A stretch of DNA of 64,000 bases from Chloroflexota bacterium (GTDB lineage: Bacteria > Chloroflexota > Anaerolineae > Anaerolineales > VGOW01), in contig VGOW01000005.1 of assembly GCA_016875735.1 (NCBI GenBank), positions 1 to 64,000 on the forward strand, in the 5' to 3' direction. The notes below the pieces were generated by a model. It had not been told where the DNA came from. It ran no database searches and saw only the letters and a program-made list of their open reading frames with translations. Within the stretch, counting starts at the first letter, position 1. The number at the start of each line of letters is the position of its first letter. This document shows, in pieces, positions 1-64,000 of this stretch. A program made the position numbers and the translations under genes.

Positions 1-235
1 ACCGTCTGGGACGATAGCGCAAATAAGTCGCTCGTCCAAACACAGGCAAATAGCGCGCTGTGACCCAACTATCGTGACCATGAAACTTGCTGATTGGCTG
101 TCCGCACTTCCGACAATGAGTTTCCGTTCTTGTGCTTTCTACTGTGATTATCAAGTCGCCGCGTTGGTTGATCTCGGTCTTCAGGATGCGAACATCGGGT
201 ATTTCCAATGGAATGCTTACTTGGGCTTTGCTCAT
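1..235 (-). CDS. ISL3-family transposase, N-terminal part (runs off the window)
   Basis: An uninterrupted frame of 78 codons from an ATG at 235 runs off the left edge. It shows a zinc-finger-like Cys-x2-Cys (HCRKCG, residues about 44-49) followed by His residues (KFHGHDSW) and then an Arg-rich stretch (RATYLRYRPRR). This is the order of the zf-ISL3 N-terminal DNA-binding region. In the family the DDE catalytic domain follows, and it is outside the window. Whether the transposase is intact cannot be judged. The frame is open and partial, so only short shadow frames overlap it. Confidence 0.75.
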   Translation of the reverse strand, partial: MSKAQVSIPLEIPDVRILKTEINQRGDLIITVESTRTETHCRKCGQPISKFHGHDSWVTARYLPVFGRATYLRYRPRR

Positions 236-320
236 GGTTGGTTTTATTCCGTTTTTCCTGCCAGTTTACACCCCCAGATATGGGGGCTACCACGCCAATT
301 CCCAATGAGCCGAAAGAGCC
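1..320 (-). mobile_element. ISL3-family insertion sequence, 5' end (partial)
   Basis: Read on the minus strand from base 320, the element begins GGCTCTTTCGGCTCATTGG, which resembles the terminal inverted repeat of ISL3-family elements (typically starting GGCTCTT). A transposase reading frame starts 85 nt inside. The other end lies outside the window. ISL3 elements usually duplicate 8 bp of target, so bases 321-328 should be one copy. The flanking plus-strand reading frame starts exactly at the element's edge, which suggests insertion into a gene. Confidence 0.75.
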
Positions 321-915
321 ATGCTGATCACCAGTCCCGGCGACGGCCAGATTTATTACTACACCGAAGGGGCGACGAGTCCGGCGGGCAGTTTTCAAGG
401 ATATGGCCGCATCCCCCGCGCCGTGCAGGCTGTGGATCGCGGATTTCGGGAAGAGGCCGACGGCATTTACAGCGCCCGCTTCCGTGTGCCCGATGGCGGC
501 GAGTTTGTGGTGGCGATGTTGCTCGATGAGCCGCGCATCGTGCATTGCTTCCATTTCACCGCCAAGCCGGGCGCAGAGCCGGAGGCCAAACCAACCGCCG
601 CCGTGCCTGAACTGCAATTCATCACCGAAGCGCGGCAGTTCCAAGCCGGAGAGGAAGGAGATTCGTTTCCAGTTCTCATTGAGCGAGTCGGATACGAAGG
701 AGCCAAAGGCCGATCTCGCCGATGTGGTGGTCGTCGCCTCGCAAGTGGGTGGGAATTGGAGCCAGCGTGTGTTGGCAGAGTCGGTCGGCGGCGGAGTCTA
801 TGAGTTTCGCCTCACCATTCCGCAGGCCGGAAATTACGCCATCCTTTTCACCATCCCCTCCGTGAACATCGAAATAGGCCAACTGCCGCAACTGGGAATC
901 GAAGTAATTCCGTAG
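321..915 (+). pseudogene. YncE-like beta-propeller protein, C-terminal remnant with frameshift
   Basis: One frame runs from the IS edge to about 655 (LITSPGDGQIYYYTEG, then VVHCF-like IVHCFHF). The protein continues in the next frame (EIRFQFSLSESDTKEP to the stop at 915). The joined product looks like the C-terminal end of YncE/cytochrome-d1-type propeller proteins followed by a beta-sandwich tail, a type often linked to methylotrophy loci. The 5' part is lost to the ISL3 element and a single-base shift sits near 651-661 in a purine-rich stretch. I cannot tell a sequencing error from a real mutation at the shift. With the IS, the gene is almost certainly non-functional. Confidence 0.6.
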
Positions 916-942
916 AAAGGGCGCGCACAAGTTGTTGGGCTG

Positions 943-985
943 AGGCCGACGTGGTTTCGCGCAAGCCAACCGTGTCGGCCTTTTC
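943..985 (+). terminator. Rho-independent-type terminator
   Basis: AGGCCGAC pairs with GTCGGCCT (8 bp, plus an inner GGTT/AACC), and the stem is followed directly by TTTTC. It lies 28 nt after the stop of the YncE-like remnant and would insulate it from the kinase gene. Confidence 0.65.
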
Positions 986-1016
986 GTTCATCGGCGGCGG
1001 CCAAAAAACTTTGGGC

Positions 1017-1022
1017 TATAAT
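1017..1022 (+). promoter_or_regulatory. -10 box (TATAAT) of the kinase gene
   Basis: A perfect TATAAT lies 41 nt before the ATG at 1063. No convincing -35 is visible. A short tandem repeat of CTAATCG/CCAATCG (about 1034-1058) separates the box from the start codon. Confidence 0.5.
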
Positions 1023-1062
1023 TCTGCCCGCCACTAATCGCTAATCGCCAATCGCTAACCCT

Positions 1063-2910
1063 ATGACTCTTCCAATCGGTGAAAACGTCGGCGCATACCG
1101 CATCATCGCTCAATTGGGGCAGGGCGGAATGGCTACGGTGTACAAAGCCTATCACGCCAACTTGGATCGCTACGTGGCGATCAAAGTGATGCACCCGGCT
1201 TTCAAGGAAGACAAATCGTTCCTGGTCCGTTTCCAGCGCGAGGCGCGAGTGCTGGCCAAACTTGAGCATCCCAACATCGTGCCCATTTACGATTTTTCCG
1301 ATCACAACGGCCAGCCCTATCTGGTGATGAAATACGTGGAGGGCGAAACACTCAAAGGCCGCCTCGGGCAAGGGCCGGCCTCGCTGGCCGAAACACTCAA
1401 AGTGGTGGATGCCGTCGGTTCCGCGCTGGCCTACGCCCATAAGCAGGGCATCCTCCACCGCGACGTCAAACCCTCCAATGTCATCATCACCGCCGACGGC
1501 CACTACTACCTCTCCGACTTCGGCCTGGCCCGCATCGCTTCCGCCGGAGAAAGCACCCTTTCGCAAGACACGATGCTCGGCACGCCCAACTACATTTCGC
1601 CGGAGCAGGCCAAAGGCGTGAAAGACCTCGACGGGCGCACCGACATCTATTCCTTCGGCGTGGTGCTGTATGAAATGATCGTTGGCCGCGTGCCCTTCAG
1701 CGGCGACACACCCTTCTCCGTCATCCACGATCACATCTACACGCCCATGCCGCCGCCCACCGCGCTCAATCCCAACGTGCCCGAATCGTTGGAAAAGTTT
1801 TTGTTGAAGGCGATGGCCAAGGAGCGCGACGATCGATTCGCCGACGCCTCGGCCATGGTGGCCGCCTTCCATCAAGCCGTCGGCGAGCAACTGCCCGGCG
1901 CGGCAACCCATCACGCGCAGATGGGCTCTTCCACAGCGGACACCGCTTCCATGCCCGCGCCCGTTCCCGAACCGACTCAGATCGCCCCGCGCCTCGCCGC
2001 CGCTCCCACTGTGAAGGCCCCACCTGCCGCTCCCACCGTGCAAGTCAAAAAAACGACCGCGCCCGCCGCCGAGCCGAAAAAACCGGGCGGCGTGAATTGG
2101 CTGATCATCGGTGGGATCATGGTCGTGCTTGCGCTGTTGGCAGTGGGCGGGCTGTTCGTCGTCAACCGACTCGCGCGCGCCGCTCGCGCCACTCAAACGG
2201 CCACCGCCGTTGCTGTTCAACCCACGTCCCTTCCCACAAAGCCGTTGCCACCCACGCCCCCGCCGCAACAACCCTCATCTCCCCCCGGCGCTACCGATGC
2301 CATTGCTCGCGCACAGGCCGCTGTTGCCGCCAACCCGGACAGCACCGACGCGCACCTCGAATTGGCGAAGGCTTATCAAGACGCAGGAATGCACGCTGAG
2401 GCGGCGCAAGAGTGGATGCTTGCCGCGCAGCTCGACGGATACACCATCGAGTTCTATCGGCGGCGCGTTGCCCTGCCGCTCCGCGACGATCCACTCACCG
2501 CGCTGATCGTGATAGCCGACGGCATTCGGCACAACAACACCAACGAAATGTGGGAACTGGCCTCGCCGCCGCTGGAGCGAGCCGCCGGGATGCCGGGCGC
2601 CGAGCCGGTTCTGCAAATGTACGCCGCCGACTTTCCCGACCGCGCCATTGCCATTGCGGCGCTGGCCCGTCATTACCTCATCACCGGCCACCCCGAACAA
2701 GCCAAGCCCTACGTGGATGATCTCCGCGCCCGCTTCCCCGACAACCCGCTCACTCATTTCGTGTACGGCGATTATCTCGCCGCCACGGGCGACATCGCTG
2801 GCGCGATTCACGAAATGGAAATCGTCGTCGCGGATCCTCGCGTGCCAGACTCGATGCGCAAACTTGTCCAGAGCCGGATCAACGAATTGAAAGGAACGCC
2901 TCAACCTTGA
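1063..2910 (+). CDS. Membrane Ser/Thr protein kinase (PknB type) with C-terminal TPR-like region
   Basis: This 615-aa protein has a complete Hanks-type kinase domain at residues about 12-270. The glycine loop is GQGGMATV at 19-26, the catalytic lysine K41 lies in VAIK, HRD is at 132-134 and DFG at 152-154, and GTPNYISPE forms the activation segment. A Pro/Ala-rich linker, one transmembrane helix (about 345-367) and a helical region with TPR character (about 410-610, starting DAHLELAKAYQDAG) follow. The kinase is therefore cytoplasmic and the TPR-like domain extracytoplasmic; PASTA repeats are absent. In this family such proteins phosphorylate cell-envelope and regulatory proteins; the ligand and substrates are unknown. 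The stop overlaps the tpiA start, implying co-transcription. Confidence 0.9.
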   Translation: MTLPIGENVGAYRIIAQLGQGGMATVYKAYHANLDRYVAIKVMHPAFKEDKSFLVRFQREARVLAKLEHPNIVPIYDFSDHNGQPYLVMKYVEGETLKGRLGQGPASLAETLKVVDAVGSALAYAHKQGILHRDVKPSNVIITADGHYYLSDFGLARIASAGESTLSQDTMLGTPNYISPEQAKGVKDLDGRTDIYSFGVVLYEMIVGRVPFSGDTPFSVIHDHIYTPMPPPTALNPNVPESLEKFLLKAMAKERDDRFADASAMVAAFHQAVGEQLPGAATHHAQMGSSTADTASMPAPVPEPTQIAPRLAAAPTVKAPPAAPTVQVKKTTAPAAEPKKPGGVNWLIIGGIMVVLALLAVGGLFVVNRLARAARATQTATAVAVQPTSLPTKPLPPTPPPQQPSSPPGATDAIARAQAAVAANPDSTDAHLELAKAYQDAGMHAEAAQEWMLAAQLDGYTIEFYRRRVALPLRDDPLTALIVIADGIRHNNTNEMWELASPPLERAAGMPGAEPVLQMYAADFPDRAIAIAALARHYLITGHPEQAKPYVDDLRARFPDNPLTHFVYGDYLAATGDIAGAIHEMEIVVADPRVPDSMRKLVQSRINELKGTPQP

Positions 2911-3677
2911 ATCGAATCCCCGTCGTCGCTGGAAACTGGAAGATGAATAAGACTCCGGCGGAGGCCGCTGAGTTGGCCCGGGCATTGGTCTCTGCCGTTG
3001 GCGGCCTGCTCGGAGTGGAAGTGGTGCTCTGCCCGCCGTTCGTCTCACTGCACGTTGTCGGCGAAATCGTCAAAGGCACGCGCATCGGACTCGGCGCGCA
3101 AAACCTCCATTGGGAAAAATCGGGCGCGTTCACCGGCGAAGTGTCGGCGCCCATGCTGGCCGGGTGGTGCGCGCATGTGATCGTGGGGCACTCCGAGCGT
3201 CGGCAATACTTTGGCGAAACTGATCAAACGGTGAACAAAAAAGCAAAAGCCGCGCTGGCTCACAAACTCACTCCGATCATTTGCGTCGGTGAAACCCTTT
3301 CCGAATACGAGGCGGGCGAGACGAGCGAAGTGGTGACGCGGCAAGTGTGGCAGGCCTACGCCGATCTCAATCGTGATGAGGCGGAGCGCACCCTCATTGC
3401 CTACGAGCCGGTGTGGGCCATCGGCACGGGCAAAGCCGCCACCGGCGTGGGAGCAAACGCCGTCATCGGCCTGAACATTCGCGGCATCATCGCCGACCTT
3501 TTTGGCTCGGCGACAGCCGACGGTTTGCGTGTGCTGTACGGCGGCAGTGTCACTCCCGCCAACATCGTCGAGTTCATGGCTCAGCCCGACATTGACGGCG
3601 GCCTTGTGGGCGGGGCCAGCCTCAAAGCCCCCGACTTCGAAGCGATAGTGAAAGCGGCGGCGCAAGCCAAAGCATAA
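2907..3677 (+). CDS. tpiA: Triosephosphate isomerase
   Basis: Interconverts dihydroxyacetone phosphate and glyceraldehyde 3-phosphate in glycolysis and gluconeogenesis. The 256-aa length fits the family. Visible signatures are NWKMNKT (catalytic Lys) near the N-terminus, GHSERRQYFGE (catalytic His), AYEPVWAIGTGKA (catalytic Glu) and the phosphate-binding YGGSV. The chosen start is TTG at 2907, which overlaps the kinase stop codon, with a purine-rich AAAGGAA 11-17 nt upstream; it places NWKMN at the usual distance. Translational coupling to the kinase is likely. Confidence 0.96.
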   Translation: MNRIPVVAGNWKMNKTPAEAAELARALVSAVGGLLGVEVVLCPPFVSLHVVGEIVKGTRIGLGAQNLHWEKSGAFTGEVSAPMLAGWCAHVIVGHSERRQYFGETDQTVNKKAKAALAHKLTPIICVGETLSEYEAGETSEVVTRQVWQAYADLNRDEAERTLIAYEPVWAIGTGKAATGVGANAVIGLNIRGIIADLFGSATADGLRVLYGGSVTPANIVEFMAQPDIDGGLVGGASLKAPDFEAIVKAAAQAKA

Positions 3678-3680
3678 TGG

Positions 3681-4439
3681 ATGACCTTCCTCATCGCTTG
3701 GCTGTGGCTGTTCGTCACTCTGGCTCCGTTGTTGGCGCTGGAGCGATGGATACACCGCCACATGCAGGGCATCGGCCTGCTGCTTACCCGTGATCCCAGT
3801 CTGGCGACAATTCTATACTCGGCGTTGTTCATTCCCGGCGTGCTTCTGCACGAACTGAGCCACTTGATCATGGCAAAGGCGCTCGGCGTGGAGACCGCAC
3901 GCTTTTCGGTGTGGCCCAGCCGCCAGCCCGATGGCACACTGCGTTTGGGCTACGTCGAAACGGCCAAAGTGGATTTCATCCGCGAAGCGTTGATCGGAAT
4001 TGCGCCGCTGGCCGCCGGTTCCGCGGCGGTGGTGCTGATCGGGTATCGGTGGTTGGCGGTGGGCCCGTTGGGCGCGGCCATTGCCGCCGGTGATCTGTCG
4101 GCGATGGCCAAAGGATTCATCGCCAGCCTTTACTCCGCCGATTCGCTGATCGGACTCTATGCGCTGTTCACCATCAGCAATTCGATGATGCCTTCGGCCT
4201 CCGACCGCCGGGCGTGGCTGCCGGTGGCGATCATGCTCACGCTGATCGGAGTGGCGCTGTATTACTTCGGCGCGGCGCCGTTGTTGGTGAATAGCTTGGG
4301 CGAGCCGCTGGCCGCCGGGGTGCGAGTGATCGCTTCGGCCTTCACTATCACCATCGGAGTCAATTTGCTCATCATCCCCTTCATCTGGTTGGCCGAAAAA
4401 CTTATCGCCCGCGCCACCGGCTTGAAAGTGAATTATTGA
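3681..4439 (+). CDS. Multi-spanning membrane protein with HELSH motif (M50-like)
   Basis: The 252-aa hydrophobic protein has about five to six predicted membrane segments. HELSH at residues 57-61, inside the second hydrophobic stretch, matches the HExxH zinc-binding signature of site-2-protease-like (M50) membrane metalloproteases. The usual third ligand motif (such as NxxPxxxLDG) is not obvious; NSMMPSASDRRAW (about 168-180) occupies a comparable place. It follows tpiA by 3 nt, so it is probably in the kinase-tpiA operon. It could be an active intramembrane protease or a degenerate relative. Confidence 0.6.
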   Translation: MTFLIAWLWLFVTLAPLLALERWIHRHMQGIGLLLTRDPSLATILYSALFIPGVLLHELSHLIMAKALGVETARFSVWPSRQPDGTLRLGYVETAKVDFIREALIGIAPLAAGSAAVVLIGYRWLAVGPLGAAIAAGDLSAMAKGFIASLYSADSLIGLYALFTISNSMMPSASDRRAWLPVAIMLTLIGVALYYFGAAPLLVNSLGEPLAAGVRVIASAFTITIGVNLLIIPFIWLAEKLIARATGLKVNY

Positions 4440-4449
4440 AGAGCGATTT

Positions 4450-4482
4450 CAACGCAGAGTCGCGGAGTACGCAGAGAAATAA
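4450..4482. repeat. Half copy of the CGCAGAG dispersed repeat
   Basis: AACGCAGAGTCGCGGAGTACGCAGAG matches one arm of the palindromic family seen complete at 7451-7526, 61425-61500 and 63111-63184. The second arm is missing. It lies between the convergent M50-like and DUF2723 genes. Confidence 0.55.
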
Positions 4483-4546
4483 CTCACCTTCCGCACCCTC
4501 ATCCCCCAACCATTTACGGCGCTTGCGCCCCGCCGATGAGAACATC

Positions 4547-6406
4547 TCAATTTGCGTGAGTGGTGAACGACCCATCGGCGGCGATGGTGTACAGCCCGAC
4601 GACGATCCGAGTCGGCGCGCGGTCATCGGGGAGGGGCACGCGGTAATCGTCGCGCACCAATTCATTCTCTCGCCAACCCGACGTGGGATACAACCCATAC
4701 ACCAGAGCGGGGCGGTCGCCCTGCGCGATGATGTCGTCCTGCGAATCGATCTGCGATTGATCGGTGAGCAAAACGGCGATGTGATAATCCACCGACGGCG
4801 GGCGCAGTGCGCGCCACTCCACTGTGAGCCGAACATCGCCCTCGGCAGTGAGCCATGCCTGTGCCGTGTCGAGCGTGATGTCCGCTGGCGAGTCGCTTGC
4901 GGGTGAGTCGGCGAGCCGCGGCGCAGGGCGCACGGCCACAATCCCATCGCCCGTCGACTCCAACGCCACCGCGCCGCCGAGTCGCTCACTCCACATCTCC
5001 GGCCCGAACAACGAAAAAAGGTCTTTCGTCGTGTACAGCACGGTCGGCGCAATCGGCAAATTGCTCAGGTTGCCGCGCCCGTCCACCAAATTGATTCGGG
5101 CGATCTCACCCGTCACCCACTTGCCGTAGGCCAGCGCAAAAAAACGCGGCCCCCACAATTCCACCACAGTCGGGCGCTCGTCATCCAAGTTTTTGATTTC
5201 GGTGATCAGGCGTTCGCCGAGAGGATCGCGCGTGAAAAGCAGAATCGTTTCACGATGATTGGCGATCGCGCCGACCGCGACCACTGCGGCGATCCCCAGC
5301 CCGGCCCATCCACTCACGGGTCGCCGACTCGACATCGCCGCGACCCCGACTCCGTATCCCCCGGCCATTGCCAGCGTGGCAACCATGATCGGCATGTGCG
5401 TGCCAATGAGCAGATATTGGCCGACGGGCGCGAGGAGATAAGCCAGCGCCGCGAGGCCGAACACAGCGGCGAGGCGGCGCGTGCCCCGATGCGTGAAAGC
5501 GATCCCCAAACCGATCACAGCCGCGCCCAATCCCCATGCCGTCATCTCGTCCGCCAAAAATTGCACTCGACCGATGAGCGCGGCGGCGATCTCGGCCGGA
5601 GCAGTGGGCGGAACAATCTGCCCCGAATACTCGCGGGCGATGATCGCATCGGTGAGGCCTTCGAGCGTGAGCGGCGAGCGGCCATACACCCACGGCGAGC
5701 CGATGAGCGCGGCGAACGGAAGATAGAGGTACACGATCACCGAAAGGATCGTCAGCGCGGCAGACCCCAGCCAAACTTTCCAGCCCAGCGTACGCGCCGG
5801 CCACGCGGCGAATGTAAGGGAGGGCAGAAGCAGAGCCAGCGTGCGGTGATGCCACAACGCCAACCCCAGCATGACGCCGAGTGCGAGGCAGTGCGCCTCT
5901 GTGGGCGCGCCCCCACTTCGAGCGCGAGCCAAACCGAGCCAAACCCAAGCAATAAGCCAAGCGTGTACACTTCAGCGATGTTGGCGGATAGCCACGTGAG
6001 CAATCCGAACGGCGCGAGCAATATCGCCGAGGCCGAGCCGAAAGCTGTCCGGTGAAATTGAAGAAGCAAGCACCGTCAGCGCGGCGATTCCGAAAATGAA
6101 GGAGACGAGGCTGGCCGCCGTGATGTGTTTGACCCCGATGGCGACGAGCACATGGGTGAACACGTTAGCGAGGAAGTTGAGCAGTGGATAGCCCGGCGGG
6201 TGCGCCATCCCCCATGTGTGCCAGGCCACGATGAACTCGCCTGTGTTGTCCATCATCACTGTCACTCCGGTTGGGTCGGGGATGGGATCGTTCGAGGCGC
6301 CTATGCTCGTTTGCAGGGTACTCAGCCACAGCGCGGCGACGAAAGCCAGCGCGAGAATCGGCGCGCACATCGGAATGAGTTGTTTGAGGCGAGCCGTTGG
6401 AGTCAT
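4547..6406 (-). pseudogene. DUF2723-type integral membrane protein (putative glycosyltransferase) with two compensating frameshifts
   Basis: Coding similarity starts at the ATG at 6406 (N-terminal membrane helix, then HPPGYPLLNF typical of DUF2723/TMEM260-like proteins). It changes frame near 6060, where the original frame stops at 5972, and returns to the original frame near 5910 beside a run of five C. The rest (ALWHHRTLALLLP onwards) is open to the stop at 4547. The intact product would be about 620 aa, with many membrane helices and a hydrophilic C-terminal domain. Relatives are thought to be lipid-linked sugar transferases. Its start overlaps the WecA-like gene stop (ATGA), so both form an envelope-sugar operon. 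Two opposite shifts 150 nt apart may be assembly errors. Confidence 0.65.
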
Positions 6407-7437
6407 TTTGAATCCGGTTCGTTGGGGGGGGTCGTGTTTTTCGCCGAGAGCGCGGCCAGCAATCCGCCGACAGCGGCGATCAAAATGAGAAAGGAGATCA
6501 GTTTCCACAACCGTGAGTCGGTGAGCAGTGAGAGGGCGCCGAAGGCCGCGCAGAACGCCCAATACATCAGCACGGTGCGGCCCGGCGGCCAGCCGAGATC
6601 GACGAGGCGGAAATGCAGATGCCCGCGGTCGCCGCGAAACGGCGACTGCCCGCGCCGCCAGCGATCGACGATCTGCCAGGCGGTGTCGGCGATGGGCACG
6701 GCCATAACGAGGAGCGCGGTGGCCACGCGCGCGGGCGCGAGGATGGATAGCGCGGCCAGCCCGAAGCCCACCACCATCGCTCCGGCGCTGCCGAGAAAGA
6801 TTCGCGCCGGGCTGAAGTTGAACGGCAGAAAGCCGAGACATGCTCCGGCGAAGGCCAGCGCGTACAGCGCGATCTGCGGTTGATCCACTTTGAACATCAT
6901 GTGCGCGCCGAAGAGGAGCGCGGCGATCCCGCCCACGCCCGCCGCCAATCCGTCCAGCCCGTCGAGGAAGTTCACCGTGTTCATCATGCCCACGATCCAA
7001 AGTGTGGTGAGCGGATAGGTGACGAACCACGGAAATTTTTGGAAGCCGAACACGGGCAGTGTGACTTCTTCGATCCATACGGTGGCGGTGATGGCGATGA
7101 GGGCGGCGATGATCTGTGCGGCGAACTGCGGCGCGGCTTTGAATTCGTATCTGTCGTCGGCGAGGCCGAAGAGGAAAACGAAGACCGTGCCGATGAGCAG
7201 TCCGGCGATGGGCAGACGGTGTTCGGGTTTGAGCGGGCCGAAAAGATAGAGCCACACGGCGACGCCGAAGAATCCGGCGAACAGTCCGAGTCCGCCGATG
7301 CGCGGAACGGGGCCGGTGTGCTGGCGGCGTCCGCCGGGCGTGTCCACGAGTCCGAGCCGCCGCCCGAGTCGAAGGGCGATGAGTGTGCCGAGGGCGGAGA
7401 GGAGGGCGGAGGTGAGAAGGACGAGCAGTGAGGTCAA
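6403..7437 (-). CDS. WecA/TagO/MraY-type polyprenyl-phosphate sugar-1-phosphate transferase
   Basis: The 344-aa protein carries about ten membrane helices and belongs to glycosyltransferase family 4. Signatures include VDTPGGRRQHTGPVPRIGG near the N-terminus, GLADDRYEF (the DD metal/substrate pair), NTVNFLDGLDGLAAG and, towards the C-terminus, RGDRGHLHFRL (HIH-like loop). The family links UDP-GlcNAc-type sugars to undecaprenyl phosphate at the cytoplasmic face. The HLHFRL loop and lack of MraY-specific features favour a WecA/TagO role in wall polymer or O-glycan synthesis rather than peptidoglycan. The exact sugar is unknown. Confidence 0.85.
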   Translation of the reverse strand: MTSLLVLLTSALLSALGTLIALRLGRRLGLVDTPGGRRQHTGPVPRIGGLGLFAGFFGVAVWLYLFGPLKPEHRLPIAGLLIGTVFVFLFGLADDRYEFKAAPQFAAQIIAALIAITATVWIEEVTLPVFGFQKFPWFVTYPLTTLWIVGMMNTVNFLDGLDGLAAGVGGIAALLFGAHMMFKVDQPQIALYALAFAGACLGFLPFNFSPARIFLGSAGAMVVGFGLAALSILAPARVATALLVMAVPIADTAWQIVDRWRRGQSPFRGDRGHLHFRLVDLGWPPGRTVLMYWAFCAAFGALSLLTDSRLWKLISFLILIAAVGGLLAALSAKNTTPPNEPDSK

Positions 7438-7450
7438 TCGGAGTTCATTG

Positions 7451-7526
7451 CACCGCAGAGACGCAGAGAACGCGAAGATCGCTGAGAGTCTTTATGAAAT
7501 GCTCCGCGCTCGGCGTCTCTGCGGTG
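7451..7526. repeat. Dispersed palindromic repeat, CGCAGAG family
   Basis: CACCGCAGAGACGCAGAG is matched by an imperfect reverse complement ending GTCTCTGCGGTG, about 45 nt apart. Other copies are near 45451, 53425, 61425 and 63111. It fills the space between the WecA-like gene and upp. Confidence 0.7.
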
Positions 7527-7546
7527 AGTTAGAGTGGAATGTGCGG

Positions 7547-8173
7547 TTACCCGGTGCCGAACTGTCTGTCGCCCGCGTCACCGAGGCCGGGAACGATGTA
7601 GCCGATCTCGTTGAGGTGGCTGTCCACTGCGCCCACGTAAATCGGCACGTCGGGATGATCGGTTTGCATTCGCTGAATGCCTTCGGGCGCGGCGATGAGC
7701 CCCACGTATTTGATCCGCTTCACGCCCCAGTTTTTGAGAATGTGCGCGGTGGCAGTGGCCGAGCCGCCGGTGGCCAGCATCGGGTCGAGAATGAGCACTG
7801 CGCCGACGCGCGGCGAGAGGGGCAGTTTGTTGTAATACTGCACCGGCTTGAGAGTCTTCTCATCCCGGTAAATGCCGATGTGCCACACTTCGGCGGAGGG
7901 CATCATCTCCCAAATGCCTTCCACCATTCCCAGCCCGGCGCGCAGAATGGGCACCAGCCCGATCTTTTCGACCAGCTCTTTCCCGGCGGCTTCGCCCATC
8001 GGCGTCGTCACCGTAATGGGGTTGACGGCCAGATCGGCGGTGGCTTCGTACGCCAGCAGGGTCGAGATTTCTCGAATCAGTTCACGGAATTTTTTGGGTT
8101 CGGTATTGACACTGCGAAGTTTGGCGAGTTTGTGAGCGACGAGTGGGTGAGGGGAGGGGAAAACGTTGGACAT
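7547..8173 (-). CDS. upp: Uracil phosphoribosyltransferase
   Basis: Pyrimidine salvage enzyme converting uracil and PRPP to UMP. The 208-aa length is typical. It shows [13 protein letters not shown] (family signature, residues about 73-85), the PRPP-binding loop [15 protein letters not shown] and the uracil-binding C-terminal [17 protein letters not shown]. It is transcribed divergently from ruvB, with a separate TAGAAT box upstream of the start. Confidence 0.96.
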
Positions 8174-8201
8174 GGCATCTCCGTTTCAGTGGGCTGTTGA
8201 A

Positions 8202-8207
8202 TTCTAG
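8202..8207 (-). promoter_or_regulatory. -10 box (TAGAAT) of upp
   Basis: Minus-strand TAGAAT lies 28 nt before the upp ATG, followed by a CGGAG ribosome-binding stretch. No clear -35 is visible. Confidence 0.4.
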
Positions 8208-8260
8208 TCTGAACGGAGGGGAGATGCAAGACAGAGATGCGCGCAGCGCCCAGCGCCTTC

Positions 8261-8269
8261 CTGCTATAA
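8261..8269 (+). promoter_or_regulatory. Extended -10 promoter of ruvB
   Basis: TGCTATAAT is a perfect extended -10 element (TGnTATAAT). It ends only 8 nt before the ruvB ATG, so the transcript would be leaderless or nearly so. Confidence 0.55.
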
Positions 8270-8277
8270 TCCCCTCC

Positions 8278-9306
8278 ATGCCCGAGGAGTCCTCCGACCG
8301 CGTCGTTTCCCCCAAACGCCGCCCCGACGATCGGGTGGATTACGCCCTCCGCCCGCAGAAACTCGACGAATTGATCGGGCAGGATAAAGTGAAAGAGAAT
8401 CTCGCCATCCTCATTATGGCGGCGAAGAAGCGCGGCGAGCCGCTCGACCACTGCCTCTTTTACGGCCCGCCCGGACTCGGCAAAACAACGCTCTCGCACG
8501 TTCTGGCGAACGAGATGAGCGTGAACATCAAAGTGACCGCAGGTCCGGCCATCGAGCGCCCCGGCGACCTCGCCTCGATTCTCACCAACTTGCGCGCGGG
8601 CGATATCCTGTTCATCGACGAAGTGCACCGGCTCGGCAAGGCGGTGGAAGAAGTGCTCTACCCGGCGATGGAAGATTACGCGTTGGACATCGTCATCGGC
8701 AAAGGCCCCAGCGCGCGGAGCATCCGCCTCAAACTGCCCAAGTTCACCCTCGTCGGCGCAACGACCCGCCTCGCCCTCATCAGCGCCCCCATGCGCGCCC
8801 GCTTCGGCGCAGTGTTCCGGCTCGATTTCTACGAACAAGCCGCGATGGAAATGATCGTCCGCCGCGCCTCCGAAAAACTGAAAGCGCCCATCGACCCCGA
8901 CGGGGTGGCCGAGATCGCCCGCCGCGCGCGCGGCACCCCGCGCGTGGCCCTGCGCCTCCTCCGCCGCGTGCGCGACTTCGCTCAAGTCCGCGCCGACGGC
9001 GCGATCACCCAAGCCATCGCCCGCGATGCGCTCAAGCTGATGGACATCGACGATCTCGGATTGGACGACATCGATCGCCGCGTGTTGAAAGCCATCATCG
9101 AAAAGTTTAGCGGCGGGCCGGTGGGATTAGAAACGATCGCCGCTTCGATCAGCGAAGAGGCCGACACGATCATGGACGTGTATGAGCCGTACCTCCTTCA
9201 ACTCGGATTCCTCGACCGCACGCCGCGCGGGCGCGCGGCCACAAAGTTGGCTTACGAGCATTTGGGCCTGGCCTATCCCGGCGACGAACAGCCAAAGTTG
9301 ATTTGA
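8278..9306 (+). CDS. ruvB: Holliday junction branch migration ATPase RuvB
   Basis: The 342-aa AAA+ motor drives branch migration with RuvA during recombination. It shows [12 protein letters not shown] at the N-terminus, Walker [10 protein letters not shown], Walker [10 protein letters not shown], sensor GATTR and the C-terminal winged-helix with [18 protein letters not shown]. The start at 8278 was chosen because the frame is open further upstream but this ATG follows an extended -10 box and gives the family's usual N-terminus. The stop overlaps the next start (TGATG). Confidence 0.96.
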
Positions 9307-9539
9307 TGGATCTGCAAACCATCGGCAAGTGGTTGATCGTGATCGGGCTGGGGCTGGCCGTCGTGGGCGGGGCGCTTTGGGCGCTGGGCCGGGCCGGAGT
9401 CCCGTTGGGGCGCTTGCCCGGCGACATCCGCATCGAGCGCGAAGGCTTCTCTTTCTACCTCCCGATCACCACTTCGATCTTGATCAGCATTGCGCTGACG
9501 CTGGCCGTCAATCTCGTTTTACGACTGCTCAAGAAGTGA
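9306..9539 (+). CDS. DUF2905 small membrane protein
   Basis: The 77-aa protein has two membrane helices (about 8-28 and 52-74) separated by a short loop containing GRLPGDIRIEREGFSFYLP, the hallmark of DUF2905. The function is unknown in the family. It often sits beside ruvB and queA, as here, which suggests a role tied to the same housekeeping operon only by position. Its ATG overlaps the ruvB stop by one base, and its stop overlaps the queA GTG. Confidence 0.85.
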   Translation: MDLQTIGKWLIVIGLGLAVVGGALWALGRAGVPLGRLPGDIRIEREGFSFYLPITTSILISIALTLAVNLVLRLLKK

Positions 9540-10573
9540 AAACGTCCGACTTTGATTACGACCTTCCGCCGGAGTTCATCGCCCAGACTCCCATCGAGCC
9601 GCGTGACGCCTCGCGACTGCTCGTGTTGGATCGCGGCACCGGCAACATCACTCACAGCCGCTTTCACGGCATTGGCTCATTCCTTCGCCCCGGCGATCTG
9701 CTGGTGACGAACGATACGCGCGTGCTCCCGGCGCGGTTGAAGGCGCGCAAGTCCACTGGCGGCGCAGTCGAAATTCTATTGCTCCGTCGGTTGAGGCCGC
9801 TGACGTGGGAAGTGATGGTGGGCGGCAAAGGAATCTTTCTCGGCACGAAACTGCTCATCGACGGCAGGGCCGATGTGTCGGCGGTGGTGATGGACGAGCT
9901 CGACGGGCCGCGCCGCGTTCTGCAATTCTCCGAACCGATCACGCCGTTGTTGAACATGCTCGGCGAAATGCCACTGCCGCCGTACATCCACGAGCCGTTG
10001 GCCGACCACGAACGCTATCAAACCGTGTTCGCCCAACCACCCGGCTCGGCGGCGGCGCCCACTGCAGGTTTGCACTTCACGCCTGAACTCATTCAATCGC
10101 TCACTGCCAAAGGCATCCGTTGGGCCACCGTCACACTGCACGTCGGCCTCGATACCTTTGCGCCCGTAACCGAAACGGAAGCCGAGCGGCACAAAATACA
10201 CACCGAGTATTGCCAACTGCCGCGCGCGGCGGCGGAGGCGATCAACGAAACGCGAGCGGATGGCGGCAGGGTGATCGCGGTGGGCACAACATCGGTGCGC
10301 GTGCTGGAAACGGCGGCGCGGGACTCCGGCGGCGGCGCGATCCAACCGATGATCTGCAACACCGATCTTTTCATCATGCCCGGCTTTCAATTCCGAATCG
10401 TGGATGCGCTCATCACCAACTTTCATTTGCCGCGCTCGACACTGCTCATGCTCGTGTCGGCCTTCGCCGGGCGCGAAACGATCCGCGCCGCCTACGAAAC
10501 GGCGAAGGCGGAGAAGTATCGCTTCTATTCTTTTGGCGATGCGATGCTGATCTATTCGCCGGGGCGCTCGTAA
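9536..10573 (+). CDS. queA: S-adenosylmethionine:tRNA ribosyltransferase-isomerase
   Basis: Transfers and isomerises the ribosyl part of SAM onto 7-aminomethyl-7-deazaguanine at tRNA position 34, making epoxyqueuosine. The 345-aa length fits. Motifs include FDYDLPPEFIAQTPIEPRD at the start, NDTRVLPARL, GSAAAPTAGLHFT and TNFHLPRSTLLMLVSAF. The start is the GTG at 9536, overlapping the DUF2905 stop; upstream in-frame codons fall inside DUF2905. It ends convergently with rsmD, overlapping by 22 nt. Confidence 0.95.
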   Translation: MKTSDFDYDLPPEFIAQTPIEPRDASRLLVLDRGTGNITHSRFHGIGSFLRPGDLLVTNDTRVLPARLKARKSTGGAVEILLLRRLRPLTWEVMVGGKGIFLGTKLLIDGRADVSAVVMDELDGPRRVLQFSEPITPLLNMLGEMPLPPYIHEPLADHERYQTVFAQPPGSAAAPTAGLHFTPELIQSLTAKGIRWATVTLHVGLDTFAPVTETEAERHKIHTEYCQLPRAAAEAINETRADGGRVIAVGTTSVRVLETAARDSGGGAIQPMICNTDLFIMPGFQFRIVDALITNFHLPRSTLLMLVSAFAGRETIRAAYETAKAEKYRFYSFGDAMLIYSPGRS

Positions 10574-11115
10574 AAACAGAGAAGCGTGTTGCCGTATTTG
10601 CGCTGATCGATCAGCGTGAGGCGGGTTAACGGCAGTTCGGCGTGTTCTCGCGGATCGATTTGGACGATGGCCCAGCCATCGGGGTTCAGCCATTCGGGCT
10701 GAGAGTCGATCAACGTCAGGCTTTTCGCCCACAACGATTGATATTGCGGCGGGGCGATGTAAATGTAATCGAAGCCGGACTCGGGCTTGGCTTTGAGATA
10801 TGCCAGCGCGTCGCCGCGAACGACCTGCGCCCGCTGGCCGAGACCGGTGATTTCAAGATTGGTTTGAATCGTTTTGATCGCCAATCGATCCGAGTCGATG
10901 AACACGACTCGCGCCGCGCCCCGACTGAGGGCCTCGATGCCCACACTGCCCGTGCCGCCGAAGAGATCCAACAACGCGGCGTTCAGGATCCCCACGCCGA
11001 TGATGTTGAAAGCAGACTCTTTCACCCGATCCATCACTGGGCGGGTGGAGTCGCCGGGCACCATTTTGAGTCGGCGGCCTTTGGCCGCGCCGCCAATGAC
11101 GCGGATGCCGGGCAT
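10552..11115 (-). CDS. rsmD: RsmD-type 16S rRNA guanine-N2 methyltransferase
   Basis: The 187-aa Rossmann methyltransferase shows MPGIRVIGGAAKGRRL at the N-terminus, RPVMDRVKESAFNIIG and the SAM-binding LLDLFGGTGSVGIEALSRGA. RsmD methylates G966 of 16S rRNA. The catalytic motif, normally DPPY, reads APPQY at residues 121-125, so the acidic/amide residue is replaced by Ala and a Gln is inserted. The ATG overlaps the stop of the UroD-like gene by one base on the same strand, so translation is coupled. If APPQY is inactive, the enzyme would differ in target or mechanism; I regard a lineage variant as more likely. Confidence 0.85.
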   Translation of the reverse strand: MPGIRVIGGAAKGRRLKMVPGDSTRPVMDRVKESAFNIIGVGILNAALLDLFGGTGSVGIEALSRGAARVVFIDSDRLAIKTIQTNLEITGLGQRAQVVRGDALAYLKAKPESGFDYIYIAPPQYQSLWAKSLTLIDSQPEWLNPDGWAIVQIDPREHAELPLTRLTLIDQRKYGNTLLCFYERPGE

Positions 11116-12089
11116 CAGCCGACTACGTTTCTCGCCGCCCGCAGGTTGGCCCGCGGGGCAGTGGTGGGGGTGACACAGCCGGTGCCCAAAATGAGTCCGC
11201 GCCCCCCGGTGGCATTCATCGCCTCGCGCGCTTCGGCTTCCACCGAGTCCGGAGTTCCGCGAACCATCGTCTCCCACTGACGCCAACCGCCGCACACTGC
11301 GCCGCCAAATTTCTTTTTCCCTTCGGCCAACGTCGGCGGCGTTTCGCGGTCGTGCCAGTTGATCACTTGCGCCGGATACTTGGCGACGAGATCGAACATC
11401 ACCGACTCGCCGTGCAGGTGAAGCGCGTTGAGCCACAGGCCGCGCGCGGCTTCGAGGATCTGCCGGTCGTGAGGTTCGCCGAACTCGCGGTATTCCACTT
11501 CGGAGAGGAAGCGCGTGCTGGCGAACTGCACGGCGTAAAAGATTCCGGCGATGCCGGCGCGCGCGGCGGCTTCCACGAAGCGGAGGGTTGTTTCGGTGAT
11601 GACGGCCAGCGCGACTTTGAGCTCGCCCGGGTGCAGACGAAGGTGCGTGAGCAAATGATCGCCGCCCACCAAATTTTTGGCTTGCGAGATCGGGCTGAAG
11701 ATCGTTTGGATGAACGGCGTGCCGTCGGGCAGGCCGTCGCGGATGAGTTCGAGCGCGCACAGTTGTTCGCCGAGTCCGCCCTGCCGCGGGTCGAGCGGTT
11801 TGAGAGCCAGCCAATCATCTGCGCGGCGGATGACGCGGCGCGTGTAATCGCGTGTGCCTTCCGGGTTGCCGCGCCATTCGTCCTCCACGCCCCAACCGCG
11901 AATGCAGAATGAGCTGGCCGGAGTGACTTTGACGAAGTCGAAATCGTAAAGGGATTGGAACTCGATTGTGGCCGCCGCCAGATCGGCCGGGCGCTGATCA
12001 TCGACGGGGAAGTGCCGCCACAGGGCCACCGGGGCGCGGTCACCGGCCTCGCCGTTGATTGCCGCTTGGAGTCGATCTCGTTTGTTCAT
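11115..12089 (-). CDS. Uroporphyrinogen decarboxylase superfamily protein
   Basis: The 324-aa sequence has the UroD/MtaA fold pattern: N-terminal RDRLQAAINGEAGDRAPVALW, then FIQTIFSPISQAKNL and a C-terminal GRGLILGTGCVTP. True HemE signatures are weak. Potential metal ligands are HLH at 224-226 and C305, comparable in place to the H-x-C...C zinc site of MtaA-type corrinoid methyltransferases but with His in place of the first Cys. It may act as a corrinoid-dependent methyltransferase or an uncharacterised decarboxylase. It is the first gene of an operon with rsmD. Confidence 0.75.
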   Translation of the reverse strand: MNKRDRLQAAINGEAGDRAPVALWRHFPVDDQRPADLAAATIEFQSLYDFDFVKVTPASSFCIRGWGVEDEWRGNPEGTRDYTRRVIRRADDWLALKPLDPRQGGLGEQLCALELIRDGLPDGTPFIQTIFSPISQAKNLVGGDHLLTHLRLHPGELKVALAVITETTLRFVEAAARAGIAGIFYAVQFASTRFLSEVEYREFGEPHDRQILEAARGLWLNALHLHGESVMFDLVAKYPAQVINWHDRETPPTLAEGKKKFGGAVCGGWRQWETMVRGTPDSVEAEAREAMNATGGRGLILGTGCVTPTTAPRANLRAARNVVG

Positions 12090-12123
12090 GGGTATCCTCC
12101 GTTCGCAACGTTGGAGCGCGGCT

Positions 12124-12129
12124 ATTGTA
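12124..12129 (-). promoter_or_regulatory. -10 box (TACAAT) of the UroD-like gene
   Basis: Minus-strand TACAAT lies 34 nt before the ATG at 12089, followed by a good ribosome-binding site (CGGAGG). Confidence 0.45.
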
Positions 12130-12183
12130 ACCGCATCGACGCGCCGCGCAACTGTGGGTCTCTCCGCCGCCCGATCACCAAAG

Positions 12184-12220
12184 AGGTGTAATCCTTCACA
12201 CCTCAGACACGAAGTGTCTG
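12184..12220. repeat. Two adjacent small hairpins
   Basis: AGGTGT...ACACCT (12184-12203) is followed at once by CAGACAC-GAA-GTGTCTG (12204-12220), a perfect 7-bp stem with a 3-nt loop. They lie in the space between the divergent UroD-like and fur genes. Their role is unknown; a dispersed repeat is possible. Confidence 0.5.
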
Positions 12221-12240
12221 TTGCATGGCCTGCACGTTAG

Positions 12241-12280
12241 ACAAACCGCCTCCGGCCATTGACGGCCAGAGGCGGTTTGT
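12241..12280. other. Strong hairpin in the uroD-fur intergenic region
   Basis: ACAAACCGCCTC (12241-12252) pairs perfectly with GAGGCGGTTTGT (12269-12280), with a further inner GGCC stem. There is no T-run on either side and both flanking genes point away, so it is not a plain terminator. It overlaps the proposed -35 of fur. Confidence 0.6.
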
Positions 12281-12288
12281 TGTATGCT
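12259..12288 (+). promoter_or_regulatory. Possible sigma-70 promoter of the fur-cbiMQO operon
   Basis: TTGACG at 12259-12264 and TATGCT at 12283-12288 are 18 nt apart, and TG directly precedes the -10. The -10 lies 9 nt upstream of the Nur-like operator. Confidence 0.35.
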
Positions 12289-12296
12289 TTAGGCAG

Positions 12297-12312
12297 TTGC
12301 AAATAGTTGCAA
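12297..12312. promoter_or_regulatory. Nur-like operator TTGCAA-N4-TTGCAA
   Basis: TTGCAAATAGTTGCAA is two copies of the palindromic hexamer TTGCAA separated by 4 nt, 66 nt before the Fur-family ATG. The Streptomyces nickel regulator Nur binds TTGCAA-N5-TTGCAA, so this is a close match except for one spacer base. The downstream genes encode a Fur-family protein and a cobalt/nickel importer, so metal-dependent autoregulation is a natural inference. Confidence 0.5.
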
Positions 12313-12378
12313 TAATGCCGCATGGCAAGAAAGCGCCGCGCTCAACAGTGAAACGTTTTCCGGTCGAGATGGACAAAC

Positions 12379-12843
12379 ATGTCGGGAGCCAATGAACTGC
12401 GTTCGCGCGTTCGCGCGCACGGCAAGCGGGTGACGCCCCAACGCCAACTCGTCCTCGATGCCATTCGGGCGGCGGGCGGCCATGTGACGACCAATGAAAT
12501 TTTCACCCACGTATCGGCGGCCGCTTCCAGCGTCAACCGGACGACGGTGTATCGCAATTTGGATTTTCTGTGCGAGATGCGGCTGGTGGTGGCAGCGCAG
12601 ATCGGCGGCAAAATGTATTACGAGATCGCCGGAGAGGAGCCGCATCATCACCTCGTGTGCCGCCACTGCGATTCGGTTGGCGAGATCAGCCATCGGACAG
12701 TGAAAGCCCTCTTTGATAAGATCGAACGCGAGCAGTCCTTTGTCGTAGATATGGATCACTTGGCGTTGTTTGGTTTGTGCGCCGAATGCCGCCATACGGT
12801 CAGCAAACCCAAACTCAGAACCCGGCGCAAGCGGGGCGGGTGA
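12379..12843 (+). CDS. Fur-family metal-responsive repressor
   Basis: The 154-aa protein has an N-terminal winged helix (KRVTPQRQLVLDAI, then TVYRNLDFLCE) and a dimerisation/metal domain. Cys pairs are C94/C97 (CRHC) and C134/C137 (CAEC), forming the structural zinc site; HHHLVC at 89-94 provides sensory-site histidines. It could be Fur, Zur or Nur. The neighbouring CbiMQO importer and the upstream TTGCAA palindrome favour nickel or cobalt sensing. However, the two CxxC pairs are more typical of Zur/Fur than of Streptomyces Nur. It is followed by cbiM after 20 nt. Confidence 0.9.
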   Translation: MSGANELRSRVRAHGKRVTPQRQLVLDAIRAAGGHVTTNEIFTHVSAAASSVNRTTVYRNLDFLCEMRLVVAAQIGGKMYYEIAGEEPHHHLVCRHCDSVGEISHRTVKALFDKIEREQSFVVDMDHLALFGLCAECRHTVSKPKLRTRRKRGG

Positions 12844-12863
12844 CTCTTTCTTTGGATGACGTT

Positions 12864-13826
12864 ATGAAACCCATCCTTCCTCTCTCTCCACCGCACTTGC
12901 ACATTCCCGATGGCTTTCTTTCCATCGGCGTCGCGCTGGTGGGATGGGCGTTGGCTATCGCAGTGGTGGGCTATGCACTACGGCAAACACGCGGCCAATT
13001 GGGCGACAGGCAAATCCCGTTGATGGGCGTGCTGGCCGCATTCATCTTCGCCGCGCAAGCCATCAACTTCCCGGTGGCCGGCGGCACGTCGGGGCATTTG
13101 CTCGGCGGCACGCTGGCGGCCGTTATCATGGGGCCATGGGCGGCGGCGCTCATCATGACCAGTGTGATCGGCGTTCAAGCGTTGGTGTTTCAAGACGGCG
13201 GTCTCGTGGCGTTGGGCTTCAACATTGTGAACATGGGCATTGTCACCGCGTTCACCGGACACCTCGTTTACAAATTCGTCAAGCGTCTGATGGGCGAAGG
13301 TCGTAACAGTTTGTTGATTGCTGGCGCAGTAGGCGCGTGGCTCTCGGTGATGGTGGGAGCGGCGGCTACCGCCGTTGAACTGGCGGCGTCGGGGACAACG
13401 CCTCTCGGCATTGCCCTGCCGGCGATGATGGGAGTTCATGCGTTGATCGGAATCGGCGAAGCGGCGATTACAGTGGGCGCATTGGCGTTCGTGTGGGCCG
13501 CTCGCCGCGATCTATTGAGCATTGGCGAGACGGCGCCCGCGCAGGCCGGAGCAGGTTGGGTGGCCGCCGGGCTGGGCATTGCGCTAGTCGTCGCCGTGTT
13601 TTCGTTTGCCGCCTCGCCCGACCCCGACGGATTGGAGCGTGTGGCCGCCGACAACGGCTTCATCACTGCCGCGCTCGATCCGATCTTCCGCGTGTTGCCG
13701 GATTACACCACTCCATTCATCGGCAACGAAATACTGTCGGGCACGATTGCTGTCGTCGTTGGCACGCTGGTTGTGTTTGCAGTGGCGTTCGCCGTTGCCC
13801 GGACGCAGCGCAAGGCCGTATCGTAA
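12864..13826 (+). CDS. cbiM: CbiM-type energy-coupling-factor substrate-binding permease with CbiN-like tail
   Basis: The 320-aa membrane protein is the substrate-specific component for cobalt or nickel uptake. HIPDGFLS near the N-terminus, INFPVAGGTSGHLLGG and GVQALVFQDGGLVALGFN are CbiM/NikM signatures. The C-terminal part (about 250-265, PDPDGLE) is a PDGLE domain, which replaces a separate CbiN. The family coordinates metal through Met1-His2. The ATG at 12864 would put 11 residues before the conserved LHIPDG; an in-frame TTG at 12897 would give exactly M-H-I-P-D-G, but without a visible ribosome-binding site. Confidence 0.93.
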   Translation: MKPILPLSPPHLHIPDGFLSIGVALVGWALAIAVVGYALRQTRGQLGDRQIPLMGVLAAFIFAAQAINFPVAGGTSGHLLGGTLAAVIMGPWAAALIMTSVIGVQALVFQDGGLVALGFNIVNMGIVTAFTGHLVYKFVKRLMGEGRNSLLIAGAVGAWLSVMVGAAATAVELAASGTTPLGIALPAMMGVHALIGIGEAAITVGALAFVWAARRDLLSIGETAPAQAGAGWVAAGLGIALVVAVFSFAASPDPDGLERVAADNGFITAALDPIFRVLPDYTTPFIGNEILSGTIAVVVGTLVVFAVAFAVARTQRKAVS

Positions 13827-13831
13827 TGTAA

Positions 13832-14611
13832 GTGCTTCATTTCCATTTCGCCGAGCAGGGGCGCGGCCACAGCCTCATCCACAATCTCGATCCGCGAATC
13901 AAGATCATCGGGGCGGTGTTGTTCATCGCCGCCTCGACGATCTTGCCCTCCGGGTCGTGGCCGTCGTACGCCCTCTTGTTCATCGCCACCCTTGCCGTCG
14001 CACGCTACGCGCAATTGGGGACACTGTTTGCATTCAAACGATCCTTCGTGGCTCTGCCGTTTGCGCTGGCGGCCATCACTTTGCCTTTCACCGTGCCCGG
14101 CCAGCCCATTGCGCAGTGGGGCGGCCTCACCCTCAGCGCCGAGGGCGCGATCCGGTTCATCAGCATCATCGTCAAATCGTGGGTCTCGGTGCAAATGGCG
14201 ATCCTGCTCACCGCCGTCACTCCCTTTCACGATTTGCTGTGGGCGATGCGTGAACTGCGAGTGCCGCGCCCGCTGGTGAGCATTGTCGGCTTCATGTATC
14301 GCTACCTCTTCGTGCTGGCCGACGAATCGACTCGGCTGATGCGAGCGCGCGCCGCGCGGGCAGGGCAGGGCGCGGGCAAAAGCGGCGGCAGTGTGCTGTG
14401 GCGCGGGCGCGTAGCCGGGGGGATGGTGGGCAATTTGATGCTGAGAGCCTTCGAGCGAAGCGAGCGCATCTACGACGCCATGGCCTCGCGTGGATTCAGC
14501 GGCGACCTCCTTTCAATTTCACCCCCGATCATCATCGATCGGGATCGCAACGCGCTCGTCGGCTGGGTCACGTTCATCGCCATGACTCTGTTGATCGCTT
14601 TTGTGTTTTGA
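13832..14611 (+). CDS. cbiQ: CbiQ-type energy-coupling-factor transmembrane protein
   Basis: The 259-aa T-component of the cobalt/nickel importer couples ATP hydrolysis to the CbiM subunit. It has about five membrane helices and the coupling motif seen as MRARAARAG and, further on, ASRGFSGD. The start is the GTG at 13832, 6 nt after the cbiM stop. Gene order cbiM-Q-O is the usual one for group I ECF transporters. Confidence 0.92.
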   Translation: MLHFHFAEQGRGHSLIHNLDPRIKIIGAVLFIAASTILPSGSWPSYALLFIATLAVARYAQLGTLFAFKRSFVALPFALAAITLPFTVPGQPIAQWGGLTLSAEGAIRFISIIVKSWVSVQMAILLTAVTPFHDLLWAMRELRVPRPLVSIVGFMYRYLFVLADESTRLMRARAARAGQGAGKSGGSVLWRGRVAGGMVGNLMLRAFERSERIYDAMASRGFSGDLLSISPPIIIDRDRNALVGWVTFIAMTLLIAFVF

Positions 14612-14612
14612 G

Positions 14613-15326
14613 ATGCATCACACGATTGAAGTTAACGACTTGCGATTCAAATATCCCGACGGGCACGAAGCCCTGCGCGGCGTGACGTTGAGTATTGCCC
14701 CCGGCGAAAAGGTGGCGCTGGTGGGGCCGAACGGCGCGGGCAAATCAACGCTGATGCTGCATCTCAACGGGATTCTGGAAACACAGCATGGCGAGGTGTG
14801 CTCGTGCGGGCAGCTGGTGAAACAAGAGACGCTGGGGAAGGTGCGCGCGGCGGTAGGGCTGGTGTTTCAAGACCCGGACGATCAACTGTTCTCGCCCACC
14901 GTGTTCGACGACGTGGCCTTCGGCCCACTGCACATGGGCATGCCCGAAAGCGATGTGCGGCAGAGGGTTCGTGAAGCGTTGGCCGCAGTGGATATGGCTG
15001 AAGCCATTGACCGGGTGTCGCACCACTTGAGCATGGGGCAGAAGAAACGCATCGCCATTGCCACCGTGCTTTCGATGTCGCCCGAAATCCTCGTGCTCGA
15101 CGAGCCATCGGCCGGCCTCGACCCCCGCGCCCGGCGCGGGCTGATCAACCTCCTCCGCCGTCTGCCGCAGACGATGCTCGTCTCCACGCACGACATGCGC
15201 ATGGTAGCCGAACTCTTCCCCCGCACAGTGATCATGGATTTGGGCCGGGTGGTGGCCGACGGCCCCACGCCCCAGATTCTGGCGGACACCGCTTTGCTCG
15301 AGGCGCACGGCCTCGAAGCCCCTTGA
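14613..15326 (+). CDS. cbiO: CbiO-type ABC ATPase of the cobalt/nickel importer
   Basis: The 237-aa ATPase shows Walker A GPNGAGKST, the Q-loop VFQDPDDQLF typical of ECF ATPases, signature LSMGQKKR and Walker B ILVLDEPSAGLD. It is a single ATPase, presumably forming a homodimer with CbiQ. The ATG at 14613 directly follows the cbiQ stop, so I prefer it to a TTG 12 nt further upstream. Confidence 0.94.
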   Translation: MHHTIEVNDLRFKYPDGHEALRGVTLSIAPGEKVALVGPNGAGKSTLMLHLNGILETQHGEVCSCGQLVKQETLGKVRAAVGLVFQDPDDQLFSPTVFDDVAFGPLHMGMPESDVRQRVREALAAVDMAEAIDRVSHHLSMGQKKRIAIATVLSMSPEILVLDEPSAGLDPRARRGLINLLRRLPQTMLVSTHDMRMVAELFPRTVIMDLGRVVADGPTPQILADTALLEAHGLEAP

Positions 15327-15403
15327 CCCTTCTCCGCAACCTTTCCTCGCTTGGGGCGTATCTCTACAGAGATTTCTAATCTAACGTGATTCGAGATAAA
15401 TGG

Positions 15404-15440
15404 TTTTCACCGCCGAGCACGCAGAGAACATTGACGCCAA
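15404..15440. repeat. Half copy of the CGCAGAG dispersed repeat
   Basis: CACCGCCGAGCACGCAGAGAAC matches one arm of the palindromic family; the second arm is not present. It sits in the 226-nt gap between cbiO and the next operon. Otherwise the gap holds only the promoter below. Confidence 0.45.
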
Positions 15441-15514
15441 TATAGAGGAGCATTTCTCGGCCATATGACGGCGGAACTGTCAATTGGCACATGATTACGA
15501 AAACGCTTTAGGGA

Positions 15515-15520
15515 TATAAT
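15515..15520 (+). promoter_or_regulatory. -10 box (TATAAT) of the ABC export operon
   Basis: A perfect TATAAT ends 32 nt before the ATG at 15553. There is no -35 at the usual distance. Confidence 0.5.
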
Positions 15521-15552
15521 TCGGCTGTTTGATAGCATGAGGCAATATCGCA

Positions 15553-16263
15553 ATGAGTGAAGTTTCTCAAAACCACTATCTGGTGGACGTTCACAACGTC
15601 ATCAAGAATTTTCAGGGCCCGGCGGGCACCATTCACGTGCTCAAAAGCGTCAACCTGAAGGTGCACGGAGGAGAGTTCGTGGGCGTGCGCGGGCCAAGCG
15701 GCTCCGGCAAATCTACCCTCATCAACATGATCACCGGCATCGACCGCCCCACCAGCGGCGCGGTGCGCGTGGCCGGAGAGCACATTGAGAAGATGAGCGA
15801 GAACCAACTCGCGCGCTTTCGCGGCAAGCACATCGGCGTGATCTTTCAATTCTTTCAACTTCTGCCCACCCTCACCGTGTTGGAAAACGTGATCCTCCCG
15901 ATGGACTTTTGCCGGGTGTGGAAGCCGAAGGAACGCCCGGAACGGGCGATGATGCTGTTGGATCAGGTGGGGCTGGCCGATCAGGCGCACAAACTGCCCA
16001 ATACTCTCTCCGGCGGGCAGCAGCAGCGCGCGGCCATTGCTCGCGCGCTGGCCAACGACCCGCCCCTGCTCATGGCCGACGAACCCACAGGCAACCTCGA
16101 CAGCAAGACCGCCGACAAAGTATTCACGCTGTTCGAAGATTTGATCAAGCAGGGCAAGACGTTCATCATGGTCACTCACGATGTTGAGCTGGCCAAGCGC
16201 ATCCCGCGTGTCATCGAGGTGTACGATGGCATTCTTTACGAAGGCGGGGAAGTGTTGCAGTAG
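15553..16263 (+). CDS. LolD/MacB-type ABC transporter ATP-binding protein
   Basis: The 236-aa ATPase has Walker [10 protein letters not shown] (about residues 47-55), [16 protein letters not shown] typical of the MacB/LolD/FtsE group, signature LSGGQQQR, and [12 protein letters not shown]. It pairs with the FtsX-like permease and the membrane-fusion lipoprotein that follow. The family drives mechanotransmission-type export of lipopeptides, antibiotics or lipoproteins rather than channel transport. The cargo is unknown. Confidence 0.92.
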
Positions 16264-18653
16264 TGGGTGTCGCATTCCGCAAGGTGTGGCGCGATCTGTG
16301 GAAGAACAAAGGCCGCACTGTCCTCGTGGTGTTGAGTATCGGAGTCGGCGTGTTGGCGGTGGGCATGATCATCGCCAGCAATGCCCTGATCTCCCGGCAG
16401 ATGACTCTATCGCAAAAGGCGAGCCGCCCGTCGAACGTGATCATGTATTTGGCCGGGTTGATCGACGATGACACGGTGGCCTCGATTGCCCGCCTGCCCG
16501 AAGTGGTGGACGCGCAGGGAGTCGTGAGCTACGACATTCGCTGGAAGCCGACTCTCGACGCCGAATGGAAACAATCTACCCTGATCGCCCTCGACGATTA
16601 CACGCACCAGCAGTTCGACCTCGTCGAACTTCGGTCGGGCGCATGGCCCGGCTCCGACTCGGTGGCGATTGAATTCAATCACGTGACTCCGTACAACGCG
16701 CCCGCCGTCGGCGGCACGATCTATTTCGAAGTCAACAACCGGCCCAAAGCCGTCACCCTGGGCGGCACGGTGCGCGACCCTCAACAGTTCCCTCCGCCCT
16801 TCGCCCAGCAACCGGCGTTCTATGCTACACGCGATATGATGGTGTTGCTCGGTGGTTACCGTGACTACTCGCAGTTGAAATTCACCATCCCCGAATACAC
16901 CAAACAGAACGCCGACACCGCCGCGGATGTGGTCGAGAAGCGGCTGAACAAATTAGGCGTCTCGGTGGGCTTCATCCAAACGCAAGACCCCAACCGCCAT
17001 TTCCTGCAAGACATGATGGACGGCGTGGGGATGGTGCTGGGCGTGATGGCCTTTCTCTCGCTGTTGCTCAGCGCCATCCTCGTCATCAATACGATGAACG
17101 CGCTCGTCGCCCAGCAGATCCCGCAGATCGGCATCATGAAAACGGTGGGCGGCCTCTCGCGGCAGATTGCCCAACTCTACCTCGCCGGGGTGAGCGTGTA
17201 TTGCTTTCTCAGCCTTGCTCTTGCCGTGCCGGTGGGGGCGCTCGGCGGCGATGCGCTGGCTCGTTGGATGCTGGCATTGCTGAATGTGCCCACATCCCCT
17301 TTCGAGGTTTTGCAGATTGCGCTCATCGCCCAAATCGCCACCGGCCTGCTCATCCCTCTGCTGGCCGCGCTGTGGCCGGTGATGCAGGGCGTTGCCGTTT
17401 CGGTGCGGCAGGCCATCAGCGCCTATGGCGTGGGCACGGGGCGTTATGGAGGCGGGCGCATCGACAGGATACTGAGCCAGGTTCAGGGTTTGCCCCGCAT
17501 GACCGCGCTCGCTCTGCGCAACACCTTCCGCCGCATTGGCCGTGTGGCTCTCACCGAGATCACATTGATTGTGGCTGGAGCGATCTTCATGATGGTGGTC
17601 AGCACTCACTACTCGTTCAACAAAACCATCGAGCAGTTGTTTGCCGGGTTCGGTTTTGATGTCCTCGTGGGATTCGAACAGCCTCAGCGGGTGGATGAAG
17701 TGGCGCCGCTGATGGAATCACGACCGGGCGTGGAACATGCCGAGATGTGGATGTGGCGCACTGCCAAAGCCAAAGTTCCGGGCGCCGAAGGCCCCGGCGC
17801 CGATCACGAAATTTTCCTCCGCGCCATCCCGCGAGACTCCGAACTCTTCAGCCCCGAACTTACCGGGGGCCGCAACTTGGTCGCCAACGATGGACATGCA
17901 CTGCTGTTGAATCAGAAATTGGCTCGCAAGATGGGACTCGGCGTGGGCGATCGGATCGAGATCGATCTCGGCGATGCAGGCGAGACGGACTGGACGATTG
18001 TCGGCCTCATCTTCGATCTGGGAGGCCGAGATCAGAACACGGCCTATCTTCACCGGGACACATTGGCCGAAGAGTTGAATCAGGTGGGGCGGGCCTCGGT
18101 GGCCGAGATCAAAGTGTCGGTGCCCACTCTTGCCGCGCAGGAAGCCGTTGAAAAAGACATGCGCGACTATTTCAAGTCGCGGGGAGTCACCGTGAGCTGG
18201 ACGGACACGGCGATCCGAAACACGGAACAGGCCAACGCCCAATTCAGCATTCTCACCACGCTGTTGTTGGTGATGACCTTTTTGATCGCCATCGTTGGCA
18301 GCATGGGACTCTCCGGCACGCTCTCTATCAATGTGTTGGAGCGCCGCCGCGAAATTGGCGTGATGCGGGCGGTGGGCGCTTCATCATTTGACGTGGCGAT
18401 GATCTTCATGGGTGAAGGCCTACTGTTGGGCGTGCTTAGCTGGGTGCAAGCCCTGCCCATCAGTTTGTTGGCCAGCCGTTACTTTGTCGAGACGCTCGGC
18501 GAAGTCATCGACTTCCCGGCGGTCTATCACTACTCGACGACGGGCGTGTGGGTGTGGCTGGCAATTGTGGTGGCGCTGTCGCTGTTAGCCAGTTGGTTGC
18601 CCGCGCGCCGCGCCACTCAGATCAGCGTGCGCGAGAGTCTGGCATACGAATAA
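16263..18653 (+). CDS. FtsX-like ABC permease with two FtsX units
   Basis: The 796-aa protein has an N-terminal helix, a large extracytoplasmic MacB_PCD-like domain, three membrane helices (about 255-375), a second extracytoplasmic domain and a final helix bundle (about 665-790) ending VRESLAYE. This double FtsX layout resembles LolC/E- or YtrF-type permeases. The GTG start overlaps the ATPase stop TAG by one base, so the two are translationally coupled. The partner lipoprotein follows 68 nt later. Confidence 0.9.
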   Translation: MGVAFRKVWRDLWKNKGRTVLVVLSIGVGVLAVGMIIASNALISRQMTLSQKASRPSNVIMYLAGLIDDDTVASIARLPEVVDAQGVVSYDIRWKPTLDAEWKQSTLIALDDYTHQQFDLVELRSGAWPGSDSVAIEFNHVTPYNAPAVGGTIYFEVNNRPKAVTLGGTVRDPQQFPPPFAQQPAFYATRDMMVLLGGYRDYSQLKFTIPEYTKQNADTAADVVEKRLNKLGVSVGFIQTQDPNRHFLQDMMDGVGMVLGVMAFLSLLLSAILVINTMNALVAQQIPQIGIMKTVGGLSRQIAQLYLAGVSVYCFLSLALAVPVGALGGDALARWMLALLNVPTSPFEVLQIALIAQIATGLLIPLLAALWPVMQGVAVSVRQAISAYGVGTGRYGGGRIDRILSQVQGLPRMTALALRNTFRRIGRVALTEITLIVAGAIFMMVVSTHYSFNKTIEQLFAGFGFDVLVGFEQPQRVDEVAPLMESRPGVEHAEMWMWRTAKAKVPGAEGPGADHEIFLRAIPRDSELFSPELTGGRNLVANDGHALLLNQKLARKMGLGVGDRIEIDLGDAGETDWTIVGLIFDLGGRDQNTAYLHRDTLAEELNQVGRASVAEIKVSVPTLAAQEAVEKDMRDYFKSRGVTVSWTDTAIRNTEQANAQFSILTTLLLVMTFLIAIVGSMGLSGTLSINVLERRREIGVMRAVGASSFDVAMIFMGEGLLLGVLSWVQALPISLLASRYFVETLGEVIDFPAVYHYSTTGVWVWLAIVVALSLLASWLPARRATQISVRESLAYE

Positions 18654-18721
18654 CACTTCGCGCCTTTGCAAAGTTGATGATGGTTGTCCTTTGGGGCGTT
18701 TCAATATCTAGGGAGCATAAA

Positions 18722-20080
18722 ATGAAAATCAGCAAACTGTTGTTTATCGTTGTTGTTGGCAGTATGGTGATTGCTGCCTGTGGCGGCGGCGCGACGCCCA
18801 CCGCCGATACATCCAACGTGCCGGTGGTGGCCGACGATTTCTCGGTGGTGGCCGAAGGCCGGTTGCTTCCGGTTGAGTATGCCAACATATCATTTGCTGC
18901 CAGCGGCAAGGTGGCCGAGATTTTGGTAGCCGAAGGCGATGCGGTGACGGCGGATCAAGTCATTGCCCGGCTTGAGAACAGTGAGCAGCTGCAGGCCGAA
19001 GTCGCCCGCGCCGAAGCGGAACAGCTGAACGCCCAGCAAGCCATTGACGACCTCAATGACAATGCTGATCTGTTGCGAGCGCAGGCGCAGTCGGATGTCG
19101 CCAATGCCCGCGATCAACTGGACGATGCGCAACGGCGCTTGCGGAATCTCAACTTTCCGGATTTGGAATGGTATCAGGATCGGGTGGACGACGCCCGCAA
19201 TGCATTGACCACGGCCCAAGAAAATGTCGTTGTGACCGACATTGGCTCGTTGGATGCGTCATTGCAGGCGGCGCGCGATGCGCTGAAGACGGCGGATGAG
19301 CGGCTGGGCAAGATCAAAGTTGCCATCGCCGGGTGCCCGGAGTGCGACCCGAAACGATCGGTGACGATTGACGGCTTTCCCCAGACATTGGACGATGCCC
19401 AAGACTCGTACAACGATATTGCCAACACCGTCCGTGAACTTGAGATCAAAGTGGCGCAGGCCGAGCGCGGCAACACCACCGCCATTCGCGATGCGGAGGA
19501 TGATCTGCAAGATGCGCTCGATGATTTGGACTCGGCTCAAGCCGAGCCGAAGCCCATTGATGTGGCGATTGCCGAAGCCAATGTGGCGCTGGCCGAAGCC
19601 AAGTTGAACGACGCCGAGAAGCGGCTGGCCGATCTGCAAAACGGCCCCGACCCCGATGCTCTGGCGGCCGCCGAAGCGCGATTGGCCTCGGCCGAGGCCG
19701 CGCTGGCGGCAGCCAAAGATGCGCTGGCGAACAGCGAACTGAAAGCGCCGATTGCCGGTGTGGTGTCCGATCTCAAGATCAAAGTTGGCGAGCAGATCGC
19801 GGCAGGGCAGGTGGCGTTGGTGCTGGCTGATTTCTCCAGCTGGATCGTGGAGACCGACAATCTCACCGAAATCGAAGTGGTGAAAGTTTCCGAAGGGCAG
19901 AACGTTTCGGTGGTGTTGGATGCTTTGCCGGATGTGACTCTGAAGGGCGCGGTGAAAATGATCAGCCCCGTGTTCGAGGAGAAACGCGGCGACATCACTT
20001 ACACGGTGACGATTTCCCTTTTGGACACCGACCCCAAGATGCGTTGGGGCATGACGGCGGTGACGACGTTCGAGAAATAG
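18722..20080 (+). CDS. Membrane-fusion (HlyD/MacA-type) lipoprotein
   Basis: The 452-aa protein has a lipoprotein signal (residues 1-19, ending VIAAC) and a split biotinyl-lipoyl-like domain (GKVAEILVAEGDAVTADQVIARLEN ... LKAPIAGVVSDL). Between the halves is a long coiled coil rich in Ala, Asp and Glu (about 90-350), and a beta-barrel domain follows. A CPEC pair lies in the coiled region. It fits as the periplasmic-type adaptor of the MacB-like transporter. The ATG at 18722 was chosen for its GGGAG ribosome-binding site and lipobox; the frame extends upstream into the permease gene. Confidence 0.9.
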   Translation: MKISKLLFIVVVGSMVIAACGGGATPTADTSNVPVVADDFSVVAEGRLLPVEYANISFAASGKVAEILVAEGDAVTADQVIARLENSEQLQAEVARAEAEQLNAQQAIDDLNDNADLLRAQAQSDVANARDQLDDAQRRLRNLNFPDLEWYQDRVDDARNALTTAQENVVVTDIGSLDASLQAARDALKTADERLGKIKVAIAGCPECDPKRSVTIDGFPQTLDDAQDSYNDIANTVRELEIKVAQAERGNTTAIRDAEDDLQDALDDLDSAQAEPKPIDVAIAEANVALAEAKLNDAEKRLADLQNGPDPDALAAAEARLASAEAALAAAKDALANSELKAPIAGVVSDLKIKVGEQIAAGQVALVLADFSSWIVETDNLTEIEVVKVSEGQNVSVVLDALPDVTLKGAVKMISPVFEEKRGDITYTVTISLLDTDPKMRWGMTAVTTFEK

Positions 20081-20102
20081 AGTCGTTCGATCTCAACTTC
20101 TG

Positions 20103-20128
20103 AAAGCCCTGCCCCCGCAGGGCTTTTC
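20103..20128 (+). terminator. Rho-independent terminator after the ABC export operon
   Basis: AAAGCCCTGC pairs with GCAGGGCTTT around a CCCC loop and runs into TTTTCC. It begins 23 nt after the lipoprotein stop. Confidence 0.75.
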
Positions 20129-20144
20129 CGTTTGAGGAGGCGCG

Positions 20145-20807
20145 ATGGCAACCACGTATGATTTTGTCAGGTTGGCTGAGCGGGAAGATGTGCGAGGGCG
20201 GCCCTTCGCCGATGCCAGCCACAGCGCTGATGACTTGCGAGCGTTGCAAAGCATAGCGGCGCGGCTGGCCGACATGCTGAGTGGATCTGATCCGCAGCCC
20301 CTGCATGTGGAAACTCATGACCCCAACGGACGCTGTTTGCGCGTCATCGTGTCCCGGCCCGAAATGCTGGCGACGGATCGCGATTTGGTGTTCGTCGGCT
20401 TCTTCGGCCAGCGACGGGCCAACGCCGATCCGGCGCCCATTGACGAGGTGGATCGAACATTGGTTGCCGAGTTCGCGGCGTATCCCGAAATATTGAGTTA
20501 CTGCTCCCTCGAATTGGAGAATGGAAACTACGGCAATCTCGTGTTGCTGGCGCACGATGGTGCGCGCGAACATTGGCGAGAAAGCGCGCGCCATCAATAT
20601 GCAGTGGCCGAACTGGCTCCCTCGTATTACGCTTCGGTGCGTTTGCACAGCGGCGCGGTTGTGGGCAGATTGCGCGGGCGCAATTTCAGATTCCGGCGCA
20701 CGAAGTATTTCGACTATCAAAACGGATTCTGGTGCGCCCTCCGCGAGCCTGCGCTCTTACTCCCTCTCCGCCACAACCTGCCCGCGTTTGATCACGGTCT
20801 TCACTAG
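20145..20807 (+). CDS. Protein of unknown function
   Basis: The 220-aa soluble protein has no recognised domain. It contains many charged residues, a central stretch of alternating hydrophobics (NGNYGNLVLLAHDGAREHW) and an Arg-rich region (GRLRGRNFRFRRTKYFDYQNG). It has its own ribosome-binding site (GAGGAGG, 20134-20140). Its last 51 nt overlap the 3' end of hutI on the other strand; since neither frame is broken there, both ends look real. Confidence 0.6.
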   Translation: MATTYDFVRLAEREDVRGRPFADASHSADDLRALQSIAARLADMLSGSDPQPLHVETHDPNGRCLRVIVSRPEMLATDRDLVFVGFFGQRRANADPAPIDEVDRTLVAEFAAYPEILSYCSLELENGNYGNLVLLAHDGAREHWRESARHQYAVAELAPSYYASVRLHSGAVVGRLRGRNFRFRRTKYFDYQNGFWCALREPALLLPLRHNLPAFDHGLH

Positions 20808-22016
20808 ATTTGTTCCGAAGCGATAGCCGATGTGCCGGTAGTCGGGCGCATCTATGATCAACACATCGGCCTGCTTGCCGACTTCGAGACTCCCGACTCG
20901 GTCGGCCAGCCCAATCGCAAAGGCGGCATTGACGGTCGCCGCCGCCAGAGCCTGCGCGGGCGTGAGTTTGAGATAGCGGCAGGCCAGCGCGACGACAAAC
21001 TGCATCGATTCGCACCAGCCCGTGCCGGGGTTGCAGTCGGTGGCGATGGCGAGGATCGCGCCCGCATCGAGAAACTTCTTTGCCGGTGTGTATTCCTTTT
21101 GCGCCAGCCCGAACGGTGTGGGCGGCAGGGACACCGCCACTGTGTTGCTCTTGCCCAGCGCGGCAATGTCTTCATCCGGCGTGAACACAACGTGATCCGC
21201 CGACGCCGCGCCGAGTTCGACTCCCATCCTCGTGCCGCCCAGCCCCACGAATTCATCGGCGTGAATCTTGACTCCGAATCCCAACACCCGCGCCCGTTCC
21301 AGAATCCGCCGCGATTGCTCAACCGTGAACGCGCCTTCCTCGCAGAACACATCGGCATACGCAGTATTGCTGATTGCTGATTGCTGATTGCTGACCGCTG
21401 GCAACATTTCGTTCACGACGAGATCAACGTACGCCTCCTCGCGGTCTTTGTATTCTTCGGGCACGGCGTGCGCTCCGAGAAAGGTGGGCACGATGTCCCA
21501 CGGGCCTTCGGCCTGCAATCGGGCAATGGCTTCCCATAGCCGGAGTTCGGCGGCGGTGTCCAGCCCGTATCCGGTTTTGATTTCCACCGTCGTCGCCCCG
21601 TGCGCCAACATTCGCCGCAAGCGCGGGCGAGTTTCCTCCGCGAGTTGATCGACGCTGGCGGCGCGAGTCTTGCGCACGGTGGACATGATGCCGCCGCCGG
21701 CGTTCATGATTTGCATGTACGTCGCTCCGGCGAGGCGCATCTCGAACTCGTTGGCGCGATCTCCGACCCACACCAAATGCGTGTGCGGATCGACGAAGCC
21801 GGGCATGACGACAGAGCGAGAAGCGTCGAGGGTGGAGCGTGGAGTGAACTGAGCCCGCAAATCGGAAGTTGGGCCGACGGCGACGATCTTGCCATCGAGT
21901 ATCGCCACTGCGCCATCTTCGACGAGGCCGAGTTCGCCGAGGGCGCCGCCCCGTTGGGGGCCGTTGGGGATGGTGAGGAGTTGCGCGGCGGAGTGGATGA
22001 GGAGATCGATGATCAT
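20757..22016 (-). CDS. hutI: Imidazolonepropionase
   Basis: Third step of histidine degradation: hydrolyses imidazolonepropionate to N-formimidoyl-glutamate. The 419-aa amidohydrolase has the metal motif PGFVDPHTHLVW (about 72-83), the GGGIMSTVRKTR loop, KIHADEF and the conserved DCNPGTGW. Residues about 205-217 (VSNQQSAISN) look like an insertion encoded by a short tandem repeat of GCTGATT units (21366-21402). The ATG at 22016 is preferred to an upstream in-frame codon lying in the intergenic repeat. Confidence 0.94.
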   Translation of the reverse strand: MIIDLLIHSAAQLLTIPNGPQRGGALGELGLVEDGAVAILDGKIVAVGPTSDLRAQFTPRSTLDASRSVVMPGFVDPHTHLVWVGDRANEFEMRLAGATYMQIMNAGGGIMSTVRKTRAASVDQLAEETRPRLRRMLAHGATTVEIKTGYGLDTAAELRLWEAIARLQAEGPWDIVPTFLGAHAVPEEYKDREEAYVDLVVNEMLPAVSNQQSAISNTAYADVFCEEGAFTVEQSRRILERARVLGFGVKIHADEFVGLGGTRMGVELGAASADHVVFTPDEDIAALGKSNTVAVSLPPTPFGLAQKEYTPAKKFLDAGAILAIATDCNPGTGWCESMQFVVALACRYLKLTPAQALAAATVNAAFAIGLADRVGSLEVGKQADVLIIDAPDYRHIGYRFGTNLVKTVIKRGQVVAERE

Positions 22017-22017
22017 T

Positions 22018-22097
22018 TTCACCACAAAGGCGCGAAGACACAAAGCGCCACAAAGAAACGGTGTGTTCCTTCGAGCCTTTGAGTCTTCGTGGTGAAT
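22018..22097. repeat. Dispersed palindromic repeat, AGACACAAAG family
   Basis: TTCACCACAAAGGCGCGAAGACACAAAG pairs imperfectly with an arm ending GCCTTTGAGTCTTCGTGGTGAA. The 3' arm shares 17 identical bases (GCCTTTGAGTCTTCGTG) with the copy at 31952-32038. It separates hutI from hutU within one operon. Confidence 0.7.
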
Positions 22098-22100
22098 CTT

Positions 22101-23753
22101 CTACTTTAGCATCGGAATCTTGATGCCGTGCCGCTTCGCCGCGGCGATGGCTTCGGGGTAACCGGCGTCGGCGTGGCGGACGACGCCCATGCCCGGATCG
22201 GTGGTGAGCACGCGCTCGACTCGCCGCGCCGCTTCGGGCGTGCCGTCGGCCACGATCACTTGCCCGGCGTGTTGTGAATAGCCGATGCCCACGCCTCCGC
22301 CGTGATGAAACGAAACCCAAGTCGCGCCGCCCACCGCGTTGATCAGCGCGTTGAGAATCGGCCAATCGCTCACGGCGTCGGTGCCATCCCTCATGCCTTC
22401 GGTCTCCCGATTGGGCGAGGCTACCGAGCCCGAGTCGAGATGATCGCGCCCGATCACAATCGGCGCTTTCACAATTCCCTTCGCTGCCATCTCGTTGAAC
22501 TTCAGCCCGGCCTTCGCTCGCTCGCCGTAACCCAGCCAGCAAATGCGCGAGGGCAAACCCTGAAAATGAATCTTCTCTTTCGCCATCTTCAGCCAACGAT
22601 GCAGATGCGCATCGTCGGGGAAGAGTTCCATCACCGCTTCGTCGGTGCGATAGATGTCTTCGGGATCGCCGGAGAGCGCCACCCAGCGGAACGGGCCTTT
22701 GCCTTCGCAGAATAACGGGCGAATGTAGGCCGGGACGAAGCCGGGATAGTTGAAAGCATCCTTCACGCCCGCATCGAACGCGCGTTGGCGCAAGTTGTTG
22801 CCGTAGTCGAACACCTCCGCGCCGCGCTTCTGAAATTCGAGCATCGCCTCGACGTGCCGCGCCATTGAGACCATGCTTCGCCGCTCGTATTCGTTCGGGT
22901 TCTCGGTTCGCAGTATGTTCGCTTCGTCGAGCGACATGCCGTGCGGAACGTACATCATCACCTCGTGCGCCGGAGTCTGATCGGTGACCACGTCGGGCAG
23001 GATGCCGCGCAGGGCGAGTTCGGGGAACACATCGGCGGCGTTGGCGATCAGGGCAACCGACTTCGGCTCCCCGGCCGCTTTCGCCTCCTCGACCATCGTC
23101 ATCGCCTCTTCGAGCGTGTCCACGACGACATCCACGTAGCCCGTCTCCAGCCGCCTCTGCGCCCGCCACGGATCGATCTCGACCACCAGCGCGACTCCGT
23201 TGTTCATCGTCACCGCCAGCGGCTGCGCGCCGCCCATGCCGCCCAGCCCGGCAGTGAGCGCGAACTTGCCGCGCAGATCGCTCCAGCCTTTTTGCGTTGC
23301 CAGCGATCCGAACGTTTCGTATGTGCCCTGCAAAATTCCTTGAGTGCCGATATAAATCCACGAGCCGGCCGTCATCTGCCCAAACATGATCAACCCTTTG
23401 GCCGCCAGTTCGTCGAAATGTTGTTGAGTGGCCCAGTGCGGCACAAGATTCGAATTGGCGATGAGCACGCGCGGCGCATCAGGATGCGATTTGAAGACGG
23501 CGACCGGCTTGCCCGACTGCACGAGCAGGGTTTCGTCATTCTCCAATTCTCTTAGTTCTCTCAATATAGTTTCAAAACTCTCCCAATCCCTCGCCGCCTG
23601 CCCGCGCCCGCCGTACACCACGAGGTCTTGCGGGCGTTCGGCCACGTCGGGGTCGAGGTTGTTTTGGATCATGCGATAGGCCGCTTCTTGCAGCCAGCCT
23701 TTGCAGGTGAGGGTTGCGCCGCGCGGGGCGCGGATGGTGCGAGCAGTCGTCAT
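22101..23753 (-). CDS. hutU: Urocanate hydratase
   Basis: Second step of histidine degradation: converts urocanate to imidazolonepropionate using NAD+ as electrophile. The 550-aa length is typical. Motifs are [19 protein letters not shown] at the N-terminus, [15 protein letters not shown]-like [30 protein letters not shown] and [19 protein letters not shown] near the C-terminus. Its ATG overlaps the hepT stop (ATGA). No histidine ammonia-lyase (hutH) is present in the window. Confidence 0.97.
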
Positions 23754-24196
23754 TGTGCGTTTTCTCCGTTCTCCCTCTGATCCCGTTCTATCAATTCTTC
23801 TATGGCGGTGGCGAACGAAAAGAATAGGTCGGAGTCATTGGCCAATGCAGCCTGAACCTTGAGGGGGTCAATCACGAGATACCCGTGAACGAGAATATTG
23901 CGAAATCGCACCAGGCCGACCAGCCTTTGAGCCAATGGCTCGGAGATCAGATTCTCGCGCCCGAGGATAGAGAAGATGTTTTCGGGTTTATCGGGGGTCT
24001 GCAAGCCGTAGTACGCTACGAGATAGTTGCCGATGTCAATGCAGACCTGCGCCGCCAACTGAAGAGTCCGCTCAATCGCGCGCTGGCGTTCTTTATCCCC
24101 CAAATACTCTTCCAGTGTGAGACTGACGTAGGGCTGAAGTTCCTCAATATACTCTTTCAGTTTTCGCAGACGCTCGACGACGCCGGTGGTATCCAT
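23750..24196 (-). CDS. hepT: HepT-like ribonuclease toxin
   Basis: The 148-aa all-helical HEPN protein has RNILVHGY at 99-106, the R-x4-H-x-Y active-site motif of HepT RNases. In studied HepT/MntA pairs, HepT cleaves RNA and is silenced when MntA adds AMP to its motif tyrosine. The ATG at 24196 has an AAGGATT ribosome-binding site and lies inside the 3' end of mntA (53-nt overlap). The 3' end is coupled to hutU, an unusual position for a toxin gene. Confidence 0.88.
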
Positions 24197-24620
24197 AGAG
24201 TAATCCTTCTGATTTGAGCCGCCGGAGAAACTCCGACTGCTGATATTCAAAGTATGGCTGATAGTCATAATACTCGCTCCGCAGGCGCATCTCGAAACGG
24301 CACCGCGCCCCTTGGTCCCGCGCGTAGATTACGCTGCCGGTCTTGAGTATCTGGAAACCGAAGACTAAGCCGACCTCATTGATTGTGACAACATCCGCTC
24401 GCCGCCCAAACGCCGCCTCGGCCTCCCCCATCGCTTCCAGCCGAATATCCCACGCCGTATTTGAATCCACCCTCTCGGCCAACAGCAATGCCACGTCCAC
24501 ATCGCTGAACTTGTGCGCCTTGCCCGCCGCCACCGAGCCGAACAGATACGCAGCGACGATCTCGGTTCGGCGCTGGAGGTAGGCTATGAAGGATTGCGGG
24601 ATTTCGATTGGGTGGGACAT
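24144..24620 (-). CDS. mntA: MntA-type nucleotidyltransferase antitoxin
   Basis: The 158-aa protein shows the minimal nucleotidyltransferase motif GS-x10-D-x-D at residues 28-42 (GSV...SDVDV). In the HepT/MntA system it transfers AMP to the toxin. The C-terminal third (after about 105) is Arg- and Tyr-rich and overlaps the start of hepT in another frame. The motif is complete, so the antitoxin is probably active. Confidence 0.88.
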   Translation of the reverse strand: MSHPIEIPQSFIAYLQRRTEIVAAYLFGSVAAGKAHKFSDVDVALLLAERVDSNTAWDIRLEAMGEAEAAFGRRADVVTINEVGLVFGFQILKTGSVIYARDQGARCRFEMRLRSEYYDYQPYFEYQQSEFLRRLKSEGLLYGYHRRRRASAKTERVY

Positions 24621-24635
24621 GGCGGTTATCTCACT

Positions 24636-25424
24636 TCAATCTTTGAGTATCCACACCAACACCCCTCCCATCACCACTCCGCCGATCGCGCCGGGCGGAA
24701 AACTGAGGAGAGGCATGAGGTTGCTCAACGGCACGGCCAGCGCCCACGCCAGCGCCGAGCCCGGAATCCACCACAGCGCCCGCTTCAAGTTTCGGCGCAG
24801 GAGGAGCCATTGACCCGCGCCCAAAACTGCGCCGCTCGCTGTGGCAGCCAATAGAAATTGCAGCCACTCTGCCAACGTTTCGCTGTTTTGCGTTCTGGTC
24901 AGGCCGTACGTGATCGCGTTGCCCGCCGCCCAGCAAGCCACAGTGATCGGAATCCAAGCGCCCACGCCGTTCAATCTTTTACGCAACAGCGCCCATTGAT
25001 ACAAGCCGGCGAGCGCTCCAGCAATTCCGCCGCTGACAATGCCCAGCCGAAGGTTGATGGAAAGCTCGCCTTCAACTTGTGAAGGGCCAGCCGCAGAGGC
25101 GGCGCAACAGAGGGCAGCGCCGGCGGTCACGCCCAACATGGACAGAATCACCGTGCGCGCTTTTTGCTTGAGTGTGCTCCACTGAACCAGGCCAACGAAG
25201 GCGGCAATAATAAAGCCCGCGATGGTTCCGCCGATAAGCGATGTCGACAACCGCGCCAGCGGCGGCGTGTTCAAATACATCTCAACCTCATCAGGATCCC
25301 AAATCCCAGAACTGAAGCCCATCACGGCTTGAATGGAGACGGCCACAATGGAGGCCAGGATCAGGCTCAAGGCCCAATTGACCCAAAGCCATGATGATGC
25401 GCGCCAGTTGAGATGCGAGTCCAT
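24636..25424 (-). CDS. Integral membrane protein of unknown function
   Basis: The 262-aa protein has about six to seven hydrophobic segments and repeated glycine-rich turns (GGTIAGFIIAAFVGLVQW, GGIAGALAGLYQWALLRK, GAVLGAGQWLLLRR). These look like three internal repeats of a GxxxGxxQW-x-LL-R unit. Similar repeats occur in uncharacterised membrane proteins of cyanobacteria and Chloroflexota. No function can be assigned. The ATG at 25424 starts after the end of the nitroreductase frame. Confidence 0.7.
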   Translation of the reverse strand: MDSHLNWRASSWLWVNWALSLILASIVAVSIQAVMGFSSGIWDPDEVEMYLNTPPLARLSTSLIGGTIAGFIIAAFVGLVQWSTLKQKARTVILSMLGVTAGAALCCAASAAGPSQVEGELSINLRLGIVSGGIAGALAGLYQWALLRKRLNGVGAWIPITVACWAAGNAITYGLTRTQNSETLAEWLQFLLAATASGAVLGAGQWLLLRRNLKRALWWIPGSALAWALAVPLSNLMPLLSFPPGAIGGVVMGGVLVWILKD

Positions 25425-25449
25425 ATCACCTGCACGTATTGCAGTTATC

Positions 25450-25977
25450 TTACTCGCCTTCCCCCTTCCATCTCTCCCAATGCAACATCTCATCCATCGC
25501 GCTCCTCCCGCCTTTCTTCTGCGCGGCGGCCAGCGCGGCAGAGTCCGCCGGGTAGCCGAACGAGATCGCGGCGCGGATGTGCAGATCATCGGGGAAGCCC
25601 AACAACTCGCGGGCTTTGTCCGGTTCGTAAATGGTTGCCATGCACGAGCCGATGCCCATCTCCCACGCTTCGAGTTGCATGTAAGCGGCGGCCTGCCCGG
25701 CGTCGAACATGATCGACCAGCGCACGTCGGGGTGCACGGTGACGATGGCGATGCCCAGCGCCGCTCCGGCCAAATGCCCGGCAAACGTGCCGCACTCGGA
25801 GAGCGCCTTCAATCGCGCTTTGTCGCGGAGGGCGATGAAGTGCCACGGCTGCATGTTCTTCGCGCTCTGCGCTCTGCGCCCGGCGTTGACAATGCGATGC
25901 ACGATCTCATCAGAAATGGCTTGCTCAGAAAACTTTCGGACGGCTCGTTTGGTGCGAATGGCTTCGTGGACTTCCAT
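25450..25977 (-). CDS. Nitroreductase-family flavoprotein
   Basis: The 175-aa protein is short but shows the family's start (RTKRAVRKFSEQAISDE), FMN-contacting [16 protein letters not shown] and GIGSCMATIY. Members reduce nitro-aromatics or other substrates with NAD(P)H, or act in thiazole or cobalamin-ligand chemistry. Its place between hut genes gives no clear role. It overlaps no neighbour and ends 26 nt before the membrane protein start. Confidence 0.88.
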   Translation of the reverse strand: MEVHEAIRTKRAVRKFSEQAISDEIVHRIVNAGRRAQSAKNMQPWHFIALRDKARLKALSECGTFAGHLAGAALGIAIVTVHPDVRWSIMFDAGQAAAYMQLEAWEMGIGSCMATIYEPDKARELLGFPDDLHIRAAISFGYPADSAALAAAQKKGGRSAMDEMLHWERWKGEGE

Positions 25978-26007
25978 AGTTCGGCTCCGTATTTCCGCGT
26001 ACCACCT

Positions 26008-27540
26008 TTACCCCGGCCTCATGCGGCCGCGAGTGGTTTTGCTCACCGCCTCGAACGTGGCCGCCGCGCTGTGTTCGAGCGAAGCGATCTCATTCAACCA
26101 CAATCTGGCCGCCTCACGGTCTTTCACTTCGGCGGCATTGATGCGCACGTTGAGCACCGCCGCTCGCGCCGCCGCCAACGCAAGGCTCGCTGCCGAACCG
26201 GCGTCGCTGATCGCGTTCACATTCCCTTTTTCGGCGGCGATGGCCGTGAGGCCCAGCACGGTGGTGGCGTCGCGCGCCACCCGCAGGGGCGCCGCCGCCG
26301 CCGCGTGCATTGCTTTCTCAATGGCCTCATCGCGCGCTTCAACTTCCGCATCCGAATCCTTCGGCAGTTTGTAGGCCTTCATCACTTCGTCGAAAGCGGC
26401 GATGTCGGCGGCGACCGACGCGGTGAGATCGGCGCGCAACTTTTCGGCGGCGACGATCAACTCCTGCATCTCCGGCTCCACGTCGGCATATTTCTTTTTG
26501 CCCACCGTCACCCGCGCCACCATGGCCACGAGCGCGGCGGCCATGGCTCCCGCGTATGCGCCCGCCGCGCCGCCGCCCGGAGTCGCCGTCCCGGCGGCAA
26601 TCGAGTCGAGAAACTGGTTGGCGGCCTCCCCCGCGCCCACCGGCAAATCGGCGGCGGCCAGTTTGTTCTCGAAAATTTGATCATCCTGCAATCCGTCGAG
26701 CTGCCAATACCACTGCGCCGAGTCTACCAGCGCCGCCTGCGGAATCATCCCCACCAGCTCCGAGCGTGTGATGCTCGCGCCGTAGCGCGCGGCCTCGCGG
26801 CGGATCATTTCCGCCACGCGATGCACCGGCGTCATTCTGAAATTCGTCAGGTTCATGCTCACTTGCGCCTGCCCATCCACGAGCAGGCCCAGCGCCTTCA
26901 CATACCTCAGCCCGCCCGACGATTGGCGAATGGCGCGCGCGATCTTTTTGGCGATGCCCACATCGCTCGTGTTGAGATAAACGTTGTAAGCAATGAGAAA
27001 CGGCCTCGCGCCAATCACGGTCGCCCCGGCCTTGCCCAACTTCGATGGGCCGAAGTCGGGTTTGCGATCTGGATTATTTGCAATCTCCGTTTTCAGATCT
27101 TCGTACTGGCCCCGCCGAATGTTTTCCAGATTTTCCCGATCGGGTCGGGTCGCCGCCGACTCATACAAGTACACCGGAATCCCCAACCCACTCCCGACTC
27201 GCTCGCCCAGCCTTCGCGCAATAGCCACGCAGTCGTCCATCGAGGCGTTGCGGATCGGAATGAAAGGCGCCACATCGGTCGCGCCGATGCGCGGGTGTTC
27301 GCCCGTGTGCTGATCCAGATCGATCAACTCGGCGGCTTTGGCGATGCCCGCGTACGCGCCCGCCTCGATGGCGGCGGCGTCGCCCACAAACGTCACCACC
27401 GTGCGGTTGTGATCGTGATCGGAACTGACGTTGAGCACGCGCACGCCCTGCGCCGACCTGATGGCTTCGACAATGGCCTGCACCACTTCGGGGCGGCGGG
27501 CCTCAGAAAAGTTTGGGACGCATTCGATAATCTGTGTCAT
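26008..27540 (-). CDS. ftcD: Glutamate formimidoyltransferase / formimidoyl-THF cyclodeaminase, fused
   Basis: The 510-aa protein joins both activities, as in animals and some bacteria. Residues about 1-300 are the formimidoyltransferase (IIECVPNFSEARR at the N-terminus, HTGEHPRIGATDVAPFIP). Residues about 320-505 are the cyclodeaminase (TATPGGGAAGAYAGAMAAALVAMV). It moves the formimidoyl group from N-formimidoyl-glutamate, the hutI product, to tetrahydrofolate and releases ammonia, feeding one-carbon pools. It completes histidine degradation in this operon. Confidence 0.95.
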   Translation of the reverse strand: MTQIIECVPNFSEARRPEVVQAIVEAIRSAQGVRVLNVSSDHDHNRTVVTFVGDAAAIEAGAYAGIAKAAELIDLDQHTGEHPRIGATDVAPFIPIRNASMDDCVAIARRLGERVGSGLGIPVYLYESAATRPDRENLENIRRGQYEDLKTEIANNPDRKPDFGPSKLGKAGATVIGARPFLIAYNVYLNTSDVGIAKKIARAIRQSSGGLRYVKALGLLVDGQAQVSMNLTNFRMTPVHRVAEMIRREAARYGASITRSELVGMIPQAALVDSAQWYWQLDGLQDDQIFENKLAAADLPVGAGEAANQFLDSIAAGTATPGGGAAGAYAGAMAAALVAMVARVTVGKKKYADVEPEMQELIVAAEKLRADLTASVAADIAAFDEVMKAYKLPKDSDAEVEARDEAIEKAMHAAAAAPLRVARDATTVLGLTAIAAEKGNVNAISDAGSAASLALAAARAAVLNVRINAAEVKDREAARLWLNEIASLEHSAAATFEAVSKTTRGRMRPG

Positions 27541-27570
27541 GGGGTCGTGAGGAGAGAACGAGATGAAAGA

Positions 27571-28242
27571 TTAGAGATTGGGAGTTTGGAGTTTGTGATT
27601 TGGAGTTTTCAACGCAATGGTTTCTTTTCCGTACAGCCGGTCTTCGATTCGCCGAACGATCTGATCGAGGTGCTCATCATACAGCACGTAGTCGATGCTG
27701 TCGGTTTCCACCGTGAGCACCGGGCAGAGGGTGAAGTTGCCCGCCCAGCGATCATACAGCGCGTTGAGCCGGTCGAGATATTCAGCGGTGATGGATCGTT
27801 CGTAATCTCTGCCGCGCTGGGCAATGCGCCGCAACAGAGTCGGCACTGAGGCCCTGAGATACACCACGAGATTGGGCGGGGTGAGCAACATGCGCAGCGT
27901 TCGATACAGATCGCAATAGGTTTGCCAATCGCGATCGGTCATGTGCCCCTGATTGAAGAGGTTGCAGGCGAATATCTCGGCGTCTTCGTACACACTGCGA
28001 TCTTGTATCACCGACTTTTCGTGTTCGAGCATGGCATGGTGCTGTCGCAGACGCCGCGAGAGGAAGAAGGCCTGTGAGTGGAAACTCCAGCGGGGCATGT
28101 CATGATAAAAATCGGCGAGATAGGGATTCTCCTCGAACGCCTCGAAGAACGGATCCCAACCCAGTCTTCGCGCCGCCAATTCGGCGAAGGTGGATTTGCC
28201 CACGCCGATGTTCCCGGCAATGGCGACGAAGTATTTGGTCAT
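27571..28242 (-). CDS. Deoxynucleoside kinase
   Basis: The 223-aa kinase has the P-loop AGNIGVGKST (residues about 9-18), the substrate-contacting FEENPYLADFY, QDRSVYEDAEIF (the DRS motif) and the lid RGRDYERSI. The family phosphorylates deoxyadenosine, deoxyguanosine or other deoxynucleosides for DNA precursor salvage. The last 12 residues (KTPNHKLQTPNL) are encoded by a short intergenic-type repeat (27568-27610), so they are an acquired tail. Confidence 0.9.
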   Translation of the reverse strand: MTKYFVAIAGNIGVGKSTFAELAARRLGWDPFFEAFEENPYLADFYHDMPRWSFHSQAFFLSRRLRQHHAMLEHEKSVIQDRSVYEDAEIFACNLFNQGHMTDRDWQTYCDLYRTLRMLLTPPNLVVYLRASVPTLLRRIAQRGRDYERSITAEYLDRLNALYDRWAGNFTLCPVLTVETDSIDYVLYDEHLDQIVRRIEDRLYGKETIALKTPNHKLQTPNL

Positions 28243-28318
28243 GCACGTAGTTTAGCCCAAAGAGGGGCAATGTCAAACGACACACCCTCGCCCGCGCGTT
28301 ATGGTAGCATTGCCGCCT

Positions 28319-29230
28319 ATGAGTCAACTCTTCGCTATCTTTCTCAACGTCATCACCCCCGTGTTTTCGCTGGCGGCGCTCGGCTACTTCGCCGGGCCCA
28401 AATTGCAGCTCGACGCGCGCACCCTTTCGCGCTTTGCCTATTTCATTCTCATCCCGGCCTTCGTCTTCGACGTGATGAGCGCGGCGCAGATCGATCTCGC
28501 GCTGACGGCGCGCATGGCCCTCTCGACAATAGCCGTGCATCTCGGCTGTGCGGCGCTGGGGTTCGCCGCGGCGCGCGCGCTGAGGCGCACGGCGCAGATG
28601 ACGGCGGCCTACATGCTCATTGCCATCTTCGGCAATGTGGGCAACTTCGGCCTGCCCATCGTGCAATTTCGATTCCCCGACGAGCCGCGCGCGCTCGAAA
28701 TCTCCACCGTGTATTTCCTCGCCATCATGGTTGTGTCGTTTGTGGTAGGAGTGGCGGCGGCCAATTGGCATCGGGGCGGGAGCGTGAAGGCGGCGCTGGC
28801 GGTGATCAAAACCCCGGCCCTGCTCGTCCTGCCTCCGGCCATCGTCGTCAACGCTCTCGATTTGTCCATCCCGCCGATGGTGGGCCGCGCCGTTTCTCTG
28901 TTGGCGGCGGCGATGATCCCCACGATGATCGTGGCGCTCGGCGTGCAGCTGGCCAGCGCCGGACTGCCGCGACTCAACTCGGACATGATTCTCTCGGCGG
29001 GCATCCGGCTCCTCGGCGGGCCGTTGCTGGCGGTGGCGCTTGCTGGCCCGTTCGGCCTCGGCGGAGTCGAGCGAAGCATCGGCATCATTCAGGCCAGTAT
29101 GCCCGCGGCGGTGCTCACCTCCATCATCGCTTTCGAGAATGATCTCATTCCCGAATTTGTCACCGCTGCCGTGCTGTTCTCCACTGTCGCCAGCATTGTC
29201 ACGCTCACGATAGCGCTGGCGTTGGTGTGA
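28319..29230 (+). CDS. AEC-family (auxin efflux carrier type) transporter
   Basis: The 303-aa membrane protein has ten hydrophobic segments arranged as two inverted halves, with the family's conserved GNVGNFGLPIVQF in the first half and ALGVQLASAG in the second. Bacterial members export malate, malonate or other small organic anions. It is divergent from the deoxynucleoside kinase gene. An in-frame ATG at 28301 would add six residues; the downstream ATG gives a typical N-terminus (LFAIFLNVITPVF). Confidence 0.88.
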   Translation: MSQLFAIFLNVITPVFSLAALGYFAGPKLQLDARTLSRFAYFILIPAFVFDVMSAAQIDLALTARMALSTIAVHLGCAALGFAAARALRRTAQMTAAYMLIAIFGNVGNFGLPIVQFRFPDEPRALEISTVYFLAIMVVSFVVGVAAANWHRGGSVKAALAVIKTPALLVLPPAIVVNALDLSIPPMVGRAVSLLAAAMIPTMIVALGVQLASAGLPRLNSDMILSAGIRLLGGPLLAVALAGPFGLGGVERSIGIIQASMPAAVLTSIIAFENDLIPEFVTAAVLFSTVASIVTLTIALALV

Positions 29231-29233
29231 GAA

Positions 29234-30400
29234 TCAGGCCAGCGCCTCTTTCATGCGCTCCAATGCTTCCAGCAGTCGCGAACGCGGACAGCCGAAGTTG
29301 AGACGCACAAAACCGTCGCCGCCGGGCCCGAAAGTTTTGCCATCGTTGAACGCGACTTTTGCTTTCTCCAAAAAGAATGTGTGGGGGTCGCCGTCGATCC
29401 CGGCGTGGCGGCAATCGAGCCAAGCGAGGAAGGTGGCTTCGGGGACGGTGGTTTGGATGTCCGGTAGTTGGGTGGTTAAGCATTCAACGAGGGTGTCGCG
29501 ATTCTCTTTGAGGTATTGACGGAGCGATGCGAGCCATTCATCGGTGTCGGGATCATCGCGGAAGGCGGCGAGGGCGGCGGCGAGGCCCAGGCTGTTGATC
29601 CACGGGATGTCGTCTTCGGTGGCGGCGAGGATCGTCGCCCGCGTTTTGGGATTGGGGGCGATGACGAATCCGCAAGCCAGCCCGGCGGTGTTGAATGTTT
29701 TGCTTGGCGCGACGAGGGTGATGGTTTGGCTGGCGATTTCGGGCGCGATGGCGGCCAGCGGGATGTGCGCCGATCCGTCGAGGATCAACTCGGAGTGAAT
29801 CTCGTCGGCGCAGATGATGACGTTGCGCCGCAGGCAAATCTCGGCCAGGCGAGTCAGTTGATCGCGGGAGAAGACGAAGCCGCCGGGGTTGTGCGGGTTG
29901 CAGAGGAAATAGAGTTTGGCGCTCGGCGCGATGGCCTTCTCGAAAGCGTCGAAATCAATTTCGTAGTGAAAGGTGGGGCCGTCGGAGACGAGGGTGAGCG
30001 GGGTGGTTTGTAGCGCCCGCTGGTTGCGAACGGGCGCGGAAAGGAAGGGCGGATAGATGGGCGTGTGGGTGAGCACGCCATCGCCGGGCTGGCCGATAGC
30101 GCGGCACACGGCGTTCATGGCGCGGACGAGGCCGGGCAGGGGGGTGATCTGATCGGGCGTGACGCGCCAGCGATACAGCCGCCACATTCGTTCGCACACC
30201 ACTTCGAGGTGTTCGGCGGAGGGCTGTTCGTAGCCGAAGATGCCGTGCTCCACTTTGGCGCGCAGGGCTTCGAGGACCGCGCGGGGCGAGGCGAAGTCCA
30301 TGTCGGCGAGCCACATCGGCAGAGCGTCGAGGGGGTATTTATTCCATTTGTAGCTGTTGCTCGGGCGGCGGTCGATGAGTTGATCGAAGTCGTAGGGCAT
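29234..30400 (-). CDS. PatB/MalY-type cystathionine beta-lyase (aminotransferase class I fold)
   Basis: The 388-aa PLP enzyme has MPYDFDQLIDRRPSNSYKW (PatB N-terminus), PLPGLVRAMNAV, NPHNPGGFVFSRDQL and the Lys-containing SKTFNTAGL. PatB/MalY enzymes break C-S bonds of cystathionine or cysteine conjugates. The gene's 3' end meets that of the AEC transporter and its start lies 8 nt after the first MttB-type gene, so it may be transcribed with the methyltransferase island. Confidence 0.9.
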   Translation of the reverse strand: MPYDFDQLIDRRPSNSYKWNKYPLDALPMWLADMDFASPRAVLEALRAKVEHGIFGYEQPSAEHLEVVCERMWRLYRWRVTPDQITPLPGLVRAMNAVCRAIGQPGDGVLTHTPIYPPFLSAPVRNQRALQTTPLTLVSDGPTFHYEIDFDAFEKAIAPSAKLYFLCNPHNPGGFVFSRDQLTRLAEICLRRNVIICADEIHSELILDGSAHIPLAAIAPEIASQTITLVAPSKTFNTAGLACGFVIAPNPKTRATILAATEDDIPWINSLGLAAALAAFRDDPDTDEWLASLRQYLKENRDTLVECLTTQLPDIQTTVPEATFLAWLDCRHAGIDGDPHTFFLEKAKVAFNDGKTFGPGGDGFVRLNFGCPRSRLLEALERMKEALA

Positions 30401-30408
30401 GGTTCGGA

Positions 30409-31950
30409 TCAATCGTAAAGATTCTTCCCCTCCAATTCCTTCTCGCGCTTTTGGACGAAGCCGGCGAGGGCTTGTTGGAGTGCCGCATCGAGCGGCGGCG
30501 GCTCGTAATGGGCGAGCATGTCCTTCCAAATTTGGTTGGCGCGTTTGGCCGCGTCCCACCCACCGGCGGCGGCCCACGTTTCGTATCCGAGTCGGTCGGC
30601 CAGCGCGGATTGATGGAATTCGGTGGCGAAGCGGGCCTGCGTGTGCGGCGTGCCGAAGTGATGGCCGCCGGGGCCGACTTCGTTGATCATGTCGAGGGCC
30701 AGCGTGTCGTCGTTGATCTCGAAGCCGCCGAAGAAGCGAATGAACATGGCCATGTTCTCGGCGTCGATGATCCATTTCTCGAACGAGGCGGTGAGGCCGC
30801 CCTCGAGCCAGCCGACCGAATGCAAAACAATGTGCGCGCCGGCCAGCATCACCGGCCACGCCGACCACAGAGATTCATAGGCCGCTTGCGCGTCGGGAAC
30901 TTTGGCCGTGTTGAGACTGCCGCTCCCGCGAAACGGAATGCGGTAGCGGCGGGCGAGCTGCGCGCCGACGAGCGTGGCCCACGCCGCTTCGGGCGTGCCG
31001 AAGGCCGGAGCGCCGCTCTTCATATCGGTGGAGGTGGTGAAGTTACCGTACATCACCGGAGCGCCGGGCCGGACGATTTGGGTGAGGGCGATGCCCGCCA
31101 GCGCTTCGGCGTTTTGCTGGGTTAGCGCTCCGGCAATGGTGATCGGCCCCATCGCTCCGGCGGAGATGAACGGCGTGACGATGACGATTTGACCGGCGCG
31201 GGCGTAACTGATGAGGCCGCCGGCCATGCGATCATCGTACCGGAGCGGGCTGCTGCAATTAATGACGCCGCCCAGCACGGGGTCGCCGCCGATGTCGCCG
31301 AAGACCATCTTCGCCATCTCGAAGCAATCCTGCGGGATGATGCGGCCATGCAGGGCTTCCATGATCGGCTTGTCGGTGTAGAGGAAATTGGCGCGCAGTC
31401 GGCGCAAGTGGCGGATGGATGACGGCGTGTCTTGCAACGCCACCATCTCGCCGCCATTGATGTGAATCACGTTGCACATCTGCCCCAACTTGCAGAAGTT
31501 CTCGTAATCTTGTGTTGTGCCGCGCCGCCGCCCGCGATCCAGATCCGAAGCGTAAGCCATGCCGACGTTGGGGGCCAGCGCGATGCGGTTGCTTCCGATG
31601 CGCACGTTGCGCTCCGGGTTGCGCGCCCGCCAGGTGAATTCGGCGGGGGCTTGGGCGACGGTTTCCATCAGCAGACCGCGATCAATCCACACCATCTGCG
31701 AGGCGTGATCAACTTTCGCTCCGGCCTTTTCGTACAGACTCAGAGCCTCCGCATCCATCACGCACAGGCCCACTTCCTCCAGCAATCGCAGAGACGACTC
31801 GTGTATCTTTTCGATCCCCTCCGGCGGGATGATTTCGAGCGGCGGGAATGGGTTGCGTAATTCCTTGAACGGAATTTTAGCCAGCGGAATCTCCGCTCGC
31901 CGCTCGCGCCGCGCGGCGTGTCGGCTCGTTCTATCGGGTGTCGTTCCCAT
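30409..31950 (-). CDS. Trimethylamine methyltransferase (MttB) family protein, no pyrrolysine
   Basis: The 513-aa TIM-barrel protein belongs to the MttB superfamily. Signatures include GPITIAGALTQQNAEALAGI, VMYGNFTTSTDMKSGAPAFG and the C-terminal EVGPGGHHFGTPHT. No in-frame UAG interrupts it, so it is a non-pyrrolysine homologue. Characterised relatives (for example MtgB) demethylate glycine betaine or other quaternary amines onto a corrinoid protein. The substrate here is unknown, and no corrinoid protein gene is in the window. The start follows a palindromic repeat. Confidence 0.9.
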   Translation of the reverse strand: MGTTPDRTSRHAARRERRAEIPLAKIPFKELRNPFPPLEIIPPEGIEKIHESSLRLLEEVGLCVMDAEALSLYEKAGAKVDHASQMVWIDRGLLMETVAQAPAEFTWRARNPERNVRIGSNRIALAPNVGMAYASDLDRGRRRGTTQDYENFCKLGQMCNVIHINGGEMVALQDTPSSIRHLRRLRANFLYTDKPIMEALHGRIIPQDCFEMAKMVFGDIGGDPVLGGVINCSSPLRYDDRMAGGLISYARAGQIVIVTPFISAGAMGPITIAGALTQQNAEALAGIALTQIVRPGAPVMYGNFTTSTDMKSGAPAFGTPEAAWATLVGAQLARRYRIPFRGSGSLNTAKVPDAQAAYESLWSAWPVMLAGAHIVLHSVGWLEGGLTASFEKWIIDAENMAMFIRFFGGFEINDDTLALDMINEVGPGGHHFGTPHTQARFATEFHQSALADRLGYETWAAAGGWDAAKRANQIWKDMLAHYEPPPLDAALQQALAGFVQKREKELEGKNLYD

Positions 31951-31951
31951 G

Positions 31952-32038
31952 ATTCAACACCAAGACGCCAAGACACAAGGACACAAAGAGGTTTACTTTA
32001 CTTTGTGTCTTCGCGCCTTTGAGTCTTCGTGATCAACC
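31952..32038. repeat. Dispersed palindromic repeat, AGACACAAAG family
   Basis: ACACCAAGACGCCAAGACACAAGGACACAAAG is followed by an arm containing CTTTGTGTCTTCGCGCCTTTGAGTCTTCGTG. It covers the gap before the MttB gene and extends 41 nt into the 3' end of the EamA transporter gene, encoding that protein's last residues. Confidence 0.7.
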
Positions 32039-32945
32039 TCCTCCAGCCCACGCGCCCCAGCCGGTTCACGGCCAACACGGCGCTGATTAAGATGAGCGCA
32101 CCGCCCGCCCACTGTGTGAGCGTCAGCCGCTCGCTCAAAAACAGCATTGACCAGATCACGGTGAGCAATGTTTCCAGCGGCGCAAGCAGACTCACCTGCG
32201 CCCCGCCGATGCGAGCAATGGCGGTGAACAAAAGCAGGCGGGCCAGATACGTGGTGACGACAACCAGCGCGATGATCAGCGCCCAGCCGTTCAATCCGGG
32301 ATCGTGCCACTCGGCCCCCGTCGCAAACCAATAGCCCGCCGTCACCACAGCCATTGTGACCACCATGTACAGCGTGGCCGCGCGCGAGTCGTAGTGATTC
32401 AAATGCCATTGTGTGATCACAATCTGCAAGGGCACGGCGAGGAGCGACACGGCCACCAGCGCCGCGCCGATAAGATTCACCTGCCCGCCGGGGCCGATGA
32501 GCAAATACACGCCGCCCAGCCCCAGCGCCAGCCGCGCCGCGTGGCGATACGTGAACCTCTCGCCGCGCAGAGCCAGCATCGCTAATGTGAACAACGGGCT
32601 GAGCGACCAGATCATCGAAGCGATGGAGCTGTTGATGAACGTGAGCGACCAGAAGTAGGACAACATGCCCACGCCGTTTGCCAGCCCGGCCAGCGCACAC
32701 CACAGCAGGCCTTTGCGATCCATGCGCAGCTGCGCCGGTTCGCCGATCAACAGCGTGACGAACAACATGACCGCCGTGATCGACAGTCTCAGCACCAACA
32801 CCGTGCTGGGGTTGAGGCCGATGAGCACCGCCGCGCGAACCAGCGGCGTGGCAAAACTGAAGCACAGCGTGGAGACAAAGGCAACAATCCAGCCGACGCG
32901 AACGCGAGAGGAGGTTGTCGGCGCAACGGCGGCCGATGGGGTCAT
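31998..32945 (-). CDS. EamA/DMT-family transporter
   Basis: The 315-aa protein has ten membrane helices in two EamA units (for example SYFWSLTFINSSIASMIWSL in the first and LLAPLETLLTVIWSMLFLSE in the second). DMT proteins export or import amino acids, amines or metabolites; the location suggests an amine or methylated substrate. The final residues (ITKTQRREDTK) are encoded inside the dispersed repeat, indicating that the repeat replaced the original C-terminus. Confidence 0.85.
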   Translation of the reverse strand: MTPSAAVAPTTSSRVRVGWIVAFVSTLCFSFATPLVRAAVLIGLNPSTVLVLRLSITAVMLFVTLLIGEPAQLRMDRKGLLWCALAGLANGVGMLSYFWSLTFINSSIASMIWSLSPLFTLAMLALRGERFTYRHAARLALGLGGVYLLIGPGGQVNLIGAALVAVSLLAVPLQIVITQWHLNHYDSRAATLYMVVTMAVVTAGYWFATGAEWHDPGLNGWALIIALVVVTTYLARLLLFTAIARIGGAQVSLLAPLETLLTVIWSMLFLSERLTLTQWAGGALILISAVLAVNRLGRVGWRRLITKTQRREDTK

Positions 32946-33814
32946 GCCCGCTTTACCTTTGAGCCCTCGTTGTCGGTGATCGCCGCCGTCACCGCGCCCG
33001 CGCCGTGCCCCATTCGCGCGCGCATCTTCGTGCGCAGGTCATAACTTGGCTTTCCGCCTTTCACCAGCGCCCACACGGCCAGCCCGCCCATACTCTGCCC
33101 GCAGGCCAACGCGCCCGCCTCGCGCATCACTGCCATCATCGCCTGCGCCTCATCCGATACGCGAGCCGAAGCCTGCAACTGCATTAGCTCATTCGCAAAC
33201 GCGCCAATATCGTCGCTCACTATCGCCGCCCACAACGGCTCGATGTCGCGCGTTGCTTCGGCGTTCACCAGAGCCAGCCGCCGATCCTTTTCTAAAAATT
33301 GCGGCGTATCCTTTGGGGCGTGCGGCGTGTGGATGACGAACACCCATGTATGTTTGTCATCGTGCTTCAATTCGTGACGCCGGATCAAACTCCCGTCCGT
33401 TCCAGCCACAAGCACGCCGCCTCTGCCGTGACTCCACGCTTCGAGCGCCCACTCCGATCCCAACCCGATCTCCTCGCCGAGACCGTGCGGGTCTTCAAGA
33501 CCCGCAAGGCCTCGCAAACCCTTCGCCACGCTCAACCCCATCATCGCCTCACCGCCCAACCCCATGTGCGCCGGGATCGCCAACTCGATCTCGATCTCGC
33601 CCTGCGGCGCCAAGCCATGATGCTCGAACCATCGGAGCGCCTGCTCGCGGGCAATGTTGGCTCGCCCGCCGGTCACGCTCAACTCGTCGCGCGGCCTCAC
33701 ACTCATTTGAATGGGCGGATACTGAAGCGTGATGCCCAGCAGAGCCGGTTTGCCCTCGGCCATCACAAGGCCGAGAGGAAGACAGCATGGGGAAGTGATC
33801 TCGATAGACATCAT
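32942..33814 (-). CDS. GHMP-superfamily protein resembling beta-RFAP synthase
   Basis: The 290-aa protein begins IEITSPCCLPLGL and has a GHMP nucleotide-loop-like PAHMGLGGEA at 81-90. Its ending GQSMGGLAVWALVKG resembles archaeal and methylotroph beta-ribofuranosylaminobenzene 5'-phosphate synthase, the first committed step of methanopterin synthesis. GHMP members that are kinases also occur, so the role is unproven. The stop overlaps the EamA start (ATGA). A TATAAT lies 31 nt upstream. Confidence 0.6.
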   Translation of the reverse strand: MMSIEITSPCCLPLGLVMAEGKPALLGITLQYPPIQMSVRPRDELSVTGGRANIAREQALRWFEHHGLAPQGEIEIELAIPAHMGLGGEAMMGLSVAKGLRGLAGLEDPHGLGEEIGLGSEWALEAWSHGRGGVLVAGTDGSLIRRHELKHDDKHTWVFVIHTPHAPKDTPQFLEKDRRLALVNAEATRDIEPLWAAIVSDDIGAFANELMQLQASARVSDEAQAMMAVMREAGALACGQSMGGLAVWALVKGGKPSYDLRTKMRARMGHGAGAVTAAITDNEGSKVKRA

Positions 33815-33844
33815 TGTAAGCCACGAATTGCGCGAATTTCTCGA

Positions 33845-33850
33845 ATTATA
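33845..33850 (-). promoter_or_regulatory. -10 box (TATAAT) of the GHMP-EamA-mttB operon
   Basis: Minus-strand CTATAATTC lies 31 nt upstream of the GHMP start. The box sits in an AT-rich repeat of GAATT units (CGAATTTCTCGAATTATAGCGAATT). Confidence 0.5.
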
Positions 33851-33876
33851 GCGAATTGCAGTTGGGGCGATGGGCA

Positions 33877-33909
33877 AGACCGACGCGGTTTCCGAAACCG
33901 CGTCGGTCT
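33877..33909. terminator. Perfect 15-bp hairpin after the second mttB gene
   Basis: AGACCGACGCGGTTT is followed by a 3-nt CCG loop and its exact reverse complement. It lies 69 nt beyond the stop of the minus-strand mttB-type gene, so it may terminate or stabilise that transcript. No U-run follows on that strand, so classification is tentative. Confidence 0.55.
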
Positions 33910-33977
33910 AAAAACCATCAGTTGGATGAAAATGATCAGCGTTCATCTTCTTTTTCAGCGTCATCTGCGCTCCGCGC

Positions 33978-35495
33978 TTACGGCGTCAATGCACGCTCCC
34001 CAATCTCCGCCTTCCGCTTCGCCGCGAACTCTCGCATCGCTTCGCACACTCCTTCATCCAACTTCGGTTCCTCATAATTTCGCAAGGCTTCTATCCATTT
34101 CGCGTGCGCTCTCTTCGCCGCATCCAAACTTCCGGCCTCGACCCAGTTGGCATATTGTAACCGAGTGCTGACGATTGGATTGTAAAACGCCGTGCTGTAG
34201 CGCGAGAGGGTGTGCTCGGTATCGAAGTGGTGGCCGCCCGGCCCAACTTGATTGATGAAAGGCAGAGCCAGCGATTCGTCGCTCACTTCACAGCCGTGCA
34301 GCAGCGCCTCCATCATCGCCAAACACTCCACGTCAATGATGAACTTTTCGTAACTCGTCGTCAGCCCGCCCTCGGCCCAGCCCGCGCCCTGATACACAAA
34401 ATTCGTGCGCGCCAGAATCGCCGGCCACAGCGACATCATCGTTTCGTAGGCGGCCTGCGCGTCGGGCACGTTCGATGATGATAACGAGCCGTTGCCGCGA
34501 AAGGGTAGTTTGTAGTGGCGGGCCAACTGCCCGGCGGCCAATGTTGCCCACGCGCCCTCCGGCGTGCCGAAACTCGGGCTGCCGCTCCGCATGTGCGCAT
34601 CCACCGTGAAGTTGCCGTACAGCACTGGCGCGCCGGGATTGATCAATTGGGTGAGCGCGATTCCCACCAACGCTTCGGCGTTCTGCTGGGCAATCGCTCC
34701 GGCAATGGTGATCGGCCCCATCGCTCCGGCGGCAATGAATGGCGTGATGGCGCACGGCTGGCCCGCTCGCGCATAAGTGATGAGCCCGCCCAGCATCCAA
34801 TCGTCGTATCGCAGAGGCGAATTGACGTTGATGATGCCGATCAGCACGGGCTTGTTCTGCGCCGCCTCCAACCCACCGAAGGCTGTGGCAACCAACTCAA
34901 TGCAATCGTTTGCCACCGTCCGTCCGCGCGAGTGGCCCATGATCGTTTTGTCGGTGAGGCGAAAGGCGGCGAAGGTGGAATCGAGATGGCGGGTGTGGGC
35001 CGGAAGATCGGTCGGCTCCACCAGTGTGTCCGATCCGTGATGCAGAATGTTGAAGCAGTGAACGAGTTTGAGCAGTTCTTCGAGATCGGCCAGCGTTCCG
35101 GGTCGGCGGCCGCGCTCGTAGTTGGTGCTGTAGGCCTGCCCGCCCACCGGGCCGAAGACGATGTGATCGCCGCCGATGACGACGGACTTGGCCGGGTTCC
35201 GCGCGTGAAGGGTGAACGAGGAGGGGGCCTTGGAGACGGCGCCCATCAGAAAGTCACGGTCGGGCCAAACCCGACGCGCCCCGACATCCACTTTCGCTCC
35301 GGCTTTGCGAAAGATTTCCAGCGCCTCGCCGTCCAACAATTCGATCCCCGTGTTCTCCAAAATCTGCATCGAGGCGTTGTGGATGCGGGCGAGGTCGTCG
35401 GGCGTGAGCACGTCGAGCGGCGGCCACGGCGAGCGCAGTTGGCGGAACGGCGCGGTCGTTGCGTCGGAGGTTTCGTTTCTTCGTCGGCGGGACAT
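33978..35495 (-). CDS. Second MttB-family methyltransferase, no pyrrolysine
   Basis: The 505-aa protein is a paralogue of the gene at 30409 with the same signatures (GPITIAGAIAQQNAEALVGI, VLYGNFTVDAHMRSGSPSFG, QVGPGGHHFDTEHT) and no in-frame UAG. The paralogues probably act on different methylated amines. The start at 35495 (MSRRRRNE) is preferred; the frame is open upstream only because it reads through a dispersed repeat. It lies downstream of the sarcosine/dimethylglycine-type dehydrogenase genes on the same strand. Confidence 0.9.
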   Translation of the reverse strand: MSRRRRNETSDATTAPFRQLRSPWPPLDVLTPDDLARIHNASMQILENTGIELLDGEALEIFRKAGAKVDVGARRVWPDRDFLMGAVSKAPSSFTLHARNPAKSVVIGGDHIVFGPVGGQAYSTNYERGRRPGTLADLEELLKLVHCFNILHHGSDTLVEPTDLPAHTRHLDSTFAAFRLTDKTIMGHSRGRTVANDCIELVATAFGGLEAAQNKPVLIGIINVNSPLRYDDWMLGGLITYARAGQPCAITPFIAAGAMGPITIAGAIAQQNAEALVGIALTQLINPGAPVLYGNFTVDAHMRSGSPSFGTPEGAWATLAAGQLARHYKLPFRGNGSLSSSNVPDAQAAYETMMSLWPAILARTNFVYQGAGWAEGGLTTSYEKFIIDVECLAMMEALLHGCEVSDESLALPFINQVGPGGHHFDTEHTLSRYSTAFYNPIVSTRLQYANWVEAGSLDAAKRAHAKWIEALRNYEEPKLDEGVCEAMREFAAKRKAEIGERALTP

Positions 35496-35523
35496 GTGAG
35501 GAAAGGTGAAAGGGGGCACGCGG

Positions 35524-35597
35524 GTGACGCTGATGATGCGGATGAACGCTGATTCTTTTTCAAAATCGATCAGCGTCAATCTGCTCAATCCGCGTAC
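35524..35597. repeat. Dispersed palindromic repeat, GATCAGCGT family
   Basis: GTGACGCTGATGATGCGGATGAACGCTGAT pairs imperfectly with ATCGATCAGCGTCAATCTGCTCAATCCGCGT. A related unit lies near 54441-54500. It fills the gap between the second MttB gene and the dehydrogenase. Confidence 0.6.
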
Positions 35598-35638
35598 ACC
35601 GCGCTTGCGTGCTGGTGCAAGTGTCCGCGCACCGACTC

Positions 35639-38110
35639 TCACGCCTTCATTCGCTCGCTCTTCGGATCGAAGAGCGGCTCGGGCTGAACGGTGGCGGCGC
35701 GGCGTTCGCCAAAGTATTCGATCTCAAGAGCCGTTCCCACTTTAGCGTATTCGAGCGGAAGGTAGCTGTAGAGAATGTACTTGCCCACGCTGTAACCGTA
35801 ATTGGCGCTGGTCACGTAACCGATGCATGAGCCGTTGGAAAAGATCGGCTCGTAACCAAAAGCCGCGCCGCACGGGTTGTCGAGCGTGAGACAGCAGAGT
35901 TTTTTCTTGACGCCTTTCTCTTTGATCTTCTTCGACGCCTCTTTGCCAATGAAGTCATGGGGCTTGTCGAGCCTCACCACCCAACCGAGTCCGGCTTCGT
36001 AGGCGTTGTGCTCGGTGTGCATGTCGCCGCCCCACAGGCGGTAGCCCTTTTCGAGCCGCAAGGTGTCGAAGGCGGCCATGCCTGCCGAGATCAGATCGAA
36101 CTCTTTGCCCGCTTCCCAGATCGCATCCCACACTTGCAAACCCTGATCGAACGGCATGTGCAGTTCCCAGCCGAGTTCGCCCGCGTACGAAATGCGAACC
36201 GCCAACACTCGGGCCGCGCCGATTTCGATCCATTGGCAAGAGTAAAACGGAAAGGCTTCATTGCTGAGATCAGTCTCGATGACTTTGCCGAGAATCTTGC
36301 GCGCGTTGGGGCCCCACAACCCGAGCGCCGACCACGACTCGGACACGTCAGTGATGGCGACCGATCCATCAGTGGGGGCGTGGCTCCGCACCCAAACCAA
36401 ATCCTGCGGGCGGGTGCCGTCACCGATCATGAGCCAGAATCTGTCGTCGGCCAGACGGGCAACGGCCAAGTCGCGGCGCACGCCGCCCTTTTTGTCGAGC
36501 CACAGCGTGTACACCACCGAGCCGACGGGTTTATCTATTTCGTTGGTGCAGAGATAGTTGACGAACTTGAGTGCGCCGCGCCCGCTCACTTCGATGAGCG
36601 AGAGGCCGGTGAGATCGAACAGCCCGGCGCTCTCGCGCGTGGCGAGGTGTTCGGCCCCGGCAATGGCCGACCAGTATTCGGCGGCCCAGCCGGATCGCGC
36701 CGGGATGCGGTCGTCGTATTTTTCCAACAGCCGCGCGTTCTCTTCATTCCAGTTCGGCACTTCGATTCCGGCGAAGGCGGTGAAGTTAGCCTTGAGGTCT
36801 TTGTGGCGCGGGTGAAACGGCGTGAAGCGAATGTTGCGCGGCTCGCTGAGCGGCTGGCGTGGATGAACGATCTCGTAAATCTCGCGGTAGTTTTTCAGGC
36901 TGATGCGATCCATGAAACTCTTTGTGGTCACATGAGTCTGGAAGCGATGCAGATGCGCTTGCCGCACGTCCCACTCGGTTTCGCCGTGCGTCATCCACTC
37001 GACGGCGGTCTTGGCTACGCCGGGCGCGTGCGTGAGCCACGAGGCCGTTGCCACCCACAATCCTTTGATGTGCGACTCGCCGATGATCGGCATCCCATCC
37101 ACCGAAAAGGCAAACATGCCGTTGAACGATTTGGCGAACGTGCTCACATCTTTGGCGGCGGGGGCGAGTTTGCCGAAATGCTCCCACGGCCCGGCGAAGT
37201 CTTCGGGCGTGAACGGGCGCATGGCGCTCTTCTTCACGTCGCGCGAATACACCATGTGAGGCCGATGCCAATAACTGCCCACGCCCAAACTGTCCCAATG
37301 GAAGCGGCAGTACATCGTGTGGTCAACGTCGCGGAAACCGACGTGATGCACTTCGTCTTCGACGCGGTGATCGCTGTACTGCGCGAGTTCGGGCAGAGGG
37401 GCGGTGATGGCGTATTGATGCTCGAAGGCGACCAGCGGAATTTGGATGCCGAGTTTTTCGCAGAGCGCGGGCGACCAAATGTTGGCGCACACGAGGGCGG
37501 CTTCACATTCGATGCGCGGCAGGGCAGAGTTGTTGGTGAGGAGGGCGGCGATGCGGCCCTCTTTCACCTCGAAATCGGTGACGGCGGTGTGGCCGACCGC
37601 CTCGACACTGCTCATGGCTTGCGCCTCGCGCACCAGCGCCGCCGACACATGCCAGCCGGCCACGATGGCTCCTTTGGGGATGAAGATGCCGCCGAAGATT
37701 TCTTTGGGGTTGATCAGCGGCGACTTGGCTTTCACTTCATTGGGCGAAAGCAAATGCGACTCCACGCCGTACGATTTTGATTCACCGTGCAGGCGTTTGA
37801 GGTCGTTCCACCGTCGCTCGCTGGTGGCCACGTCGAGGCCGCCCACGCCATTGTACAGCCTGCGGTCGGGTGACCACGGCTTGAGTCCGGCCATGAGATC
37901 GGCCCCGTACACGGCCATTTGGGTGAGCAGCTTGGAATGGCTGAGAGCGACGACGCCGCCGGGCGCGTGCGAGGTCGAGCCGTCGTTTTCCCAGAGTTCG
38001 CCTTTGTCGATCAGCAAAATATCTTTCCAGCCGAGTTTGGCGAAGTGGTACACGGCGGCGGCCCCGACAATTCCGGAACCGATGACGACGACGCGATATG
38101 TTTTGCTCAT
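35639..38110 (-). CDS. Dimethylglycine/sarcosine dehydrogenase-like flavoprotein with GcvT domain
   Basis: The 823-aa protein has an N-terminal DAO-type FAD domain (VVVIGSGIVGAAAVYHF, residues about 7-23). A linking FAO_M-type domain (RQPLSEPRNIRFTPFHPRH) and an aminomethyltransferase-like GcvT region (about 450-815) follow, with ISYAGELGWELHMP and DTLRLEKGYRLWGGDM. Homologues oxidatively demethylate dimethylglycine or sarcosine and pass formaldehyde to tetrahydrofolate. The stop lies just beyond the upstream repeat. The start MSKTYR at 38110 is preferred. It is 8 nt downstream of the solA-like gene. Confidence 0.9.
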   Translation of the reverse strand: MSKTYRVVVIGSGIVGAAAVYHFAKLGWKDILLIDKGELWENDGSTSHAPGGVVALSHSKLLTQMAVYGADLMAGLKPWSPDRRLYNGVGGLDVATSERRWNDLKRLHGESKSYGVESHLLSPNEVKAKSPLINPKEIFGGIFIPKGAIVAGWHVSAALVREAQAMSSVEAVGHTAVTDFEVKEGRIAALLTNNSALPRIECEAALVCANIWSPALCEKLGIQIPLVAFEHQYAITAPLPELAQYSDHRVEDEVHHVGFRDVDHTMYCRFHWDSLGVGSYWHRPHMVYSRDVKKSAMRPFTPEDFAGPWEHFGKLAPAAKDVSTFAKSFNGMFAFSVDGMPIIGESHIKGLWVATASWLTHAPGVAKTAVEWMTHGETEWDVRQAHLHRFQTHVTTKSFMDRISLKNYREIYEIVHPRQPLSEPRNIRFTPFHPRHKDLKANFTAFAGIEVPNWNEENARLLEKYDDRIPARSGWAAEYWSAIAGAEHLATRESAGLFDLTGLSLIEVSGRGALKFVNYLCTNEIDKPVGSVVYTLWLDKKGGVRRDLAVARLADDRFWLMIGDGTRPQDLVWVRSHAPTDGSVAITDVSESWSALGLWGPNARKILGKVIETDLSNEAFPFYSCQWIEIGAARVLAVRISYAGELGWELHMPFDQGLQVWDAIWEAGKEFDLISAGMAAFDTLRLEKGYRLWGGDMHTEHNAYEAGLGWVVRLDKPHDFIGKEASKKIKEKGVKKKLCCLTLDNPCGAAFGYEPIFSNGSCIGYVTSANYGYSVGKYILYSYLPLEYAKVGTALEIEYFGERRAATVQPEPLFDPKSERMKA

Positions 38111-38118
38111 GGCGTTTC

Positions 38119-39300
38119 TCACTTCGTTATGGTGTTCGCGAAGGCGAGCGGATAGTTCGGGTCGGTGACGGCCGGGCGATTGATGCGGAAGGCGGAGAGG
38201 TCGTGAGTCGCGCGGCCATCGAGCGCGAGTTCGCTCAGAATCTTTCCGGCCAGCGAGGCAAACTTGTAGGCGTGCCCCGCGCCGACGAAGACCGAAATTT
38301 GTGGATGACCCGGCAAGGCATCGAGGATGAAGTTTCGGTCACGCGGCATGTCGTATTGGCAGGTTTTGGTGAAGAGGATTGGACCGAGAAAGCCTGGGCA
38401 ATACCTGCGGAGAAATTGCCCGGAGCGCAACTCGCGTTTGGGATCGGGCAAATAGTCGCGCCTATCGGGATCGACGATTGGCCCGGCGGCGTCCATGCCA
38501 AGCTTGGTCGCCACTTCGCCGTACACCGGGAAGCCGTAGGCGTACGGATCGCCCTCCCACATGAACGTGGGGAAGCGTTCCATTGAAAACTCTTTGAGGT
38601 TGGGCGTAGCGTAATACGTCACTTGCTCTTGCGTTACAGCGATGCCAAGATTGAGGCCGAGGCTGGCGAGCACTTTGTCCGTCCACCCGCCCGCCGTGAG
38701 AATGAGATGCCCGCACGAAAACGCTCCCTGCGCGGTGACGACTTCCGCGCCGGAGCCGGAGGAACGGATGGCGATGACGGGGCAATGGTCGAGAATCGTC
38801 GCCCCGCGCGATCTGGCCAGCCCGATGTGCGCGGCGTTGCCTTTGGCCGCGTCTACCAAGCCCATGTCGGCCTGATACAACACGTCCACTTCTTCATCGA
38901 AGCGCCACTGCGGATAGCGTTTCATGGTTTCGTCGGCGGTGAGGCGCTCGAAGGGGATTCGGCAACGAGTCATCGAGGCGGCGCAGTCTTCAATGTACTG
39001 TTGGTGTGGGCCGTTGCGCAAAGCCATCGCGAGGCCGCCGGTCTTGTGCACAAGTTTGAGTCCCGACTCGGCCTCGACGGTTGCCCAAGCCGTGTATGAG
39101 TGCGGGGTGAGGCGCGTGTACTCGTCGCTTTCGTAAGTGAGGCGGATGATGCGCGAGTGATCTTGCGAGCCGCCTTTGCTGTGGCCGATCTCGAATTGCT
39201 CGACGCCGAGCACGCCCCGGCTCCGGCGCGAGAGCCAATAGAGCGCGGCGCTGCCGATGCCGCCGCAACCGAGAACGATGATGTCGTAATGAGTCTGCAT
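38119..39300 (-). CDS. Monomeric sarcosine oxidase / N-methyltryptophan oxidase family protein
   Basis: The 393-aa FAD enzyme has IIVLGCGGIGSAALYWL (about 7-23), HSKGGSQDHSRIIRLTY and, at about residue 314, Cys in KTCQYDMPRDRNF, which matches the cysteine that binds FAD covalently in MSOX. The family oxidises N-methyl amino acids to formaldehyde and the primary amine. The neighbouring dehydrogenase and MttB homologues suggest stepwise removal of N-methyl groups. A TATAGT box lies 14 nt upstream. Confidence 0.9.
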   Translation of the reverse strand: MQTHYDIIVLGCGGIGSAALYWLSRRSRGVLGVEQFEIGHSKGGSQDHSRIIRLTYESDEYTRLTPHSYTAWATVEAESGLKLVHKTGGLAMALRNGPHQQYIEDCAASMTRCRIPFERLTADETMKRYPQWRFDEEVDVLYQADMGLVDAAKGNAAHIGLARSRGATILDHCPVIAIRSSGSGAEVVTAQGAFSCGHLILTAGGWTDKVLASLGLNLGIAVTQEQVTYYATPNLKEFSMERFPTFMWEGDPYAYGFPVYGEVATKLGMDAAGPIVDPDRRDYLPDPKRELRSGQFLRRYCPGFLGPILFTKTCQYDMPRDRNFILDALPGHPQISVFVGAGHAYKFASLAGKILSELALDGRATHDLSAFRINRPAVTDPNYPLAFANTITK

Positions 39301-39313
39301 GAGGGATTACCGA

Positions 39314-39319
39314 ACTATA
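39314..39319 (-). promoter_or_regulatory. -10 box (TATAGT) of the sarcosine oxidase-like operon
   Basis: Minus-strand TATAGT lies 14 nt before the ATG at 39300. It would start the run of genes down to the second MttB homologue. Confidence 0.35.
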
Positions 39320-39399
39320 CCCGAAGTGCGCAAACAAAGGCTACAGGCTGGAGGACAAGATCGCGTTGCCGCGCTTATGCCTGAAGCACAACGGGGCGA

Positions 39400-39405
39400 T
39401 ACAAT
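39400..39405 (+). promoter_or_regulatory. -10 box (TACAAT)
   Basis: TACAAT lies 6 nt before the GTG start at 39412, implying a leaderless transcript for the small membrane protein gene. Confidence 0.4.
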
Positions 39406-39411
39406 TTTGGC

Positions 39412-39825
39412 GTGAAAGGGATGACGGGCAATCGGTGGGGGTTGGCTCTGGGCTTGATCGGGTGGGGGGTCGTTACCGTTGCCGCGCTCGGGCTGGTTCT
39501 TTTCGTCTCGTGGTATCGCCAGTCTGCCGATTATCCGGGAGCGATGCTGGTGGCCGATCACACGATCTACAAATTCAGCCCGCACCTCTCGGTGCGGCGC
39601 GACACCTCGTACCGTTCTGGCGACGAGTTTCCCCGCATCTACAATTGGTATTCCAACGGGTTCAATCTCGGCACAGAAGCGCGCGACCAGGGCGGCTGTG
39701 TTCTGCTGGCAAAGTCGTTCACCGACCTCTCGGTGATCGAGCGGCAGATGAGTGTGATGATCTGCGAGACGCCCAACGGGCGGATGATCTTTCTGATGCG
39801 CTCTGTGTCGTTACGCTTTCGGTAG
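39412..39825 (+). CDS. Small single-span membrane protein of unknown function
   Basis: The 137-aa protein has one N-terminal membrane helix (about 9-33) and an outside domain with no recognised family (SPHLSVRRDTSYRSGDEFPRIYNWY). It contains two cysteines (GGCVLL and VMICETPNG) that could form a disulphide. The GTG start is chosen because a TACAAT box lies just upstream; an ATG nine nt later is possible. It overlaps the CBS protein gene end by 15 nt convergently. Confidence 0.55.
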   Translation: MKGMTGNRWGLALGLIGWGVVTVAALGLVLFVSWYRQSADYPGAMLVADHTIYKFSPHLSVRRDTSYRSGDEFPRIYNWYSNGFNLGTEARDQGGCVLLAKSFTDLSVIERQMSVMICETPNGRMIFLMRSVSLRFR

Positions 39826-40479
39826 CCCCGTCTCCCGAATATCGATCACTTCCTGCTCTTCGATTTCTTTCAAGGCCAACAGCAGTTCGCCTTGAGTGCA
39901 GTGCCGCACTTTGAGGATGATGTCCCACGCATCGGTGCGTTTGGGTGTTCGCACACTGCCCATGGCCATCACGCCCCAGCCCCGATCCGAAATGGCGCGA
40001 ATGAGTCGGCGATATTCGCCCAGCCGGTCGGGCACGCGCATCACCACCCGCCATCCGTGATCCTGCGCGCCCAGCAGTTCCTGCAATTGAATCAGCAGAT
40101 CGGTTTCGGTGATGATGCCGACGACGATGCCCTCTTCGACGACGGGCAGGCCGCCAATCTTGTGTTCGATCATCACATCGGCGGCCTCTTCCAACGTGGC
40201 TTCGGGGCCGATGGTGTGCAGGTCTTTGCCGGTGATCATCACTTTGCTCACGGTCATGTCGGAGAGGTGGCGGGCGATCTCCCACACATCCAAACTGGCG
40301 AGCGTTTCGGGCGGCAGGGCAAGGCGCTGGCGTGTGACCAACCCGATGAGCCGTTTGCCGCTGCCCACCACTGGCACGTGGCGAATGTTGTTCTCCACCA
40401 TCAACTTCTGCGCGTCGATCACTCGCATGGTGGCTTCGGTCATGATCGGATGGCGGGTCATATAGTCTTTGACAAACAT
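39811..40479 (-). CDS. CBS-pair protein with ACT-like C-terminal domain
   Basis: The 222-aa protein has two CBS motifs (residues about 7-60, VKDYMTRHPIMTEATMRVIDA, and 77-130, VSKVMITGKDLHTIGPEATLEEAAD), followed by an ACT-like domain (about 140-215, RVVMRVPDRLGEYRRLIRAI). This matches the AcuB layout. Such proteins sense adenine nucleotides or similar ligands and regulate enzymes or transport. The regulated partner is unknown. Confidence 0.85.
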   Translation of the reverse strand: MFVKDYMTRHPIMTEATMRVIDAQKLMVENNIRHVPVVGSGKRLIGLVTRQRLALPPETLASLDVWEIARHLSDMTVSKVMITGKDLHTIGPEATLEEAADVMIEHKIGGLPVVEEGIVVGIITETDLLIQLQELLGAQDHGWRVVMRVPDRLGEYRRLIRAISDRGWGVMAMGSVRTPKRTDAWDIILKVRHCTQGELLLALKEIEEQEVIDIRETGLPKA

Positions 40480-40549
40480 GGCGTCGAATGATGAATTATG
40501 AATTATGAAGGATGAATGGCCTGCACTTTCACCCTTCCGCCTTCATCCT

Positions 40550-42670
40550 TCACCCTTTGGCAGCGGGGATGTTGACCACCGGCTCGAGCGCGCGCAGCTG
40601 CGCCAATGGGATGTGGCAAAAGATTCGGTGGCCGCCGCCGTCGTCCTGCCACGGGGGGGACTCCGCCTCGCACACTTTGCCGCCATCGGGCAACAGCGAC
40701 CGGCGCGGGCAACGAGTGTGGAATCGGCAGCCGCTCGGCGGGTGCAGGGGGCTGGGCACCGAGCCTTCGAGGCGAATGTGTTTCTGCTCGGCGTCGGGAT
40801 CGGGAATGGGGACGGCGGCCAACAGCGATTCGGTGTATGGATGATACGGCGGGGCGTAGATCGCTTCGGCGGGGCCGATCTCCACCACTTGCCCCAAATA
40901 CATCACGGCCACAAAATCGGAGATGAAGCGCACGACGCTGAGATCGTGCGAGATGAAAATCATCGTCGTGTTGTGTTCGCGCTGAATCTCCAACAGCAGA
41001 TTGAGCACGGCGGCCTGCACCGACACGTCGAGCGCCGACACCGGCTCATCGCACAGCACGAGGTCGGGGTGGCCGGCGAAGGCGCGGGCGATGCCCACGC
41101 GCTGTTTCTCGCCGCCGCTCAATTGGCGCGGGAAGCGATCGTAATAGTGCTCGTCGAGTTTCACCGATTGCAGAATGCGCACCGCCTCGTCGTGTATTTT
41201 GTCGGCGGGGACGATGCGGAAGCGGCGCAGGGGGCGCTCGAGCTGCTGGCCCACGGTGTAACTGGGGTTCATCGTCGCATCGGGATTCTGAAAGACCATT
41301 TGCAGTTCGCGGATGAGCGACAGATCGCGCTGGTTGACTTTGCGGTTGATGTCGAAGCCCATGAACTGCGCTTTGCCGCCGCTCATCTCTTCGAGGCCGA
41401 TGATGGTTTTGATGAGCGTGCTTTTGCCGCAGCCGCTTTCGCCGACGACGCCGAGCGTTTTGCCTTTGGGCACGACGAAGTCCACTCCGTCCACGGCTTT
41501 GACAAACTCTTTCTTCCCCAACCCGATCATGCTGAGCGGCGACGAATCGGGATGGCGGTAATAGGTTTTCAATTCGGAGACGTTGAGGATGTCGTTGGAT
41601 GTTTCGCTGGCGGTTGACGGCTGAGAGCGGATCGCCGATTGCAGTTCCGGTGACGGCGCCCACACGGCGGGGTCGATCTCTTCGGAGAAGAGACAGCGCG
41701 TGAAATGAGTGTCGGCAAGGCTGCGGAGGCCGGGCCTCTCGCGGCGGCAGGCTTCGCGGGCGTAATCGCATCGCGGCTCGAACACGCACCCCGGCGGAAG
41801 ATGATTCGGCGGCGGCACGCGCCCGCGGATCGGAAAGAGGGCGCTGGAGGATTTGCTGCGGCCCAGTTTGGGCAGGCAGCGGATGAGCCCCTGTGTGTAG
41901 GGGTGACGCGGGTTGGCGAAAATTTCGGCGACGGGCGCGAGCTCGATGACTTCGCCAGCATACATGACGGCGACGCGATTGGCGACGCGGGCGATGACGC
42001 CGAGGTTGTGGCTGATGAACAGGATGGCTGTGTCGAAGTCGCGGCGCAGGTCGGCGACGAGGTCGAGCGCGGCGGCTTCCACCGTCACGTCGAGGGCGGT
42101 GGTGGGTTCGTCCATCACCAGCAAAGCCGGGTCGTTGAGCAGGGCCATGGCGATCACCACGCGCTGTTGTTGCCCGCCGCTGATCTGGTGCGGGTAACGT
42201 TCCATCACTTTTTCGGGGTCGGGCATGTACACGCGCTTGAGCATGTCGATACAGCGCTTGCGCGCCTCGCCTTCGCTCACGCCGCGATGCACGGTGAGCA
42301 CTTCGGTCATCTGCTCGCCGATACGCAGGACGGGGTTGAGCGAGGTCATCGGGTCTTGATAGACCATGCTGATCTGATCGCCGCGCAGTCGGCGCAGCTC
42401 TTCTTCTGCCTTACCCACGAGCGATTGGCCCTGAAAGTAAATGTCGCCTTTGGCAATCTTGCCGTTGCGCCCGAGATAGTTGACCATGCCGTAGGCGAGG
42501 GTGCTTTTGCCGCAGCCGCTTTCGCCGACGACGCCGAGCGTTTCGCCGCGATAGATTTCAAACGACACGTCGCGCACAGCGTTGACATCGCCGCCACGAG
42601 TCTCGTAGGCGATGGACAGGTTTTCGACGCGGACAACGGGGGAGGAGGGCTTGGCAGTGAGTGGGGGCAT
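40550..42670 (-). CDS. Fused dipeptide/oligopeptide ABC ATPase (DppD-DppF type)
   Basis: The 706-aa protein contains two complete ABC units: Walker [10 protein letters not shown] at about 49-57 and again at about 408-416, and signatures ISGGQQQR and LSGGEKQR. Each unit ends with the Cys-containing oligopeptide C-terminal motif ([31 protein letters not shown]). Usually these are two genes. It powers the permeases encoded next to it. It is the last gene of the operon starting at 47298. Confidence 0.93.
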
Positions 42671-42726
42671 GGGGGAGTGGGTGGTTAGGTGGTTGGGTGG
42701 CTAGGGGGTTGGGGGTGCGGGCGAGC
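42671..42726. other. G-rich tract between two operon genes
   Basis: GGTTAGGTGGTTGGGTGGCT and the following GGGGGTTGGGGGTGCGGG form a repetitive, strongly G-rich plus strand with at least four runs of three or more G. On the coding (minus) strand it is C-rich, so the G-quadruplex potential is in the template DNA. Confidence 0.5.
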
Positions 42727-42729
42727 GAT

Positions 42730-43113
42730 TCATCCGATCAGCTTCTCCTTCTTGAACCGCTCATATCCCTTCTTCGTCAACTGCGCCAGTTCTTTGAATA
42801 ACGCCTCGTCCACTGCTCTGAAGTTGAAGCACGACTTGCCCTGCATCCGCTTCTTGAGTTCGGGTGAAATGTCATTGAGTAGATCGGGGAAAGCATACAC
42901 GGCCATGAGGTGATAGGAAGCGTAGGCTTTGCCGGTGCGCACGCCGCCAAACCACACCTCTTTGCCTTGGCTCATTTTGGTGGGCGGGCCGATGAGGACG
43001 ATGTTGCCGGCTTTGTCCTCGCTCAGTTTGAGATTGCCCTTGCCGTCGTACTTCTCCATGATGGCTCTCAGTTTCTCGTGCGTGGCGGCGAAGTTGGGGT
43101 TGGGTTTGTTCAT
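42730..43113 (-). CDS. Conserved small protein of unknown function
   Basis: The 127-aa protein contains SYHLMAVYAFPDLLNDISPELKKRMQGKSCFNF and ends with a Lys-rich helix. Proteins with this YxSYHLMPVY...ELKKRMQGKSCFNFK pattern are common and uncharacterised. The ATG overlaps the stop of the upstream permease (ATGA), so it is translated with the importer despite having no transport features. Confidence 0.75.
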   Translation of the reverse strand: MNKPNPNFAATHEKLRAIMEKYDGKGNLKLSEDKAGNIVLIGPPTKMSQGKEVWFGGVRTGKAYASYHLMAVYAFPDLLNDISPELKKRMQGKSCFNFRAVDEALFKELAQLTKKGYERFKKEKLIG

Positions 43114-44111
43114 CGATACCTCTGCATCTCCTCCGACAATCCATCGGCCATTAAGTTGAGTCCGACGACGAGCATGGCCGTTGCCGCCGAGCCCCACATC
43201 GCATCCCAAATGTGCCCGGCCTGAATGAATTTGCGCCCCACGCTCACAATGCTTCCCCAGTCGGGCGAGGGCGGGGGGAGGCCGAGCCCGAGGAAGCCGA
43301 GCGTGCCGATGGCGAACACGGCGTAGCCCACGCGGAGCATGGCGTCGATGATGATCGGGCCGCGCGCGTTGGGCAGGATTTCCACGAACATGATGTACCA
43401 CGGGCTTTCGCCGCGAGTCTCAGCGGCGGCCACGTAATCGCGGGTTTTGATGTCGAGGGTGAGTCCGCGCACGAGCCGGGCGATGCCCGGCGCTCCGGCA
43501 ATGGTGATGGCCAGCACCACGTTCACCGCCGAGGGGCCGAGCGCGGCGATGATCACCAAGTACAACAATATCTGCGGGAAAGCGATCATCGAATCGAGCA
43601 CGCGGCTGATGATCTCATCCACCGTGCCGCCGTAATACCCGGCGATGAGTCCGAACGTGCCGCCGACGATGAGGGCGATGATCACGCCGATGGGCGCGAG
43701 GGTGAGAATGATGCGCGCGCCGTGAGCCAGCCGCGCCCAAAGGTCGCGCCCGAATCGGTCGGTACCCAGCCAGTGCTTGGCCGAGGGGCCTTTGAGGTTG
43801 TCGCCGCGAAACTGCTCGAAGGGCGAGTAGCGAGCCAGCCACGGATTGGCCTCGAAAACCTTATCGGCTCCTTCGGTTTCCGTGATGTCTTTGAATTGAA
43901 AGGCGTTGGAGACTTGTTTGGCGGTGTCGGCCCAACAGCCAGTGTTGATGATGCAGTCGTCGGCGAAGGTGGCGACGATCGCCCAGAATAGCACCAGCAC
44001 GAGTCCAACCATCGCCACTTTGGATTTGGTGAGGATGGCCAACCCGGCGGCAAGTCGCGTCCAGAGCGAAGGGCGGGGTGCGGGTCGAACGGCGGGAGTG
44101 GCAACAGCCAT
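43110..44111 (-). CDS. DppC-type ABC permease
   Basis: The 333-aa permease has six membrane helices and the EAA-like cytoplasmic loop (YVAAAETRGESPWYIMFVEILPNARG). A longer external loop after the first helix (about 50-115) contains two Cys (DDCIINTGCW) and leads to the conserved HWLGTDRFGRDLWARL. It pairs with DppB. Confidence 0.92.
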   Translation of the reverse strand: MAVATPAVRPAPRPSLWTRLAAGLAILTKSKVAMVGLVLVLFWAIVATFADDCIINTGCWADTAKQVSNAFQFKDITETEGADKVFEANPWLARYSPFEQFRGDNLKGPSAKHWLGTDRFGRDLWARLAHGARIILTLAPIGVIIALIVGGTFGLIAGYYGGTVDEIISRVLDSMIAFPQILLYLVIIAALGPSAVNVVLAITIAGAPGIARLVRGLTLDIKTRDYVAAAETRGESPWYIMFVEILPNARGPIIIDAMLRVGYAVFAIGTLGFLGLGLPPPSPDWGSIVSVGRKFIQAGHIWDAMWGSAATAMLVVGLNLMADGLSEEMQRYR

Positions 44112-44123
44112 AACGAGTCCTCG

Positions 44124-45431
44124 CTATGCGTAACGAATGCGCGGGTTGATGAATGTGTAGATGAAGTCTGCCGCCATTTGGGTGCCGACGGCGATGAGCA
44201 CGAGCAGCATGGCCGCCGCCTCGACGGCGAACACGTCCTTGAAGAGGGCGGCCTCCATTACATAGCGCCCGAGTCCGGGGAAGCCGAAGATCGCTTCGAC
44301 GATCACAATGCCGCCGACGAGCCAATTCACGTGCAGGATGATCACGGTGATGGGGGCCATGAGCGCGTTGCGGAGCGCGTGCTTGAACACGATGCGGAAG
44401 CGCGGCAGGCCCTTGAGCACGGCGGTGCGGATGTAATTTGTGCGCATCACTTCCACCATGCTGGCGCGAGTGATGCGAAGCACGTAGCCGAGTTCGACCA
44501 GCGTGAGGGTCATCACCGGCAGAACGAGCATCTTCGGGTCCTCGAAGATGGCCGTGTCGGTGGTGGCGACGACCGCGCCGGGGAACCAGCCGAGCCAGGT
44601 GGAGAAGATGAGGATAAGAAACACGCCGCTGGTGAATTCGGGGGTGGCGGTGAAGATGAGACTGGAGATCGACAGCACTCGATCGATGAACTTGCCCTCA
44701 TTCAATCCGGCGATGAGTCCGAGCACAAGCGAGATGGGCATGACGATGACGAACGCCAGCCCGGCGAGAAAGGCCGTGTTCTTCACACGAACAATGAGTG
44801 TTTCGGCCACCGGGCGGCGACTCTGGAACGACACGCCGGGATCACCGCGCAAGAGTCCTTTCTGCAAGGGCAGGTAACTGCGCGGCGCTCCGGCGATGCT
44901 TGTCCATGTCGCCTTCGTCAGAGTCCATTCCATCAGATCATCACCTCTCACCCACATGGCCGCGCGCCCGCCCGGATCGATCCCCCAATACACCATGAGT
45001 CCGTCTTCGTTCGGCTTCCACACATCGCCGCCCATCACCTCTTCTTTGGTGGTTCCATCGGGCTGACGCACGAGGCGGTACATCGTCTCGCCGTCGGGCG
45101 TGCTGTTTTGGTAGCGCGCGCCGTCTTCGCCCACGATCCACCACGACAACCGCTGATTGTCGGGGTCGTACACCCGCTCGACTGGGCGCCCAATGAGTCG
45201 GGCCGCTTGCCAATCACTGCCAATCATCCAGCGGAGATACCGCTCGACTGGCGGCTGATCGAGTCCGTTTTGGGCATTGAACGAGGCCTCTTGCTCAGGG
45301 GTAATGGTGTTGCCGAGCGTGTTGATGGCGATGTTGCCCGGCGCGATCTCGGAGATGGCGAACACGATGATGGAGACGATGAAGAGAGTGATGATGAGGA
45401 AGATGATGCGGCGGACGAGGAACTTTGACAT
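44124..45431 (-). CDS. DppB-type ABC permease with a large extracytoplasmic insertion
   Basis: The 435-aa protein is about 100 residues longer than common DppB permeases. After the first helix (about 8-30) residues about 75-190 form a soluble domain (for example WWIVGEDGARYQNSTPDGETM). The usual RGDPGVSFQSRRPV motif, five membrane helices and the loop IRTAVLKGLPRFRIVFKHALRNAL follow. The insertion may contact the binding protein. It starts the permease pair and lies after the binding-protein gene. Confidence 0.9.
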   Translation of the reverse strand: MSKFLVRRIIFLIITLFIVSIIVFAISEIAPGNIAINTLGNTITPEQEASFNAQNGLDQPPVERYLRWMIGSDWQAARLIGRPVERVYDPDNQRLSWWIVGEDGARYQNSTPDGETMYRLVRQPDGTTKEEVMGGDVWKPNEDGLMVYWGIDPGGRAAMWVRGDDLMEWTLTKATWTSIAGAPRSYLPLQKGLLRGDPGVSFQSRRPVAETLIVRVKNTAFLAGLAFVIVMPISLVLGLIAGLNEGKFIDRVLSISSLIFTATPEFTSGVFLILIFSTWLGWFPGAVVATTDTAIFEDPKMLVLPVMTLTLVELGYVLRITRASMVEVMRTNYIRTAVLKGLPRFRIVFKHALRNALMAPITVIILHVNWLVGGIVIVEAIFGFPGLGRYVMEAALFKDVFAVEAAAMLLVLIAVGTQMAADFIYTFINPRIRYA

Positions 45432-45450
45432 CGTGCGGCCTCCGAAAAAG

Positions 45451-45526
45451 ATTCACCGCAGAGGACGCGCAGGGCGGAAGGATGGCGAACCATCTTGCCG
45501 CGCCCCGGCGCGCTCTGCGGTGAATA
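45451..45526. repeat. Dispersed palindromic repeat, CGCAGAG family
   Basis: ATTCACCGCAGAG (45451-45463) pairs perfectly with CTCTGCGGTGAAT. It lies between the binding-protein gene and dppB, within the operon. Confidence 0.7.
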
Positions 45527-45558
45527 GTGTAGGGCAAAAGCTCAAATTGCGCTATTGG

Positions 45559-47298
45559 TTATTTGAACGGATCCAGTGTCTCGTCGTACCACACCTCGCG
45601 CCAAAGGTAGTAGTCGGTGGGGTGCGAGCCGATGTTCTGAAAGGCCGGGTTGGCCACCCGCCAAATGTTCTGCCACCACGCGGTGCAGATCGAGCCGCGC
45701 TCCATCTGGATGCGCTCCACGTCCTTCATGATCTCTTTCCGCGCTTCGATGTCGAGGACGCCCTGCGCTTGTTTCAGCAAGGTGCTGAACTCTTCATCGA
45801 TCCAGCGACTCTCGTTCCACGGCACCGGTTTGCCTTCGGCGTCGCCAATGTACGCCAGCGGCAGAACCATCACCGCCAATGGCCGGTGAGTCCACGGGGT
45901 GACGCCGACCGCCGTTTCCGTCCACAGATCCCAATAAGCCGAGTTGGGCATAGTGTCGAGGGTGATGTTGAAGCCGCCGGCTTTGGCATCCTGCGCCAAT
46001 GTTTCAGCGTAGGCCACCACGTCCGTCCAGCCGGTGCCCACCGAAATCTTGAAGTCCACGCCGTCGGGGTACCCGGCTTCGGCCAGGAGGGCCTTCGCGC
46101 CTTCGGGGTCGTATTCGGGCACATCCATCGGGAAGTAGTCCGGGTGCACGGGGGAGACGTGCATGTCGTGAGCGAGCAAGCCTTCGCCGAAGTAGGCGGT
46201 GTCCAGAATCTTCTGGCGGTCTTGGCATTTCTTGAGGGCGGAGCGCACTCGGTTGTCCGTCCACGGGTCGAGGTCAACGCGCATGCGCATCACCCGCACC
46301 TGCGAAGTGTTGGCCGGGTTCATCGTAAACTTCGTGTCACCGCGCAGAGCGAGGAATGAATCGACGGTGAGATCGTAGATCGTATCCACCTGACCGGCTT
46401 GGAGGGCGGCGACGGCGGCGGTCTGGTCGTTGCCGAGGTCGATGAACTCGATGCGGTCGAGGTACGGAAGCGGTTGGCCGTCGAGGCCATTCTGCCAGTA
46501 GCCTTCGCGGCGTTCCACGATCACGCGCTCGCCGACTTTGTATTCTTTCAACGAGTACGGGCCGGTACCGGGGTTCTTGCCGCTGGTGATGTCGCCGTCG
46601 AACGAGCGATGCATGATCTGCGCCGGGTAATGGAAGAGGCTTTCGGGCACGTCGAGCTTCGCCCCGTCGAGCGCCAGTTTGACGGTGAAATCATCCACCG
46701 CAGTGGCGTTCTCGATCTTGAGGAAGCCTTCCCACAAACCGAGGATGGACGAACCGGTATCGGGATTGAGCCATTCGGCGAAGTTGAACAGCACATCCTC
46801 GGCCACAAAGTCATCACCGTTGCTCCACTTGATTCCCTTGCGCAGATGGAGCAGCCACTCGGTGAGGTCATCGCTGGCTTCCCAGCTTTCGAGCAGGAGT
46901 GGGGTGGTGACGTTGTCGGGGCCGGTCTCGGTGAGGTATTCGTACACCATGCGGAACTCGTTGGAGTCGAATACCCACGAGAAGCGAGCCGGGTGATCGA
47001 CGGCGGGCACGGGGATGGCGACGCGGAGGACGCCGCCGCGCTTGATGCCGCCGGTGGGCGCGGCCGTGGGGGCAGGGGCCGAGGTGGCGGCGGGAGCGGA
47101 GGTGGCTGCCGGGGCCGAAGTGGCGGCGGGGGCTTGAGTGGTTTGGGTGCCGCAGGCGGCCAACACATAAGCCGATGAAGCGCTCACGCCGAGGAGGGTC
47201 GCCAATCGCAAGAACTCACGGCGGCTGATGCGGCCTTCGGCAAGCTGTTCCTGCGCTTTGAGCACGGCAGGGTGAATACGGATGGATTTGGAACTCAT
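45559..47298 (-). CDS. Peptide-type ABC substrate-binding lipoprotein, Tat-exported
   Basis: The 579-aa family 5 solute-binding protein has the twin-arginine motif SRREFLRL (Arg 26-27) and a lipobox ending LAAC with Cys49, followed by three PAATSA repeats as a flexible linker. The mature part contains SBP_bac_5 features ([44 protein letters not shown]). It captures peptides or similar ligands for the importer. The ribosome-binding site is GGAGAAGGAG. Tat export implies folding or cofactor loading before export. Confidence 0.93.
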
Positions 47299-47390
47299 CG
47301 GTTTCTCTCCTTCTCCTTCTTGCTTGACTAAGCGATTTTATGAAATTGCGGACGTATCTCGCGTGCATTGTGGCGTGGACGAGGAATAGC

Positions 47391-47402
47391 ATCACCTCCT
47401 TA
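47391..47402 (-). promoter_or_regulatory. Perfect Shine-Dalgarno-like sequence in the leader
   Basis: Minus-strand TAAGGAGGTGAT is a full complement of the 16S rRNA 3' end. The only nearby ATG overlaps it with too little spacing, and the binding-protein gene starts 92 nt further on with its own site. It may be a standby or regulatory ribosome site in the 5' leader. Confidence 0.5.
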
Positions 47403-47449
47403 CAAGGATGGAAAGGGAATGGAAGTCAGGTGGACAGCAAACTATCGTA

Positions 47450-47478
47450 AATTTATACTCTTTGCCGACATGTGTCAA
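47450..47478 (-). promoter_or_regulatory. Sigma-70 promoter of the peptide importer operon
   Basis: TTGACA (complement of 47473-47478) is followed after 15-17 nt by TATAAA/TAAATT (complement of 47450-47457). It gives a 5' leader of about 140 nt containing the Shine-Dalgarno-like sequence above. It is the most consensus-like promoter in the window. Confidence 0.65.
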
Positions 47479-47740
47479 GTATGAGGTTGCAGACACACCC
47501 TCTCCAGAGAGTCACTATGATCATATCGCAAAACTTGCATGCTTTGATGCCATTGTTTGGCAGAGAAAATCTTCTTCGCAATTCATCAGTATAGGGAGCA
47601 TCTTGTAACCCAATGCAACTTTCATTTCATCTCTGAGACGTTTCTGCACCAATCTGTGGGCAACCTCTTTATGGAATGTCACAGGTGAGTCGGTCTTTGC
47701 GCAAATCAAAACTTCGTCGGCACGCGGGCTGTGATATAAA
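47479..47740. other. AT-richer gap without a clear gene
   Basis: The stretch is lower in GC than its surroundings and carries two weak opposing frames (47408-47608 plus, 47521-47784 minus) with no recognisable motif or ribosome-binding site. I see no RNA gene. It may be horizontally acquired or decayed sequence upstream of the importer operon. Confidence 0.4.
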
Positions 47741-47883
47741 ATCGCCCCCATGCTGTGGGCTGATCTCTGCCTCTTTGGCTTCACCCTATGGGCTGAAGCC
47801 GGTTGCCGCTTTGCCCATTCCTCGTTGCACGCCGGGCAAAAAGGGGTAAGATAAGCGCGAGTCTGAAGAAGGGAGAATCTCCA

Positions 47884-48564
47884 ATGAAACGACTCGCCGC
47901 CTGTATCGTTGCGCTGACCATCATATTGGCTTTCCCTTTTCTAACCGCGTTGGCCGGGGACACCTGCGCCGTGAAGCACACCGTGCAAACGGGCGAAAAC
48001 CTCTATCGCATCGGGCTGAAGTATGGAGTGAGCTGGCCGGCCATTGCCGCCGCTAACAACATTTCCGATCCCAACCGAATCGCCGCGGGGCAAGTGCTGT
48101 GTATTCCGGTGGCGGCCACCGCGACAACCGCCGCAACACCGACGAAGACCTCCACCCCCTCCACGTCGGCGACGCCGACAACGACTCCGGCCACGGCCAC
48201 ATCCACTAAGCCGCCAACCACTGCCGTGACGCCGACAGCCACCCCAACGCGAACCTCGACACCCATCCCGGCGTCATTCGTCATTCTCACCTTCACCATT
48301 ACTGGCGTGGTGCGCGATCAAGCAGTGACGATCAGCGCCATCAACTTTCCGCGCAACACGAAGTTCGATGTGCTCATGGGCGCGATGCACACCCAAGGAG
48401 TGAACGGCGTATTCGTCGCCGTCACCGACTCGGGCAGTGGCGCGTTCACTGCCACCTACAACATCCCGGCCTCACTCAAGGGCTCGTCGCAAATCTCGAT
48501 TCGGTTGCAGAGCAACGTGGGCTACTACAGTTACAACTGGTTTTACAACAATTCGACAAAATGA
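47884..48564 (+). CDS. Secreted LysM-domain protein
   Basis: The 226-aa protein has a signal peptide (1-24, ending LTALAG) and one LysM domain (KHTVQTGENLYRIGLKYGV ... AGQVLCIP, about 31-78), which binds peptidoglycan or chitin-like glycans. A Thr/Pro/Ala-rich linker (about 80-135) and a C-terminal beta-rich domain of unknown type (about 137-226) follow. The ATG at 47884 has a GAAGGGAG ribosome-binding site; the frame is open upstream but starts outside the signal sequence. Confidence 0.85.
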   Translation: MKRLAACIVALTIILAFPFLTALAGDTCAVKHTVQTGENLYRIGLKYGVSWPAIAAANNISDPNRIAAGQVLCIPVAATATTAATPTKTSTPSTSATPTTTPATATSTKPPTTAVTPTATPTRTSTPIPASFVILTFTITGVVRDQAVTISAINFPRNTKFDVLMGAMHTQGVNGVFVAVTDSGSGAFTATYNIPASLKGSSQISIRLQSNVGYYSYNWFYNNSTK

Positions 48565-48586
48565 TACGAGCGCTCTGTGAGCTCGC

Positions 48587-49780
48587 TCATCGGCGGAGTT
48601 TCACCAGCCTCGCCCGCGCTGCCTGCAACGTCTCCATCGTTTTGCAGAAGGCGAAGCGGATGAACGCTTTGCCCAATCTCTTGTTCGCTTCCGAGTAAAA
48701 CGCCGAGGGCGGGATGGCCGCCACGCCGATCTCGGCGGCCAAGTGTTTGCACATTGCCACGTCGTCATTCCAGCCCAGCGGCTCGATGCCAGCCATGATG
48801 AAGAACCCGGCTGAGGGAAGCGAGACGGCGAACCCGGCATCGCGCAGTGAGGCGGCGAGATGATCGCGCTTCAATTGGTAATCGGCGGCCAACCCGGAAA
48901 AATAATCGTCGTCGAGAAAGAGCGCCGAGGCCGCGCCGTGCTGCATCGGCGTCGCCGAGCAATCGAGCACGAATTGATGAGCCAGCCGCACGGCGGCGGT
49001 GAGGTCGGGCGGGGCGATGATCCAACCGATGCGCCAGCCGGTGAACGAGAACGTTTTGCTCATGCTGCTGATGGTGACGGCGCGCTCGGTCATGCCGGGC
49101 AGAGTGGCCAACCGGGTGTGCCGCGCGCCGTCGAAGGTGATGTGCTCGTACACTTCGTCGGTGATGGCGATGACGTTCCACTTTTGGCACAGCGCGGCAA
49201 TCGCTTCGAGCTCGCCGGCGGTGAAGATTTTTCCCGTGGGGTTGTGCGGGGTGTTGACGATGATGGCGCGAGTGCGGTCGTTGAAGGCGGCGGTCAATTC
49301 ATCGGGATCGATTGTCCATTCGATTGAAGCGCCCTGAGTCGTAAGGCGCGTCGGCCTCAGCGGGACGAAACGCGGCACGCCCCCGGCCATGATCACGTTG
49401 GGCGCATACACCTCGTAGTACGGCTCGAGGACGATCACCTCATCGCCCGGATTCACCAGCCCATCCATCACCGAATGAAGAGCCTCCGCCGCGCCGTTGG
49501 TCACCGTCACTTCGGTGTCCAGGTTCACCTCTTGCCGATAGAACCGGCGGGCGTGATCGGCAATCGCGCGCCGCAGGTCTATCGTCCCGTGCGAGAGCGC
49601 ATATTGATTCTTGCCCGCGCGGATCGCGTCAATGGCGGCGTCTTTCACCAACTCCGGCCCGTCGTGGTCGGGGAAGCCGGTGGAAAGATCGACGGCATTG
49701 TGCAGAGCGGCCAGTTGTGTGATTTCGGTGAAGATGGATGTGCCGAAGCCGGCAACGCGGAGGGCAGGAGAGAATGGCAT
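48587..49780 (-). CDS. Class I/II aminotransferase, kynurenine/methionine-aminotransferase-like
   Basis: The 397-aa PLP enzyme shows DLSTGFPDHDGPELVKDAA, QYALSHGTIDLRRAIA, NTPHNPTGKIF and the PLP-lysine segment SSMSKTFSFTGWRIGW. This pattern resembles YbdL/kynurenine aminotransferase and glutamine-phenylpyruvate aminotransferases. With the kynurenine genes at 59-61 kb it could transaminate kynurenine or hydroxykynurenine, but broad substrate use is common. A TAGAAT box lies 8 nt upstream of the start. Confidence 0.85.
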   Translation of the reverse strand: MPFSPALRVAGFGTSIFTEITQLAALHNAVDLSTGFPDHDGPELVKDAAIDAIRAGKNQYALSHGTIDLRRAIADHARRFYRQEVNLDTEVTVTNGAAEALHSVMDGLVNPGDEVIVLEPYYEVYAPNVIMAGGVPRFVPLRPTRLTTQGASIEWTIDPDELTAAFNDRTRAIIVNTPHNPTGKIFTAGELEAIAALCQKWNVIAITDEVYEHITFDGARHTRLATLPGMTERAVTISSMSKTFSFTGWRIGWIIAPPDLTAAVRLAHQFVLDCSATPMQHGAASALFLDDDYFSGLAADYQLKRDHLAASLRDAGFAVSLPSAGFFIMAGIEPLGWNDDVAMCKHLAAEIGVAAIPPSAFYSEANKRLGKAFIRFAFCKTMETLQAARARLVKLRR

Positions 49781-49810
49781 AGCCCCAATTCTACCGGAAT
49801 TTGACTCCGG

Positions 49811-49819
49811 TGCTACAAT
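49811..49819 (+). promoter_or_regulatory. Extended -10 element (TGCTACAAT)
   Basis: TGCTACAAT matches TGnTACAAT. It lies 45 nt before the STAS ATG, which has a strong GAGGAGGAG ribosome-binding site. Confidence 0.45.
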
Positions 49820-49864
49820 AATCACCAGCCAACCATCACATCCCTCGAGGAGGAGCGCACACTC

Positions 49865-50198
49865 ATGGAAATTTCGACTCGCGATCACAAACGAGCCAGC
49901 GTCATCCGCGTGACTGGCCGGGTGGATTCCAACACCAGCCCGAACTTCGATCAGAAACTCAAAGAATACATCAACGCCAATCGGGTTCATATTCATCGTG
50001 GAGATGGACAAGACGGACTTCATCAGCAGCGCTGGGGTGCGCGCGCTCATTGCGGCGCAGAAGGCGGTAAAGCCCAAAGGCGGCAAGGTCGTGTTGTCGA
50101 ATCCGTCCAGCAAAGTGCGCGAGGTTCTCAAATTGGCCGCGCTCGAATCGCTCTTCCCCATTTACGACGACACCGAATCGGCGGTGGGCGCATTCTGA
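49865..50198 (+). pseudogene. STAS anti-sigma-factor antagonist with a frameshift
   Basis: The start encodes MEISTRDHKRASVIRVTGRVDSNT, a typical SpoIIAA-like N-terminus. Near 49983-49985 (CGGG) the frame changes, and the rest continues as GFIFIVEMDKTDFISSAGVRAL, which includes the phosphorylatable Ser region (SSAG). Joined, it would be about 110 aa, the usual size. In partner-switching systems this protein is dephosphorylated by a SpoIIE-type phosphatase, which the next gene resembles. A one-base shift inactivates it unless it is a read error. Confidence 0.75.
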
Positions 50199-50283
50199 GT
50201 CCGTCGCCCGGTTCTGCACCTCGACACCCCGGCGCACTTTGCGTTGGGGTGTTTTGATCTCAGGCCTCGAGGGAATAGCGTAG

Positions 50284-50289
50284 TACAAT
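50284..50289 (+). promoter_or_regulatory. -10 box (TACAAT)
   Basis: TACAAT lies 9 nt before the ATG of the GAF-SpoIIE gene, a near-leaderless arrangement. Confidence 0.4.
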
Positions 50290-50298
50290 CCTCGCGCG

Positions 50299-53200
50299 AT
50301 GATCTCCATTGAAGCCGCGTGGCCGTATCTGGCAATTTTGCTGGCGGCGCTGTTGGCCGCCGGAGCCATCCTCTACCGCCGCTGGCAGTCGCGGCGCGCC
50401 CTCGAACATCGCGTGGCCGATCTGTCCACACTGGCCGACATCGGGCGGGCCATCACCGACGCGCCGCTCGACCTCAGCCGCCTCGCCGACGTGGTCTATC
50501 AGCAGGCCAGCCAAATCGTTGACACCAGCATTTTTCAACTCGGACTCTTTCACGGCGACCACTACCGATTGCTGATTTGGGTTGTGGATGGGAGCCGCCA
50601 ACCCACCGCCGAATTCCGGCTCACCCTCGATACCCTCGGCATCGTTGGCTGGATGCGCGAGTCGCGGCGTAGTTTGCTCGTGCGCGATTTCGACGCCGAA
50701 CGCGACTCGCTCCCCGCCCGGCCTCGCTACATCTCGCCCGACCCGCCGCGCTCCGCCGTCTTCGTCCCCTTGCGGGGCGCCCACTCGGTGTTGGGCGCCA
50801 TCGCCATTCAGAGTCGGCGCCCGGCCGCGTTCTCCGAAGAACATTTGCGGCTGTTGTCCATCATCGCCAATCACGCCGCCGCCGCGCTCGAAAAAGCGCG
50901 AGTGTACGAACAGGCCCAGCGCCGCGCCGAACAACTGGCGACCATCGCCCAAGTGTCGCGCGCGATCGTTTCGACGCTCGAATTCGAAGAACTGCTCGAC
51001 GAAGTGCTCGACCGCGTCGAAGAAAACTTTGGATACAAGCGGGCGCACATCTTTCTTTTGCAGGATGATCGGCGGCTGGTGTTCCGCGCCGGCATCGGCA
51101 AGGGCGCGGCGCGATGGTCGGTGGAAGGCCTCGCCCACGACCTCGACGGCGCGGGACTCGTGGCGCGGGCGGGCCGCGCGCAGAAGGTTGTGTTCGCCTC
51201 CGATGTGTCCGCCGATCCCGATTATGTTGTTGGCGCGGGATTGGAAGATACGCGCATCGAAATGGCCGCGCCGATGGCGATGGGCGGCAAATTGCTGGGC
51301 GTGTTCGACGTGCAATCCGAAAAGCCCGATGCCTTCACCGACGACGATCTGCCGACACTGCAAACGCTGGCCGACACGTTGGCTGTTGCCGTGCGCAATG
51401 CGCGGCTGTTCGAGATCGAACGCCGCCGCCGCCTTTTGGCTGAGACTCTGCGCGATGTGTCTGCCGCGCTCACCTCCACCCTCGATCTTGATCACGTGCT
51501 CGATCTGATTCTGGGCGGGCTGGCGCGAGTGGTTGTGTACGATGTCGCTTCCATTCTGCTCACCAACGATGTGGGCGAGTTGACGCTGAGAGCCACGCGC
51601 GGTTTGCCGGAAATGCAAGAGGCGGTGGGCGAGGTGTTGAACGCGCGGCTGTTTCCGAAAGGGGAGTCGTTTCCCACCGTGATCAATTTTGGCGAAGTGG
51701 ATACGGCGGGCGAGTATCACGATCTGCTCTCACTGCCGGAGCCTCCTGCCTCGGCGCAGTGCTGGCTTTGCACGAGGAGCACATCGGCTACCTCGTGGTG
51801 GATCGCGCGGGCGAGCCGCACTTTCCTCGCGGCGAAGTGGAATTGATTGCGGCCTTCGCCTCGCAAGCCGCGATAGCCATTGCCAATGCGCGGCTGTACA
51901 ACTCGCAGATCGAGCAGGCGTGGGTGAGCACGGCGCTGTTGCAAGTGGCCGAAGCCACCACGCAGGCCACCGAAGTGAGCGAGGTGGCGCAGGCGGTGGC
52001 TCGCCTCACGCCCATGCTGGCGGGCGTGGATCGGTGCGCGGTGCTGTTGGCCGAAGGCGATGAGTTTGTGATCAACGCCTTCTATAGTGACAAGGGTGCT
52101 GTGCCCGCCGCCGAGCCGCCGCTCCGCTTCGCGCCCGCCGACTGGCCGCAACTGCAAATGGTGATCGAAACGTGCGAGCCGTTGGTGATCTCTGCCCCCG
52201 ATCTCGACGACTCGATGCCCGCCGATCTTCGCCGCCTGTTTTCCGAAGTGGTGATACTTCTGCCTCTGTTGGCCAAAGGCCAAGTGCAGGGCCTGCTGGC
52301 AGTGGGGCAGGAGGCGGGCGAGTCGCCCTTCAACACACAGCGCGTGCGCTTGCTCAGCGGCATCGCCAATCAAACGGCGGCCTCATGCTCTATCAATCTC
52401 AGCAGGAAGAGGCGTGGGTGAGCGCGGCGCTGCTGCAAGTGGCCGAGGCGGTGGCCCGGCAGGCAACGCTGGAAGAGGGGTTGGAGGCCGTGGCCCGTCT
52501 CACGCCAATGCTCGTCGGCATTGATCGAGTCGCCATTTATCAATGGGATGAGTCGGCGCGAGTCTTTCATGCCAGCCAAATCGCCGGCCTCAACAAATCG
52601 CAGACGCACTTTCTCAAACAGATGCCGCTGCAAGCCGATGAGATCGGCGTCGATCCGGCTGACCCGGCTCAGCAACCGATTCTCAAATTCATCATGCCCG
52701 AATCGCTGGCCGATATTTTCTGCTGCCGTGAGGCGATGGTGTGGCCGTTGCGCGCGCGCGCGGCGATCTGCTGGGCGCGTTGGTGGTGGAGCACGTGCCG
52801 CTGAACGTGCTCGGTCGGCGGTTGAGCATCCTCGACGGCATTGCTCATCAACTTTCGCTGGCGATGGAGAACGCGCGGCTGGCCCGCGAAGTGGCGCTGC
52901 AACAACGGTTGGAGCGCGATGTGGAAGTGGCGCGCGACATTCAGGCCAGTTTTCTGCCCGAAGCCTGCCCGGTGGTGGCCGGTTGGGAAGTGTGCTCGTA
53001 TTGGCAGGCGGCGCGGCAAGTGGGTGGCGACTTTTACGACTTCATCCCGTTGAGACCGCGCGAGGATGGCGGTGAACGTTGGGGACTCGTGGTGGCCGAC
53101 GTGGCCGACAAGGGCGTGCCCGCCGCGCTGTTCATGGCCCTCTCACGAACGCTGATGCGCACGGTGGCGATCAACCGCATTGCTCCGGCGACGACCCTCG

Positions 53201-53418
53201 CTCGACTCAATGAACTGATCTTCGCCGACGCCAAAACTGATCTCTTCGTCACTTTCTTTTATGCCGTGTGGGAGCCCGACACCGGGCGACTGCCCAGCAC
53301 GGCAACCGGCATTCTGAATTCGATTGTGTCGGCAGTGCACGCGCACGTCGGAGTCACCGAAGCGTTCGACGATATGACAAGGGTAGCGGTGAAGCGAAAA
53401 GCGGAGAGCGAAGAGTGA
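50299..53418 (+). pseudogene. Membrane-linked multi-GAF SpoIIE-type phosphatase, multiply frameshifted
   Basis: Joining four frames gives a protein of about 1040 aa: an N-terminal membrane helix (about 7-25), several GAF domains (for example FVPLRGAHSVLGAIAIQS, MAMGGKLLGVFDVQS) and a PP2C/SpoIIE domain (VARDIQASFLPEACP, VGGDFYDF, VADVADKGVPAALFM). Shifts lie near 51750, 52390 and 52750, the last in a GC dinucleotide run; each is equivalent to losing one base. The SpoIIE domain also lacks its middle: WEPDTGRL runs almost directly into the terminal AVHAHVGVTEAFDDMT, without the AGHN and YTDG motifs. That deletion cannot be a base-call error, so the gene is probably dead. Confidence 0.75.
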
Positions 53419-53424
53419 CTCGTT

Positions 53425-53503
53425 TTCACCACAGAGATCGCAGAGAACACGGAGATGAATTGAAAAAGATTCTCTGTGGACTCCGTGTTCTCTATGGTGA
53501 ATC
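53425..53503. repeat. Dispersed palindromic repeat, CGCAGAG family
   Basis: TTCACCACAGAG...AGAGAACACGGAG pairs with CTCCGTGTTCTCTATGGTGAA. It lies between the decayed phosphatase and the dehydrogenase gene. Confidence 0.7.
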
Positions 53504-53521
53504 ACTTTGGGCGGAGGAGAG

Positions 53522-54436
53522 ATGAAAGAACAAATCGGTTTCATCGGTTTGGGCATTATGGGGCGGGGGATGGTTCGCAATTTGCTCAAGGCGGGGTTCA
53601 CGGTGCGGGTGTGGAATCGCACCGCCAGCCGGATGGACGAACTGGCCGCCGATGGCGCAATCCCCACCGGCTCCCCGGCGGAGGCCGCCTCCCACAGCGA
53701 CTTCGTCATCACTTGCGTGAGCGACACGCCTGACGTGGAGGCGGTGACGCTCGGCCCGCGCGGAATCATTCACGGCGCGCGGCCCGGCTCGCTGGTGATC
53801 GACATGAGCACCATCAGCCCGCAGGCCGCCAAAGAGATCGCGGCGAAGTTGGCGGCGAAAGGCGTGAAGATGCTCGACGCGCCGATGAGCGGCGGGAGCG
53901 AGGGCGCGGCCAAAGGCACGCTGACGATTATGGTTGGCGGCGACGCCGACGATGTGAGTCGCGCCATGCCCGCCTTCGAGGCGATGGGCAAAAAGATCAC
54001 CCACATGGGGCCGACTGGCGCGGGGCAGATGACCAAACTGGTGAATCAGATTCTGGTGGTGGGCCACGCGCTGGCGATGAGCGAGGCCCTGCTCTTCGCG
54101 CAGGCGGGCGGGCTGGATTTGGCGAAGACGGTGGAGGCGCTGGGCGCGGGGGCGGCCGGCAGTTGGATGTGGAGCAATCGCGGCCCGCAGATCATCCGCC
54201 GCGATTGGCGGCCCGGCTTCACTATTGACCTTCAGCAAAAAGATGTGCGGCTGTGCTTGCAGGCCGCCGATCAACTCGGCCTGCCGCTGGCGTTGACGAG
54301 CATGGCCTTCAATTTGTATCGCTCATTGCAGGCCGAAGGGTTGGGCGGTGAAGGCAACCACGCGCTCATCAAAGCGCTGGAGCGGCAGGCGGGGTTCGAG
54401 GTGGGGTCTCCTGAAGCCATCGCCTCGAGAAGATAG
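53522..54436 (+). CDS. 3-hydroxyisobutyrate dehydrogenase-family oxidoreductase
   Basis: The 304-aa beta-hydroxyacid dehydrogenase has the NAD(P) motif FIGLGIMGRGMVRNLLKAG (about 6-24), the substrate loop DAPMSGGSEGAAKGTLTIMVGG and the catalytic-lysine region GAGQMTKLVNQIL. Substrates in the family include 3-hydroxyisobutyrate, tartronate semialdehyde and glyoxylate. No neighbour fixes the substrate. Start ATG at 53522 follows GGAGGAGAG. Confidence 0.9.
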   Translation: MKEQIGFIGLGIMGRGMVRNLLKAGFTVRVWNRTASRMDELAADGAIPTGSPAEAASHSDFVITCVSDTPDVEAVTLGPRGIIHGARPGSLVIDMSTISPQAAKEIAAKLAAKGVKMLDAPMSGGSEGAAKGTLTIMVGGDADDVSRAMPAFEAMGKKITHMGPTGAGQMTKLVNQILVVGHALAMSEALLFAQAGGLDLAKTVEALGAGAAGSWMWSNRGPQIIRRDWRPGFTIDLQQKDVRLCLQAADQLGLPLALTSMAFNLYRSLQAEGLGGEGNHALIKALERQAGFEVGSPEAIASRR

Positions 54437-54437
54437 G

Positions 54438-54500
54438 TTGATCCGGAGAACGCAGATGAACGCGGATTTTGCGGATGAACGCCGATTCTCTTGATGATAC
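54438..54500. repeat. Dispersed repeat, GATGAACGC family
   Basis: GAGAACGCAGATGAACGCGGATTTTGCGGATGAACGCCGATTCTC contains paired GCGGAT/GATGAACGC units related to the repeat at 35524-35597. It is the first of three structured elements in the 290-nt gap 54437-54725. Confidence 0.5.
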
Positions 54501-54532
54501 GGGTTGTGCCTATCAGTTCCACCGAACGCTTT

Positions 54533-54567
54533 TGGGGAGGGGAGAAGCGCTCTCCCTCCCCCACCTG
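54533..54567. other. GC-rich hairpin
   Basis: GGGGAGGGGAGAAGCGCTCTCCCTCCCC folds into a long stem with one bulge. It lies 100 nt after the dehydrogenase stop, without a T-run, so it may protect the transcript end rather than terminate it. Confidence 0.5.
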
Positions 54568-54631
54568 TGATTTTCAGATGCGCGCAAGCGGGGCCGGGGT
54601 GGAGGCCAACGGCGCATAACTTCTAAAACCC

Positions 54632-54708
54632 TTTATCCACGAAGCACACGCAGGGCACGGAGAATGTCGGCAAATCTTCGTGTGACTTCGTGGTCTTCGT
54701 GGATAAAA
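54632..54708. repeat. Dispersed palindromic repeat, CCACGAAG family
   Basis: TTTATCCACGAAG pairs with CTTCGTGGATAAA, 50 nt apart, with inner CACGAAG and CTTCGTG units. It is another member of the intergenic palindromes. Confidence 0.65.
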
Positions 54709-54725
54709 ACTATTTCCAATAGACT

Positions 54726-55406
54726 CTATTGAAGTTTGCGTGCCTGCAAATCGGCAATGGCCTGCGGGGGCAGTTCGGCGATCTGGGCGAAGGCCGAGAG
54801 CGTGTCGGGCGTCTCCCACAGCCAGCTCACGTTGAGCCAAAAACCGGAGAGGACGGCGGAGCGATACACGCCGTCGGAGTCGGGCTTGACGATCTCCAGC
54901 GTTCCGCTCTGATTGCGCTGAAAGAACATCGCCCGTTTGCGGCGCGGGCGCGGGTCCACGATCCAGTATTCGGCCACCCCGCATTCTTGATATTCGATCA
55001 GTTTGTCGTCATAATCGCGCGCCACACTGTCGTCAGACACAACTTCGATCACCAGATCCGCTGGGCCGCTGATTCGTTTGCCGTCGGCGATGCGGGCGCG
55101 GTTGGTCTCGGCGATGAACACCACATCCGGCTCGCGGGAGGGGCCATCCGACCCACACTTCATTTCAATGGGGGCCGGGACGAGCACCCCTAATCTGAAG
55201 AACTCGACGAACAGCCCCAACAGTTTTGTCAGATAAGCAACTACTTGTTGGTGAACGATTGTCGGCGGCATGTGGTGAATGACCTCCCCATCGACCCATT
55301 CGACGAGATGCTCTTCCTGCGGCAGGGCGAGATAATCGGCGTAAGAGGTTTGCCCGGCGGGTTCGGCTGCCGGAGGCGAGTCAATCGTCAGCAGTTGCTC
55401 GGCCAT
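54726..55406 (-). CDS. Uma2-family (DUF820) restriction-endonuclease-like protein
   Basis: The 226-aa protein contains HLVEWVDGEVI, REPDVVFIAE, LVIEVVSDDSVARDYDDKLIEY and GVAEYWIVDP, which are the Uma2 signatures (PD-(D/E)xK-type fold). The family is abundant in cyanobacteria and Chloroflexota. Its biological target is unsettled; many copies lie near mobile or variable regions. Confidence 0.9.
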   Translation of the reverse strand: MAEQLLTIDSPPAAEPAGQTSYADYLALPQEEHLVEWVDGEVIHHMPPTIVHQQVVAYLTKLLGLFVEFFRLGVLVPAPIEMKCGSDGPSREPDVVFIAETNRARIADGKRISGPADLVIEVVSDDSVARDYDDKLIEYQECGVAEYWIVDPRPRRKRAMFFQRNQSGTLEIVKPDSDGVYRSAVLSGFWLNVSWLWETPDTLSAFAQIAELPPQAIADLQARKLQ

Positions 55407-55467
55407 GGCGCGCTCCTTTGGTGATGAATTTAATTATACTGCTCGCGGGCGCAGGTTGCGCTAGTGC

Positions 55468-55520
55468 AGGGGCGACCCTTGCGGTCGCCCCTGTGGGGCA
55501 ACCGCGAGGGTCGCCCCTAC
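55468..55520. repeat. Nested inverted repeat GGGGCGACC
   Basis: AGGGGCGACCCTTGC is followed by GGTCGCCCCT and, further on, by GCGAGGGTCGCCCCTAC, giving two alternative stems. This unit is of the kind seen dispersed in Chloroflexota and cyanobacteria. Confidence 0.6.
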
Positions 55521-55537
55521 AATCCATGATGTATCCC

Positions 55538-57085
<1,548 letters not shown>

Positions 57086-57093
57086 GGGCGATG

Positions 57094-57099
57094 ATTATA
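57094..57099 (-). promoter_or_regulatory. -10 box (TATAAT) of purH
   Basis: Minus-strand TATAAT lies 8 nt before the purH ATG, so the transcript would begin at or very near the start codon. Confidence 0.5.
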
Positions 57100-57136
57100 C
57101 TGCGGGGGCAACTGAGAGGAGCGCCATCATTTTGTG

Positions 57137-57196
57137 CACAGATGAACACAGATAGACACGGATTTTTATCTGTGCTCATCTGTGTGAATCCGTGTG
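57137..57196. repeat. Dispersed palindromic repeat, CACAGAT/CACGGAT family
   Basis: CACAGATGAACACAGATAGA and CACGGAT pair imperfectly with TGTGCTCATCTGTGTGAATCCGTGTG. A related unit is at 63674-63738. It fills the gap between purH and the MttB homologue. Confidence 0.65.
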
Positions 57197-57201
57197 CCAG
57201 T

Positions 57202-58707
57202 TCATCTGCGGCGTGCGCGACGGTTGGGCGCGGAAACGGGTTTCGGTTCGGGGGGCGGCGGCGCGTGGGGGAGTTCGGCGTCGGCGGCCATTCCCGATCG
57301 GATGATGCGGCGAAGTTCGGAGTCGAGAATCGGATCGGTTTCGATGGGTGTGTATGCATCGAGTCGGCGCTCCACTTCCTCTTTCGCCCGCTGTTGAAGA
57401 GTCGAACCGCCGCCCTTCAGCCAGTTCTCGCGATTGTCGCGGTCGATCACGTGGCCGGGCAGATAAAGTTCCTGCGGCCAATGTTTGAGCGTGTGCTCGG
57501 CGGTGAGCAGGTGCTTCTCTTCGAGCAGATGCCGGGCGAGATCAACGGTGGGCACGTCGTCCTTCGGGGCGAACTCGCGGACGAAGTGCAGGGCTTGCCC
57601 GCACATCTCGTCGGCGAAAATTAATTTCTCGAGGCTGAACACGAGAACGTAATCGAGCATTCCCGGCCCGGAGACGGAATTCACTCCGGCCAGCGCGGCG
57701 AGCAGTGCGCTGCCGAAAATTTCGGCTCCGGCTTGCGCGTCGAGAAACTTTCCCTCACTCAGAGCCATGTATCCCTGCGTGGGCAGGCCGAGATATTTGG
57801 CGACTTGCACGTAGGCGGTGTCGAGATGCAGGGCTTCGATGGCGGCCATCGGCGACGACGATGTTTTCATATGAAAGGCGGCGGGCGCTCCGCCGAAGAG
57901 CACGGGCGTGCCGGGTTTGATGATCTGCGCCATCGTGAGTCCGGCGAGCACATCGGCGACGTGGAACACGGTGGCCCCGACGAGGGTGACGGGGGCGATG
58001 AGGCCCATGAGGGTGACGGGCACGATCTCGACCGGGATGCCGAACTCGATGCAGTCGAGCAGATTCTGGCACGAGTCTTCGCCGTAACGGAAGAAGCCGG
58101 TGGCGGTGACGGTGAAGATGGACATGGGCCGGGCGATGAGGTCGGCTTTATCGCGGCGGAACAACTGCATCATCTCGGCCATGCGCGGGGTGCCGTGCTC
58201 GGTGAATGCGCCGGAGACGACGGGCTTGAGCGAGTTGGCGAGGCAGAGATAGAGTCGCCAGGCGTCGGAGATTTGCGGCTCGATGTCGTTGGTGGAGAAG
58301 GCGGTGGCGAGGTAGGCAATGTTTTGCAGGCCGTCGGCGAGGCGGACGTATTCGACAAAGTCGTGAGTGGTGGCCGGGCGAGTGTGGCCGGTGCGATGGT
58401 CGAGCACTTTGAGGCCGCTGGAGCCGGGGACGAAGTGCACGCGGTCGCCGCCGAGATTGGCGTGCGGCCTCCCGTTCCGATCGAAGAGGACGATCTCGTG
58501 TGGAGCAGAAGCAACGGCGGCATCCACCGTGTCGGGCGGGAGGAGGATGCGTTCGCCAGCCGAATCCAATTTCAATCCGTGATCCAGCAGTCGCGCTCGC
58601 AGAGCGGGGCCGCGCACTTCCACGCCGATCTCGGCCAAGATGCGTTTGGCTTCGGCCAGGAGGGTGGGGATCATGTCGTCGGAGATGATTTTGAGATGCG
58701 GTCTCAT
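57202..58707 (-). CDS. Third MttB-family methyltransferase, no pyrrolysine
   Basis: The 501-aa protein is a more divergent MttB-superfamily member ([20 protein letters not shown] in place of the YGNFT motif, [21 protein letters not shown] at the C-terminal part). It has no in-frame UAG. Its C-terminus is Arg/Pro-rich. The substrate and the corrinoid partner are unknown. It is alone on its strand, with a possible TATGAT box 31 nt upstream. The start MRPHLKII at 58707 is preferred over a codon 36 nt upstream. Confidence 0.88.
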
Positions 58708-58957
58708 GGCGGTCTCTCCCGAGTCGTTGGATAGCGCAATCATACTTGCCCGGCCTCAAAGAGCAAGGGGCGCCGCTGCCCGGAATCGGCGTGGTTTACG
58801 GAACTTTTACGCGCGGGGTGTCGGCGCCTCCCGAAATCAGAGCGTTGCGCGAGAATCACGGTTTTGCAACGGAAGACACACACATTTTTTACTGATGTCG
58901 CGTGACATTTGCAGTAAGATGTCGCCAATAAGTACGTTGGCCGTGATCCTGACTGCA

Positions 58958-59197
58958 ATGCGCACCGACTCTGTTGTTCGCCGCCTCATTGAGCACTTCC
59001 ATGACTCCTGCGCGCCCGACTCTCCGCCGCAGGCAGGGCGGCTTTACGAGTGCACTCGCTGTCAATACCGGGAGCGGGTGCCGCTGTTCGACATTGCGCC
59101 TGAAGAAGACTCAGGCGATACTCCCAAGCCTCGGCCGCAACTGCCCGAACTGCTTTGCCCCATCTGCGGCGGCCCCTTCCTTCCGGTGCGGGAATGA
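58958..59197 (+). CDS. Small zinc-ribbon protein
   Basis: The 79-aa protein has two Cys pairs, CTRCQYRE and CPICGG, about 40 residues apart, typical of a zinc ribbon. An acidic, Pro-rich middle (APEEDSGDTPKPRPQLP) separates them. An in-frame ATG at 58895 would add 21 residues. The function is unknown. It ends 14 nt before the tryptophan dioxygenase gene on the other strand. Confidence 0.55.
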   Translation: MRTDSVVRRLIEHFHDSCAPDSPPQAGRLYECTRCQYRERVPLFDIAPEEDSGDTPKPRPQLPELLCPICGGPFLPVRE

Positions 59198-59210
59198 GCC
59201 CGGCGGCGCA

Positions 59211-60038
59211 TCACAACTGAGTGCGCATCTTCCACAATTCGGGGAACAAAACGACATCGAGCATCCGGCGCAGGTATGAAACGCCCGCCGTGCCGCCGGT
59301 GCCCTGCTTAAAGCCAATGACTCGCTCGACAGTGGTAACATGCCGGAAGCGCCACTGCCGGGATAAGTCTTCGAGGTCGAGCAGCTCCTCCCCTAACTCA
59401 TACAAATCCCAATACTTCTCCGTATCGCGGTAAACAGACAGCCAAGCCTGTTCCACTGAGTCGTGCGGTGTGTAAGGCCGCGCCCAATCGCGGTCGAGAA
59501 CTTCGGGCGCGATGGCGAAGCCGCGCCGCGCCAGCAATTTGAGCGTTTCATCGTACAGCGATGGCGCGCGCAGTTCGGCCTCCAGCATCGAATACAGCTC
59601 GGGGCGATGCTCGTGGGGTTTCATCATCACTTCGCTTTTGTTGCCCAGCACAAATTCCAGCGCCCGATACTGGTATGACTGAAAGCCCGACGAGTTGCCG
59701 AGAAAGGGGCGGATGAGACTGTACTCGCTCGGCGTGAGCGTGCTGAGCACGTTCCACCCGCTGATCAATTGCTCCATCACTCGCGAGGCGCGCGCGGTCA
59801 TCTTGAATGCGGGCGCGAGGCGATCTTGCTTCACGTGCTCGCGCGCCTGCGCCAGCTCGTGCAGTGCCAGCTTGAGCCACAGCTCGCTGACGTGATGGAT
59901 GACGATGAACAGCAGTTCATTGGGGTCGGGCGAGAGCGGATGTTGCGCCGAAAGAATTTCGTCGAGATGCAGATAGTCGCCGTAGCTCATGGCTTTGCTG
60001 AAGTCGAGCTTTGCGCCGTAGTCGTGTGGCTGAGTCAT
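59211..60038 (-). CDS. kynA: Tryptophan 2,3-dioxygenase
   Basis: The 275-aa haem enzyme opens the indole ring of tryptophan to N-formylkynurenine. It shows [41 protein letters not shown] (haem/substrate region), [16 protein letters not shown] and the C-terminal [23 protein letters not shown]. It is divergently transcribed from kynU, sharing a 106-nt promoter region. No kynurenine formamidase gene is in the window. Confidence 0.95.
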
Positions 60039-60065
60039 GTCGAGTCCTCACTGTTGGGGTGTGAG

Positions 60066-60074
60066 CAGATTGTA
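60066..60074 (-). promoter_or_regulatory. Extended -10 element of kynA
   Basis: Minus-strand TGATACAAT (TGnTACAAT) lies 28-36 nt before the kynA ATG. Confidence 0.5.
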
Positions 60075-60102
60075 TCAACTTTACCCTTCGATGGGCAAAC
60101 CC

Positions 60103-60111
60103 TGATAAAAT
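60103..60111 (+). promoter_or_regulatory. Extended -10 element of kynU
   Basis: TGATAAAAT (TGnTAAAAT) lies 33 nt before the kynU ATG. It is the mirror of the kynA element, with 28 nt between the two, leaving room for one shared regulator site. Confidence 0.5.
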
Positions 60112-60144
60112 CCGGCATCACTTCGCTCGGCAAAGGATGCCCTC

Positions 60145-61407
60145 ATGCGCCTCGACAGCGATTACGCCCGTCAACTCGATTCGCAAGACCCGCTCGCCCG
60201 CTTCCGCGACGAATTTGTAATCGACGATCCGACTCTGATCTACCTCGACGGCAACTCGCTGGGCAGGCTTCCCAAACGCGCCGCCACTCGCGTGAAAGAA
60301 ACGCTCGATCATGAATGGGGCCGCCGACTCATTCGCGGCTGGGGCGAAGGCTGGTACACTGCGCCGCAAAGGGTGGGCGGCAAAATCGCGCAGATCATCG
60401 GCGCGCGCCCCGACGAAGTGGCAGTGACGGATTCCACGTCGGTCAACTTTTTCAAATTGGTGATGGCCGCGCTCGAAGCCCGGCCGGGCCGCCGCAAAAT
60501 CGTCACCGATGATCTCAACTTTCCAACGGACTTGTACCTTTTGCAGGGCGCGGCCAAGTTGGCCGGCGGCGGCTGTCGGGTGGAAGTCGTTCACTCCGCC
60601 GACGGCCTCACCGTTGCCAATGAGGCATTGGCCGAAGCCATCGACTCAGACACCGCGCTCGTCACCCTCACTCACACCGCATTCAAAAGCGGATACGTTT
60701 ACGACATGCCCGCTATCACCGAATCCGCTCACCGCGCGGGCGCGCTCGTGCTGTGGGACTTGAGCCATTCGGCGGGTGCGATGCCGCTGGCGATGAACGA
60801 ATGCAACATCGATCTCGCTGTGGGCTGCACTTACAAATATCTCAACGGCGGCCCCGGCTCGCCCGCGTTTCTTTTCGTGCGCCGCGATTTGCAGGATGGG
60901 CTTCGGAGTCCGATCTGGGGATGGTTCGGGCAGAAGGCGCAATTCGAGATGGGACTCGACTACAACCCCGCGCCGGGCATCAACCGTTTTCTTGCCGGGA
61001 CGCCGACGATGCTATCGCTGGCGGCCATCGAGCCGGGCGTCGAACTTCTTCTCGAAGCGGGCATGGATCGCCTGCGGGCCAAATCGGTGGCGCAAACCGA
61101 ATACCTCATTGCCTTGTGGGAGGCGATGCTCGAACCGCTGGGCGTGGACCTCCACTCCCCGCGCGATCCGGCACAGCGCGGCTCGCACGTGTCGCTCGGC
61201 CACCCCGAAGGTTTGCGAATCGATCTCGCGCTCATCGAAGAGATGAACGTCATCCCCGACTTCCGCTACCCCGACAACATCCGTCTCGGCGTCGCGCCCC
61301 TCTACACCACCTTCGCCGACATCCACGAAGCCGTCGCGCGCATCCGCCGCGTCATCGAAGAACGACTCTACGAGAAATACTCTGCCCATCGGCCCGAGGT
61401 CACTTGA
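60145..61407 (+). CDS. kynU: Kynureninase
   Basis: PLP enzyme cleaving kynurenine to anthranilate and alanine. The 420-aa length is typical. Motifs include IYLDGNSLGRLPKRA near the N-terminus, FPTDLYLLQGAAK, LWDLSHSAGAMPL and the PLP lysine K231 in TYKYLNGGPGSPAFLFV. It starts the plus-strand run that continues to the CoA ligase, although a palindromic repeat separates it from the monooxygenase. Confidence 0.96.
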   Translation: MRLDSDYARQLDSQDPLARFRDEFVIDDPTLIYLDGNSLGRLPKRAATRVKETLDHEWGRRLIRGWGEGWYTAPQRVGGKIAQIIGARPDEVAVTDSTSVNFFKLVMAALEARPGRRKIVTDDLNFPTDLYLLQGAAKLAGGGCRVEVVHSADGLTVANEALAEAIDSDTALVTLTHTAFKSGYVYDMPAITESAHRAGALVLWDLSHSAGAMPLAMNECNIDLAVGCTYKYLNGGPGSPAFLFVRRDLQDGLRSPIWGWFGQKAQFEMGLDYNPAPGINRFLAGTPTMLSLAAIEPGVELLLEAGMDRLRAKSVAQTEYLIALWEAMLEPLGVDLHSPRDPAQRGSHVSLGHPEGLRIDLALIEEMNVIPDFRYPDNIRLGVAPLYTTFADIHEAVARIRRVIEERLYEKYSAHRPEVT

Positions 61408-61424
61408 GATAGATTGCATGTGCT

Positions 61425-61500
61425 TTTGCCGCCGAGATCGCGGAGCGCGCAGAGGCCGCTTCTGAAAACTCTGCGGGCTCTGTGTCTCTGCGGTGAAAAT
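61425..61500. repeat. Dispersed palindromic repeat, CGCAGAG family
   Basis: TGCCGCCGAGATCGCGGAGCG is followed by an arm ending TCTGTGTCTCTGCGGTGAAA. It lies between kynU and the monooxygenase gene. Confidence 0.7.
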
Positions 61501-61535
61501 AAATCCTGATATTGCTCAAGAGAAGGAATCACTTG

Positions 61536-63083
61536 ATGAAGATCAACATCATTGGCGGCGGCCCCGCCGGACTCTATTTTTCAATCCTCATGAAGAAGCT
61601 CGATCCGTCTCACGAAATCACCGTGATCGAGCGCGACGGCCCTAACGACACCTTCGGCTGGGGCGTCGTCTTTTCCGAAACCACCCTCGACAACTTTGCC
61701 CAATACGACCGCGAGACTTACGATGAGTTCGTCAAGGCTTGCCAGATGCGAAACTATGTTGTGGTGCGGCACAAAGGCGAAACCATTCACATCGGCGGCA
61801 ACCCCATTGCCGGAGTGGCCCGGCTCCAGTGGCTGCAAATCCTTCACCGCCGCTGTGAGCAGCTCGGCGTCAATCTTCGCTTTCACACCAACATCACCAA
61901 CCCCGCCGATTACCGCGACTGCGATCTGCTTGTGGGCGCGGACGGCGCGAACAGCCTTGTTCGCAAAACCTACGAGTCGTTTTTCATGCCCTCCATCGAA
62001 GTGCGGCAGAACAAATACATTTGGCTCGGCGCCGAGCAGCCGTTCGACGGGCTAACGATGATCTTCAAACAAGCCGAGGCCGGGCTGTTCATTTCGCATT
62101 CGTACAAGTTCAGCCCGGCGCACAGCACGTTCATCATCGAATGCCCGCCCGAAACGTGGCTGAAGGCCGGGTTCGAGAAAATGTCGGACGACGAAACGTG
62201 CAGATACTTGGCTGATGTGTTTCGCGACGATCTCGGCGGGCGGCCACTGCTCGCCAACAACTTCGTGCGCTGGGTCAACTTCCCCCTCATTCGCAACCGC
62301 CGTTGGCATCACCAAAACGTTGTGCTGATGGGCGACGCCCTGCACACCGCGCACTTTTCCATCGGATCGGGCACCAAACTGGCGATGGAAGATTCGATTG
62401 CGCTGGCCGATTCGTTTTCGCGGCGCGGCACGGTGGAAGCCGCCTTGCCCAATTACCAGCGGACGCGCAAGCCGGTGGTGGATCGGTTTCAGGCGGCGGC
62501 GGTGCGCAGTCTGTCGTGGCTCGAAGACGTGAAAGATCATTTGCATCTCGATCCGATTCCCTTCACCTACAAATTGATGACGCGGAGCAAACGAGTCGGC
62601 TTCAACCGGATCCAACGGGCCGACCCGGAGTTCGCGTCCCGATACGACGAATGGCGCAAAGCCCAAGCGCAGGCGGGTCCCATTCCCGATGAGTTTCTCG
62701 ATCTGTTTCAGAAAAAGACGTTTGCGCATCTCGCCACGCTCATGCCCGACGGCACGCCGCACGTCACTTCGGTGTGGGTGGATTACGACGGCCAGCACAT
62801 CATCATCAATTCAGCGCGCGGGCGGTTGAAAGACAAGAATATGGAGCGGCGGCGGCACGTCGCCATCGAGATCACCGACCCCGACAACCCGGATCGGTTT
62901 GTGGCTGTGCGCGGGCCGGTGGTGGCGATCACCGAAGAGGGCGCGGACGCGCATCTCGATAGACTGGCGCAGAGGTATCTCGAAAAGGATAGTTACCCGC
63001 CGAGTATGCGCTTCCCCGGCGAAGTGCGCTGTCTCTACAAGATCGAGCCGAAGCACGTGACGGTGTGGAATCCGTTTGGATAA
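61536..63083 (+). CDS. Anthraniloyl-CoA-type FAD monooxygenase fused to a PPOX/F420-type flavin-binding domain
   Basis: Residues 1-378 of 515 form a class A FAD monooxygenase: MKINIIGGGPAGLYFSILMK, FGWGVVFSETTLDNF and GDALHTAHFSIGSGTKLAMEDSIAL. These match the N-terminal half of 2-aminobenzoyl-CoA monooxygenase/reductase and salicylyl-CoA 5-hydroxylase. Residues about 381-515 are a complete pyridoxamine-phosphate-oxidase-like split-barrel domain (IPDEFLDLF, FAHLATLMPDGTPHVTSVWVD, ARGRLKDKNMERRRHVAIEITD), of the group often assigned to F420 or flavin. The Old Yellow Enzyme-type reductase half is absent. The frame is unbroken across the junction. The ATG at 61536 has an AGAAGGAA ribosome-binding site. 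It presumably oxygenates 2-aminobenzoyl-CoA; the tail may supply or bind a reduced cofactor. Confidence 0.85.
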   Translation: MKINIIGGGPAGLYFSILMKKLDPSHEITVIERDGPNDTFGWGVVFSETTLDNFAQYDRETYDEFVKACQMRNYVVVRHKGETIHIGGNPIAGVARLQWLQILHRRCEQLGVNLRFHTNITNPADYRDCDLLVGADGANSLVRKTYESFFMPSIEVRQNKYIWLGAEQPFDGLTMIFKQAEAGLFISHSYKFSPAHSTFIIECPPETWLKAGFEKMSDDETCRYLADVFRDDLGGRPLLANNFVRWVNFPLIRNRRWHHQNVVLMGDALHTAHFSIGSGTKLAMEDSIALADSFSRRGTVEAALPNYQRTRKPVVDRFQAAAVRSLSWLEDVKDHLHLDPIPFTYKLMTRSKRVGFNRIQRADPEFASRYDEWRKAQAQAGPIPDEFLDLFQKKTFAHLATLMPDGTPHVTSVWVDYDGQHIIINSARGRLKDKNMERRRHVAIEITDPDNPDRFVAVRGPVVAITEEGADAHLDRLAQRYLEKDSYPPSMRFPGEVRCLYKIEPKHVTVWNPFG

Positions 63084-63110
63084 TGTAACGTGTGTTCAAG
63101 ATAAGATGTT

Positions 63111-63184
63111 TTATCGCAGAGTTCGCTGAGAACGCTGAGATTCTTTTTGTTTTCTCCGCGAACTCTGCGCGCTCGGCGGTGAAA
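63111..63184. repeat. Dispersed palindromic repeat, CGCAGAG family
   Basis: TTATCGCAGAGTTCGCTGAGAA pairs imperfectly with TTCTCCGCGAACTCTGCGCG and GGCGGTGAAA. It lies between the monooxygenase and ridA-like genes. Confidence 0.7.
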
Positions 63185-63224
63185 TGAAGCCAAGAATCAC
63201 GAACCCCCGCTGAGGTCAATGTAT

Positions 63225-63644
63225 ATGCCCAAGACGATTGTCAACCCATCTTCGCTTGCCAAACCTTCCGGCTACTCCAACGGCTTCATGATCGACGGCG
63301 GGCGATTGCTTGTGCTGGCCGGGCAGACCGGAATGGACGTGACGGGCCGCATCGCCAGCCCCGGCGACATCGTGGCCCAGTTTCGCCAAGCGCTCTCGAA
63401 CTTGCAGGCCGTCATCGCCGAGGCGGGCGGGGCGATGACCGACATTGTGAAGTTGAATATTTTTGTGACGGAGCGCGACGCCTACAAAACCAATCTCAAA
63501 CCCATCGGCGAAGTCTATCGTTCGTTCTTTGGCCGCCACTACCCGGCGATGACTCTGGTGGAAGTGAAGCGGTTGTTCGACGACGAGGCGATGATTGAAA
63601 TTGAAGGTTGGGCGGTGATTGGCGGGCAATTGATTTCTGAATAG
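63225..63644 (+). CDS. RidA-family enamine/imine deaminase
   Basis: The 139-aa protein belongs to the RidA/YjgF family: LVLAGQTGMDVTGRIASPGDIVAQFRQALSNLQAVIAEAGG and the C-terminal PAMTLVEVKRLFDDEAMIEIEGWAVI. RidA proteins hydrolyse enamines and imines; related 2-aminomuconate deaminases work in anthranilate and kynurenine breakdown. In this cluster a substrate could be the enamine group of the monooxygenase product. The family's Arg in the VEVxRL/CVEVxxL strand is replaced by Lys in VEVKRL, followed by Arg. An ATG at 63219 is a possible alternative start. Confidence 0.85.
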   Translation: MPKTIVNPSSLAKPSGYSNGFMIDGGRLLVLAGQTGMDVTGRIASPGDIVAQFRQALSNLQAVIAEAGGAMTDIVKLNIFVTERDAYKTNLKPIGEVYRSFFGRHYPAMTLVEVKRLFDDEAMIEIEGWAVIGGQLISE

Positions 63645-63673
63645 AATTCCAGTAAGCAGTTAAACCCGATGCA

Positions 63674-63738
63674 ACCACTGATTACACGGATTTCACCGAT
63701 GGAAAAAGATTCCGTGTAATCAGTGAAATCTGTGGTTC
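63674..63738. repeat. Dispersed palindromic repeat, ACACGGAT family
   Basis: AACCACTGATTACACGGATT pairs with TCCGTGTAATCAGTGAAATCTGTGGTT around GGAAAAAGA. It lies between ridA and the ligase gene. Confidence 0.7.
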
Positions 63739-63754
63739 CCAACCGGAGGCGGAC

Positions 63755-64000
63755 ATGAAAGCAACGGATCTTCCACTGTATTACAACGCCATCGATATTT
63801 TGGAGCGCAACCTGGCCGGGCGCGCAAACAAGACGGCCATCTTCTCGGCGGAACGGGAGATGACTTTTGGGCAGGTTGCCGCCGAAGCCAATCAGGTGGC
63901 GAATGCCCTGCGGCGGCTCGATGTGCGGCCCGGCGAACGGGTGGGCATCCTCAGCCCCGACTGTTCGCAATGGGTCACCTCGTTCTTTGGCATCGTCAAA
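63755..64000 (+). CDS. Aryl-CoA ligase (2-aminobenzoate/benzoate-CoA ligase type), N-terminal part
   Basis: The 82 residues before the window ends show YNAIDILERNLAGRANKTAIF, MTFGQVAAEANQVANALRRL and GERVGILSPDCSQWVTSFFG. These match the N-terminus of AMP-forming benzoate-CoA and 2-aminobenzoate-CoA ligases (ANL superfamily). The catalytic P-loop lies beyond the window. A GGAGGCGG ribosome-binding site precedes the ATG. By context it would activate anthranilate made by kynureninase. Confidence 0.8.
   Translation, partial: MKATDLPLYYNAIDILERNLAGRANKTAIFSAEREMTFGQVAAEANQVANALRRLDVRPGERVGILSPDCSQWVTSFFGIVK

What the first reader, a model, noticed from the sequence alone, without database searches (positions are those of the whole stretch)
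12297..12312. Nur-like operator in front of a Fur-family gene and a cbiMQO importer
TTGCAA-N4-TTGCAA closely resembles the Streptomyces nickel regulator box (TTGCAA-N5-TTGCAA). It lies just downstream of a candidate promoter and upstream of a Fur-family regulator that is co-directional with a cobalt/nickel ECF transporter. This suggests an autoregulated nickel or cobalt uptake module outside the Actinobacteria.
Basis: partly seen in the sequence, partly recalled or inferred. Interest (0 to 1): 0.55.

Follow-up and report, generated by a model that had tools for sequence, protein, structure and literature searches.

The report
Fur-controlled nickel importer in Chloroflexota bacteria
The marked palindrome is very probably the switch site of a metal-sensing repressor that turns its own gene and a nickel (less likely cobalt) importer off when metal is plentiful; the same site recurs before the same genes across a large class of bacteria in which we found almost none of the usual nickel repressor.

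Summary
TTGCAA-N4-TTGCAA at 12297-12312 is the only exact TTGCAA-N(3-6)-TTGCAA in the 4.15 Mb genome. It lies 66 bp upstream of a Fur-family gene followed by cbiM-cbiQ-cbiO. In 116 genomes of the class, an exact TTGCRA-N4-TYGCAA precedes fur or cbiM in 46; other spacers occur in 0-5 genomes, shuffles give 0.06. Sixty-four sites define TTATTGCRA-N4-TYGCAATAA, some with a third half-site exactly 10 bp downstream; the window has one. The best-supported mechanism is a metal-corepressed Fur protein that autoregulates and represses an ECF importer. Nickel is favoured: no corrin-ring gene in 42 of 42 genomes, NiFe hydrogenase in 30 of 31 fur-cbi genomes, NikR in 1 of 298. A separate Zur-type protein, with Cys and a Zur-like box, sits beside zinc-transport genes in this genome. 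It is not shown to be Nur: the spacer is 4, not 5, and His70/His72 of Nur are absent. In Caldilineaceae and other Chloroflexota relatives the same operator precedes znu genes, so the box alone does not name the metal. No binding was tested.

The parts
12259..12288 (+). candidate sigma-70-type promoter TTGACG-N18-TATGCT
   Evidence: consensus scan, 9 of 12 matches, 0.3 expected; weak on its own
12297..12312 (+). operator dyad TTGCAA-N4-TTGCAA; by inference it covers the transcription start just after the -10
   Evidence: recurs with spacer 4 in 46 of 116 genomes
12313..12315 (+). TAA, right arm of the extended dyad (the left arm TTA is not kept in the window: CAG)
   Evidence: T 50, A 51, A 49 of 64 sites; sequence
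12323..12328 (+). TGGCAA, third half-site exactly 10 bp after the dyad (5 of 6 to TYGCAA)
   Evidence: 19 of 64 sites have a half-site of at least 5 of 6 at this offset; 6 at offset 0, and 0-2 at each of the other 32 offsets of 0-33
12379..12843 (+). Fur-family regulator, 154 aa; ligand candidates H35 E82 H89 H91 H127, four Cys (94, 97, 134, 137)
   Evidence: PF01475; best solved relative 3eyy = S. coelicolor Nur, 87 bits against 59 for the next; alignment
12864..13826 (+). CbiM/NikM S component fused to a PDGLE (CbiN/NikN-like) domain; start ATG 12864 or TTG 12897 (LHIPDGFL)
   Evidence: PF01891 and PF13190; closest solved chains 4m58/4m5b and 5x3x
13832..14611 (+). CbiQ T component
   Evidence: PF02361, TIGR02454 over its cut-off
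14613..15326 (+). CbiO ATPase (ATG 14613; TTG 14601 also possible)
   Evidence: PF00005, TIGR01166 over its cut-off

Best explanation
This is a self-regulated nickel-uptake operon. A homodimeric Fur-family repressor loaded with its corepressor metal, most likely Ni(II), binds the dyad TTGCAA-N4-TTGCAA that overlaps the start of transcription. A third half-site 10 bp downstream probably helps. Binding shuts off fur-cbiM-cbiQ-cbiO. When nickel is short the metal leaves, the repressor lets go, and the ECF importer is made to supply NiFe hydrogenases. Shown by sequence: the site, the operon, recurrence with fixed spacing, site and regulator travelling together, the separate Zur of the same genome, absence of a corrin-ring marker and near absence of NikR. 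Inferred: DNA binding, repression, autoregulation, and nickel as the metal.
For: Spacer-specific recurrence: exact TTGCRA-Nk-TYGCAA in 46 of 116 genomes for k=4, against 0,1,0,0,2,0,0,0,0,5 for k=0,1,2,3,5,6,7,8,9,10; shuffles mean 0.06, max 1. With at most 1 mismatch: 43 of 70 with fur upstream of cbiM, 4 of 5 with fur downstream, 17 of 41 with no fur seen next door. Linkage: 64 of 150 listed CbiM places have a same-strand Fur within 3-4 kb. Nickel: CbiC 0 of 42; NiFe hydrogenase in 30 of 31 fur-cbi genomes, including this one (E 2.5e-229), against 1 of 11 fur-znu genomes; class-wide 152 of 171 CbiM+ against 85 of 127 CbiM- genomes, Fisher p 4.8e-6, not corrected for kinship; NikR_C 1 of 298. 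Cobalamin riboswitches occur in 42 of 42 but lie elsewhere. Not zinc in this genome: a Zur-type paralog sits with znu genes; in the 30 best Zur-type loci znuA/znuB is adjacent in 27, this operator (at most 1 mismatch) in 0, a Zur-box-like TGAAAAT-like dyad in 16 of 30 against 0 of 64 around this operator. One G244 paralog with a perfect operator sits with a NicO-like gene (the Pfam match is below its cut-off).
Against: No binding, expression or transport data. 20 of 70 genomes with fur upstream of cbiM have no site better than 3 mismatches, so the box is not universal. The same operator precedes fur-znuABC/COG0523 in one Caldilineaceae genus, G050 and some other Chloroflexota. The conserved ligand set is alike in cbi-linked and znu-linked proteins, so sequence does not show the metal. 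Nur's His70/His72 are absent. Hydrogenases are common in the class anyway (237 of 298).
Confidence: 0.72

Rival explanations
1. The same module senses and imports cobalt rather than nickel.
For: CbiM/CbiQ/CbiO family names and models say cobalt; B12 riboswitches show B12 use in 42 of 42 genomes.
Against: CbiC, a corrin-ring step, is absent in 42 of 42 genomes, so cobalt for making B12 is not needed by that marker; no B12 riboswitch lies at these loci. One marker only was searched.
Confidence: 0.1
2. The regulator is a zinc sensor (Zur-like) and the ECF importer is a zinc importer.
For: Same operator and close relatives in front of znuABC and COG0523 genes in a Caldilineaceae genus, G050, and other Chloroflexota classes.
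Against: This genome has a separate Zur-type protein next to znu genes, with Zur-type Cys and box; in the tree the znu-linked proteins are mostly one nested clade; Zur-type hits of at least 140 bits occur in 12 of 31 fur-cbi genomes and 0 of 11 fur-znu genomes (listing).
Confidence: 0.1
3. An iron- or peroxide-type Fur/PerR that happens to sit beside the importer.
For: NCBIfam's nearest models are Fur and PerR, all far below their cut-offs; E82/H89/H91 with H35 is the general Fur-type metal site (recalled).
Against: The operator is a near-single site per genome, tied to metal importers of Ni/Co/Zn type and not to iron or peroxide genes in the places read.
Confidence: 0.05
4. The motif is chance.
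For: TTGCAA is itself a palindrome, and the genome holds other near matches.
Against: 46 of 116 against 0.06 expected, fixed spacer, near-fixed position.
Confidence: 0.01

Closest known systems
Nur of Streptomyces coelicolor (nickel-specific Fur homolog; 3eyy)
   Same: Closest solved relative. Half-sites TTGCAA; consensus tTGCaa-N5-ttGCAA (PMC3919588, passages read). Nickel-uptake context, corepressor logic.
   Different: Spacer 4, not 5. Ala/Gln (window) where Nur has His70/His72; 0 of 109 relatives have both. Nur controls sodF and nikABCDE (PMC7055735, passages); here an ECF importer and, in this genome, one perfect site. Nur falls among these proteins only on a long, unsure branch.
NikR regulons (E. 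coli nikABCDE; NikR control of NikMNQO predicted, PMC2667541, passages)
   Same: Nickel-corepressed control of nickel importers.
   Different: Unrelated protein fold (recalled); NikR_C found in 1 of 298 genomes of this class.
Zur regulons (PMC6103462, passages)
   Same: Fur-family, palindromic box, self-linked metal importer.
   Different: The class has its own Zur-type protein with Cys, TGAAAAT-like box and znu genes.

Membership tests
Fur superfamily (PF01475) | profile match with the conserved metal-ligand residues | tested here: met
   81.8 bits, cut-off 23.1; H35, E82, H89, H91, H127 and four Cys
Nur | box TTGCAA-N5-TTGCAA | tested here: not met
   spacer 4 in 46 genomes, spacer 5 in 2 of 116
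Nur | nickel site His70, His72, His126 (numbers recalled; a 3-His site in the PMC7055735 passage) | tested here: not met
   A, Q, H in the window; no relative has both His70 and His72
Nur | M-site His33, His86, His88, His90 (numbers recalled) | tested here: inconclusive
   33, 88, 90 kept; 86 is E in the window and H in 13 of 109 relatives; position 81 is E in 99 of 110 aligned rows
Nur | nickel-dependent DNA binding | not testable with these tools
   needs EMSA/ITC
Nik/CbiMQO ECF importer | S, T and A components together | tested here: met
   PF01891, PF02361, PF00005 in one operon
Nik/CbiMQO ECF importer | nickel rather than cobalt specificity | tested here: inconclusive
   context favours nickel; NCBIfam models named cobalt are all below cut-off for CbiM
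Zur | Cys-containing regulatory site, Zur box, znu linkage | tested here: not met
   met instead by the paralog at G000:C20
NikR | NikR_C domain in the genome | tested here: not met
   0 in this genome, 1 of 298 in the class

The most novel reading that the evidence does not exclude
One Fur lineage and one operator (TTGCRA-N4-TYGCAA) run nickel uptake across the class and were re-used, box unchanged, for zinc uptake in a lineage in which we find no CbiM, no hydrogenase and no strong Zur-type hit (the Caldilineaceae genus). The sensor would have changed its metal while keeping its DNA code, and many of the sister importers carry an N-terminal extension in front of the supposed metal-binding Met1-His2.
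Probability: 0.35. Interest if true: 0.65.

Novelty: new variant of a known kind. Interest (0 to 1): 0.5.

Why it matters
It gives a concrete, testable answer to how a large, mostly uncultured class with hydrogenases and almost no NikR could control nickel uptake, and supplies a box for finding such genes in metagenomes. If the znu-linked relatives sense zinc, the pair is a natural experiment on how a Fur protein changes metal without changing its DNA site. I found no report of it in the held papers by searches; subscription papers and RegPrecise itself were not searched.

Tried and rejected
Chance motif: rejected by spacer-specific recurrence. Riboswitch control: no Rfam match in the window; RF00174 matches in the relatives lie on other contigs or at least 28 kb away. 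A wider regulon in this genome: 27 places with at most one mismatch against 16 in the control, one perfect; I did not read the genes at the other 26. Extra perfect sites in 36 relatives (31 of 36 have one): 20 stretches were fetched (one of them was the own Zur locus, without a site); of the sites read some are plausible (second fur with a NicO-like gene, cbiM of G220, a znuA-like gene of G282) and many lie in or near unrelated genes. Metal-specific residues: no column separates cbi-linked from znu-linked proteins at the ligands.

Corrections on the way. One search used loci not turned to the gene's strand; one search replaces it. One search missed the fur gene in 15 of 61 neighbourhoods because of crude gene picking and in L082 took the Zur-type gene for the fur; one search replaces it. 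One search covered a wrong frame and found nothing; one search repeated it with the protein. Searches failed on a wrong frame; replace them. One search keeps one locus per genome, drops those with under 150 bp upstream, and estimates starts, so at least G062, G195, G220 and G050 have sites it does not count: its counts are lower bounds. It covers 116 genomes of 171 with CbiM (one search listed 150 places and truncated the rest). One search dropped proteins under 110 aa and duplicates (113 to 109). One search left out proteins without a good operator and four with other neighbours. The tree has few columns and many weak forks. No structure was predicted.

Full report
The site. TTGCAAATAGTTGCAA at 12297-12312 is real, alone of its kind in the window and the genome, and the only perfect TTGCRA-N4-TYGCAA in 4.15 Mb. 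It starts 9 bases after the end of a weak promoter's -10 and ends 66 bases before the ATG of a Fur-family gene at 12379. After fur come CbiM fused to PDGLE, CbiQ and CbiO, all co-directional and tightly spaced. Upstream, on the other strand, is a UroD/MtaA-like gene.

Recurrence. The window's genome belongs to a class of which 298 genomes were searched; 267 have a Fur-family match and 171 a CbiM. In 150 listed CbiM places, 64 have a same-strand Fur within 3-4 kb. In 116 genomes whose CbiM upstream region I held, exact TTGCRA-Nk-TYGCAA was found for k=4 in 46, k=5 in 2, k=1 in 1, k=10 in 5, and 0 for k=0, 2, 3, 6, 7, 8, 9. Markov-shuffled copies gave mean 0.06, largest 1, for k=4. Allowing one mismatch: 43 of 70 with fur upstream, 4 of 5 with fur downstream of cbiO (the site is then before cbiM), and 17 of 41 with no fur seen beside cbiM; the remaining 27, 1 and 24 have no such site. 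By the group codes printed, the 46 fall in about 20 families (counted by hand). The k=10 matches led to the next point.

Anatomy. 64 aligned sites give TTATTGCRA-N4-TYGCAATAA; positions 2 (T), 11 (T), 13 (G) and 14 (C) of the 16-base core are invariant. A third half-site of at least 5 of 6 lies exactly 10 bp after the dyad in 19 of 64. Offset 0 has 6, and each of the other 32 offsets from 0 to 33 has 0-2. The window has TGGCAA there, keeps the right arm TAA and lacks the left arm TTA. That a second dimer or a cooperative contact uses the third half is inference.

The regulator. Its best solved relative is S. coelicolor Nur (3eyy, 87 bits; next 59). Ligand candidates H35, E82, H89, H91 and H127 and four Cys are invariant in an 11-protein set and nearly so in the larger set: H33 in 104, E81 in 99, H88 in 106, H90 in 109 and H126 in 99 of 110 rows, Nur numbering, Nur row included. 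Nur's His70 and His72 are together in none of the 109 others. So it works like Nur in layout, but fails two features that define Nur (spacer, nickel site).

Which metal. (a) CbiC, for corrin-ring synthesis, is absent from 42 of 42 genomes (31 fur-cbi, 11 fur-znu), while the control rings in 7 of 14 known genomes. (b) NiFe hydrogenase is in 30 of 31 fur-cbi genomes, this one included, and 1 of 11 fur-znu genomes, nine of which are one genus. (c) Class-wide, 152 of 171 CbiM-bearing and 85 of 127 other genomes have it (Fisher p 4.8e-6, kinship ignored). (d) NikR_C is in 1 of 298. (e) Cobalamin riboswitches are in 42 of 42 (38 over the family's cut-off), but by the coordinates printed none is within 25 kb of the cbi loci. 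These favour nickel without proving it.

Zinc as a rival. It also stands before or beside znu-type genes in some Dehalococcoidia, Chloroflexia, Thermomicrobiales and unplaced Chloroflexi records (L258, L261, L262, L263, L267, L268, at most 1 mismatch) and before NicO-like genes (L270 with 1 mismatch, L266 with 2). No record from outside the Chloroflexota among those 80 loci had a spacer-4 match with at most 1 mismatch. Against a zinc reading for the window: its genome has a second Fur at G000:C20:38767-39195, which with one other falls outside the other 108 rows (support 99). It carries a Cys ahead of H-x-H in the Zur manner, is followed by ZnuA-, ABC- and ZnuB-like genes, and has TGACAATTGTTTTCA upstream. 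Among the 30 best loci of that type, znuA or znuB is next door in 27, this operator with at most 1 mismatch in 0, and a Zur-box-like dyad in 16, against 0 of 64 around this operator. Hits of at least 140 bits to that type are in 12 of the 31 fur-cbi and 0 of the 11 fur-znu genomes (listing, counted by hand). In the tree the znu-linked proteins form one nested, starred clade of 22 rows, with one NicO-linked row and one with other neighbours inside, plus G047 elsewhere. The simplest history is nickel first and znu later, in lineages without the Zur type; the tree is weak at many forks.

Mechanism. Ni-loaded dimer on a dyad at the transcription start, repression of fur-cbiMQO, relief on starvation: inferred from position and family behaviour (Nur and NikR repress uptake when metal-bound; PMC7055735, passages). 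Confidence 0.72 for nickel, about 0.85 for an autoregulating metal-uptake switch of some metal.

Literature. Passages were read of PMC3919588 (Nur box), PMC7055735 (Nur sites), PMC6103462 (Zur) and PMC2667541 (Ni/Co utilisation); An et al. 2009 was not held. Searches listed nothing on a nickel Fur in Chloroflexota.

Noticed in passing
window 12864-12899; CbiM orthologs in L034-L247: CbiM/NikM is expected to start Met-His-Ile-Pro, but in 36 of 111 class members the codon before HIPDG is not ATG. In 27 of these it is CTN or TTA, so a short N-terminal extension (such as MLYAPAPL-HIPDGFL) seems real. That would bury or replace the N-terminal amine thought (recalled) to bind the metal, unless it is processed.
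   Followed up: partly
window 12323-12328 and 19 of 64 sites: A third half-site at exactly +10 bp after the dyad.
   Followed up: partly
L073, L078 (G094, G204): fur, then two small proteins of no Pfam family, then cbiMQO; the second looks like NikL/NikK-type helpers of nickel importers (recalled).
   Followed up: no
L045-L072 (genus g132, Caldilineaceae): Several near-identical Fur paralogs per genome, most with their own operator and a different znu/COG0523 gene set; a His-rich ZnuA-like protein of about 790 aa among them.
   Followed up: partly
window 11115-12089 (-): Divergent UroD/MtaA-like methyltransferase gene, possibly corrinoid-linked; no sign that the operator serves it.
   Followed up: no
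G118:C100:8429-8454 and other places in G118: TTGCGAAGGTTTGCAA-like sites repeat, including two overlapping ones, in a genome with 10 matches against 2 in control; looks like a dispersed repeat.
   Followed up: no
G254:C446:3056 and 4283 (L139): Two perfect TTGCAAACGNTTGCAA sites flank a LacI-type regulator gene and lie before a binding-protein-like gene; probably a LacI-family operator that resembles this box.
   Followed up: no

Follow-up and report, generated by a model that had tools for sequence, protein, structure and literature searches.

A flavin monooxygenase fused to an FDOR-B-type split barrel points to a possible new enzyme architecture for anthranilate breakdown in Chloroflexota

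The 2-aminobenzoyl-CoA monooxygenase/reductase of Azoarcus evansii, an enzyme of the PRK08255 type, joins an N-terminal FAD monooxygenase (MOX) to a C-terminal half of the Old Yellow Enzyme (OYE) type, and its product is 2-amino-5-oxocyclohex-1-ene-1-carbonyl-CoA (PMC4539516). Single-domain aryl-CoA hydroxylases lack the reductase half and have other gene neighbours. The F420H2-dependent reductases of the FDOR-B group (MSMEG_3380, Rv1155, OxyR/CtcM) are stand-alone proteins of the PPOX family that reduce C=C and imine bonds, and their chemistry has been described chiefly in actinobacterial detoxification and in the synthesis of antibiotics. In tetracycline biosynthesis, the flavin-dependent hydroxylase OxyS gives rise to an enone, whose C5a-C11a bond is reduced by the FDOR-B enzyme OxyR in the very next step (PMC8498797, PMC10949242).

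Here, we have analysed a stretch of 64,000 nucleotides from a Chloroflexota bacterium (the window) and found a gene in which a MOX half is fused to a PPOX split barrel. The fusion shares with the Azoarcus enzyme the N-terminal FAD monooxygenase, the accompanying set of SDR, ECH, RidA, ACAD and ligase genes and the expected net reaction, but its second half is a split barrel of ∼135 residues in place of an OYE of ∼350 residues, and its MOX half lies in another clade. With the FDOR-B reductases it shares the PPOX family, the R/K/N residues of the cofactor site and a plausible ene-reduction after a flavin hydroxylase; unlike them, its PPOX domain is joined to the hydroxylase and found in aromatic catabolism. 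OxyS and OxyR, in contrast to the fusion, are two separate proteins acting on a polyketide without a CoA thioester. Its place in the operon, where related bacteria have a different reductase, suggests that the fusion is a novel arrangement for breaking down the ring of anthranilate. Our search of the literature on F420 together with anthranilate or 2-aminobenzoyl-CoA returned nothing relevant, and no paper with the MOX-PPOX architecture was found.

The fusion gene (61536-63083, forward strand) is an open frame of 515 residues from ATG to stop; an alternative TTG start at 61512 would lengthen the protein by eight residues. The MOX half comprises residues 1-372 (61536-62651, forward strand) and the split barrel residues 383-515 (62682-63080, forward strand). 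In Pfam, the fusion protein matches FAD_binding_3 (residues 3-317) and PNPOx_N (residues 383-509), and has no match to the OYE domain PF00724. Among the NCBIfam models, PRK08255 (salicylyl-CoA 5-hydroxylase/oxidoreductase) matches with 445 bits over positions 1-390 of its 768, that is, its N-terminal part only; because the OYE half is absent, the cut-off of 1078 for the whole model is not reached. TIGR03618, the Rv1155 model of F420-dependent PPOX proteins, matches the fusion with 93 bits (cut-off 79) and the PPOX domain alone with 97.3 bits (cut-off 79.05). No NCBIfam model among the matches listed covers the whole fusion protein. The MOX half carries the motifs GGGPAG, DG (ADGANS) and GDALHTAHFSIGSGTKLAMED, and is 39-48% identical to the N-terminal halves of MOX-OYE enzymes; the IPDEFLDLF motif is also found in the fusion protein. 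The original prediction of one unbroken frame, which joins a class A FAD monooxygenase with GDALHTAHFSIGSGTKLAMED to a PPOX-like domain with IPDEFLDLF, is borne out. An AlphaFold2 model of the monomer, built from 49 alignment rows, has two confident domains (mean pLDDT 91, pTM 0.76). A Foldseek search with the whole model gave VioD as best matches, which ranks the MOX half first; this ranking bears on the MOX half only and is uninformative on the PPOX half.

We searched the genus, 400 genomes from the phylum and 396 from the class, and found the exact architecture in twelve genomes from three families, all in one Chloroflexota class. Eleven of the fusions are full-length. That of the genus member G400 (L003) is 85% identical to the window's and has the same frame over the join, while the partial one, in G318, is on a contig that spans residues 226-515 including the join and is 88% identical. 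In the nine further genomes the join is in frame and the MOX half is 55-72% identical to the window's. A further genome of the genus (G401) has the first 107 residues only, at a contig end. Of the 31 genomes in the class sample that have the MOX half, 11 have it fused to PPOX. A stop codon or shift between the halves, named at the outset as what would refute the prediction, was not seen, and the identical frame in twelve genomes rules out an assembly artefact or a frameshift. Recent decay of one half is ruled out by dN/dS (NG86) between the window and its 85% identical relative L003. The values are 0.078 in MOX, 0.067 in PPOX and 0.126 in the linker of 17 residues, which means that purifying selection acts as strongly on the one half as on the other (dN/dS about 0.07).

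No MOX-PPOX fusion was among the plasmid matches listed, and only one of the 225 plasmid records covered 80% of the query. This record is a single-domain MOX of Variovorax, with a match running beyond the gene; the remaining ones listed are either MOX-OYE proteins or restricted to the MOX half. Stand-alone relatives of the PPOX domain showed no association with anthranilate genes (L004-L008, L063-L067), and therefore add no Rosetta-stone support.

How could the fusion have arisen? In trees of the MOX half, all fusions form one clade (support 100/98 and 100/99), whose sister (100/99) consists not of the OYE-fused enzymes but of single-domain, OYE-less MOX from Chloroflexota and Variovorax (L043-L045 and L169). 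The fusion MOX falls outside this single-domain clade and, unlike its members, carries PPOX. One further candidate for a single-domain MOX, L046, was dropped as its gene is cut by a contig end. The members of the sister clade are putative salicylyl-CoA hydroxylases. The PPOX halves of the fusions likewise form one clade (96/84). Given this sister relationship, no OYE half was swapped out of the same polypeptide. The simplest history would be that PPOX was fused once to a hydroxylase lacking OYE, with MOX-OYE being displaced at the operon level and not by domain exchange.

The gene neighbourhood agrees with the anthranilate context that was predicted originally. In the window, the fusion gene follows that for kynureninase, which makes anthranilate (60145-61407, forward strand; TIGR01814 285.7 bits, cut-off 246.4), and precedes a RidA-family enamine/imine deaminase (63219-63644, forward strand; PF01042) and then a gene of the aryl(benzoate)-CoA ligase family (63755-64000, forward strand). 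The first 82 residues of the ligase are in the window, and the full gene encodes 515 residues (L038, 756-2303); its homologue in G318 matches TIGR02262 with 562 bits (cut-off 375). Tryptophan 2,3-dioxygenase (TDO) is encoded divergently upstream (59211-60038, reverse strand; TIGR03036 425 bits, cut-off 391). TDO and kynureninase adjoin the fusion in most relatives, as they do in the window.

Comparison with the MOX-OYE operons that other Chloroflexota (e.g. L072, L074-L079) and Paroceanicella carry shows that the two operon types are equivalent. The MOX-OYE operons contain MOX-OYE, SDR, ECH, RidA, ACAD and in part a ligase; in loci of the family f118 (L140-L142) the genes run in the order MOX-PPOX, SDR, ECH, RidA, ACAD and CoA ligase, and those for kynureninase and TDO are close by. 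RidA is thus common to both types, and SDR, ECH, RidA and ACAD of the closest MOX-OYE operons are 51-72% identical to their homologues in the MOX-PPOX operons. In the f118 operon the PPOX domain occupies the place of the OYE half, and so it does in the family f122, with rearrangements. Queries with three OYE halves and with the separate OYE described below found no OYE in L134-L142, and there is none at the f122 loci. In the window genome, the SDR, ECH, RidA, ACAD and ligase set is spread over contigs C5 and C4. The replacement of OYE by PPOX that was first proposed thus holds for the position in the operon in these two families, but not as a swap within one polypeptide.

By analogy, the best-supported reading is that the fusion would act as a fused OxyS/OxyR-like pair on anthraniloyl-CoA, with putative substrate, product and cofactor. 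We lean towards a bifunctional anthraniloyl-CoA 5-hydroxylase/ene-reductase, in which the substrate, the position of hydroxylation, the bond reduced and the cofactor are predicted from sequence and context. Kynureninase would supply anthranilate, and the neighbouring ligase would convert it to 2-aminobenzoyl-CoA. The MOX half, using FAD, NAD(P)H and O2, would hydroxylate C5 to give 5-hydroxyanthraniloyl-CoA or its keto-dienone tautomer. Judging from the structures, conversion of the keto tautomer to the known product would require hydride addition to a cyclohexadienone. The PPOX half with F420H2, or possibly a flavin, would then transfer hydride to the conjugated enone to form 2-amino-5-oxocyclohex-1-ene-1-carbonyl-CoA. 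Enzymes of the FDOR B1 class are among the most active FDORs, and the panel tested included cyclohexenones (PMC5449967). RidA, which may hydrolyse the 2-amino-enone product, would then, together with SDR, ECH and ACAD, bring about deamination and ring opening.

More tentatively, and with somewhat less than even confidence, the fusion could be an F420H2-dependent dearomatising monooxygenase/reductase of aerobic tryptophan/anthranilate breakdown, a flavin hydroxylase with a deazaflavin split barrel, that arose separately from the OYE-fused enzyme and took its place in the same operon. If so, one and the same two-step dearomatisation of a CoA-activated aromatic would have been assembled twice, from unrelated reductases, and FDOR-B (F420-type) chemistry would enter carbon catabolism in Chloroflexota. 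The fusion would then also be a natural oxygenase and ene-reductase on a single chain, which might be useful for biocatalysis.

Which cofactor would the PPOX half use? By its sequence, it belongs to the F420-dependent FDOR-B group: its profile matches are MSMEG_3380, Rv1155, Rv2991 and Rv2074, and R430, K432 and N435 of the fusion align with R55, K57 and N60, which belong to the F420 site of Rv1155 (PMC12942459). All three residues are invariant in the 11 fusions, and the corresponding arginine and lysine in all 23 aligned PPOX sequences. H27, R30, W77 and Y79 of Rv1155 are not kept in the fusions; H27 and R30 are not kept in MSMEG_3380 either, a protein annotated in the PDB as FMN-binding.

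The earlier proposal that the split barrel could bind flavin or F420H2 is favoured by this family membership and by the presence of CofC, CofD and CofE, along with NpdG, in the window genome. The F420 synthesis genes were found in part: no Fo synthase (CofG/CofH) scored over the cut-off in 14 genomes, with CofG searched in the genus only, where one fragment was found in G400, and CofD is absent from three f118 fusion genomes (G664, G671 and G533; 93-96% complete). F420 supply is thus not demonstrable for all fusion-bearing organisms. These two gaps would fit a variant, compatible with an ene-reductase role, in which the PPOX half performs ring reduction as an FMN or other flavin reductase without F420. 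We regard this variant as possible but rather unlikely, given the match to TIGR03618, the R/K/N residues, the Cof genes and NpdG of the window genome, and CofD in three genomes of the genus and in five of the six f122 genomes. From these genes, F420 is likely to be present in f122 as well as in the window's genus, and Fo may come from uptake or from a divergent synthase. In f118, where the fusion occurs without CofD, the cofactor may differ. The F420 cluster of the window genome (L039, contig C76, 7930-13045) contains NpdG, CofE, PPOX, FbiB-C-like, CofD, CofC and LLM genes, with a paralogue of the fusion's PPOX sitting between CofE and FbiB-C/CofD/CofC.

A separate OYE is found in the window's genus and could perform ring reduction there. 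In G318 (L041) its gene is directly behind the fusion, between the fusion and SDR; in the window genome it is in a second, paralogous operon, OYE-SDR-ECH-ACAD (L061, contig C4), and in G400 (contig C56) it accompanies SDR and a ligase. The latter two OYEs are 66-67% identical to that of G318. This arrangement, together with the strong reduction of quinones by FDORs (PMC5449967), would suit a role of the PPOX half in reducing or guarding against a reactive by-product, such as the quinone imine of 5-hydroxyanthraniloyl-CoA, while the ring is reduced elsewhere, e.g. by the separate OYE. We consider this role improbable: the f118 and f122 loci have no OYE, no near relative of the separate OYE was found elsewhere in the genomes of these families, and the separate OYE is only 27-30% identical to the fused OYE halves and, in the window genome, belongs to the second operon. 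The separate OYE in L041 (6027-7535) has ∼130 extra C-terminal residues that look fibronectin type III-like, with a weak NCBIfam match to an exoglucanase. At the end of the OYE-SDR-ECH-ACAD operon in L061 is a CoA-ligase copy in two pieces, comprising the first half of the protein only (12581-13323), and transporter permease genes follow.

Two-component flavin monooxygenases exist, and the physical fusion of the halves might suggest that PPOX is a built-in reductase from which the FAD in MOX receives its electrons. This part of the original prediction is not supported and we judge it highly unlikely: MOX keeps the class A DG motif ADGANS, associated with direct use of NAD(P)H (one of 11 has AHGVNS), its OYE-fused and single-domain relatives require no such partner, and the pathway in f118 and f122 would be left without ring reduction. 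Another substrate, such as salicyloyl-CoA, with PPOX as a dimerisation module, would be in keeping with the sister MOX clade, which is single-domain and in Variovorax adjoins an AMP-binding protein and a thioesterase, genes that could serve a salicylyl-CoA/gentisate route. This reading deserves very little credence, as kynureninase and TDO adjoin the fusion gene, RidA suits an amino substrate, and the PPOX domain is under purifying selection with invariant cofactor-site residues.

Several other features were observed near the fusion or in relatives. Beyond TDO, the window contains a gene of the trimethylamine methyltransferase (MTTB) family (57202-58743, reverse strand), which scores 278 bits against a cut-off of 525 for the MttB equivalog. 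On two haloarchaeal plasmids (L166, 8132-11157; L167, 8063-11151), the MOX-OYE gene is overlapped at its start by a gene for an LLM-class oxidoreductase; the Chloroflexota genome G244 (L046, 1-2015) has an LLM-like frame in the same place before a MOX gene. The motif CTCTGCGGTGAAA occurs at eight dispersed sites with at most one mismatch, compared with 0.1 expected by chance, and looks like an intergenic repeat family; two of the sites (61486-61498 and 63172-63184) flank the fusion gene.
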